Positions 1 to 37,563 of a stretch of DNA of 37,563 nt are shown here, piece by piece. Origin of the DNA: an uncultured Acetobacteraceae bacterium (GTDB taxonomy: Bacteria > Pseudomonadota > Alphaproteobacteria > Acetobacterales > Acetobacteraceae). The number at the start of each line of letters is the position of its first letter. Position 1 is the stretch's first letter. The position numbers and the translations under genes were made by a program. The DNA lies in the NCBI GenBank assembly GCA_903847525.1, contig CAINEA010000067.1:1-37563 (forward strand), read 5' to 3'. The notes beneath the pieces are model-generated. The model made no database searches. It worked only from the letters and a program-made list of their open reading frames with translations, and had not been told where the DNA came from.

Positions 1-141
1 GTGAATTTCACAAGCTCATGCATGGTTTCATGCTTGGCGTTTTTGTTCATTAGGTTGGCGAACACGGCACGCTCGCAATCTGTCATCACGATGTAGCGAT
101 TGACCTGCCGCGTCTGACCGAAGCGATGAATCCGTTTGCCA
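1..141. repeat. Direct terminal repeat (copy 1 of 2), identical to 37423-37563; circular-assembly overlap
   Basis: The sequence gtgaatttcacaagctcatgcatgg...gaatccgtttgcca is identical at both ends of the window (141 bp). Confidence 0.97.
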
Positions 142-1283
142 GCCTGATAAAATTTCTCGAACGAGTGGGAGATCCCAACGTAAATGTCTTGGGCGCAGAA
201 CTGGAAGTTCAATCCCCATCCTGCAATCGAAGGCTTGGTCACCAGAACGCGAGCAGTGCCATCCGAGAACGCATCGAGCCTTTCCTCCTTCAGGTCATTG
301 GAATGATGGCCGGCGACCTCAACGGAGCCCGGAATGGCAGCGTGCATCGCCTCGCTCTCGGCATTAGTCTCGCACCAGACGACGAAGGATCCTGTCGAGT
401 TGTTGACCACTTCCGCAGCCGCGGCGACGCGGACCGCCATCGTCTTCCGGTTGTGCGCGTGCATCGCGGTGGACGACATGATTGGATTGACGAACAGCTC
501 CCCGGTATCAATCGACGACTGCATCAGTGAATCCACTTCGATGAACTCCGTGTTGACTGGTGGCAGGTCATATCCTGCGTCCTCACCGCCAACATCCGAA
601 GGTGTCCTAACGCATGCGGCCCACGATCCAACCCATTGCCAGAAGGTTTTGACGCTGTGCTTTTTGAGCCTCCACGTCCCGGTGTCGTAGGTGTCATTGA
701 TGAAGTAGGTCGCCAGCATTTGCGCCGGTGAACAGACGCCAAGGAACTCGGCATGCTGACCGAGTTCGGTGAAGTCGTTGGGCGCTGGCGTTGCCGAGCA
801 GCACAGCTTGAAACGAGTCGAGATAAACGCCTTGGTGATCGCTCGGCGCAACTTGCCTTCAAATGATTTCAGGATGGACGACTCATCCAAAACGACGCCC
901 GAGAAAACATCCGGTTGGAGTAGGTGCAGCCGGTCATAGTTGCAGATGTTGATGCCGGCGGTGACCTCGGATCCATCCTTGATTGTGTGCGCCTGGATTC
1001 CCCATCGGTCGGCCTCGGCGGCGGTCTGCTGCGCTACAGCGAGCGGGCATAGAATCAGCACTGGTTCACTTGTCGCGAGGTAGACTTGGTTTGCCCATTC
1101 CAACTGTTGAAACGTCTTCCCGAGGCCGCACTCTTCAAACAGCGCGAACCGGCCAACCTTCAACGCAAGTCGAACAAGATCGGCCTGCCATGGGAACAAC
1201 TTCGTGTTGAGTTGGCGCACTGGATCCATTCCGACCGACTGCGCAAACTTGGTTTTTGTTTCGATGAATTCGTCGTAGTTCAC
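1..1283 (-). CDS. SNF2-like SF2 helicase domain, N-terminal part of a helicase-DNA methyltransferase fusion continuing at 37422-36501 across the junction
   Basis: Manual translation from GTG at 1283: ALFEECGLGKTFQQLEWA (Walker A-like), GVVLDESS (motif II), CCSATPAPND (motif III), LVTKPSIAGWGLNFQ (motif V), YQAGKRIHRFGQTRQV (motif VI). Open through base 1. GTGA overlap with the upstream gene. Confidence 0.9.
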   Translation of the reverse strand, partial: MNYDEFIETKTKFAQSVGMDPVRQLNTKLFPWQADLVRLALKVGRFALFEECGLGKTFQQLEWANQVYLATSEPVLILCPLAVAQQTAAEADRWGIQAHTIKDGSEVTAGINICNYDRLHLLQPDVFSGVVLDESSILKSFEGKLRRAITKAFISTRFKLCCSATPAPNDFTELGQHAEFLGVCSPAQMLATYFINDTYDTGTWRLKKHSVKTFWQWVGSWAACVRTPSDVGGEDAGYDLPPVNTEFIEVDSLMQSSIDTGELFVNPIMSSTAMHAHNRKTMAVRVAAAAEVVNNSTGSFVVWCETNAESEAMHAAIPGSVEVAGHHSNDLKEERLDAFSDGTARVLVTKPSIAGWGLNFQFCAQDIYVGISHSFEKFYQAGKRIHRFGQTRQVNRYIVMTDCERAVFANLMNKNAKHETMHELVKF

Positions 1284-1444
1284 TTCAATCCTTTCAACCA
1301 CTCCGCCGCTTTGATGGCGTCGCTTTCGCAGATGTCCGAGAGCGTGACGCAGTTGTCCGACACGATGCCCTGATCTTGCAGGGCGTTCAGCGCCTTGGTT
1401 TCGGTCCAGCCGAGGCGCATGAGTTGGGTTAAGAGTGGGGTCAT
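1280..1444 (-). CDS. Small hypothetical protein (54 aa)
   Basis: MTPLLTQLMRLGWTETKALNALQDQGIVSDNCVTLSDICESDAIKAAEWLKGLK; ATGA and GTGA overlaps on either side. Confidence 0.7.
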   Translation of the reverse strand: MTPLLTQLMRLGWTETKALNALQDQGIVSDNCVTLSDICESDAIKAAEWLKGLK

Positions 1445-1776
1445 ACGTCAACCAATTGCTTAAACTCTGATACCACGGAATCAATGTCCGGGTGGCGTGA
1501 GTACACTGAGCCTTCTCTGGTACGGGCTGATAGGTGGAGCTTTACCATTCTTGGTCCAGACGACGTGATTTCAACCCGAACCGCCCATTTATGAGCAGCC
1601 AATACTAGTCGTGTGAGATGGTCGAAATCGAAGGTTGAAATACCTCCAAAGATGTTGGTCTCCCAATAGTCGTCCGAGTGCTTCTTGATCTTGCCGGCGT
1701 GGTGAATACCTCGAAAAGCGTATGCCAAGACACGATCTAATCTTTCAACGCTAGGCAGTTGGTGAGTTTCTTTCAT
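1441..1776 (-). CDS. Hypothetical protein (111 aa)
   Basis: ORF in the minus-strand chain, ATGA overlaps with neighbours. Confidence 0.7.
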   Translation of the reverse strand: MKETHQLPSVERLDRVLAYAFRGIHHAGKIKKHSDDYWETNIFGGISTFDFDHLTRLVLAAHKWAVRVEITSSGPRMVKLHLSARTREGSVYSRHPDIDSVVSEFKQLVDV

Positions 1777-2645
1777 CGGTCAATCCTCCTGGCCACATTC
1801 GCGGAACGCTTTGATGAATTCCGCCGCGACTTGCGGCACAATCGCATTGCCATATCCCCGCAACAGTCCCACTCGACCGGAACCCCATGAGCCAGCGGAC
1901 GAACTCCGGTGCCAACACGCCTGGATTTTCCGTCGCGGCATGGCAGGAGGTAGAAGGAATCCCAGAATCCAATCCGTTTGGATCCGTCAGTCTGGCTTGA
2001 CTCGCTAGCATCACCTGCATTTTGGATCCCGGCAGACCCGCTGCATCCTCGTTCGCTGATGGAGTCAGCCAGCCTGCAAGTGCTACTGTCGCCGACAACG
2101 CTCCGCCGGTCTGGTTCGGTCCCCCGTTGCTCCCGTCCGTCGCTCTGGGAGTCGGCCACCCAGTAGAGTCGCTGTCTGATATGGGGCGCGCCGACGCTGT
2201 GTGCGCCCAATACGGCCGCCCCGCAGGCGTAGCCTTCTGACTCCAGGTCTGCCGATACTCCATCGATCCAACCTTTTCCAATCGCTGACGCAACCTGTTC
2301 CCCAAACACTGTGACAGGTCGGCACTCGCGGATGAGGTAGAAGAAAACCGGCCAGAGGTGACGCTCGTCTTTGTCTCCGAGTTGTTTTCCGGCACTGCTG
2401 AACGGCTGGCAGGGGCAGGAACCAGTCCAGACGGGTTGGTCGTCGGGCCAGCCAGCGAGTCGGAGTGCGTATGACCAGCCACCAATGCCGGCGAAGAAAT
2501 GGCACTGCATAAACTCGCGAAGGTCATCTGCGCGGACTTCCTGGATCGGCCTTTCATCGACGATGCCGGGGGCGATGTGGCCGTCTTTGATGAGTTCACG
2601 GAGCCAAGCTGCGGCTTTGGGATCGTTTTCATTGTACCAGTTCAC
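1773..2645 (-). CDS. C5-cytosine-specific DNA methyltransferase (Dcm-like), with an apparent 1-nt frameshift near the C-terminus
   Basis: GTG start at 2645 (VNWYNENDPKAAAWLRELIK...). Motif I HFFAGIGGWSYALRLAGW, motif IV GSCPCQPFSSAGK, motif VI-like VFGEQV, motif VIII QRLYWVADS. Motif X (RGYGNAIVPQVAAEFIKAF) lies in a different frame after about 1880. Confidence 0.85.
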   Translation of the reverse strand: MNWYNENDPKAAAWLRELIKDGHIAPGIVDERPIQEVRADDLREFMQCHFFAGIGGWSYALRLAGWPDDQPVWTGSCPCQPFSSAGKQLGDKDERHLWPVFFYLIRECRPVTVFGEQVASAIGKGWIDGVSADLESEGYACGAAVLGAHSVGAPHIRQRLYWVADSQSDGREQRGTEPDRRSVVGDSSTCRLADSISERGCSGSAGIQNAGDASESSQTDGSKRIGFWDSFYLLPCRDGKSRRVGTGVRPLAHGVPVEWDCCGDMAMRLCRKSRRNSSKRSANVARRIDR

Positions 2646-2740
2646 CGGCTGATCCTCTTTGCCACGGCCCACGCGATCTTCAACCACCCGACGCCGAGGG
2701 ACGCGATGGTGAAGCATAGCGACAGGTTCAGGCACAACAT
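2642..2740 (-). CDS. Small single-TM hypothetical protein (32 aa)
   Basis: MLCLNLSLCFTIASLGVGWLKIAWAVAKRISR; overlaps the GTG start of the C5 MTase; an upstream in-frame GTG is also possible. Confidence 0.45.
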   Translation of the reverse strand: MLCLNLSLCFTIASLGVGWLKIAWAVAKRISR

Positions 2741-2760
2741 GAGGGGGTGAATGGTGGAGA

Positions 2761-3060
2761 TCACACCGCCTCCCTTCCCTCGACGACGCGGCGGGCGCGT
2801 GAGTCTTCCCACGGCTCTTTGCGCTCGGATTCCCAGCAGTCTTTACGGCCTTCCGAATACGCCTTCTCAACCTCATCCACCGGGACGAGGCGCGATGACC
2901 ATTCGCCGTAGTTACGTAGCCGGCGAATATGCGTTGAAATAATACACCAGAGCCCTCCGTCCTTTCCTCTTTCAAGATTTACAAGGAGAACCGGATACCC
3001 GGTCTGCTTCCTCCACCAATACGCTCCCGGCACCGTCGGTTTTGTTTCGGTGAAGTTCAT
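2761..3060 (-). CDS. Hypothetical protein, PGAYWWR family (99 aa)
   Basis: MNFTETKPTVPGAYWWR...EWSSRLVPVDEVEKAYSEG; paralogous to 9306-9656 and 33130-33435. Confidence 0.75.
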   Translation of the reverse strand: MNFTETKPTVPGAYWWRKQTGYPVLLVNLERGKDGGLWCIISTHIRRLRNYGEWSSRLVPVDEVEKAYSEGRKDCWESERKEPWEDSRARRVVEGREAV

Positions 3061-3422
3061 TTGATCCTATCCTTTCTCTTCGCGGCTCGTGAGTTGTCCC
3101 AGCCTTCGTTTCTCAGCCCGATATATTCCGTTGATGTTGGGCGGTGCTGTTTCGCGCAATGCCCGTCGTCGAACCCTTCGAGGTAGGCATCCTCGATCAG
3201 GTGTGATACTTTGGATCTAAGAGCGACGACCTCCGCGCAAAACTGCGTTGTTGTCTGTCCACGAGCGCAGCCGATGTTTTGTTTGATGCGCTCGATTTCG
3301 ATTCGGGCAGCGTTCAACTCCACTTCCAGCCGTTCCGCGTGGGTGAGAAGGTCGCTCCAGTTCGATTCGCGGTGGCTGACGTAGACCTCTGCAACGGCGT
3401 CTGTGCGTGGGGTTGCGCTCAC
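3057..3422 (-). CDS. Hypothetical protein (MSATPRTDA-type N-terminus, 121 aa)
   Basis: GTG start, overlapping start/stop with neighbours; coiled-coil-like segment. Confidence 0.75.
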   Translation of the reverse strand: MSATPRTDAVAEVYVSHRESNWSDLLTHAERLEVELNAARIEIERIKQNIGCARGQTTTQFCAEVVALRSKVSHLIEDAYLEGFDDGHCAKQHRPTSTEYIGLRNEGWDNSRAAKRKDRIK

Positions 3423-3562
3423 GGCTTCACCTCAGTGATTCGGTTGCCTTTTATCGAAATTCGATGGTCATTCGGAATCCCGTTAGCTGTGATGTCTCTT
3501 GTGCTCGTCCATCGCGAGCACAACCACCAGCCGACAATTAAACCGATGATGAAGAGTTTCAT
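3419..3562 (-). CDS. Small TM hypothetical protein (47 aa)
   Basis: MKLFIIGLIVGWWLCSRWTSTRDITANGIPNDHRISIKGNRITEVKP; ORF overlaps both neighbours by 4 nt. Confidence 0.6.
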   Translation of the reverse strand: MKLFIIGLIVGWWLCSRWTSTRDITANGIPNDHRISIKGNRITEVKP

Positions 3563-3864
3563 TTCGCCTCCTTAGCTTGGGTCCATTCGTTCCTGCGCTT
3601 GTAAATACTGTCTTCATACACAATGTCATCCCCCGCCTCCGCGAGCCTCTGGAGCTTGGATTTAAGATAGGCAACGCGGGCGCGGAGCCAAACAATTTCG
3701 CATCGTTCAGTATTTGGGATGAACGCTTTCCCAAGAATAGCCGACGAACCACATTTGAAGCAGCGTCGTTTTGGCGATACATACCAATGATCCATCCCAC
3801 AAAACGGGCACTTGTCCAACTCGGCTAGAAGCTCGTCGGTGATGATTGTGTCGGTGGTTATCAT
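3559..3864 (-). CDS. Zinc-ribbon hypothetical protein (101 aa)
   Basis: MITTDTIITDELLAELDKCPFCGMDHWYVSPKRRCFKCGSS: two CxxC pairs; start placed at the ATG overlapping the upstream stop. Confidence 0.7.
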   Translation of the reverse strand: MITTDTIITDELLAELDKCPFCGMDHWYVSPKRRCFKCGSSAILGKAFIPNTERCEIVWLRARVAYLKSKLQRLAEAGDDIVYEDSIYKRRNEWTQAKEAK

Positions 3865-4286
3865 CGCAATCCTTTCAACGCTTCGATCATTTCTTGCAAG
3901 CTGTTGACGACAAACACTAGCCATCCGTTGCATTCCATGCGTGCGTGGCAGTCGAGTTGTTCTTGTGAGCATTTTCCTCCAGCGACCTTTACCTCGACTC
4001 CGACTCCACCCGCATATTTGATTCCATGGTGTCGGTACATTTCCCAAGCGAAGGTAAAATCAGGCCAGCCAACCGTACCAGTCGTCTTCCGGTCCATCCT
4101 GTCATGCCGATAAACGATGCCCTTCGAGTTGAGCCACTGCTCAATCTGCCGGTGGATCTCACGCTCCGAGACACGCTCCTGATCGCGTTTGCAGTCCTCA
4201 GATGTGCGACCTGATTTGCCGAGACGCTTGCGGTCGGTGGGGCTCATGCGCTTGAGGATGTTGTCTGGGAGTTGGGTGGGGTTCAT
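3861..4286 (-). CDS. VRR-NUC domain nuclease (141 aa)
   Basis: TVGWPDFTFAW...GVGVEVKVAGGKCSQEQLDCHARMECNGWLVFVV resembles the VRR-NUC GxPD...ExK...Q core. Confidence 0.8.
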   Translation of the reverse strand: MNPTQLPDNILKRMSPTDRKRLGKSGRTSEDCKRDQERVSEREIHRQIEQWLNSKGIVYRHDRMDRKTTGTVGWPDFTFAWEMYRHHGIKYAGGVGVEVKVAGGKCSQEQLDCHARMECNGWLVFVVNSLQEMIEALKGLR

Positions 4287-4290
4287 GGCT

Positions 4291-4563
4291 TCAAAAGGGC
4301 ATATCGTCTTCCGCGTCATCAGGTGTCGGAGCGGTTGTCTTTTGCGCTGGTTTCTTGCCCCCGCCAACGGTCTTCCATGATCCAATGATGGGGCCTTTCT
4401 CGCCCTTCGCTCGGCGCTCTTGGTTGAGTCCTTGCGCCACGAATCCATCGTTGCCGTACTGATCCGGCTTTTCAACGAGTGCGATGTCGAGGTACTTCCC
4501 ATTTTTGCCATCGAACAATGCCGTCTTGTCGATGCGCGTTACGTTGATTTTGCAGACGATCAT
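4291..4563 (-). CDS. Single-stranded DNA-binding-like protein (90 aa)
   Basis: Acidic C-terminal tip PDDAEDDMPF like SSB; neighbours are recombination genes. Confidence 0.6.
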   Translation of the reverse strand: MIVCKINVTRIDKTALFDGKNGKYLDIALVEKPDQYGNDGFVAQGLNQERRAKGEKGPIIGSWKTVGGGKKPAQKTTAPTPDDAEDDMPF

Positions 4564-5672
4564 TTGTCCTCCTTCACGAGACTGGGTGCGTTTTGGGTTT
4601 CCTCGGTGCAGCCTTCCAAAATCGAGTCCACAGTGGCGGCTAGACCTTTTCCTTTTTCCATCGTGACCGCGCCAATGGCCGTCTTCAACGCGCCCTTGGT
4701 GATTTTGACCGACGACATGAAACCTTCGGATGTCATTCCGAGTCGTTCGCAGCGTTCCCACACGACCTCGGGCTTCGTGATCTTCTCGACCGTCGCTCCG
4801 GGTTTCAACACCCATCCGGTGATGATACCGCCGGCCTCAATAAACGCCTTCGCTTGATCTTTACGGGCCTCGATGACTTTGAGAGCGACCCGGGCGAGTT
4901 CCAGAAACCTGCCAAGCTCCTGGGGGTCGATGATGGCTGACTCTTTGGTGGATCCGATGACAGCAACGGCCTGTTGAGCCTCGGGACAAATCGCCTTTGC
5001 GCGGCAGTATTTGCACGCATCCTCTGAGGGGGTACGAGGTTGGTTGGGCTCTTTGATCCGCGCCATGTCTTCGGAAACCTCTGCGACAGCCGCCAGAAGG
5101 TCGGAGAACGTGTACCGGGCAATCGTTGGCTTGCCGGCGAGAGGTTGAATGATCGCCACCGTGATCTCGGTGAGGCTGTAATTCTCGACCGCGAGAACGA
5201 CCAGCGCACGCAACTGAAGATTGACCGAAGCCTCCCACACGTCACCCCTTCCGGTTTTGTAGTCCAGAACCAGGCCAGATGTTCCGGTGATGAACAGCGC
5301 GTCCGGTTCGCCCGACCACAACGGCGTTCCGTTCTCGTCACTCATCCACATGCGCTCTTCACGGAAGGTGTGATCCGGAGCGTTGAAGCCTGCCGTGCGG
5401 CGCACTTCAACCTCCTGGGCGACGCAGCGGTCGTAAATCTCGCGCTCGTTGTCGTCGAGTTCAATGGGCACCTTCCCAGAGATCGCTTCGTGAATCCTAG
5501 TTCCACTCGCAGCCGCTTCGCTGGGCAGGTCGTAGGGCATTCGTTTTTCGAGCAGGAACGATCCCGGACAAAGCGCGTACCGGACCGCGCTGGATGCGGA
5601 TGGTAGACCACGGCGAATGTCGGTGCTCACGGCTTTGCCTCCAGGCAGTTCTTTTGCGCGTGCTGAGATCAC
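4560..5672 (-). CDS. PD-(D/E)XK exonuclease, DUF2800/RecB-like (370 aa)
   Basis: GEPDALFITGTSGLVLDYKTGRG active-site arrangement; Cys cluster CKYCRAKAIC; SSAVRYALCPGS N-terminus. Confidence 0.85.
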   Translation of the reverse strand: MISARAKELPGGKAVSTDIRRGLPSASSAVRYALCPGSFLLEKRMPYDLPSEAAASGTRIHEAISGKVPIELDDNEREIYDRCVAQEVEVRRTAGFNAPDHTFREERMWMSDENGTPLWSGEPDALFITGTSGLVLDYKTGRGDVWEASVNLQLRALVVLAVENYSLTEITVAIIQPLAGKPTIARYTFSDLLAAVAEVSEDMARIKEPNQPRTPSEDACKYCRAKAICPEAQQAVAVIGSTKESAIIDPQELGRFLELARVALKVIEARKDQAKAFIEAGGIITGWVLKPGATVEKITKPEVVWERCERLGMTSEGFMSSVKITKGALKTAIGAVTMEKGKGLAATVDSILEGCTEETQNAPSLVKEDK

Positions 5673-6583
5673 TTGGCACCTCCCACAAACTCCTTGAGCG
5701 CGTCGATGGTGTCAGACTTGGATTTCACAAGCCGCGAAGCCAGCGCCACGCCCACACTTGAGAAAGAGTCGGACTCATGCTTCGCGAAGCCTGATTTCAT
5801 CGCCCAGGATTGCCATTGGTCGAACGTGAATCCAGCACCCGTGACCAGCGCGGCGAGTTGGTCCTGAGGCGAGAGAGGTGCGTTTGGATCATTCACTGGA
5901 GTGGTGCCGACGGGAACAGCAGGAGGATTCGCCTCGACCTCAGCACCTGGGATCTGGTCGTCGGATTCGACAGCGGGTGCGGCGATCTGTTTGGTTGGGC
6001 GCTGTTTGAAGATCGGCTTCGGGATCTCGTCCACGGTGACGCTCGCAATCGTTTGAGCTTCGTCCTCGTCGTGGATTCCGGCGAATCCGAACGCCACCCT
6101 AGCGCACTGGATCAGAGCCTTGTGCCGAAGCATCCGGCGCGGCTGAAGCCGCCAGGGGTCCGTGTTGCGCGAGCATTCGGAAAAGTATTCCGTGACCATA
6201 ATCGGCCGACTCCGACCTTTGACGAAAATGCGAGCCGTAACGCTGTGCGGCTTGCCGTCCGCGTCATCATCGGAAGTGAACTCGATCCCGTCGAACTCAG
6301 GACGGCGATTCATCAGCGAACACCATCCATCGACGCCGACGACGGGAGTGATTCCGCCGGCCTTGTTCGGGAATGCGTGAATCTCCTTGAGGAACGGATT
6401 GAGGCCGTACTCATGCGCGACGATGCAAAACGACTGCATCTCTTCGTCGGTAGCCTTGGCAAGGATCGTTGCCTTCAACGTCGCAAGGAATTTCGTCGGA
6501 TCGATCTGATACTTGCTCGCCATCGCCGTGATGAGACTCGGGCGCGCGGCTGGAACGACTGCTGTGGTTTGTTGGGTGCTCAT
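5669..6583 (-). CDS. bet: Phage recombination protein Bet / RecT-family annealing protein (304 aa)
   Basis: SFCIVAHEYGLNPFLKEIHAFPNKAGGITPVVGVDGWCSLMNRRPEFDGIEF closely resembles lambda Bet. Confidence 0.92.
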   Translation of the reverse strand: MSTQQTTAVVPAARPSLITAMASKYQIDPTKFLATLKATILAKATDEEMQSFCIVAHEYGLNPFLKEIHAFPNKAGGITPVVGVDGWCSLMNRRPEFDGIEFTSDDDADGKPHSVTARIFVKGRSRPIMVTEYFSECSRNTDPWRLQPRRMLRHKALIQCARVAFGFAGIHDEDEAQTIASVTVDEIPKPIFKQRPTKQIAAPAVESDDQIPGAEVEANPPAVPVGTTPVNDPNAPLSPQDQLAALVTGAGFTFDQWQSWAMKSGFAKHESDSFSSVGVALASRLVKSKSDTIDALKEFVGGAK

Positions 6584-6627
6584 ATTATTTTGCGGTCTCT
6601 CCCGCCGTCACTGGTTGATTAGGAGGT

Positions 6628-7542
6628 TCACTTCGCCTTGCCTCCGATGGTTACGGTAGGATCAACCGTCCCGAGCGTCGCGGAGCCGCAGACCGTCCCG
6701 AGCTTCACGGAGCCGCAGACCGTCCCGAGCGTCGCGTTGTCGCCGATCGTCCCGAGCGTCGCGTTGTCGCAGACCGTCCCGAGCGTCGCGGAGCCGCCGA
6801 CCGTCTCGAGCGTCGCGGAGCCGCAGACATAATCGAGCTTCGCGTTGCCGCAGACCGTCCCGAGCTTCACGGAGCCGCAGACCGTCCCGAGCGTCGCGTT
6901 GCCGCAGACCGTCCCGAGCGTCGCGTTGCCGCAGACCGTCCCGAGCTTCGCGTTGCCGCCGACATAATCGAGCGTCGCGGAGCCGTAGACATAATCGAGC
7001 TTCGCGTTGCCGTAGACCGTCCCGAGCTTCGCGTTGCCGCCGACCGTCCCGAGCTTCGCGTTGCCGCCGACCGTCCCGAGCTTCGCGTTGTCGCAGACCG
7101 TCCCGAGCGTCGCGTTGTCGCAGACCGTCCCGAGCGTCGCGGAGCCCATCACCGCATAAATCATGCAGTTTTTGGCCAACTCAGCTTTCGCCGCTCCAGT
7201 GAGGATGAACTGTCCACCGATCAACAGGAACACATCTCCCGTGATGATGATGGATTTGATATAGTCGCGCATCCTGCCGGACACGAATTCCTTCATCTCG
7301 TCGTCGAACCAATCCGGACACCGTTCCTCTTCGATTTTGAGTCTGTATCGCTGGGGTTTGTCAGCATCGGCCATTGACGGCGGGGAGAACTCGACGCAAG
7401 CGCAGTTGATCCGTGCGCGTTCTTTGACTCCGCGCATATGCATCAGTTCGGAATGGTGTTCAGTCCACGGGGACAGAAACACTTCGCAACCGCCTTTCCG
7501 CGATTCGTCGCGCAGAACGATCGCACTTTTGAATTCACACAC
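6628..7542 (-). CDS. Nonapeptide-repeat protein with a distinct N-terminal domain (about 304 aa from GTG at 7542)
   Basis: Eighteen tandem 9-residue units (G/D)N/S-A-x-L-G-T-V-x, for example GNAKLGTVC. Confidence 0.8.
   Translation of the reverse strand: MCEFKSAIVLRDESRKGGCEVFLSPWTEHHSELMHMRGVKERARINCACVEFSPPSMADADKPQRYRLKIEEERCPDWFDDEMKEFVSGRMRDYIKSIIITGDVFLLIGGQFILTGAAKAELAKNCMIYAVMGSATLGTVCDNATLGTVCDNAKLGTVGGNAKLGTVGGNAKLGTVYGNAKLDYVYGSATLDYVGGNAKLGTVCGNATLGTVCGNATLGTVCGSVKLGTVCGNAKLDYVCGSATLETVGGSATLGTVCDNATLGTIGDNATLGTVCGSVKLGTVCGSATLGTVDPTVTIGGKAK
6661..7146 (-). repeat. 27-bp tandem repeat array, about 18 degenerate units, inside a CDS
   Basis: Unit on + strand about cgagcgtcgcggagccgcagaccgtcc; period 27 nt. 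Confidence 0.9.
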
Positions 7543-7705
7543 GGGAAGCCTTTTTGGTTTTGAGTTTTGAGGAAATAATGTCGTCCAAAATGCGGCTGAT
7601 CGGCACCCCGGGCCGTTTGGCAATTTCCGATTCAATTCGGATCCGGGCCTTGGGTCCCGGGCGGTAGGTGATTTGCACGGCCAGAGGTTGACTCACTTGA
7701 CTCAT
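7535..7705 (-). CDS. Small ribbon-helix-helix-like protein (56 aa), putative regulator
   Basis: MSQVSQPLAVQITYRPGPKARIRIESEIAKRPGVPISRILDDIISSKLKTKKASRV; first gene of the minus-strand series. Confidence 0.55.
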   Translation of the reverse strand: MSQVSQPLAVQITYRPGPKARIRIESEIAKRPGVPISRILDDIISSKLKTKKASRV

Positions 7706-7713
7706 TTGACTCA
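7688..7713. promoter_or_regulatory. Three direct repeats TTGACTCA at 9-bp period, candidate operator
   Basis: ttgactca c ttgactca t ttgactca at 7688, 7697 and 7706; they cover the start codon at 7705. Confidence 0.6.
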
Positions 7714-7884
7714 AACCGAATCTTGAAAAAATCCATCTGCGTTTTCCGTGACACAGTTTCCAGCCAATGTTTACCGTAGTTTATTCGCGCAAAACAAATC
7801 CAACAAACCCGTTGACGAGAATCAAAATATGGTGCAATCTGTCTCCGTTGACCGAATCACCGGCAACGAAACAGAAATACAAAA
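7706..7884. promoter_or_regulatory. Divergent intergenic control region
   Basis: The only divergent gene pair in the genome (minus start 7705, plus start 7885). Confidence 0.6.
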
Positions 7885-8112
7885 ATGAAAATGTTATCTT
7901 ACAGTGAAATCCTCGCCAAATCGGCCAAGTTGATTTCCGCAGCGGATGCCGACCGCGAATCCAAGCTCGCCGATTACATGGCCAACAAGACGGAGTCCAA
8001 CTGGCGCAAGGCCGCCAAATCCGAAGCGCGGGCAAACCGGATTCATGCCGAACGCATGGAGGTCAACGGCTTCGCCTTCCGGCGCATGAAGGCCGGCGTG
8101 ATCCCGAACTGA
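7885..8112 (+). CDS. Hypothetical protein (75 aa), first gene of the plus-strand operon
   Basis: MKMLSYSEILAKSAKLISAADADRESKLADYMANKTESNWRKAAKSEARANR... Confidence 0.65.
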   Translation: MKMLSYSEILAKSAKLISAADADRESKLADYMANKTESNWRKAAKSEARANRIHAERMEVNGFAFRRMKAGVIPN

Positions 8113-8123
8113 CCCCCGATCCC

Positions 8124-8213
8124 ATGACCACCAAACTCCAACCCGCCGAGCTGTTTTTCGCAGCGGCGGTCTGCCTGTTCGCAACCGCAATCCTGTTCCT
8201 ATTCTTCAAATGA
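8124..8213 (+). CDS. Small TM peptide (29 aa)
   Basis: MTTKLQPAELFFAAAVCLFATAILFLFFK; ATGA overlap with the next gene. Confidence 0.5.
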   Translation: MTTKLQPAELFFAAAVCLFATAILFLFFK

Positions 8214-8500
8214 AAACCTCAGAAATGTCCGAGAGTGAACTCATCGACGCGCTCGGTGAGGCGTCGGCGACTGCGCCTGCCAGATTGACCCCGCTCCTGA
8301 ATGAGTGGCTTCGACGCAACCCGACGGTTGGGAAGGCTCACGGCGGATCCCGTTGCGGAGCGGGACGTCCCAAACGCGCACCGACAACCAAACTGATCCG
8401 GGTCCTCACCCGCACGGCGAACTCGATCACGGCCCTGGCGAAGGCGTCTGAAAAAACCGTCGCGCAGGTTGTCGCGGCTATGGAGAAGTCCAACCGATGA
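8210..8500 (+). CDS. Hypothetical protein (96 aa)
   Basis: MKTSEMSESELIDALGEASAT...; overlaps both neighbours by 4 nt. Confidence 0.65.
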   Translation: MKTSEMSESELIDALGEASATAPARLTPLLNEWLRRNPTVGKAHGGSRCGAGRPKRAPTTKLIRVLTRTANSITALAKASEKTVAQVVAAMEKSNR

Positions 8501-8706
8501 CCACCGAGATCACAGCCCTAAGCCTCGATGACCACCTGCGGTTGCACGGCGGACTGGAGTTCGAGTTCAAAGGGCGATTGTCGGCGCGCGTGCGGCTTTG
8601 GCGCAACAAACAAGGCCAAATGTTCCGCATCACCCACGACGGCACCGTGTACCGGTTCGTTCCGTACTCTGGGACATGGCCTATCATCGGCGCGGAGATC
8701 GCGTGA
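8497..8706 (+). CDS. Hypothetical protein (69 aa)
   Basis: MTTEITALSLDDHLRLHGGLEFEFKGRLSARVRLWRNKQGQMFRITHDG... Confidence 0.65.
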   Translation: MTTEITALSLDDHLRLHGGLEFEFKGRLSARVRLWRNKQGQMFRITHDGTVYRFVPYSGTWPIIGAEIA

Positions 8707-8849
8707 TGCCGGAGAAAATGAAGGCCCGCCGGAAACAGATGGAGGGACTGAATTGGTCACTCTGGACCGACGCGGCGCTTGCGGAACAGATCGGTTGCAG
8801 CAAATCCACAATCGCGAATTGGCGGAAGAAATTGAAAGGAATCGAATGA
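8706..8849 (+). CDS. Small HTH-like DNA-binding protein (47 aa)
   Basis: WTDAALAEQIGCSKSTIANWRKKLKG resembles a helix-turn-helix; start overlaps previous stop (TGATG). Confidence 0.6.
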   Translation: MPEKMKARRKQMEGLNWSLWTDAALAEQIGCSKSTIANWRKKLKGIE

Positions 8850-9106
8850 CAAACCCCCAACTCAACCGAGGTGGTTCCGCATCCAGCCTCGGTCAATCAG
8901 CCCCAGCGGGCCACCGGAAGCTGGAGGTCGGGTACCAAACGCAAATCAAAGCAAAGCTGGGCCTCTATTTCCGCTCTCGCCCAGCGGATTTCTCGAGCGG
9001 GAAAAACATCGGTCTCCCGGGGGGAACGAACAACAGCCGGCACAAGATGTTCGCCGAGGCTGCGGCGAGGGATCGCGCGGCGCGGATGGCGAAAGGAACA
9101 AAGTGA
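8846..9106 (+). CDS. Hypothetical protein (86 aa)
   Basis: ATGA overlap; MTNPQLNRGGSASSLGQSAPAGHRKLEVGYQTQIKAK... Confidence 0.6.
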   Translation: MTNPQLNRGGSASSLGQSAPAGHRKLEVGYQTQIKAKLGLYFRSRPADFSSGKNIGLPGGTNNSRHKMFAEAAARDRAARMAKGTK

Positions 9107-9309
9107 GCGAAACAAAATTCACCTACGACGAGGTTAGGAAAACGCTGTGCGAGGCATGTAACCTGGGAGCGAGAGACTGGCTTGAGATTGATCGCGGCGA
9201 ATACAGGCACAGCCTGAATGGGCAATACTTCAACTGCACCGCCAGCATGTGGAGGATGAACAGGGCCGTGCTGGCCAAGGCGTTCCCGGATGGAAAGGAG
9301 ACCAAGTGA
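9103..9309 (+). CDS. Hypothetical protein (68 aa)
   Basis: GTG start with GTGA overlap; MSETKFTYDEVRKTLCEACNLGARDWLEIDRG... Confidence 0.6.
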   Translation: MSETKFTYDEVRKTLCEACNLGARDWLEIDRGEYRHSLNGQYFNCTASMWRMNRAVLAKAFPDGKETK

Positions 9310-9656
9310 ATTTCACCAACACAAAACCCACCGAACCGGGCGCGTATTGGTGGCGTTCTGACCCCTGTTTCAATCCTACGCTTGTTGAGCTAGATCACAA
9401 ACTGTTCTGCTCACGGCTCCAGAAGCACCTGCGAGACATCCGTGGCGAATGGTCCCCGCGCCTCGTCCCCGAGATGACCCGCGAACGGGCGTCGAAGATC
9501 CTCCGCAGTTACATCTGTGAAAATGGTAACTTGGCAGCCAGCAATTCCTACGCAGATTGGATGGTCGGATTGGACACGATAGTTCTTGATGGACGTTTCA
9601 CCCCCGACGAACTGGAGTCAATCGCGTGGTGGATGAGGAACACGAGGGAGAAGTAA
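9306..9656 (+). CDS. Hypothetical protein, PGAYWWR family (116 aa)
   Basis: GTG start: MNFTNTKPTEPGAYWWRSD...GEWSPRLVPEMTRERASKIL. Confidence 0.7.
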   Translation: MNFTNTKPTEPGAYWWRSDPCFNPTLVELDHKLFCSRLQKHLRDIRGEWSPRLVPEMTRERASKILRSYICENGNLAASNSYADWMVGLDTIVLDGRFTPDELESIAWWMRNTREK

Positions 9657-9798
9657 ATGGGCTTTTGAAACCGAGACAGGCCGAATTGGAACGGTCTCGA
9701 TGTTCTAAGGTTCACCCGAACTAGACACCTCCGGGGTTTCCCACTGGCGCCCACTTCCTTTTCTCCCGAGACTCGTCCCACACAGGAAGCGGAAAGAA

Positions 9799-9954
9799 AT
9801 GCAACGCGGCGCAGTGGGATCAAAGTGCAAGCCGGGATCCAGCCAAAGCACGACGGTGGTATCGCAACGGTCAAGAGCCGGCGCTGGGAGCGATGTGGAA
9901 CCTGTCGCCGAAGTCTTGCCGATCATCGCCGAGCCACCAGAGCGATGGGCCTAA
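9799..9954 (+). CDS. Possible small ORF in the convergent region (51 aa)
   Basis: MQRGAVGSKCKPGSSQSTTVVSQRSRAGAGSDVEPVAEVLPIIAEPPERWA, with an AGGAAG-type sequence upstream; no family recognised. Confidence 0.25.
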   Translation: MQRGAVGSKCKPGSSQSTTVVSQRSRAGAGSDVEPVAEVLPIIAEPPERWA

Positions 9955-10085
9955 GTGTCCGAAGTCGGGTGACGGGAAACGAGATCACCACCGGAAGGCG
10001 AGCGGTAGCCACTCTCCAGGGGTGGTATCTTTCGCCTTTCGGAACCGAGCCGGGATCAAGGAAACAAGGTCAACAGACAAGGACA

Positions 10086-10274
10086 TTACTTCCCATCGTC
10101 CGAATCCTGCACCGGATTGAACCTCAACATGAACTCAGCCTTTTTCCTCACGAACACCCGGCCGGCGTGGGTGTAAATCACGGCTGGCGTTCTTTCGATC
10201 TCACCGGTCCGGATCTCGCATTCGCCGATCATTTCGACGACACACGCGTGACTGTGCCGGCTGCGGAATTTCAT
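10086..10274 (-). CDS. Hypothetical protein (62 aa), last gene of the minus-strand series
   Basis: MKFRSRHSHACVVEMIGECEIRTGEIERTPAVIYTHAGRVFVRKKAEF...; start overlaps upstream stop. Confidence 0.65.
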   Translation of the reverse strand: MKFRSRHSHACVVEMIGECEIRTGEIERTPAVIYTHAGRVFVRKKAEFMLRFNPVQDSDDGK

Positions 10275-10486
10275 CGGCTCCATTTCCCCTCGCCACACCG
10301 GGCGAGATTCCACCACGGATTGATCCTGTTCGAGGAGATTGGGCACCCGCATTTCGGCGAGAAGCATTTCGAATCCCGGAACTGTTCGCAGGCCGTGCAA
10401 ATGGCCTCTTTTTCGGCTGGCGTTGTGGAATGTGCCAGCGGTCGTGCCCCCACGTCCCGGATCACGGAGTCAGCGCGGAATCTCAT
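10271..10486 (-). CDS. Cys-rich small protein (71 aa), probable metal binding
   Basis: ICTACEQFRDSKCFSPKCGCP...CGEGKW. Confidence 0.65.
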   Translation of the reverse strand: MRFRADSVIRDVGARPLAHSTTPAEKEAICTACEQFRDSKCFSPKCGCPISSNRINPWWNLARCGEGKWSR

Positions 10487-13400
10487 TGGTCAACCGTTGG
10501 GATGCTCAGGATAAGCGCGTCAGGCAGGACCGGGGTAATCGCAGCCGCATTTGCGGCCCCACCCGAGCAGGTTGTCGCCGAGATAGCACCACCATGGAAA
10601 TTGAGAATCTGCCGGGCCAGTGGCTGCGGTTGCTCCGCACCCGACAACGCGAATTTGCAGCCGGTGCCGGTGACCTGTACCACGTCGAACAGCATGTACC
10701 CAGACGACGACGGATAGGAATTCGGTATGGCGTTGCATGGCGAGCCCGTGGTGGGGTCGTAACTGGCCGTTGTGGTCTCGACTACGGTATTGGTCGCGAG
10801 GATTGCCGCGGACCGGGTAGAAAGCATGTCGCGCCATTCCAGCGGGATAGCCTCAACCGCATCCGGGTCCGTTGTCTCGTAGCGCCACTCCTGGATGTCG
10901 AGGGAGTTGAGCACGCAATCCCCAGAACCGCCTGTTGATGGGTAATCGACGCCGACGCCCACCGTCGAGGTTGCGGACACAGCATCCGCCCAGGCCCCAA
11001 ACGAGATCGGGTAACTCGGGTAAATGGGAGACACCTGCGTGAATCCGATTGCGCCGACGCCGAGCGAAATGGTCGCGCTCTGATCCGTGTTTACGAAAAC
11101 GACGGTCTGCCAGTTGTACGACCCGCCCTCGCGCATCTCAAATTTGAAAGGGAGCATCACCCGAACCTTGTCGAGTTTGTTCACCGCCGCGACGTACTGG
11201 TTGAACGCCTCCGCCGCGGCTTTGATCGTGGGGAGCGGTCCGTAGCCCTCGGGCTTGTCGGTCCGGACATCTGCGGCCGCCAGCTTGCTCGTCGTCGCGC
11301 TCGCAATCGTTGAGAACCAGCGACCTCCGAACGCGTCGAAACAGAGGTTCGGGAACGTGTAATCGAACACCGCATTGATGCCGGCCGTGCAACCGTATTG
11401 CAGCGACGTGGCACCGTCCACATACCCCTCGCACATGACCCGCAGGTAGAGTTCCATCTGCGTGAATTGCTCGTGGGTGAGCGGCGTGTCCAGAGGCCCT
11501 GGCAGGTCGTTTCCGTCCTCGTAGGGTTTCGGGATGAGCTGGGAGAGCCGAAACGACGGGTAACACGCGCCCCAAGGCGAGTCGGGATCTCCGGAGATGG
11601 TCGAGGCGATCGAGGCGTTTCCGGCTTGGTACCCGTCTCCGAGGCAGTTTGTCCCGAGGTTTTGGTTCACCAGATACTCCCGGATCCCGTTCTCCACGCT
11701 GCGGAACGGCTCGGCGCGGAGGTTTGTCACGTTCCAGCCGGCCGGGCCTGCGGCAATCGTAGCGTCAGCCCCGTCGGTGAATCCGTTGGTCGAGTGAAGC
11801 CGCTTTTTAAGCGTCACCTTAACCCGTTCCTCGCCGTAGAAGTTTGCGGACACGACGGATTCGATTTCAAGATCCGGTTCAAACACCCGGCAGGAGCGGT
11901 AGAAGTTTTTCCGCCGGTCCTCGCACGTCGGATCCCCGCCGCAATCGAGGTGGTTGAGTTGGGTCGAGGTTTTCGCGTACCTATACCCCGCAGGATTCTC
12001 CGGAGCGATCCAGTCGGTTCCGAGCCCTGACGATTGCTGCCCGCCTCCGGAAGCGTTGATGTTCATGTGGGTGGTCAAATCGGCGGCCACCGTTGGGGTG
12101 TTTGGTGTGTAGAAATTGCACCGGTCAACGGTGCTGGTGGCGAAATAATCGGAGTAGGCCGACGCCTTCCAAATCGAAGAGTCGTTGTCGCTGTACGGCA
12201 TCAGAGCGACGCCGAAAAGCCACTCGTTGCTCCAGCCTTTCGGCACCGCGGTGGAAATGATCCCGTCGGCCTCGTAAACGGTTGCCGTCCCGGATTGCTC
12301 GTAATCCGTCGAGGTAGCCGTGAACGTCTGCCCGTTGCCGTAGATCATCCGCGCGTGCACTACGCTGCCCGTGGTCGCGCTGACGAGGTAGGACCGGCCA
12401 ACGACGAGGTACCCGGTTGCGATCGCAGCACGCGCCGGCCCGATGCCGTCGAATGCGTCCGCCGGGGTGTCGTTGCCCAGCCCGTAAGCCAGTCGGCGGA
12501 ACCAGAGGACAGATTTTCCACCGGCAACGGAGTAGTCCACCAAATGAAACCGCGGCAGGATCCGACAATGGCGCGAAAGCCTGCGTGCGGCGTCGAACAC
12601 GGCGTTTGTGTTCACCGGACCCAGAGAGCCAGGCAACGCGAGTTCCCCCCGGCGGTTGGCGACCATGCAGTTGCCGAAATAGTCGTCCCCGAGTTCCGCG
12701 GCCTGATCCTCGGCCAACCCGGAGCCGTCGGTGCCGTTGCTGTCGGCCATCCGAGCCCCGGCGAGGCGCAGGACGAGGTATAGGTCCATCGCACTCGGCT
12801 GGTAGGGGTAGATTTCCGCCACCTCGGCGACGAGTCCGGCGGCGGACGACACCTCAATGAACCGTGCGTCCGAATCCAACCGGAACGACAAAACGGAGCC
12901 CGTGGGCAACGTTGGGAAGATCCGGATCACTCCCGAGGCCGCCTGAGTCGTCGCGTCCGGGGTCAGGGTCACCGATCCGACCACCGCGGTCCCATTGAGC
13001 AGCGAAACCGTGACCGGTCCGGAGAGTTTCTGTCCGAGGATACCGACTGCGGACGCTACGACGCCCGCCTGGACGGTGTGGCTCGATCCCTCGGCCGCGA
13101 ACGTCATCCGGGTCCCGGCGCTGGCCGTGAGGCTACCGTTAATCGTTGCCTGCGGGTAGATCGGTGAGACAAACGAATGTCCGAGCGAGTCCTTTTCCTG
13201 ATTCCCACGGGCCGGGGCGAGCAGGTATTGGGAGGTCAGGAACTTTTGAACGCTGAACGCGTGGCTCGTCCATTTCGATTTGCCGGCGAGTTCGTCCGCC
13301 CGCTGATCATCCGTCCCGCGGAAGTCCCCGGCCCAAAAGTTAAGCGCCCGCTGGATGGCGTCCCCTGACTGTTTCGTCAGCGTGTTCCCGCCCGTGTATG

Positions 13401-14214
13401 GTCCCTCGATGTAGTCCGATTTCGACAGCACCTCAATCGACTGGTCGTGGTGCTGGACGATGTAATCGAACGGGGTGTAGAAGACGCCCGCGATGTCCGC
13501 AGGGATGTCCGCGCAGAAACCGGTGTAGGTTTTCACCGACAGGCCGTCCCGCAACGGATTGAACGTCAGGGTGTACTCGTACCGCGTGATGCCGTCGCCG
13601 AGGTCCGCGCACGTCGTCCCGGTGAGCGGTGGGGTCGGTGCAAATCCACCGTAGGAGTTGCCGTGCGGGCTCGTTAGCGACTGTCGGAGGTAATAGTGCA
13701 TCCGAGCCGCGGTGAATGCCGGCGACCCGAGAGCGCCCGTCGTGGGATCGAATGCGCCCCGCTGATATTTGCCGAGTGTCCATTTTTCCCACGCTGTTTG
13801 CGGCGTGTAAATCAGACCCAGCGTCAGCGGGACTCCGCCCGCACCGGGATCCGTGATTCGCTCGTCCTCAGAATCAATCCCTGCCGCGTCGACTCCGAAC
13901 ACGAACGACGGGAACAGCGACGCTAGATTCGCGCCCTCGTCGTCACCCGGTCCAGAGTCCGGATACTGCGCGTCGGTCGGCGACAGGTGCTGGTAAATGT
14001 GATGGAACTCGGCCTGCGGCGGGAACAGGAACCCGCTGGCGTCCGGGTTGCGGAGTTGCCGGAACGCGGAGAGCCAGTAGTAGGCCAACCGCCACGGCCC
14101 ATCCCCAAGGCCAGACACCAGCCGGTCGTTGATCGCGTTCGCGAGAGCGATCAGGTCCGAGGATTTGATCCGCTCGCCCGGGGTGACCAGGCGAGCGTTC
14201 CGGAATGTAATCAT
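10483..14214 (-). CDS. Large virion/tail-tip-associated protein (1243 aa), domain unassigned
   Basis: Longest ORF; distal to tape measure in the tail gene order. Confidence 0.75.
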   Translation of the reverse strand: MITFRNARLVTPGERIKSSDLIALANAINDRLVSGLGDGPWRLAYYWLSAFRQLRNPDASGFLFPPQAEFHHIYQHLSPTDAQYPDSGPGDDEGANLASLFPSFVFGVDAAGIDSEDERITDPGAGGVPLTLGLIYTPQTAWEKWTLGKYQRGAFDPTTGALGSPAFTAARMHYYLRQSLTSPHGNSYGGFAPTPPLTGTTCADLGDGITRYEYTLTFNPLRDGLSVKTYTGFCADIPADIAGVFYTPFDYIVQHHDQSIEVLSKSDYIEGPYTGGNTLTKQSGDAIQRALNFWAGDFRGTDDQRADELAGKSKWTSHAFSVQKFLTSQYLLAPARGNQEKDSLGHSFVSPIYPQATINGSLTASAGTRMTFAAEGSSHTVQAGVVASAVGILGQKLSGPVTVSLLNGTAVVGSVTLTPDATTQAASGVIRIFPTLPTGSVLSFRLDSDARFIEVSSAAGLVAEVAEIYPYQPSAMDLYLVLRLAGARMADSNGTDGSGLAEDQAAELGDDYFGNCMVANRRGELALPGSLGPVNTNAVFDAARRLSRHCRILPRFHLVDYSVAGGKSVLWFRRLAYGLGNDTPADAFDGIGPARAAIATGYLVVGRSYLVSATTGSVVHARMIYGNGQTFTATSTDYEQSGTATVYEADGIISTAVPKGWSNEWLFGVALMPYSDNDSSIWKASAYSDYFATSTVDRCNFYTPNTPTVAADLTTHMNINASGGGQQSSGLGTDWIAPENPAGYRYAKTSTQLNHLDCGGDPTCEDRRKNFYRSCRVFEPDLEIESVVSANFYGEERVKVTLKKRLHSTNGFTDGADATIAAGPAGWNVTNLRAEPFRSVENGIREYLVNQNLGTNCLGDGYQAGNASIASTISGDPDSPWGACYPSFRLSQLIPKPYEDGNDLPGPLDTPLTHEQFTQMELYLRVMCEGYVDGATSLQYGCTAGINAVFDYTFPNLCFDAFGGRWFSTIASATTSKLAAADVRTDKPEGYGPLPTIKAAAEAFNQYVAAVNKLDKVRVMLPFKFEMREGGSYNWQTVVFVNTDQSATISLGVGAIGFTQVSPIYPSYPISFGAWADAVSATSTVGVGVDYPSTGGSGDCVLNSLDIQEWRYETTDPDAVEAIPLEWRDMLSTRSAAILATNTVVETTTASYDPTTGSPCNAIPNSYPSSSGYMLFDVVQVTGTGCKFALSGAEQPQPLARQILNFHGGAISATTCSGGAANAAAITPVLPDALILSIPTVDQ

Positions 14215-14230
14215 GCCGCGTGGTCACCGA

Positions 14231-14602
14231 TCAGGCTTCGGTCATCACGTAGAAAATGTCGTGAGCCACGCCGGAGTATTTCACCTTGGGCGCGGTGGCC
14301 GAGCGCAGGTCGATGAGGCAAGGCGCGTCAAGTCCGTAGACCCGGAACGCCTCGTTTGTACCGTCGATGGAGACAGACACGTAATCGGTGGAAAGTGTGG
14401 AGTTGGACCGGATCCCGAGCTTTCCGATTGAGGTGATAGCGCCCTTGTCTAGCGAGACATACGAGGCCGTCAGAGTGAGCGTTCCTGAGATCATGTCCGC
14501 TCCGGCCATGGTCGAGCCGAACGATACGCCAGAGGTGTTGAGGGTCACGAAGGCTCCACCTTTGGAGCCGATCAAAGTTACTGTTGCGGTTACATCAGCC
14601 AT
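14231..14602 (-). CDS. Hypothetical structural protein (123 aa)
   Basis: Beta-rich, in tail cluster. Confidence 0.6.
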   Translation of the reverse strand: MADVTATVTLIGSKGGAFVTLNTSGVSFGSTMAGADMISGTLTLTASYVSLDKGAITSIGKLGIRSNSTLSTDYVSVSIDGTNEAFRVYGLDAPCLIDLRSATAPKVKYSGVAHDIFYVMTEA

Positions 14603-14614
14603 ATAATTGTTGGT

Positions 14615-14821
14615 TCAGCCCCAGACGGGGACGTTATCGGTTGAGGAAGTTTGGGAGCCTGATTTCGCGCGTATTGAAACACCGTTGACGGTTCGCTCTA
14701 TCAGGACGGTTTCGTTTTCAACGATGCGCTGGGAACGCAGGTAGCGGATGACCTGATTGAGAGCCCGCTTTTCAGGCGCAGCGACTCCGGTTTCGCGAAC
14801 CTCTTGAGGGAGTTGAATCAT
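14615..14821 (-). CDS. Hypothetical protein (68 aa)
   Basis: ATGA overlap with upstream gene, tail cluster. Confidence 0.6.
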   Translation of the reverse strand: MIQLPQEVRETGVAAPEKRALNQVIRYLRSQRIVENETVLIERTVNGVSIRAKSGSQTSSTDNVPVWG

Positions 14822-15630
14822 GTGATGAGTTCGTAAAGGTCATTGTCCCACGCCGCGAAAGCGAAGATCGAAGTTTCCTCGAAGCGCCGTGTTGCAATCT
14901 GGTAGTCGAGATTCGTTCCTCTGTTTTTCCATGACCACGACGCGACAATTTTTCCATGCGTATCAACTGGCAGGTTCGCGTCTGGTGGATTGACCGGAAC
15001 AACTGCCTGAATATCGACAGGGATTCCAAGGAATGAAATCAACGCAGATGTCGTATATGTCACGTCGCGAGCGACGACGCGCAACCGGTTGGGGTAGTTG
15101 GAAGAGTAGGTGCGAACCCGAGTCAGAACAGGGCGTTTCGATTCATAGTGTTCGTCACCCGCAAGTAGTTTCAGGAAGACGCGATAACAATTCGGGTAAA
15201 CAGTCTCAGTGTATGGGAAATCCAAACCGTTCGATGCGGCATCAGCGATGTCTTTTTTGACCTTGCTTATGTTCACAAAGTTGGATTTTTCTGCCAGTTC
15301 ATGGATCACTGCCGGAATCGTCCAAAGCGAAATCTGAACAAGTTCCTCCTGGATCTGCCAGCGGTCGACGGGGACCTCAGACGATGGATTTGACGCCGTT
15401 GCTGGGTCGTTCGCGAACACCGCAATCAACCGGCTTTTTCCGCCGTCAACCGTCGTCGTGATCTTAGCCCCAAACGAAAGCAGCGACGCCCCCATGGTCT
15501 TGACGCCAGTTTCGGTTCCCTCGTAGGTGAGTCGCCATGATGCTCCTGCAACGGGATCTGTGCTGATCTCCTGCTCAACGATGTCGCATTGCGCGGCAAG
15601 CGTTCCGGATGAGAAGAGGGAGGTTTTCAA
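14818..15630 (-). CDS. Tail-associated hypothetical protein (270 aa)
   Basis: Follows tape measure gene in the tail module. Confidence 0.6.
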   Translation of the reverse strand: MKTSLFSSGTLAAQCDIVEQEISTDPVAGASWRLTYEGTETGVKTMGASLLSFGAKITTTVDGGKSRLIAVFANDPATASNPSSEVPVDRWQIQEELVQISLWTIPAVIHELAEKSNFVNISKVKKDIADAASNGLDFPYTETVYPNCYRVFLKLLAGDEHYESKRPVLTRVRTYSSNYPNRLRVVARDVTYTTSALISFLGIPVDIQAVVPVNPPDANLPVDTHGKIVASWSWKNRGTNLDYQIATRRFEETSIFAFAAWDNDLYELIT

Positions 15631-16745
15631 TTTCCAGCCTCCGTGCCCAGAACGTCTGCCATTTTGCTCACGTCGACTTGCACTTTTGCAAGCGTTTCGG
15701 CGGTGAACTTGGTGTTTGCAACGATCGCGTGGTTTGCGTCGCTGCCGAATGTGTACCCGCCGATACCGGCGAGGCTTCCTGTTCCCGGTGATATTAGACC
15801 ATATGACACCGCGGTAGATTTTCCAGAATCGGACGAGGACCCAGACGAAGTTCGCCGCTTCATTGATCGCGCGTCGGCAGCACGTTTCACCAACGCCTCA
15901 TCAGGGGCTTGAGTCGATAGGCTCCCATTGATCGCTTGAGCAAGTCCGTCAATCGGTGCCGCAATTAAAGCGCCTAGGTAAGAGAAGAACTGCGTCGTGC
16001 CTCCCATTTCTTTCCCCTCCTTCACGCCAGAATTCAAGGTATCCGACGCACCCGCCATGAAGCGGTCAACGAATGACCCGATAGGCATCACCGCTAAGTT
16101 GCGCTCCGCTTTCGCGCGTTTGGCCTCCTTCATCGCCTCGATGGCGTCTTTGATATTCTCGTCGTCTATCAGGTTAATAGGTCCAAGCTCCTTCAACTCA
16201 ACCATGATGTTTTTCAACACCAGAGCGTTTTTCCCAAGCAGCGCGAATTGAGCGGACTCAAAACCAGTGTCCCGGCCTGCCTTTGAAGAGTTCGCGGCAA
16301 TCATCTTCATGATGTCCACGACTGACTTCATTGGATTGAGAACGTCAGCCGAGTTGATACCCAACTGGCCGAACATGCCGAGCGCCTTGTCTCCCTGATC
16401 ACCGCCAGCGGACGCCAGCGCCCTGGCCTTCGCGATTCGACCGATGGATCCCGCAACGCTCTCGAATTCCAGCCCGAGCCGGCCGGTGGCCTTCTGGAGC
16501 TGTTGAACCTCGGTGTGCGTCAGCTCAAATCGTTTGCCGAGGTGGTCAACTTCAATGGCTGCGTCATGGAGGTCCGAAACCATGTTTTTGACCGCGGCAA
16601 TCGCGAACGCCGCGGCCGCACCAGCACCAAGTTTTGCGACGAGGTTGCCGGTGAATTTGTCGGTCGCCGACTCCGCACGCTTCAACCCACTTTCAAATCC
16701 GCTGGTGTCGAGGCCAAGCCTGCCGATGAGTTGGAAAAGGCCCAT
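15627..16745 (-). CDS. Short tail tape measure protein (372 aa)
   Basis: MGLFQLIGRLGLDTSGFESGLKRAESATDKFTGNLVAKLGAGAAAAFAIAA: typical TMP N-terminus; position. Confidence 0.8.
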   Translation of the reverse strand: MGLFQLIGRLGLDTSGFESGLKRAESATDKFTGNLVAKLGAGAAAAFAIAAVKNMVSDLHDAAIEVDHLGKRFELTHTEVQQLQKATGRLGLEFESVAGSIGRIAKARALASAGGDQGDKALGMFGQLGINSADVLNPMKSVVDIMKMIAANSSKAGRDTGFESAQFALLGKNALVLKNIMVELKELGPINLIDDENIKDAIEAMKEAKRAKAERNLAVMPIGSFVDRFMAGASDTLNSGVKEGKEMGGTTQFFSYLGALIAAPIDGLAQAINGSLSTQAPDEALVKRAADARSMKRRTSSGSSSDSGKSTAVSYGLISPGTGSLAGIGGYTFGSDANHAIVANTKFTAETLAKVQVDVSKMADVLGTEAGN

Positions 16746-17377
16746 CAGTTGTTCCTCCCGATGGCTTCGGCCCTGAGTTGTTCCGCAAGCTCAACCGCAG
16801 AGCATCCGCGGCGCTGGCGTTCAGCCTCCCAATGCTCGATCGCGTCGAACCAGTTGGTTTTTTCCTCGCTCTGAATTTCCATCTGCCCACGGGCCTCGGC
16901 GAGAGCGCAGAGCAGTTGCCGCGCGGTTCGGATCGGCATAGTCATGGCATCGTCATACCCGATGCCGAGTTCCCCCATCAGCGTCGAGAGCAGATTGACC
17001 CACCACGGGGATGCGATGGTACGAGACTCGCCGGCTTTGCCCGATGAGACAACCGACGGACCTGCGGTCTGGTATTTGAACCACTCCACGAAACGGTTGG
17101 ACTCGTCGGCCAGTGCGAGCCGGCGGCACGCGCGAGCCCACAGCCGAAAGAAAGGCCGCGCCCACCAGCTTGCGAGCCCGCTACGGGCAGCCTGAGTCGA
17201 TTGCGAGCAGACGAAAATGGCCAGCGACAACTCGGCGAGGTGGTCGCCGGAGTCGATGCCGCACACGAACACCGATTCGAGGTCGGCGAGCAGGAAGACA
17301 TGCCCGAGGGTCAGCGGTTGGAGCCGCAGTCTCAGGCACGTCACGGGCCGTGCGTCGAGTTTCCAGCAATCGAGCAT
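16745..17377 (-). CDS. Tail assembly chaperone candidate (210 aa)
   Basis: Lies between the major tail protein candidate and tape measure gene. Confidence 0.5.
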   Translation of the reverse strand: MLDCWKLDARPVTCLRLRLQPLTLGHVFLLADLESVFVCGIDSGDHLAELSLAIFVCSQSTQAARSGLASWWARPFFRLWARACRRLALADESNRFVEWFKYQTAGPSVVSSGKAGESRTIASPWWVNLLSTLMGELGIGYDDAMTMPIRTARQLLCALAEARGQMEIQSEEKTNWFDAIEHWEAERQRRGCSAVELAEQLRAEAIGRNN

Positions 17378-17381
17378 TGGA

Positions 17382-17927
17382 TCAGGTGGTGATCGCTGCG
17401 GTCAGGCCAGTGATGCTGGTGGTGGACATGAATCGTTTCATCGGAAGCGTCATCGTCGCATGTCCTGAATTGCTGAGTTTCCAGGATCCGCCTCCAGAAT
17501 AGATCCAACGGTTAAGAGTGACACCGCTACCACCGCTGTTGAATGCGCCATACGTACCATCGCACAGCCCGCCAGCGCTGCCGTCGACTGTTCCACCGGC
17601 CGGTATGTACGGTAACCCTGTGATCGCAACCGAAGATCCGAGCGCTGGAAGCGGTGCCGACAACGCAGCGAGCGCCTGAGTTGTTGTGCCCTCTGGAACG
17701 AGGTCGAATGTGCATTCGAGATACTCACCGGACATGATCAGGCCGGTATATTCACCGGTAGTTCCTTTGATCATATCCTCCTGAGCATGGTGCGTCATGT
17801 TGGCGCTTGAAATGTTCGGAGACGTATATCCCGAAATCGCAGACCCCGTTCCGTTTGGTGGATAAAGAACGAAGGTCGCCGGCACACCAAAGACGTGTGC
17901 TTTATTGAGCTGGGTAGGAGTTGACAT
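17382..17927 (-). CDS. Major tail protein candidate (181 aa)
   Basis: Position upstream of chaperone/TMP; Gly/Thr/Ser-rich structural composition. Confidence 0.55.
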   Translation of the reverse strand: MSTPTQLNKAHVFGVPATFVLYPPNGTGSAISGYTSPNISSANMTHHAQEDMIKGTTGEYTGLIMSGEYLECTFDLVPEGTTTQALAALSAPLPALGSSVAITGLPYIPAGGTVDGSAGGLCDGTYGAFNSGGSGVTLNRWIYSGGGSWKLSNSGHATMTLPMKRFMSTTSITGLTAAITT

Positions 17928-17947
17928 ATTGGAAAATTGGTCGGTTG

Positions 17948-18418
17948 TTAAACTGCGGTTTCAGAAACTGGAGCGCACTCAACCTCCAGCGCGAGAGACG
18001 ACACCCAAGAGCGGCCGTCGATTGCTAGATTCTGGTCGGTGGCCATGAGCAAAAAGCAGGCGAACCCGGGTAGGAGTGAGAGTGCGGTCACGGCGGTGTC
18101 CCGGTCCATGAACAACTCGAAGACGGCGCTGGCATGCTCGTCGTGATCGCCCTCCGTGGTGTCTTCGGCGTTGGAGACCACTTGCAGGTCAATGAAGCAT
18201 CGCCAGCCGCCACCGGGCCATGCCGTGCGCGTCGCGCGGTCGCAGTGGACGAGGATTTTAGGCAACGGTGTCGAGGAAACCTCGGCGTCGAGATCGTTGC
18301 CAGCCGGCCCTCGGTTGACCGTTGGAACGATTGATCCGCCGTCGATCCAATCGAAGCCTTGCTGCGCGAGGTAGTACGCAATCTTCTTCGCGCAGAGATG
18401 GGTGATGTTGTTGCCCAT
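17948..18418 (-). CDS. Tail terminator/completion candidate (156 aa)
   Basis: Start at MGNNITHLCAKKIAYYLAQQ; position between neck gene and major tail protein. Confidence 0.5.
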   Translation of the reverse strand: MGNNITHLCAKKIAYYLAQQGFDWIDGGSIVPTVNRGPAGNDLDAEVSSTPLPKILVHCDRATRTAWPGGGWRCFIDLQVVSNAEDTTEGDHDEHASAVFELFMDRDTAVTALSLLPGFACFLLMATDQNLAIDGRSWVSSLALEVECAPVSETAV

Positions 18419-18419
18419 G

Positions 18420-19070
18420 TTATTTCGCGTTGTGACGGTCTGCGTCCTCCTGCATTTTGCGGGCGAGATAGACCTGCATGTCTTTCGTCGCGAAATCAAA
18501 ACCGGCTTGGAGAGCGGTGACGACGCGCGGGTCGATCTGCTGCCCGGACGGCTTGTTCTCCGTGAGCGTGTAGGTCCATTCCGCAACAGGATCCCAGCCG
18601 GATTTCGCTGGCGTGGCCCCGCCTTTTTGCTTCACGCGCGGTCCCGTTTCGGTCGAGCGAAGACCGAAGGAGGCTGCGAGTTTACGCATCGGGATCAGCC
18701 AACCGGCTGCCAGAGATCCGACGGCACGAAGACGACCTTTTCCTTTCGCGAGCGCTTCGGCCTGGGTGAGCGGCGGCTGGCCACGGCTCGCGCGGTTCGC
18801 TTGAACGAGATTGATCAGGTTGCGGTCTGGCCCGTAGGCGTACCGCCGGACGGTCTTGCCTTTCCTGTTCACACGTTCCGAAACCAGCGAAGCTCCGATT
18901 GCAGCCATCACGGCCCCGCGGTCTGCCCTGGGTGTCGCTTGAAACGCGGCCAGCACGATGTCAAAAGCCTTCCGGTTTATGACCTCCGCAATCGTCCGTT
19001 TCGTCCGGCCCATGTACTCGATGAGCGTCCGCTGGAACTCCGACTGGTCGATGTGGAGCGTGGGGGTCAT
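18420..19070 (-). CDS. HK97-gp10-like neck/minor tail component candidate (216 aa)
   Basis: Position and basic composition. Confidence 0.5.
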   Translation of the reverse strand: MTPTLHIDQSEFQRTLIEYMGRTKRTIAEVINRKAFDIVLAAFQATPRADRGAVMAAIGASLVSERVNRKGKTVRRYAYGPDRNLINLVQANRASRGQPPLTQAEALAKGKGRLRAVGSLAAGWLIPMRKLAASFGLRSTETGPRVKQKGGATPAKSGWDPVAEWTYTLTENKPSGQQIDPRVVTALQAGFDFATKDMQVYLARKMQEDADRHNAK

Positions 19071-19558
19071 CGGTTCACGTCCCCGAGTTCCAGAACGATG
19101 TAAGCGCCCTGCATGTTCATTTTCGCAGAGTCGATTCGGTATTGTTTCCCGCGAAATGTGAGGCGCTTCCCGGCCACCGGTTGCCGCAGTTGGTTTTGGT
19201 CGTCGGTGTATTCGAGATTCCCGCCGGACTGGTTTTGTAGGTTGCCGCCGTCCTCGGTCCCGATGACCTGATCTCCAGCCGTGGCCGAGCCGGCAGCGGA
19301 GTCCATGGTGACGTCGCCGGAATCAGTGGTGATGAGCGTGGTGTCGGAGAGCTTCCAGATCGCCCAGCGAACGAGAAGACGCAGGCCCGGGTTGCCCTCA
19401 AATCCGCCCGCCTTGAGCGCGTAGGAGTCCAGCCCATTCGACGGGATGCATGGGATCCAAACGCCGCGCCAGAGAAACTGTTGAGCCCGGGACGTGGAGG
19501 CGTCGCAGCGGGCTTCTACCGTTTTCAGTGCTCGTTCGATGGCGGGGGCGAGGCTCAT
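19067..19558 (-). CDS. Head-tail connector candidate (163 aa)
   Basis: Position; RLTFRGKQYRIDSAKMNMQGAYIVLELGD C-terminus. Confidence 0.5.
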   Translation of the reverse strand: MSLAPAIERALKTVEARCDASTSRAQQFLWRGVWIPCIPSNGLDSYALKAGGFEGNPGLRLLVRWAIWKLSDTTLITTDSGDVTMDSAAGSATAGDQVIGTEDGGNLQNQSGGNLEYTDDQNQLRQPVAGKRLTFRGKQYRIDSAKMNMQGAYIVLELGDVNR

Positions 19559-19773
19559 TTACGCTCCAGCTCCAGTTCGAGGGAATTGATTGTCTTCAAC
19601 GCGTCCCTGCACCACTCCGGCGCTGCCTGCCGGGCTGCCTGCGCGTCCGGTCGAGCCATCAACCGCGCCGAGTTGTCCAGTCGGACGTGAGACTGGCACC
19701 CCGACAGGAGCGTCAACCCAAGCGTCAACAGCAGCGTCCTTGTTTGTGCGGAGTTTTTGAGCGTCAGCTTCAT
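19555..19773 (-). CDS. Small lipoprotein, o-spanin (Rz1-like) candidate (72 aa)
   Basis: LLLTLGLTLLSGCQS lipobox; almost entirely nested in another frame of 19559-19879. Confidence 0.6.
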   Translation of the reverse strand: MKLTLKNSAQTRTLLLTLGLTLLSGCQSHVRLDNSARLMARPDAQAARQAAPEWCRDALKTINSLELELERK

Positions 19774-19879
19774 TTACTTTTGCGGCGTGCGAGTTGAGGG
19801 CGTCGGCGAGTTTTTCAACGAGACCGATTGACGCCGGCAGCATTCTCAGAAATGCGAGGATGGCGGCGATGATGCTCAC
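19559..19879 (-). CDS. N-terminally anchored protein, i-spanin-like candidate (106 aa)
   Basis: GTG start: MSIIAAILAFLRMLPASIGLVEKLADALNSHAAKVNEADAQKL...; GTGA overlap with the upstream gene. Confidence 0.5.
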   Translation of the reverse strand: MSIIAAILAFLRMLPASIGLVEKLADALNSHAAKVNEADAQKLRTNKDAAVDAWVDAPVGVPVSRPTGQLGAVDGSTGRAGSPAGSAGVVQGRVEDNQFPRTGAGA

Positions 19880-20268
19880 GGGGTTTTTGTGAGAAGGTGC
19901 GCCTTGATCGAGAACAAGAAGTCCAAGAGCCACGCGATGCCCTTGTAAATCGGACCGGCCTCGGCGGCGGCGAGCTTCTTGGCGGCTGCGGAATCAGGAC
20001 CCATGCCAGCCTCGATCGCGCTGAACATCGGCTTTGCGACAACGCGCACGGTGGCCATGATTGTGAGCAACGTGAGCAACCACGGATGAGTTCCGGCGAA
20101 CCCCTGGATGAACGGAGCGACCACTGCGCCTGTGGTGTCTGCACCAGCGTATGGAGTCAGGTCTGGGACGGCGTTGGTCTGCGCGTGCGCGACGGTGCAA
20201 CCGAACATCAGCAAAATGCCGAAGGTCAGTGCGATGAGGTGTCCGATGATACTGGTGTTTTTCTTCAT
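19876..20268 (-). CDS. Membrane protein with export-type N-terminus (130 aa)
   Basis: MKKNTSIIGHLIALTFGILLMFGCTVAHAQTN...plus internal hydrophobic segment. Confidence 0.65.
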   Translation of the reverse strand: MKKNTSIIGHLIALTFGILLMFGCTVAHAQTNAVPDLTPYAGADTTGAVVAPFIQGFAGTHPWLLTLLTIMATVRVVAKPMFSAIEAGMGPDSAAAKKLAAAEAGPIYKGIAWLLDFLFSIKAHLLTKTP

Positions 20269-20271
20269 AAA

Positions 20272-20478
20272 TTAGGGGTTGTCTTTGAAATCCTTCCGCA
20301 TCCTTCGGAAATACCAAATCAAGCCGCAGACGGCCGCGCAGAAACCGACGGCATGCGTCACCACGGTCAGGAATTCGTCCGCAATGTGGACCCATTGCAT
20401 GCTGACGCCTCCAACGATTGGCATCGCCGCCTTCGCGGTATCTTGAGCGAATTCCTTCATCTGTTTTTCGGAGTTCAA
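20272..20478 (-). CDS. Holin-like small membrane protein (68 aa)
   Basis: Hydrophobic segment FLTVVTHAVGFCAAVCGLIWYF followed by basic RRMRKDFK tail; next to spanin-like genes. Confidence 0.5.
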   Translation of the reverse strand: MNSEKQMKEFAQDTAKAAMPIVGGVSMQWVHIADEFLTVVTHAVGFCAAVCGLIWYFRRMRKDFKDNP

Positions 20479-22520
20479 TATGACACCGCGGTCAACGGGT
20501 TAGTCGCGGTGATGGTTGCATTAGATACCGCTGTAAGATCTAGCACGGCCCCGGTGGTCGGATTCACGAGTTCCATAACGATGCCGCCGTTTGGTGCGCT
20601 GGCGTCATAGTAAATGCGCCGAATGACGGCCGCTGTGGTGCCTCCAAGCGTGATACGCTGGCCGAACATGTGAGAGGTGTTGAGGTTCACCGAAGAGGCG
20701 TCACCACGAACTATTAGCCCGAGCGTCGGCGTCGAGTAAACCTTGAATGTGTCGCTTCCTGGGCATGATGTTCCTCCTGCGGATATGAAGAATTTAGCCG
20801 CTCCAGTAGTTGAAATTAGTAGGTCTCCGGTCGCGTACTCGATCCCAAAAGGGACATTTGTTCCGGTGAAATAGTGGATCCGGTTGACCGGGTTTGATTG
20901 GTTGAATGCCGTCGAGAAACCAAAGTTATTCCCGGTTGCGATCAGCTTCGCGTTACCCTGAATCGTCGAAGACGAATCGAAATTTGTGCTGATACCGAAT
21001 GAGCTTGTTCCGAACTCGTCTCGGGCGTTGTTGTTTTCGCAGATCAGAGCGTATCTGTAGACCGAAGCGTATGTGTCGGAAAAATATGGGATCGGTTCTA
21101 GAAACAGAGTCTTGGCTGCAAAGCCTCCTGCGAGCGCGATCTTGGCTAGCTTTGCCGAAAACGAATTATTCCGAATCGTCTGAGTTCCCCTTCCTTTTAT
21201 ATAGCACATGCCGTTGCGGGTGACGTTTCCTTCGACGGCAAGAATCGGAGGGTCGGTTAATTCGTAAGGAGTGTTGAATCCATCGGAACTCGTCAAAGGC
21301 TGAGTCTCAATATAGAGCGAAGCGTCGGTGAGCGTGTTATTAGAAACCGTGGTATTTCTCGGGACATTGGATTCACCGCTTACAGGGTAGCCTCCGAAGA
21401 CGCCGATTCCCATTCCTGGAGCAGCATCGAGGTAGATTCTCTCGACGACGTTACATTGAATGGTCGCGTTCCAAGTTCCGATTGCCAAAATTCCAGCAGA
21501 CAGAGCGCCAGAGATGTTCGGCGTATTGGTCACGCTCAAATCGAAGACGCTGTTCCCGGAAATCATGCATCGGTTAACGTACTCGACATGGATTCCCTGT
21601 GCTGCATGAGTGACGGAGTTGTTCACAATCCTGACATCACTGATCGTTGATGACATGTGGGCCGGAAGTGGAGAATACCCAGAAACGTCAATCCCAAGAC
21701 CAGCTCCAGTGGTCAGAGTGCTCGAAACACCGTCGATTATGTTTGCCTCAATCGTGACGTTTGAATCCGTCCCTGGTGTGCAGTCCCAAGATATCGCGTC
21801 GGAGTTCATCGTGCTGGTGATGATATTCCCGTTGATCATCGCCCGATTTGCGATAGATGAAGAAGCGACTACGCCTTGTCGGATGACGAAATAGGCGCAC
21901 TGATATGCCGAGCAATCATAGACGTGAAATCTCTGGATGTCCGACGCTGACCCATGATCCATTACCGTGATGCAATACGGGTGATCTGTCGAAGTTCCGA
22001 AAAAGTGGACGCGTGAAATGTCTATTTTCCCGGATGTCACCTGTAGTTTTCGTGGGTCCGGCCCATTCGACATCGTGAAATTTCCGCCGCCGTCGATTGT
22101 GACTGATCCGGAGCATACGATGTTTCCGATGCCAGAAATGGTTCCCTCGACTCTGACGTGCTCGTATGCCGGTACAGTTACAGTCCCGTCGATTCGGAAT
22201 GTGTAGCCTGGCGGGAACAGGACATCTGTCCCGGATGCCATCGCGGCATTGATTGCGTCGGTGTCATCGGTCGAACCGTCACCAGCGGCCCCGGCGGCCC
22301 GGACATTGACGATACCGAGCGCACCTTTGATGAGTACGCCTGCCGAAATCTTCTTGGTCGTTCCCTTCGACGACATGGTTTTGTCTCCGTACTCGACGAA
22401 CGGAACCACGTCATATTGCGGGTTTACGCTCGTCGCAGAGTTGAGGTCGGAGACTTTGGCGTCAGCACCGAAGGCAACGCGGGCGATGACGAGCAGCAAG
22501 ATTGAAAGGAGACGTTTCAC
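20475..22520 (-). CDS. Pectate-lyase-like beta-helix tailspike (681 aa) with N-terminal signal-like sequence
   Basis: VNVRAAGAAGDGSTDDTDAINAAMASGTDVLFPPGYTFRIDGT; parallel beta-helix-like asparagine-rich repeats; MKRLLSILLLVIARVAFGADA N-terminus. Confidence 0.8.
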   Translation of the reverse strand: MKRLLSILLLVIARVAFGADAKVSDLNSATSVNPQYDVVPFVEYGDKTMSSKGTTKKISAGVLIKGALGIVNVRAAGAAGDGSTDDTDAINAAMASGTDVLFPPGYTFRIDGTVTVPAYEHVRVEGTISGIGNIVCSGSVTIDGGGNFTMSNGPDPRKLQVTSGKIDISRVHFFGTSTDHPYCITVMDHGSASDIQRFHVYDCSAYQCAYFVIRQGVVASSSIANRAMINGNIITSTMNSDAISWDCTPGTDSNVTIEANIIDGVSSTLTTGAGLGIDVSGYSPLPAHMSSTISDVRIVNNSVTHAAQGIHVEYVNRCMISGNSVFDLSVTNTPNISGALSAGILAIGTWNATIQCNVVERIYLDAAPGMGIGVFGGYPVSGESNVPRNTTVSNNTLTDASLYIETQPLTSSDGFNTPYELTDPPILAVEGNVTRNGMCYIKGRGTQTIRNNSFSAKLAKIALAGGFAAKTLFLEPIPYFSDTYASVYRYALICENNNARDEFGTSSFGISTNFDSSSTIQGNAKLIATGNNFGFSTAFNQSNPVNRIHYFTGTNVPFGIEYATGDLLISTTGAAKFFISAGGTSCPGSDTFKVYSTPTLGLIVRGDASSVNLNTSHMFGQRITLGGTTAAVIRRIYYDASAPNGGIVMELVNPTTGAVLDLTAVSNATITATNPLTAVSY

Positions 22521-22939
22521 GGCTTCGGCACGATCGTTCCGAGGTTGTCGATGTTGGCGTCTGCGACAGTCGGATCGAAAGGATCAGGCTGATTTCCTGA
22601 CCCGTCAGGGATGAACCCGTCAAGCTGGAGCAGCCTACGGATCGCCGCTAGCGTCCGCGGGTGGAGCGTATAGAGCTGCTGGAACCGTGCGTTGCCGGCG
22701 GCGTAGAGCTGTGCGGCGGCGGCGGCCCGGCCCTGCGCCTCGAGGTCGTCGGATAACTTGGCGAGGTACGCCGCGGAGTTTGTCGCCCCGTTCGAACGAG
22801 CGATGAAGTCGAGCCCGGGAGTCGCCGGTGCGTTGGTATCTCCGATCAGAGAGAATCCGAGGGAGAATACTAATCCACCGACGAGCGCAATCGCGCACAT
22901 AGTGCCGATCGAGAGAACGAATTGAGCTAGTTTCTTCAT
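22517..22939 (-). CDS. Signal-anchored hypothetical protein (140 aa)
   Basis: MKKLAQFVLSIGTMCAIALVGGLVFSLGFSLIGD. Confidence 0.6.
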   Translation of the reverse strand: MKKLAQFVLSIGTMCAIALVGGLVFSLGFSLIGDTNAPATPGLDFIARSNGATNSAAYLAKLSDDLEAQGRAAAAAQLYAAGNARFQQLYTLHPRTLAAIRRLLQLDGFIPDGSGNQPDPFDPTVADANIDNLGTIVPKP

Positions 22940-22943
22940 GGGA

Positions 22944-24986
22944 TCAGTTGGTGATAAAGAAGTTGACACGGGTTTCAGCGGTGGGAGCGGTTCCGAGATA
23001 GATTGTGAATGAACCCGAGGCGGCAACTGCCTTCACATTCGCTGCCGTCGCATCATTGGTTGCGATGGTGCAGATAATAACCGAGCTGGTTGTAACCAGT
23101 GAATCAGTCACGACGAGCGACGTGGCGGCGGCGGCGAAATTGACCGACCCACTGGTTTTGTTGATCGTCTGCGCACCGGTAATTCCGCCTAACGTAATTG
23201 TCTTTCCAAGCTGAACGTCCCCAGCGACAACAAGTGTTCCAGCGGAATTGATTGATGTTCCGAAATATCCCGTCCTCGGTCTCGTCGCTCCAGATGCGCC
23301 GATGTCAACAAGATTGTCGGAACCAGGAGTGAAATTGCCCGATGTTGTTACGGTCCAATATTTTGCACTGTATCCATACAATCGGAGTCCATAACCCTGC
23401 ACGGTCGTAAGTGCTGCGGGTGGTCCGTCTGGATTTGATCCCATCACCACTGGCCTATACTGTCCAGTTCCACCCGATTCGGCACCAATATGCAATTCGT
23501 TGGTTACCCATTTAAACGTTCCGCGCTCAAAATTGGTCGCATCATAGGCCGTGTTCCACGCCTCGATGACGCTGCCAGCGCCAGTCGCCTTGATCGGGCC
23601 TGCCGAATAAATAGCATTCGGACGATTGCCGCTGATCGTTCCAATCGAAGCCGATGCTTCGTTCATGTAGAGGTTTCCGAACTGGTCGATATTCAGGAGC
23701 ACGGTTCCACTCCCGCTCTTTCCGAAGGTGAAATACTGATTCACCGCATCGAGCAACAAAGTCGGATGGCTCCCCGTGCTAGGGTCTCCGGATTGGATCC
23801 TGACGCTTCGGGTTCCGTTTCCGGTCCCTGCGTTTTGGGTTCCAATCGTCAGAGTGTTGGCGGTCGTCTTCCAATCGAAGACCCCAATCTCGTAGTTGTT
23901 TCCGTCGGTCCATGTGTTGGCCACTCGCAACGCCTGCGCGGTCGTGTTATTCCTCAGGTCCACAGTATTTGCCGCATCCCGGAAAAGATAGGTGTCGGAA
24001 TTCCAGTTGAGGGTTGCAGCACTGGCGAGATTTGCGGCCGTGTTGATCGTCGGAGACGTGATGCTCGCACCGGTGGGAATGGTGACCGTACCCGTGAATG
24101 TAGGGCTCGCAATCGGGGCATACGTCGATGCCGCGGTCCCGGTCGTCAGGTACCCTGGAACCGTCGGGGAACCAGTGAAGGTTGGAGAAGCCAACTTTGC
24201 GTAACCCTGACCAACTACGTAGGCGGTGCTGGCAACCTGCGTGGTCGATGTGTCAACTGCCGCCGTTGGCGTCGTAGGCGTCCCGAGGAGCGATGGGGTG
24301 GTGATGCTCGCACCGGTGGGAATGGTGACCGTACCCGTGAATGTAGGGCTCGCAATCGGGGCATACGTCGATGCCGCGGTCCCGGTCGTTAGGTACCCTG
24401 GAACCGTCGGTGTGCCGGTGAACGTTGGGCTCGCAAGTTTAGCATACGCCTGATTTACAACATAGGCCGTGCTGGCAGCCTGTGTTGTAGCCGTATCAAC
24501 CGCTGCTGTCGGAACCGTCGGTGTACCGGTCAAAGCTGGTGAGGAGAGTTTAGCATAACCCTGACCCACTACGTATGCTGTCGTAGCAAGCTGAGTGGTT
24601 GAAGTATCAACGGCGGCAGTGGGTGCAGACGGAACGCCGGTCAGAGCAGGGCTTGCCAACGGCGCGTATGTGCTGGCCGCTGTAGCTGCGGTGATACCAT
24701 CGGAAATGCTGTAACCCGCCAGCGTGGTCGGCGTGCCCGTGATTTTCGACCATACCAAAGAAGAGAGCCATGATGGGTTGGTGTAGCTGAAATCGGACCG
24801 GATAACGGTTCCATTGGTCGCGATCTGGCCGAAAATGTTGGTGAAGTTCGCGTTGATCTTCGCCATCGCCGACCGCAGCGAATCACCCGTCTGATCGTTC
24901 GGGCTCGACCCGATGTTGACCAGATTCTGCGCGTTGACCGTTGCGGCCAAAAACAGCGCGGATATGAGTCGGAAAATGGAGCGCAT
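22944..24986 (-). CDS. Tail fibre protein (680 aa) with N-terminal signal-like sequence
   Basis: MRSIFRLISALFLAATVNAQNLVNIGSSPNDQTGDSLRSAMAKINANFTNIF; repeated ASPTFTGTPTVP and TAAVDTSTTQVASTAYV collar repeats. Confidence 0.8.
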   Translation of the reverse strand: MRSIFRLISALFLAATVNAQNLVNIGSSPNDQTGDSLRSAMAKINANFTNIFGQIATNGTVIRSDFSYTNPSWLSSLVWSKITGTPTTLAGYSISDGITAATAASTYAPLASPALTGVPSAPTAAVDTSTTQLATTAYVVGQGYAKLSSPALTGTPTVPTAAVDTATTQAASTAYVVNQAYAKLASPTFTGTPTVPGYLTTGTAASTYAPIASPTFTGTVTIPTGASITTPSLLGTPTTPTAAVDTSTTQVASTAYVVGQGYAKLASPTFTGSPTVPGYLTTGTAASTYAPIASPTFTGTVTIPTGASITSPTINTAANLASAATLNWNSDTYLFRDAANTVDLRNNTTAQALRVANTWTDGNNYEIGVFDWKTTANTLTIGTQNAGTGNGTRSVRIQSGDPSTGSHPTLLLDAVNQYFTFGKSGSGTVLLNIDQFGNLYMNEASASIGTISGNRPNAIYSAGPIKATGAGSVIEAWNTAYDATNFERGTFKWVTNELHIGAESGGTGQYRPVVMGSNPDGPPAALTTVQGYGLRLYGYSAKYWTVTTSGNFTPGSDNLVDIGASGATRPRTGYFGTSINSAGTLVVAGDVQLGKTITLGGITGAQTINKTSGSVNFAAAATSLVVTDSLVTTSSVIICTIATNDATAANVKAVAASGSFTIYLGTAPTAETRVNFFITN
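24058..24167. repeat. 110-bp direct repeat copy 1 (spacing 243 bp)
   Basis: gtgatgctcgcaccggtgggaatgg...ccgtcgg, one mismatch to copy 2. Confidence 0.9.
24301..24410. repeat. 110-bp direct repeat copy 2
   Basis: Matches 24058-24167 with one C/T difference. Confidence 0.9.
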
Positions 24987-25093
24987 GGGTCTTCTATTTT
25001 GCGTCTTCAATGCGGGGCGGCCGGACCATAAAAACCGACCGCCCCGCTGAAATGCCACACCGCGCGGAAGACGACGCGACGGGGGCAAGTGAC

Positions 25094-25474
25094 TTACGTT
25101 GTCTTCTTGCTCGCAATGAGAGTCACGGAACAAGCGAACGACGGCGTGGTTCCAGCGATGGTACCGATGGCACGGATGAATTTCCGGACGTTGCGCAGGT
25201 CGATTTTGAGCGTGGCTGGATCTGTCAGCGCAGCGGTTACCTGCGTGAACGTGTAGCCGCTAACGTCGGCGTAGCTGGAGTCATCGGCCGAATCCTGGAT
25301 TTTCACGTCCAGAGTCGGAGTAGTGCCGCTGGTAATGCCATTGGCGAGATTGACCATTGCAAGGCCCTCATACGTCGAGACGTTGACGCCTGTACCGGTG
25401 GCGGTTGTGGTGCGTGCAGCAGGAGCCAAGAGGGTCTTGGAAGTCGTGCTGCCTGCGATGTCGAAATTGATCAT
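25094..25474 (-). CDS. Capsid-associated/decoration protein candidate (126 aa)
   Basis: MINFDIAGSTTSKTLLAPAARTTTATGTGVNVSTYEG; directly downstream of MCP. Confidence 0.6.
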   Translation of the reverse strand: MINFDIAGSTTSKTLLAPAARTTTATGTGVNVSTYEGLAMVNLANGITSGTTPTLDVKIQDSADDSSYADVSGYTFTQVTAALTDPATLKIDLRNVRKFIRAIGTIAGTTPSFACSVTLIASKKTT

Positions 25475-25504
25475 GGGGTGTTATTCCTTTCGGGTTTCGA
25501 TGGA

Positions 25505-27400
25505 TTACTGAGCGCCGGAATCGGTCGATTTGCAGAACGAAGCGGTGTGGCGGATTCCAACATCGCACCACTGAGTCAAAACCACCTTGATCTGGCCGTT
25601 TTCAGCGAGGGAGTACGGGTCAACCACGAGGTCTAGGCCCGCCCACGAAGCGAAAAACATGTCATTCCAGTTTCCGAAAATGACCTGATTGGCGACCGCA
25701 GCGGCCGCGCCAACCTGATTGGTGACGATGGCCGGGTAAGAGTTGATCACGCCGTCACCCGGGAACATACCCTGCTGCGCTTCGAAGATGAAATTCGAGT
25801 ACTGAGAGGAGGCGATCTTGGTCACTACCTTGGTCTTGCCGCGGGTGGCAGGGGAAATGACGTAGGCCGGATTACCCATGAGAGCGTTTCCGGTCGCCAC
25901 GTTGGTTTCAAAGTCGACGAACTTGCCGTAGGTCGCGGCGCCTCCGAACGTGACATCAGTGGCCGATGCCACCGTGACCACACCCTGAGGCTGGCCGGCG
26001 TTGCCGGTTCCGAGCATCGCAGCGCGGTCAATTTCGATCGCGGAAACGAGCTGGAGGTCTTCGCGGACTACACCCTCAACGTCGAGGGATGCCTGCATGA
26101 CGAGATCCTTCTCGAACGCAGTCGCCGCGACGAGGCGGTGAGGGGTCAGGCCGAGCTGACCAAAAGTCTGGTCAGTCTTGGTCGCAGCGCCTGATGCCGG
26201 TAGCCAGTAGGCGGTTGCGCCGCCGGTACCGCGAGGGATGGCGACATTGCCGACGAGCCCGCCAAGCCGACGAACGCCGAGGCGGTCGATGACGGGTCGG
26301 TTGCGGAGCAGTTCGATGTATTGCCCACCGAGAGTCTGAGTGCCGACGAGCGCCTGGCCACCGGCAAAACTGGTGACACTGAGCGCACGCATATCGCCAT
26401 CGGGAACGAACATCCGCTGGAGGATGACCTCTGGGATGAGGAACCCCTTTGGAGCCTGATGAGCGCCACGCCTCAATTCGGCGTGAACTTCGGCCTCTGC
26501 ACCGTCGAGCTTGACGCCAGAATCAGGAATTCCGGCGAGGATCAGCCGGCGAACAGAGTACCGCTTGATCGCGTTCTGAGCGTCGCGGGTGGAGAAGTCC
26601 GGCGCGGTGTCAATCGGGGTCGCCCTGTAGTGGTTTTCGATGACGTGCCGGTTGAAGTCTGCGGCGGATTTCCCTTCGCTGATGAAGCGTTGGGCATCAG
26701 CCATCGGGATCTTGCAACGCGCGGCAACGGCGAGGATTTCGCCGGACTCTTTGTTGCGGTCGGAGACAGTGGTAACGGACACAACAGGCGGAACAACGGC
26801 GGCGGCACCGCCGCCACCGGACTGCGCAACAACGCCCGCAGCGGCGTCAAGTAGGGTTCGATTCATAGGGGTAAGAAGTTCAACTTTGATCTCCGTTTCG
26901 GTTCCATTCGCAGCACGCCCGACGCCCACGGAGTCATCGGCCGGCACGCTGACAATGCTGATCTCGTACGGCTGCCAGGAGCTGATGAGGAAGGTGGAAT
27001 CATCACCCTCTTTCGCGATCTCCCGGGCGGCGTTGACATTGTAACCAACGCTCACTTTCGTGCGGATTCCATCCGCTACGTCGTCGAAAATCTGTTGAGC
27101 CTCCGGGGCCTTGGAAAAGCGAACGGTGGCCATTCCACGGCCGTTCTCGATCCATGCCTTCTCGACGACTCCGATTTGATTATTTGTGTCGTGGTTGAGC
27201 AGGAGCGCGGCACCGTTTTCGAGACGCGAAAGGTCGCAATCGCCGGGCTCGAAACTCAAAACTTCCTGACCGAACCAGCGTTTTACGGGTTCCGCGGAGG
27301 CGAACGAGAGATTTACAGTCCGCTTGTCGGTATCAATCGAAGCGCGATCAAACGACGCCGAACGCGTCATCGGCCGCATCTTGATGATATTGAATGCCAC
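25505..27400 (-). CDS. Prohead protease-major capsid protein fusion (631 aa)
   Basis: N-terminal protease-like LNHDTNNQIGVVEKAWIENGRGMATVRFS...ISSWQPYEISIVSVPADDSVGVGR; C-terminal HK97-type MCP GGQALVGTQTLGGQYIELLRNRPVIDRLGVRRL... Confidence 0.88.
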   Translation of the reverse strand: MAFNIIKMRPMTRSASFDRASIDTDKRTVNLSFASAEPVKRWFGQEVLSFEPGDCDLSRLENGAALLLNHDTNNQIGVVEKAWIENGRGMATVRFSKAPEAQQIFDDVADGIRTKVSVGYNVNAAREIAKEGDDSTFLISSWQPYEISIVSVPADDSVGVGRAANGTETEIKVELLTPMNRTLLDAAAGVVAQSGGGGAAAVVPPVVSVTTVSDRNKESGEILAVAARCKIPMADAQRFISEGKSAADFNRHVIENHYRATPIDTAPDFSTRDAQNAIKRYSVRRLILAGIPDSGVKLDGAEAEVHAELRRGAHQAPKGFLIPEVILQRMFVPDGDMRALSVTSFAGGQALVGTQTLGGQYIELLRNRPVIDRLGVRRLGGLVGNVAIPRGTGGATAYWLPASGAATKTDQTFGQLGLTPHRLVAATAFEKDLVMQASLDVEGVVREDLQLVSAIEIDRAAMLGTGNAGQPQGVVTVASATDVTFGGAATYGKFVDFETNVATGNALMGNPAYVISPATRGKTKVVTKIASSQYSNFIFEAQQGMFPGDGVINSYPAIVTNQVGAAAAVANQVIFGNWNDMFFASWAGLDLVVDPYSLAENGQIKVVLTQWCDVGIRHTASFCKSTDSGAQ

Positions 27401-27460
27401 GACGCGCAGCCTTTATCAAATCACCACCTCTACAAGTCCCGGCTGTTCCAAGTTGTTCTT

Positions 27461-29008
27461 TTACTCCTCCCACGAACGCACGCCGCGCTTCGGTGCCTCT
27501 GGCGTCGCTGGCGCTGGTTCCTCGGCGGCGACGGTTACTTGTCCGACCTGCACCGGGTAAATTCCATCGGCTTTCATCGTCGCGGCTTCCTCGGCCAGCT
27601 CTTTCTCGATGTCGTCGAACGATTCGCCGTCGCTGGTTTCCTCGATCACCTTCCGGCGACTGGTGAGGCCGTTGTTGATGAGCAAAATGTTCGCTGCGGC
27701 TTCTTTCTGCGGGTCAACCCAGCCCCAGCGACGGCCGCGCCACGTCGGGGCGTTGAATTTGTCGTACTTCGACATTGGGAGACCTACGATCCCTGAAATC
27801 ATGGCCATTTCGAGCCAGTCAGAGAACACGTCGTCCGCGTAATGGTCGGCAAACCACGATTGCAACACCTTGTACGTGTCCCGCTCGTCCAGGAGTCCGA
27901 TGCGGGCCGAGGAATAGCTGGTCTGGGAGAGGTCGCCAGTCAGCGATGCGTGAGCCACACCGCCGGCCATCGCCACACCGCGCAACATTGCCCGATGGAA
28001 CTCCGCAAACGCCGTGTTGGGGTGCTGCGGGTCGAAATTCTTGATGTCAGAACCAAAAGGCAGGCTTGTGAAATCGCCCGGCTGCATGTCGGCGATCTGG
28101 GATCCGTCAGCCTGTACGTCGTCGCCCTGATATTGACCGTCCGGGGTGATGATGAACCCGAGTTTTCCAGCCGAAACGCGGGAAGCCACCAGCTCGCACT
28201 CTTCGTAATTCCCGAGGTGGTTGAGTTTGGAGATTGCTGAGAACATCCATGGGACTCCGCGGGTCTGTTGCGGGGCGTCCTGAATGTAGAGATGAATGAT
28301 TTCGTCTGCCGAGATGCGCTCCGTCGGAACCATGTACTCGCATCCGGAATACACCATGAAATCGACCGGGTTTACTTTGCGGAGATGGTAGGCAACCGGC
28401 TCGTCCCACTGGTTTTTCTCGACGCCCAGGCGAATGTAATTCCCGTTTGGCAACTGCGTGTTAATCCTCTCGTCGAGGCAGTCCGCGGGGATGATTTGCA
28501 GCGCGTACCGGTGGCGATTTCCGTCAAATCCCTTGACCCGGCGGATGAAACATTCGCCATCGACGACAACGGTTCGGATCACCAGCCGTTCAAACTCCGG
28601 ACGGGTAGTGCGTTTCGAGGTGGTGAAGTTCCGCTTCTTCGAGAAATCGACGAATCCGTTGAAAATCACGCTGTTCGCGTGATCGTCGTAATTCGCAGTG
28701 CCATCGTTTGCCCATGAATTGATCGCCTTGACCGTGAGGCTCAGGCCCGCCGGACCGATGATGTTTTTCGTCATCAACCGGATGAACTGGACGAAATAGG
28801 CGTCATTTTTTGCGAGCTGCCGGCTCCGCGCCCGCATGATCCGCATGTCCCGGTAAAGGTCGGTATCCGGGGAGACGTTCTGAATCGTGAAGTCCGCGGT
28901 CAGTCGATTGACGGCGGCGGCGGCGTAGGAGCGCACGCGGCCTACGTTGCCGTTGCGATTCTGCGGAACGAACCCGAGGCTTTTTGCGAATGATTGGAGC
29001 AGTCCCAT
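27461..29008 (-). CDS. Portal protein, lambda family (515 aa)
   Basis: MRIMRARSRQLAKNDAYFVQFIRLMTKNIIGPAGLSLTVKA...QTRGVPWMFSAISKLNHLGNYEECELVASRVSA. Confidence 0.92.
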   Translation of the reverse strand: MGLLQSFAKSLGFVPQNRNGNVGRVRSYAAAAVNRLTADFTIQNVSPDTDLYRDMRIMRARSRQLAKNDAYFVQFIRLMTKNIIGPAGLSLTVKAINSWANDGTANYDDHANSVIFNGFVDFSKKRNFTTSKRTTRPEFERLVIRTVVVDGECFIRRVKGFDGNRHRYALQIIPADCLDERINTQLPNGNYIRLGVEKNQWDEPVAYHLRKVNPVDFMVYSGCEYMVPTERISADEIIHLYIQDAPQQTRGVPWMFSAISKLNHLGNYEECELVASRVSAGKLGFIITPDGQYQGDDVQADGSQIADMQPGDFTSLPFGSDIKNFDPQHPNTAFAEFHRAMLRGVAMAGGVAHASLTGDLSQTSYSSARIGLLDERDTYKVLQSWFADHYADDVFSDWLEMAMISGIVGLPMSKYDKFNAPTWRGRRWGWVDPQKEAAANILLINNGLTSRRKVIEETSDGESFDDIEKELAEEAATMKADGIYPVQVGQVTVAAEEPAPATPEAPKRGVRSWEE

Positions 29009-29011
29009 GCG

Positions 29012-29578
29012 TCAGGTGGGTCGATTAAAACGAGTGTGGATGGTGTTGCGGTTCCCGAGTCCACGGGCGGCGCGTTCGGCGGCGAGTTCGCGCTGATATT
29101 GGACATCCAGCCGGGCGCGAGCGCGGATCACCTCATCAAAGGACCGGTAGGACAGGGCCACCCCATCGACCGTGATGGACAACTCGCCCTGGATCGCGGC
29201 GGTCTCCATGTTCGCGTCGAGCAGGTCCAGAATCCGCTTCGTCCGGCTGCGCGGGTCGGCCGTGGAGGTCGCGAGATTGGGCAGCACCGTGAACCGGCCG
29301 GAGCCGATGGTGTACGCCTCGGAGCCTTTCGACACCCGGCGTTGCCAGAACCAGAGCCCAGGCGGTACAGCGGCGGTTGTGGCGGTCGCAACGGAGATCA
29401 GGAAATCACTCCCCGAGGTCGTAGCGGTCAGAGTCCGCGTGTCGTTGCCGTTGCCGGCGACGTAGTAGGTCAGAATCCAACCGTCGGCCGGAGGGTAATC
29501 AGGCAGCGATAGCGTCCACGTCCAGAGATCGCCCGCTGTCAGCGTGTCCGGTTCCAGAGATGGGACGGCGAATCCCAT
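29012..29578 (-). CDS. Head-associated hypothetical protein (188 aa)
   Basis: Between terminase and portal genes. Confidence 0.65.
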   Translation of the reverse strand: MGFAVPSLEPDTLTAGDLWTWTLSLPDYPPADGWILTYYVAGNGNDTRTLTATTSGSDFLISVATATTAAVPPGLWFWQRRVSKGSEAYTIGSGRFTVLPNLATSTADPRSRTKRILDLLDANMETAAIQGELSITVDGVALSYRSFDEVIRARARLDVQYQRELAAERAARGLGNRNTIHTRFNRPT

Positions 29579-29645
29579 GCGTCAGCGGGTGAGACCGCCA
29601 GCGACGCCGACGGAGCGTGGTCCGCGCTGATGAATGACCGCCCGG

Positions 29646-31733
29646 TTACGGTCTGAATCCTCTGCCCCCGAATCCGAGGTTGCGACGAATAGGGCCGAAA
29701 CTCGGCCGGCGTTGTGCGGGAACAACGGGAGGGGTGGGACTTGGGGCCGCGGGAGGCACTTCGACAGCGGGGCTAGCGGAAGGAGTGGCTGGACTTTCCG
29801 CAACAGGTGATCGTACCGCAGCTTCGGCAGGAGCGGGGTTAGGTCCGATAGGAGTTCCGGCGGGTCGCAGCGCATAGGTTCGCGTCGGAACCGTTGGGCT
29901 TTCTACCGTTGGAACAAGGCTGCGCTGTTCCGAGTTGTTCTCCGTATCAGCTACAACCGGGGCCAGTTTCACCGCCAGAATCTTCCAATTGACGTTGAGA
30001 TGATAGAGCGCAGCGAGCGCGTAAACCGTGGTGTCGAGGGATTCGTTGCGCTTGCCAGCCGCCAGCACCCAAGCGCGAACCGGGCGACCCTTGGACTTCC
30101 TGATCTCCCATTCCTCCGAGGTCAGCATCGTGAAAAACTTCTCGTCGAACATCGCCTGCGTGTGGTCGGTGAAATGGTAGTACCCCGGCCCGGGCTCCAA
30201 CATCTGGAGCCGGTCCATGATGATGCCCTTGGCGGTGTCGGTACCGATAGAATACTGCGGGACGCGACCTTTGTTCCTACGGGACTCACGCGATAGCACC
30301 GGCAGGCCCGGGGTCGAAGATCCTTTGCACGCGAACACTCCGCGCGACGATCGATTTTTGCATTGAGCGAGCACGTGATCCTGCCAGTTGCCCGAATCCA
30401 CGAAGCACCGGTTGACCTGCAACTTTGTCCCGTCTTCGCGCTCCCACTTCTCGGCCAGCAACTCGTCGAGTTCCTTCCATGGCCCATCGGTATCCACCCG
30501 GCCCCAGATGACCCGGTGGCAGACTCCCCACGCTTCCTCTCCCAGCCCCCAGGCGTACAGCGTCACCTCGAACCGGTCCTTTTGCACGTCTACACCGGCA
30601 GTGATTACGAGCGCGAAGTTTGGCAGCCTGGTGTAGTTCTCGCGCTGGTTGAGGAGTCCTTTCATTGGTACGCTATCCCGGTTGTCGCCGTAGGTCTCGG
30701 CAAGAAAAGTGTTCGTCCAAGTTTTCATCCCCTCGCGGCCCGTCGCCTTGTCGTCGATGAACCCCTGGGCCATCTGATGCAACCGATTGCGGAACCCTTT
30801 TTTGTGCTTCAACAGCGAGCAGATTCCGTTGAGATGATAACCGCGCTTGCCGCGGAACCTCGCCGTTGCCCGCCACTCACCTTTTCGCACCATCGCAATC
30901 CGGTCGGCGTCGGTCAGCGCCTCGCTGCAATGCTCGCAGATGTACCGCGCTGTCTCTGGCTCGTCCTTGTCCCACTGCACCTGGGACCACTTCATCGTTT
31001 GGTGCTCACCGCATTTCGGGCATGGGCAGAACCAGCGCCGTTGATCGGAGGCGAGGAATTCTTTCTCGATCCGGGATTCCTCCTTCGTCGTCGGAGTTGA
31101 CGTCACGAGCACAACGGCATTATGGAACGAGTCGGTCCGTCGGATCGCGAGCGCCAATGGGTCGCCCTCTTTGCCGGCGCTGGCCGGTGCCCGGTCTATC
31201 TCGTCGAAAAACAGAACCCGCCGCGGCCGGCCCGCGAGCCCGCTCGGCGCGTTCGCCCCAACGACGACGAGGTTGCCCCCCGGGAATGTTTTCCGAAGGA
31301 TCGTGTTCCCGCTGTCCCTGCTCCGCGGATCCTTCACACGTTCCCGCAGGCAGGGAGTGTCCCTCACCATCGGGTCGAGCCGTTCCTTTGACCATGCTTC
31401 GGCGAGCTCGACCGTAGGCTGGACGATCAGGATTGGAGCGGGCTCCGCCTGGACGAAAAACCCGATGACGTTGTTTCCGATCTCCGTTTTCCCAGTCTGG
31501 CTAGCGAACATCAGGCACGTCGATTGAACCAGCGGGTCAACCACTGAATTGGTAGGCTCGATCTGGTAGGGAATCAGGGATGACCGGTAGCGCCCAGGTT
31601 GCGCGGATCCCTCCGGACTCAACACCCGATGCTCGTCAGCCCACTCGATCGGTGTCAGCCGGGGCGGCGGAGTCAGGATCCTGATCAACCGCTTGTGAAT
31701 CGCCTCCAATGGGTGATTTTCGGATCTGGTCAT
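29646..31733 (-). CDS. Terminase large subunit, GpA family (695 aa)
   Basis: CLMFASQTGKTEIGNNVIGF, RRVLFFDEIDRAP, CPCPKCGEHQTMKWSQV, VITAGVDVQKDRFEVTLYAWG, FVDSGNWQDHV. Confidence 0.95.
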   Translation of the reverse strand: MTRSENHPLEAIHKRLIRILTPPPRLTPIEWADEHRVLSPEGSAQPGRYRSSLIPYQIEPTNSVVDPLVQSTCLMFASQTGKTEIGNNVIGFFVQAEPAPILIVQPTVELAEAWSKERLDPMVRDTPCLRERVKDPRSRDSGNTILRKTFPGGNLVVVGANAPSGLAGRPRRVLFFDEIDRAPASAGKEGDPLALAIRRTDSFHNAVVLVTSTPTTKEESRIEKEFLASDQRRWFCPCPKCGEHQTMKWSQVQWDKDEPETARYICEHCSEALTDADRIAMVRKGEWRATARFRGKRGYHLNGICSLLKHKKGFRNRLHQMAQGFIDDKATGREGMKTWTNTFLAETYGDNRDSVPMKGLLNQRENYTRLPNFALVITAGVDVQKDRFEVTLYAWGLGEEAWGVCHRVIWGRVDTDGPWKELDELLAEKWEREDGTKLQVNRCFVDSGNWQDHVLAQCKNRSSRGVFACKGSSTPGLPVLSRESRRNKGRVPQYSIGTDTAKGIIMDRLQMLEPGPGYYHFTDHTQAMFDEKFFTMLTSEEWEIRKSKGRPVRAWVLAAGKRNESLDTTVYALAALYHLNVNWKILAVKLAPVVADTENNSEQRSLVPTVESPTVPTRTYALRPAGTPIGPNPAPAEAAVRSPVAESPATPSASPAVEVPPAAPSPTPPVVPAQRRPSFGPIRRNLGFGGRGFRP

Positions 31734-32133
31734 AGGTCAGCTTCTGCATGTCGCGGAGCATGTCGTCTTTGTCCTGCTGTTCGCAAGGCAGCGCCAGAAC
31801 CTTTTCCCGCAGCGCGATGAACAAACCCTCGCAATACCGGTAGACATCCTCCGACTTGACCAGCTCCTTCCGGCGCTCCTGGTTCTCCATGTCGATCTGG
31901 TCAGCCTGGAGCCTGGTCTTCCGCAAGTCTTCGGCTTCCTTCGATCCGTAGAGCGCGGCGACGATCTGCGCGGTGGCGAACCGGCCGTCTTCACCAGCAA
32001 TGGCCAGCCCGGTCGAAAGCGCACGCTCCAACGCCCGGCGATCGCAACCGAATTCACGTGCGGCGACGTGTAGCGTCCAGCGGATTATCTCTCGGCCAAT
32101 GCCGGCACGACGAGGCTTTTTTGGTTGGGACAT
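31636..32133 (-). CDS. Terminase small subunit candidate, Nu1-like (165 aa)
   Basis: Position and HTH-like N-terminus followed by charged helices (EAEDLRKTRLQADQIDMENQERRKELV). Confidence 0.75.
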   Translation of the reverse strand: MSQPKKPRRAGIGREIIRWTLHVAAREFGCDRRALERALSTGLAIAGEDGRFATAQIVAALYGSKEAEDLRKTRLQADQIDMENQERRKELVKSEDVYRYCEGLFIALREKVLALPCEQQDKDDMLRDMQKLTYDQIRKSPIGGDSQAVDQDPDSAAPADTDRVG

Positions 32134-32218
32134 CGCTATTTTTGGCTGTCGCTAGAGAATCAACGCAATCGGGTCCCCCCCATCAGGCCACACCCCCGGA
32201 AAGGACCCGCGCTATCGG
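32134..32218. promoter_or_regulatory. Intergenic region upstream of terminase genes with inverted repeat; possible packaging/cos site
   Basis: CGGGTCC (32170-32176) and GGACCCG (32203-32209) inverted repeat. Confidence 0.3.
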
Positions 32219-32563
32219 TCACAACACACCATTCCCGCCGCAGTTCGGGCACACCGTCTTCTGCGTGTCGATAGCGTCGATTGTTCGGATGATTCGGTTC
32301 TGGAATTTATCGTTTGTGGCGATCATGGCGAGTGCGGTTGTGATGCTGTGGGCAATGGTGTCGAGATGTCGATTGCCGAGGAATGCCGCCACTTCCTCAC
32401 GTGTGGCCGTCTGATGCTCCGTGGCGATTACGCAGAACGCGTGGCGAGCGACGCACAAGCTCTCCGCTCGATTGCGTGAGACGATAGCCTCGGGGTTTAC
32501 CCCAAACACAATCGCGACGGCGCGGAGTGCTACATGGAGGTGAGTGGTGGAGGGTGGGGTCAT
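32219..32563 (-). CDS. Stand-alone DnaA domain IV-like protein (114 aa)
   Basis: AVAIVFGVNPEAIVSRNRAESLCVARHAFCVIATEHQTATREEVAAFLGNRHLDTIAHSITTAL resembles the DnaA C-terminal DNA-binding domain; no AAA+ domain. Confidence 0.7.
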   Translation of the reverse strand: MTPPSTTHLHVALRAVAIVFGVNPEAIVSRNRAESLCVARHAFCVIATEHQTATREEVAAFLGNRHLDTIAHSITTALAMIATNDKFQNRIIRTIDAIDTQKTVCPNCGGNGVL

Positions 32564-32573
32564 GCCGCTTCTT

Positions 32574-32768
32574 TCAACGCAGAAATCGGATCTGATTTGC
32601 TCGGGTGATGTTTTGAATCTTTCCGTCGCTTTGCTGGACAAGGTTGACCGTTGCCATGGCTGTGTAAAACGCTTTGCCGAGGTCGTGGTAAAGCTTCGCC
32701 TTCACCCGTTGCTGTTGCGCGATGGCTTTGAGTTCTGCGGTGGTGAATTTATTCTGTTTGGTCTTCAT
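32574..32768 (-). CDS. Hypothetical protein (64 aa)
   Basis: MKTKQNKFTTAELKAIAQQQRVKAKLYHDLGKAFYTAM... Confidence 0.65.
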   Translation of the reverse strand: MKTKQNKFTTAELKAIAQQQRVKAKLYHDLGKAFYTAMATVNLVQQSDGKIQNITRANQIRFLR

Positions 32769-32771
32769 AAA

Positions 32772-32912
32772 TTACGATGCTCCTTTCAATTTCGGTCCAT
32801 AGTCCGCAGCTCCGGAGAGATCGACCCAGGACATCAGGCAGAGAGGGTGGACGTTGCCGTAGCCGTAGAGGGTGTAGTGGGTGGACGGGTTTCCGCCGTT
32901 GTTGTTGGTCAT
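32772..32912 (-). CDS. Hypothetical protein (46 aa)
   Basis: MTNNNGGNPSTHYTLYGYGNVHPLCLMSWVDLSGAADYGPKLKGAS; start overlaps upstream stop. Confidence 0.55.
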   Translation of the reverse strand: MTNNNGGNPSTHYTLYGYGNVHPLCLMSWVDLSGAADYGPKLKGAS

Positions 32913-33133
32913 CGCGTTGAATGGATTTGAGGGTTTCGATTGGTTGAAAAACCTAGGTTGGCGACGTGCTCCTGAAAACGGAGGCGCATGGCTGGAGTGA
33001 ACCACCGTTTCTCGTTGAGATGGAACATCCAATCACGAGCGTCGGCATTGCTTTTGATCGTGCTGTTCGGGATCTCATAGCTTCCGCCGTGGCCGGTTGG
33101 GAAGCTGATGAAGCTGTTGGGTTTGTTTTTCAT
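32909..33133 (-). CDS. Hypothetical protein (74 aa)
   Basis: MKNKPNSFISFPTGHGGSYEIPNSTIKSNADARDWMFHLNEKRWF...; overlap with upstream stop. Confidence 0.6.
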   Translation of the reverse strand: MKNKPNSFISFPTGHGGSYEIPNSTIKSNADARDWMFHLNEKRWFTPAMRLRFQEHVANLGFSTNRNPQIHSTR

Positions 33134-33435
33134 TCGGTGATGCCGTTGGAGATTTTGAACGCTCTCGATTCGACCCACGATGTGTCGAGGTTTGGGTCTC
33201 CACCTTCATTGAACGCTTTTTCGATCTCATGCGCGGGAACCAACCGCTGCCATTGGCCGTCCCATTGATCGACGGTGACGTGTTCTTCGATAAAAGTTTC
33301 GCAGGCGGGAACGATGAAGCCGAGACCACTGACACCTCGAGTGACCCACAGAAGGTGGACGATCCCGGTTGCATCCTTGCGCCAGAAATGAGGCCCCGGC
33401 TGAGTCGGTGATCTACTGATCCATTCTTCGTTCAT
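33130..33435 (-). CDS. Hypothetical protein, divergent PGAYWWR family member (101 aa)
   Basis: SPTQPGPHFWRKDATGIVHLL...GQWQRLVPAHEIEKAFNEG. Confidence 0.7.
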   Translation of the reverse strand: MNEEWISRSPTQPGPHFWRKDATGIVHLLWVTRGVSGLGFIVPACETFIEEHVTVDQWDGQWQRLVPAHEIEKAFNEGGDPNLDTSWVESRAFKISNGITE

Positions 33436-34736
33436 TCGATAATCTCCGATTTCCGAGTTTCAAACCTGCAAAATGTTCCGTGATAGGTGAGTGGAACAAA
33501 ACCGCATTCACCATCCCGCTGTTTGGCGACGAGCAGGGTAGCTTCTCCATGGGGTTCCTTCCGGTCCCGGTGGAGTAGGGTCACCACGTCGGCGTCTCGC
33601 TCGATCTGGGATGAGTCGGCAAGATCGGTCAACTTCGGCAAGCGCCCTTTCTCCTTCTCATTTTCGCGACTGAGTTGAGCGAGGCAGAACATCGCAACGC
33701 CGGTTGAAGCGGCAACCGCTTTCAGCTTCTCCGATACGTCAGCGACCTCATAGGTGCGTTTCTCATGCCGGGTTCCGGGGCGGATTTTTTGGAGGTAATC
33801 GACAACGACGAGCTTGATGCCGTGCCGGCGGACGTTGCTTCGGATCGCGGCAACTATGGAATCAATGTTTTCACCTCGGGAAGCGTCGTGGAAATGGAGC
33901 TTTGAGCGGCTGATCTTGTTCCCGTGCTCGATGTTTCTTTTCCACTGCTGCTCGGTGAACTCCGCTCGCTTCATGTCCTGCATTGGCGTTCCGGTCACAT
34001 CGGACATCAGTCGGCGCATCAGGGCTCTCTGGCTCATTTCACAGGTCACAACCAGCGTCGGCCAATCGTTTTCGAGGCAGGCATGGCGGACGATGTTCAT
34101 GGCAATTGCGGTCTTGCCGATGGATGGGCGGGCTCCGCACAGGAACAGCTCACCGAACTGCATTCCGTCGGTCATCGAATCCAGTTTCCAGAAGCCGGTT
34201 GGAATCCCCGAGAGCTTCCCTTTGAGTGCTTCGCGACGCTGTAGGTCGTCGATGAACTCCCGGACAACCGTCTTGCCGTCGCATGATACCGCGCTGTGCA
34301 CCGTGGATGGGGCAATGCCGGCTTCCAACTCCGCAACGAGGGTTTCGGGCGTCTTTTGCCTATCGGCGCTGTCGTGGGCCATTTTTAGCGCGGCATCGCG
34401 CAATGTGCGGCGGCGGTGAGCATCCCGAATGCCCTGGGTGTAGTAGGGATGGTTTGAAGCCCCGGGGACCGATGCCATGGCCTGTTTCCAGAATTCCATT
34501 GGGGCCGGCCGGTTGCCATTGCGTTGCGCCCAGCCGCGCTGCATGGCCGTCGGCGTCGGCGTAGAGCTTTCGGCGACCAAAGCCAGCATCACCTCGAAAG
34601 AGTCCCGCACCTCGTCGTTGAACAGCATCGACGGCGTGACGGTTGCCCCAATGTCCGAGGCAATCGCGAGGTTTGCCCGCAGACAGCAGCCAAGGAGCCC
34701 AATCTCGTCGGCTTCGGAATAGTAGGCGTCCGCCAT
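33432..34736 (-). CDS. dnaB: Replicative DNA helicase DnaB-like (434 aa)
   Basis: LFLCGARPSIGKTAIAMNIVRHAC (Walker A), LVVVDYLQKIRPG, LAQLSRENEKEKGRLPKLTDLADSSQIERDADVVTLLHR. Confidence 0.95.
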   Translation of the reverse strand: MADAYYSEADEIGLLGCCLRANLAIASDIGATVTPSMLFNDEVRDSFEVMLALVAESSTPTPTAMQRGWAQRNGNRPAPMEFWKQAMASVPGASNHPYYTQGIRDAHRRRTLRDAALKMAHDSADRQKTPETLVAELEAGIAPSTVHSAVSCDGKTVVREFIDDLQRREALKGKLSGIPTGFWKLDSMTDGMQFGELFLCGARPSIGKTAIAMNIVRHACLENDWPTLVVTCEMSQRALMRRLMSDVTGTPMQDMKRAEFTEQQWKRNIEHGNKISRSKLHFHDASRGENIDSIVAAIRSNVRRHGIKLVVVDYLQKIRPGTRHEKRTYEVADVSEKLKAVAASTGVAMFCLAQLSRENEKEKGRLPKLTDLADSSQIERDADVVTLLHRDRKEPHGEATLLVAKQRDGECGFVPLTYHGTFCRFETRKSEIIE

Positions 34737-34739
34737 GGG

Positions 34740-35549
34740 TCAGCTTTGGGCGAAATCGACCATTTCCTTCTCGGTCATCTTCTTCCAGTCCTGTTGCACT
34801 GGTTGACCAACGGGCGTGAAGGTTGAGCCAGAGACTGGATCGACCGCTTCTCCGCGCGCTGCGTAGTAGCCGTCGAACTTCGACTTTGCGAACAAGGTCT
34901 CAGGACGGAGGAATTCACGCATCTTGGGGTCTGGCTTCCACCTGAGGCATTGACGCTTAACCATCTCGATGACGCCTTCCTCGGTGACATCGACCTCCTG
35001 AAGCCGCGCCATGATCGGTTGAAGCGTCGAGTCAACCGCCCGGTAACTCCGACCGCAGGCAAGGTTCAACGTGGAGAGGACACGTTCTGCTGATTCTCGG
35101 AGAAGGGATTTCTCGGAAGAAAGTTTCTGAACTTCCGGAGCGTCTTTCGCGACTCCCCTCCCTGTTCCCTGTTCCCTGTTCCCTGTTCCAAGGCTATTTT
35201 TCTCGACTCCTCGCGAATCCTCAACGAATTCCGGAATCTTCGACGGAGAAGGCTTGTCTATCTTCTGATGTGACAACCACTTGGGGATATCCAAGAAAGA
35301 CTCCCCTCCGACGCAATAACGGCGAATGCAGCCAGCGTCCTCCAATTCGCTCAACCATCCATCCAAGAGGCTTCCAGCGTCCTCATCGTAGGGGAAAAGA
35401 CGGCTCGCGAGGAGTCGAGAGGAGGCGCGAGTCCTACCCGAATCATCGCAAGATGAGAACAGGCCGACGAACAGAAGGCGGGCGTCTCGGGATACCCGAC
35501 TGAGTGTTTCGGATTCCCAGAACTCCGGCTTAATAGTGCGGATTCTCAC
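34740..35549 (-). CDS. Replication initiation/loader-type protein, RIRTIKPEF family with phage C-terminal domain (269 aa)
   Basis: GTG start MRIRTIKPEFWESETLSRVSRDARLLFVGLFSSCDDSGRTRAS; AERVLSTLNLACGRSYRAVDSTL...C-terminal helper domain. Confidence 0.8.
   Translation of the reverse strand: MRIRTIKPEFWESETLSRVSRDARLLFVGLFSSCDDSGRTRASSRLLASRLFPYDEDAGSLLDGWLSELEDAGCIRRYCVGGESFLDIPKWLSHQKIDKPSPSKIPEFVEDSRGVEKNSLGTGNREQGTGRGVAKDAPEVQKLSSEKSLLRESAERVLSTLNLACGRSYRAVDSTLQPIMARLQEVDVTEEGVIEMVKRQCLRWKPDPKMREFLRPETLFAKSKFDGYYAARGEAVDPVSGSTFTPVGQPVQQDWKKMTEKEMVDFAQS
35161..35188. repeat. Heptanucleotide tandem repeat (CCTGTTC)x4 in CDS
   Basis: cctgttc repeated four times perfectly. Confidence 0.95.
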
Positions 35550-35614
35550 GCCGACACCTCGCAGAGTTGAGATTGATAGATCGTAATCAACCGCTCCGAG
35601 TAGGACTTTTTCAT
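35546..35614 (-). CDS. Micro-ORF (22 aa) coupled to the replication initiator
   Basis: MKKSYSERLITIYQSQLCEVSA; ATGA upstream and GTGA downstream overlaps. Confidence 0.4.
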   Translation of the reverse strand: MKKSYSERLITIYQSQLCEVSA

Positions 35615-35730
35615 TCCAACCTCCAAAATCCCCGGTCCAACCGCCACCTGGTCGAAGAGGCGAAGCGCGGCGTGAGGGACGCCGTGGAGCCATCAGGTAG
35701 CGGCTGGGTCGGGATTTCTGTGGTGTTCAT
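35611..35730 (-). CDS. Micro-ORF (39 aa)
   Basis: MNTTEIPTQPLPDGSTASLTPRFASSTRWRLDRGFWRLE; ends in ATGA overlap. Confidence 0.4.
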   Translation of the reverse strand: MNTTEIPTQPLPDGSTASLTPRFASSTRWRLDRGFWRLE

Positions 35731-35784
35731 TGCTTCTTTCGGCTTCGACGCCGTTCTCCGGTGTTCACCGGATAGACAGAGCAT

Positions 35785-36000
35785 TCAGGTTTTCGGAGGG
35801 TTGACAATGGGAAGTGTTGAACTTTCGTGCGAGCGCGGAAACGAAATGAGCCCACGCCTCACACCGACGGCAACCAAATGGTGCGCGTCGCGGATGAGGC
35901 CCAGTTTCTCAGCGACGTGGAGTTTTTCCTCGGGTGTCAGCGGTTCCGGTTTCTTGGAATACTCGGGTGAGTTGTGCTTGCGGGTGTGGGAGACGATCAT
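35785..36000 (-). CDS. Hypothetical protein (71 aa)
   Basis: ATGA overlap with upstream lipoprotein ORF. Confidence 0.6.
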   Translation of the reverse strand: MIVSHTRKHNSPEYSKKPEPLTPEEKLHVAEKLGLIRDAHHLVAVGVRRGLISFPRSHESSTLPIVNPPKT

Positions 36001-36113
36001 CGCATTGCAGGGGGGTTGAGGCCGTTGACAGGTTGAGATTTACACCCGGACGCCAGTGACAACAAACAGGCTAGAGTCAGGATCGTAACGAGTGATCGAA
36101 GTGGGGTCTTCAC
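35997..36113 (-). CDS. Tiny lipoprotein candidate (38 aa)
   Basis: GTG start: MKTPLRSLVTILTLACLLSLASGCKSQPVNGLNPPAMR, lipobox LASGC; overlaps the end of 36040-36504 in another frame. Confidence 0.5.
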   Translation of the reverse strand: MKTPLRSLVTILTLACLLSLASGCKSQPVNGLNPPAMR

Positions 36114-36504
36114 AGGATTGAGGTTCAAAAAGATACCAGTGCCCGTCGTCGAGTCGGACGATGTTTTCTGCGTGTGAGGTTGGGATGTTGTTGAGATCGC
36201 GCGGACCGGGTTGATACAGAACGCCACGGGCTTCACCGAACGAGTGGGGCACCGTCCAGCCGGCACATAGACAGGCAAGGTCAGCCTCAGCGGCTGCGAG
36301 ACGCACGAACTGTTTGCAGATAAAACTGGGGTCAGTGTAGTCCGGTCTGATGTCAGCGAAGTAGGTGCCGAATTTAAGGATCCAATCTATCGACGGAAGG
36401 CCCACGTCGAGGCCGGCGTTGAGAAGCTCGATGTGTTCGACCGGAATACGGAGCGCAACGAGTTCGTGGAGCAGTTGGGTTGAGGGGATGGTTGGTGGGG
36501 TCAT
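36040..36504 (-). CDS. Hypothetical protein with Cys...His...Glu-type motif pattern (154 aa)
   Basis: FICKQFVRLAA...SHAENIVRLDDGHWYLFEPQS; ATGA overlap with the methyltransferase stop. Confidence 0.65.
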   Translation of the reverse strand: MTPPTIPSTQLLHELVALRIPVEHIELLNAGLDVGLPSIDWILKFGTYFADIRPDYTDPSFICKQFVRLAAAEADLACLCAGWTVPHSFGEARGVLYQPGPRDLNNIPTSHAENIVRLDDGHWYLFEPQSCEDPTSITRYDPDSSLFVVTGVRV

Positions 36505-37563
36505 GCAGCCTCCGTGAACAGGTCCTGCCTCAATCCATCGGCCTTGGTGAGGTTTCCAACCGCTTCCTTGAAGTAGCTTGCCTTCAACTCTGCGCCGATG
36601 AACTTGCGGCCCATCTTCACCGCGCAGTAACCCTCGGATCCGATACCCATGAATGGAGAGAAAACGGTGTCACCCTTGCCGCTCCAGAGGAACACCGCGC
36701 GTTCGATCACGTCGAGTTGCAGCGGGCAGATGTGGCGCTCATCGGAAGCCTCGCGCCCGTCTTCACCATTCAGCACGCGCCCCTGGTCAATCTCCATCCA
36801 CACCGGGCTGGCGATCTCCTGCCAGCGGTCGAGGTTGAACTCGTCCTTGGTGCGTTTGATCGGCACCGGATTCTCGCCGGGCTTCCGGAACACAAGCAGA
36901 TAATCAGGAACGCCGACGCGGGAATTGGCGGAGTCCAAGAGCAGCGTCTTGTAGAGCAGGCCATGGGCCTTTGTGCGCTGCATTTCGGTGACGGGTGATT
37001 TCCAGATGGTGATGCGCGAATGAAACATCCAACCGCTCGACCGGAACGCTTCCGTGATCTTCGTGGAGAAATCCTTGAGCTCAATGGATCCGTCCTTCCA
37101 CTTCGTCGAGAGCAGGTCGCAGCAATGAACCGCGCACTCCCGTCCCGGCATCGTGATGCGGGTCAATTCGTCGATCAGATAGCCAAACTGCACCATGAAA
37201 GATTCCATGCCGTCGCAGTTGCCCATGTCCTGCACGTCGGACGAGTAGGTGAACAGGTCAGCGAACGGAGGGGAGAACACGGAGAATCCAATGGAGTCCG
37301 ATGGCAGAGTCTTGGCAACGCGCACGCAGTCGCCATTGTGGGCCGTCCAGTTCTCCGACGTGGTAGTTTCGATGGTGTCGTTCATCACGATTGATTTGTC
37401 AGTTCCGACGAGATTGTTTCGGGTGAATTTCACAAGCTCATGCATGGTTTCATGCTTGGCGTTTTTGTTCATTAGGTTGGCGAACACGGCACGCTCGCAA
37501 TCTGTCATCACGATGTAGCGATTGACCTGCCGCGTCTGACCGAAGCGATGAATCCGTTTGCCA
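36501..37563 (-). CDS. N4-cytosine/N6-adenine DNA methyltransferase domain (beta-type motif order), C-terminal part of the fusion
   Basis: VFSPPFADLFTYSSD (SPPF catalytic motif), then VFSPFMGIGSEGYCAVKMGRKFIGAEL (FxGxG SAM motif); in frame with the helicase ORF across the circular junction (735 codons total). Confidence 0.9.
   Translation of the reverse strand, partial: GKRIHRFGQTRQVNRYIVMTDCERAVFANLMNKNAKHETMHELVKFTRNNLVGTDKSIVMNDTIETTTSENWTAHNGDCVRVAKTLPSDSIGFSVFSPPFADLFTYSSDVQDMGNCDGMESFMVQFGYLIDELTRITMPGRECAVHCCDLLSTKWKDGSIELKDFSTKITEAFRSSGWMFHSRITIWKSPVTEMQRTKAHGLLYKTLLLDSANSRVGVPDYLLVFRKPGENPVPIKRTKDEFNLDRWQEIASPVWMEIDQGRVLNGEDGREASDERHICPLQLDVIERAVFLWSGKGDTVFSPFMGIGSEGYCAVKMGRKFIGAELKASYFKEAVGNLTKADGLRQDLFTEAA
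37423..37563. repeat. Direct terminal repeat (copy 2 of 2)
   Basis: Exact copy of bases 1-141. Confidence 0.97.

Follow-up and report, generated by a model that had tools for sequence, protein, structure and literature searches.

Candidate export signals on the tail fibre and tailspike of a siphovirus-like phage, and on fibres of unrelated phages

Introduction

Why would the receptor-binding proteins of a tailed phage begin with signal sequences for export? The accepted view is that tail fibres and tailspikes are assembled in the cytoplasm, and we know of no route by which tailed phages assemble their virions in two compartments. The absence of a signal peptide was even taken to support the view that a binding protein came from a phage (PMC6199706). 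A preliminary description of the locus studied here reported export-type N-termini on a fibre, a beta-helix protein, the protein between them and a nearby protein. It proposed, as possible uses, a secreted depolymerase, receptor masking, maturation in the periplasm, or joining of particles at the envelope. All four were found on the minus strand where it had placed them, and all four were called by a rule-based method.

Results

A fibre and tailspike cassette between head and lysis genes

The window, the whole stretch of 37,563 nucleotides that was analysed, contains a complete, circular phage genome of about 37.4 kb with ends that overlap by 141 bp and a siphovirus-like organisation. The genes for the fibre (ATG at 24986), a protein denoted X (ATG at 22939) and the tailspike (GTG at 22520) follow one another on the minus strand. 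They are located between the head genes and the lysis genes, apart from the tail module, and a likely holin/spanin lysis cassette lies directly downstream (Table 1). The holin-like protein has a homologue in a sister phage (L107 3206-3418) and no match in a PHROG search, and the 130-aa protein probably belongs to the same lysis cassette. The phage is of the diderm type and has a predicted Rz1-like lipoprotein, which is conserved at L107 3858-4148. Only one large protein without a signal, of 1243 aa, is a candidate receptor binder; we found no match for it among PHROG, Pfam and NCBIfam families or in GTDB contigs. A capsid query found no match in IMG/VR, and a promoter and terminator scan gave matches at chance level only.

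Table 1 Coordinates of the cassette and related features in the window. A slash marks the predicted cleavage site.
Feature	Position	Strand	Remarks
1243-aa protein downstream of the tape measure	10483..14214	-	66% identical in L107
Rz1-like outer-membrane spanin lipoprotein, predicted	19555..19773	-	lipobox LLSGC; phrog_11621 Rz-like spanin, E 0.007
Candidate inner-membrane spanin	19559..19876	-	from position and overlap with the Rz1-like gene
130-aa protein	19876..20268	-	signal (VAHA/QTN) and one TM segment; homologue L107 3421-3819
Small one-TM protein, holin-like	20272..20478	-	by position and size; ATG probably 20460
Predicted beta-helix tailspike, colanidase-like, 681 aa	20475..22520	-	GTG start overlaps stop of X
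Tailspike signal peptide	22467..22520	-	MKRLLSILLLVIARVAFG/ADAKVS; rule-based call
Protein X, 140 aa	22517..22939	-	N-terminal signal/anchor; between fibre and tailspike genes
Tail fibre, 680 aa	22944..24986	-	signal, T4-gp10-type docking domain, tail-fibre repeats, shared C-terminal domain
Fibre C-terminal domain	22947..23216	-	common to at least 80 other viral contigs; 73% identical in the sister phage
Fibre signal peptide	24930..24986	-	MRSIFRLISALFLAATVNA/QNLVN; rule-based call
Head genes upstream of the cassette	25094..27400	-	protease-major capsid fusion 25505-27400; phrog_5707 protein 25094-25474

Capture of host genes at a prophage edge was ruled out, given a circular, complete phage genome with the cassette between its head and lysis genes. 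The metagenome-assembled genome (MAG) binned with the phage was not adopted as its host: GC content was about 0.63 in the readable MAG contigs versus 0.58, and tetranucleotide correlations between the phage and this MAG were 0.78-0.86. The fibre C-terminal domain was absent from the 147 genomes of MAG relatives searched, save for one marginal broken match, and no 16S was found during host assignment.

The fibre signal precedes an ordinary virion-docking domain

Full-length searches were nearly empty (fibre: no match in INPHARED, and matches to the docking domain only in IMG/VR; tailspike: no match in IMG/VR), and domain alignments were therefore used. The fibre carries tail-fibre repeats, which match those of 9k09, the shared C-terminal domain and a virion-docking N-terminal domain. 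It matched PHROG tail-fibre families, with phrog_958 (baseplate wedge) at residues 21-55. The T4-gp10-type docking domain covers residues 20-56, with the signal taking up about the first 19, and gp10 residues 2-49 in the PDB (5hx2, 2fl8) align from the first mature residues of the fibre. In T4-like, cyano- and Rhizobium phages the gp10-type domain begins at residue 1-5, so here the signal precedes a normal virion domain. Homologues that start past the hydrophobic segment, which the preliminary description had counted against its proposal, thus exist among these distant phages but not in the close relative or in several independent phages.

The tailspike matched phrog_6117 (colanic acid degradation, E 1e-12) and, just under the Pfam cut-off, Pect-lyase (E 1e-5). 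Its best Foldseek match was the phi92 colanidase gp150 (E 2e-4), obtained from a low-confidence model (pLDDT 44). Protein X was seen solely in this phage and its sister, and its structure model was uninformative (pLDDT 47); it may possibly be a chaperone for the fibre or spike.

The signals exceed chance and are conserved in kind

Signals were called from n-region charge, the h-region and a small-X-small cleavage site. A Sec/signal-peptidase-I signal was taken to have a positive n-region, an h-region of about 8-15 and a small-X-small site near residue 15-30. The caller was positive for OmpA, PhoA, LamB and MalE and negative for LacI and GroEL. Six genes were called among the approximately 30 in the window, each tested at its own start: those for the fibre, X, the beta-helix protein, the 130-aa protein, the Rz1-like lipoprotein and one presumed tail gene (17382-17927), the last with a weak call (score 22.6). 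Signals of the Sec/signal-peptidase-I type were found on the first four and on their homologues in the sister phage. Cleavage would fall at A19/Q20 in the fibre and near G18/A19 in the tailspike.

The sister phage (L107/G100) has a protein identity of 44-66%. Its fibre signal (MNSFIRFFLLLAFAARLSA/AQQTIN), its tailspike signal (MKAFFSTLWAAFSLAAFG/DAPITS) and the other two differ in letters but keep the charge, the hydrophobic core and the cleavage site, with 29-41% identity in signal residues versus 43-53% in the mature parts. In a neutral simulation, a rough null, a signal was retained in 14-31% of open frames per gene and in about 0.1% jointly. As judged from these sequences, the signals on the four genes appear to exceed chance, and the sister phage retains all of them despite the low signal identity. 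The unusual part is formed by the signals of the fibre, X and the beta-helix protein. The preliminary description had called several adjacent signals unexpected; this holds for these three but not for the 130-aa protein beginning MKKNTSIIGH, whose signal is ordinary in a lysis cassette.

The signals might instead be artefacts of wrong start codons or of hydrophobic stretches that arose by chance. The assembly is metagenomic and the Shine-Dalgarno ribosome-binding sites preceding the starts are weak. However, the signals are conserved in L114, a further contig, and in the relative, which was assembled independently; they cluster in one cassette, and there is no alternative start. The only other in-frame fibre starts, codon 13 inside the signal and codon 41 inside the docking domain, were ruled out, as neither yields an intact docking domain without the signal; the tailspike start is pinned in both phages by the stop-start overlap with X. 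The same arrangement is also present in an isolate genome, Sphingomonas sp. SRS2. We therefore regard an artefact as very improbable.

Signal-bearing fibres recur in unrelated phages

A survey of the C-terminal domain retained 80 of 101 loci, at 56-76% identity. The arrangement of signal and fibre recurred in unrelated phages whose fibres share this domain. In L118/G152, whose portal is 33% identical, the head genes are followed by two fibres with signals. The podovirus G151 has four, and no signal-free fibre was found among its genes scanned. A prophage of Sphingomonas sp. SRS2 has one near its central fibre J gene, with QTAQVVPQ as the predicted mature start; this combination of signal and N-terminal domain is found again in a second sphingomonad spike, and a Flammeovirgaceae MAG carries a fibre with the same signal arrangement. 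Roughly 17 fibres and spikes with a signal were collected. Weak caller hits in L181, L194 and L195 were dropped because their starts were internal or scored low. A signal is missing from the majority of fibres that share the C-terminal domain (about 64 of 69), so fibres do not generally require export; the distant portal relatives lack one as well.

These N-termini could also be uncleaved anchors, or helices for virion attachment or trimerisation, in which case the proteins would stay associated with the inner membrane or be part of the particle. X has a long, anchor-like hydrophobic stretch, and the hydrophobic segments of certain phage tail proteins, tape measures among them, trip the signal rule. 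Against this, the hydrophobic cores of the fibre and spike are short, with K/R in front and a small-X-small site behind, and in several unrelated phages these predicted cleavage sites fall where a known fibre domain begins. Elsewhere, related domains attach with no segment of this kind. We consider this explanation unlikely. Given conserved signals, no intact signal-free start and recurrence in unrelated phages, export of the fibre and tailspike is well supported by the sequences.

Discussion

The reading that we favour, and hold to be somewhat below an even chance as a whole, is Sec export, trimerisation in the periplasm and docking on particles at or after lysis. The fibre, X and tailspike would be made late in infection and carried across the inner membrane by the host Sec machinery. 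Signal peptidase I would remove 18-20 residues, as suggested by sequence conservation, leaving a mature fibre whose N-terminus would be the exact start of an ordinary virion-docking domain. The exported proteins would trimerise within the periplasm, and, when the adjacent holin/spanin cassette opened the envelope, they could meet and dock on particles assembled in the cytoplasm. The phage would thus carry neither receptor-binding fibres nor depolymerase until release or later, and surplus protein would act as free exported depolymerase.

Conservation of the signals in kind rather than in letters and the location of the cassette directly before the lysis genes support this export-then-docking route. 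The docking domain is retained and matches the sister fibre at 20 of 34 residues (59%), above the 50% identity of the fibre as a whole, as expected if it is still used. Against the route, receptor binding could in fact fall to the 1243-aa tail protein, in which case the exported proteins would stay free, and the docking domain could persist for trimerisation only; the weak Shine-Dalgarno signals and the many related fibres that lack a signal also count against it. The broader claim, that several unrelated tailed phages export fibres or tailspikes by Sec and arm their particles at or after lysis, with cytoplasmic particles free of fibres, is in our judgement possible but somewhat doubtful.

The fibre and tailspike may alternatively be exported and never enter the particle. 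They would then act beyond the infected cell, as a free depolymerase of polysaccharide and as a protein that occupies receptors, aiding spread and blocking superinfection or re-adsorption to debris. The presence of signals, the resemblance of the tailspike to a colanidase and the placement of the cassette with lysis genes rather than the tail module are consistent with this. Pantoea stewartii WceF, a bacterial tailspike-fold glycanase exported by a Tat signal, trims exopolysaccharide (PMC7949094). A T4-gp10-type docking domain kept and conserved immediately after the cleavage site argues the other way, and in G151 all the fibre-like proteins found bear signals, so that such a role would leave no recognisable virion fibre. 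We regard this free role as a real possibility, rather below an even chance.

Export of host-binding proteins from the cytoplasm ahead of cell lysis is what the sequences suggest for some tailed phages. The repeated origin of conserved signals of the cleavable type, placed before ordinary fibre domains, would point to a second assembly compartment or to exported depolymerases and receptor blockers. Either outcome would alter the way in which receptor-binding proteins are identified from genome sequences, because a fibre with a signal is easily mistaken for a host protein.

We found no published description of exported tailed-phage fibres except for isolated predictions such as PblB. The suggestion that the fibre and tailspike signals are unexpected and perhaps undescribed is borne out to this extent, and the signals are real, conserved and recurrent. 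The filamentous-phage protein pIII is a receptor-binding virion protein with a cleavable signal peptide, but it resides in the inner membrane and is built into the virion as the particle is extruded, in an unrelated, non-tailed phage. Lambda Lom is a signal-bearing protein encoded among tail-fibre genes (PMC12309495); it is an outer-membrane barrel protein and no fibre. PblB, a streptococcal prophage tail protein, has a putative signal peptide and is surface-associated; for S. mitis PblB no signal is drawn and release occurs through phage lysis (PMC4508584). Unlike the present proteins, it is a single, Gram-positive case. WceF shares with the tailspike a trimeric tailspike-like beta-helix and an export signal (PMC7949094), but it is encoded in a bacterial capsule locus and has a Tat signal and no fibre partner. 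The present tailspike is not of this type, being encoded between the head and lysis genes of a circular phage and not in a polysaccharide locus. The phi92 colanidase gp150 and beta-helix capsular depolymerases, to which the PHROG colanic-acid family and the best Foldseek match relate the tailspike, are virion proteins made in the cytoplasm without a signal, whereas the tailspike described here bears a signal and is a putative enzyme with a low-confidence model. Fibre residues 20-56 form the same domain as in the T4 gp10 baseplate wedge and the gp9-gp10 fibre connectors of T4-like phages and cyanophages. Those proteins begin with this domain and are not exported, whereas in the present fibre the signal comes first, in a siphovirus-like genome.

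Predicted export signals on neighbouring fibre and tailspike genes

To evaluate the export-type starts claimed in the preliminary description for the tail fibre, the beta-helix tailspike, the protein between them (X) and a nearby fourth protein, we used a rule-based signal caller that accepts OmpA, PhoA, LamB and MalE and rejects LacI and GroEL. All four were called signal-bearing, in agreement with that claim. Beyond these four proteins, the scan of roughly 30 window genes picked out just two at their own start codon, the adjoining Rz1-like lipoprotein and, weakly, the gene at 17382-17927. The fourth protein and the lipoprotein are assigned to a presumptive lysis cassette; signals are commonplace there. 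What is unusual is their presence on the fibre, X and the tailspike. In the fibre and tailspike, in-frame starts beyond codon 1 fall within the signal or the first mature domain, and therefore a normal start cannot give a signal-free intact protein.

Coordinates of the features, with predicted cleavage sites marked by a slash
Feature	Position	Strand	Start	N-terminus	Sister phage N-terminus
Tail fibre	22944-24986	-	ATG 24986	MRSIFRLISALFLAATVNA/QNLVN	MNSFIRFFLLLAFAARLSA/AQQTIN
Fibre C-terminal domain (90 aa)	22947-23216	-
X (140 aa)	22517-22939	-	ATG 22939	MKKLAQFVLSIGTMCAIALVGGLVFSLGFSLIG...	MKKLLCCIAGASILGAIIFG/QTPGLD
Beta-helix tailspike	20475-22520	-	GTG 22520	MKRLLSILLLVIARVAFG/ADAKVS	MKAFFSTLWAAFSLAAFG/DAPITS
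Fourth protein (130 aa)	19876-20268	-	ATG 20268	MKKNTSIIGHLIALTFGILLMFGCTVAHA/QTN	MKIRFYHLLAFAALSAVLFGCGVAHA/DTN
Lysis-type genes	19555-20478
Weak signal call	17382-17927
1243-aa protein	10483-14214	-
Identical ends	1-141, 37423-37563
Helicase-methyltransferase gene	1484-1, 37563-36501	-
Sister phage 140-aa gene	L107 4145-4567
Four G151 fibre-like genes	L213/L214 18510-25814
Sphingomonad fibre	L201 5217-8216
Sphingomonad spike	L208		near 1480

The sister phage IMGVR_UViG_3300032271_000426 has the same gene order as the window (identities: 1243-aa protein 66%, portal 64%, X 61%, fibre 50%, beta-helix 44%). It retains all four signals with changed letters; the signals are 29-41% identical and the mature parts 43-53%. 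Under a neutral simulation, 14-31% of the open frames for any one gene kept a signal, and all four were kept jointly in about 0.1%, a rough null and not an exact probability. The tailspike start overlaps the X stop in both phages, which fixes its position. That the signals are an artefact is thus very improbable, and that the hydrophobic segments serve a use other than export is unlikely.

Directly behind the predicted cleavage site, residues 20-56 of the fibre match both the baseplate-wedge family phrog_958 and, among solved structures, the N-terminal 49 residues of T4 gp10. In T4-like viral contigs and in isolates (Synechococcus phage S-SCSM2R, MSRLGINTGSSANDGTGDSLRSAMGKINSNF; Rhizobium phage RHph_I1_9, MAYQLINIGAAPNDKTGDPLRTAFKKIN) this domain lies at the protein's first residues, whereas in the window a predicted signal precedes it. 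The domain seems to be still in use, because its identity to the sister phage (59%) exceeds the fibre average. Homologs starting past the hydrophobic segment, which would have spoken against the signals, were thus found in these phages but not in the sister phage or in viral contigs L118 and L177. The tailspike sequence hits a PHROG of colanic acid degradation at E 1e-12, and the best match of its low-confidence model was the phi92 colanidase tailspike.

Signals on fibres of other phages

The fibre C-terminal domain is common to at least 80 other viral contigs. Its pattern, TGAQTINKxxGSVNFAAxATSLVVT...AETxVNFxxxN, occurs across many unrelated fibres and matched no Pfam entry. In the large majority of 69 complete fibres, an ordinary fibre domain stands at the very start, as in MADVKISALPAATTPLDGTELVPIVQGG; the sister phage, L118, L177, L178 and L180 have clear signals. 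L118, whose portal is 33% identical to that of the window, has two adjoining signal-bearing fibres behind the head genes (MSRSFLRLILILILFLNGGVETRA/ANVQLKDL and MKRILITLMALCGVSHG/ALIE). Four more signal-bearing fibres lie between the capsid and tail genes of L177 (genome G151), whose portal is of the podovirus type; one of these four signals, and one in G153, were judged by eye and lack the positive charge that the rule demands. In one G151 fibre, MKRLFLLLLSCNVFA precedes a region matching tail-fibre PHROGs. A 767-aa structural protein of G151 had no relative in INPHARED.

All three GTDB contigs found with the C-terminal domain (a Flammeovirgaceae MAG, one further bacterial MAG and a Sphingomonas sp. 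SRS2 prophage) carry a signal. A short way downstream of the gene for central fibre J lies the SRS2 fibre (MRKIFAAILAATVSVALLA/QTAQVVPQLGID). A tailspike-family protein of a second sphingomonad (MRRLTMAAAALLLGLAAAAGA/QTGQVLPQLGLD) is 63% identical to it over the first 43 mature residues; fibre and spike have a common signal and two-cysteine N-terminal domain. A search of 401 genomes of the family found the domain, QTxQVxPQLGxDxxGxCRxLxVYD..GCLD after the signal, in two.

No signals were found on 16 proteins from four phage records reached via partial matches to the surveyed fibres, and the available DNA of 80 distant portal relatives showed none on a fibre; there, the caller's false positives were for the most part internal starts with tape-measure-like hydrophobic stretches.

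The phage genome

The window is a complete contig (G000:C67) within a fragmented MAG. The same 141 bases stand at both ends, and the open frame of a helicase-methyltransferase gene (2547 nt) carries on over the join. These two features mark the contig as a circular phage genome, complete at about 37,422 bp, and rule out a prophage fragment. To judge from the MAG's composition and from the absence of the fibre and of close phage relatives in its family, the contig may be mis-binned.

The minus strand carries nearly all of the genes that were recognised: replication initiator, DnaB, terminase, head-tail joining protein, portal, protease-capsid fusion and phrog_5707 protein, then the signal-bearing cassette, candidate head-completion and tail genes (including the tape measure), the 1243-aa protein, recombination genes and methylases. 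The 1243-aa protein, rich in cysteines, had no match in PHROG, Pfam or NCBIfam and is possibly a central tail fibre or tip of undescribed type. The structural operon is split, between head and candidate head-completion genes, by the lysis-type genes (holin-like, signal/TM protein, overlapping spanins). In a distant relative, L116, head-tail genes directly follow the capsid, with no such cassette or lysis-type insertion. No endolysin was recognised among the window genes. Where the spanin genes give way to the next head gene, the sister phage has a 140-aa gene that the window lacks; its product contains Cys/His, has no Pfam match and is possibly an endolysin.

Possible roles and nearest known cases

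Judged from sequence, proteins of a diderm-host phage that are built like virion fibres and spikes carry signals that look functional and are conserved, and their genes adjoin likely lysis genes. The fibre, X and tailspike would undergo Sec-type export and signal cleavage, trimerise in the periplasm and, in the case of fibre and tailspike, dock on particles at lysis. Two observations lead us to prefer this reading tentatively: the proteins keep their docking domains, and all fibres found in G151 carry a signal. Nearly as likely, the exported proteins act as a free depolymerase or receptor blocker. Late docking is feasible, because P22 tailspikes and T4 fibres can join particles outside the cell.

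We found no account of Sec signals as a feature of tail fibres in the open-licence papers searched, and an earlier description may exist elsewhere. One paper takes the lack of signals on variable binding proteins as support for their origin in phages (PMC6199706). The nearest known cases include lambda Lom (PMC12309495) and pneumococcal PblB, a prophage protein with a predicted signal (PMC4508584). WceF also combines a tailspike fold with an export signal, but is a bacterial enzyme and its signal is of the Tat type (PMC7949094).
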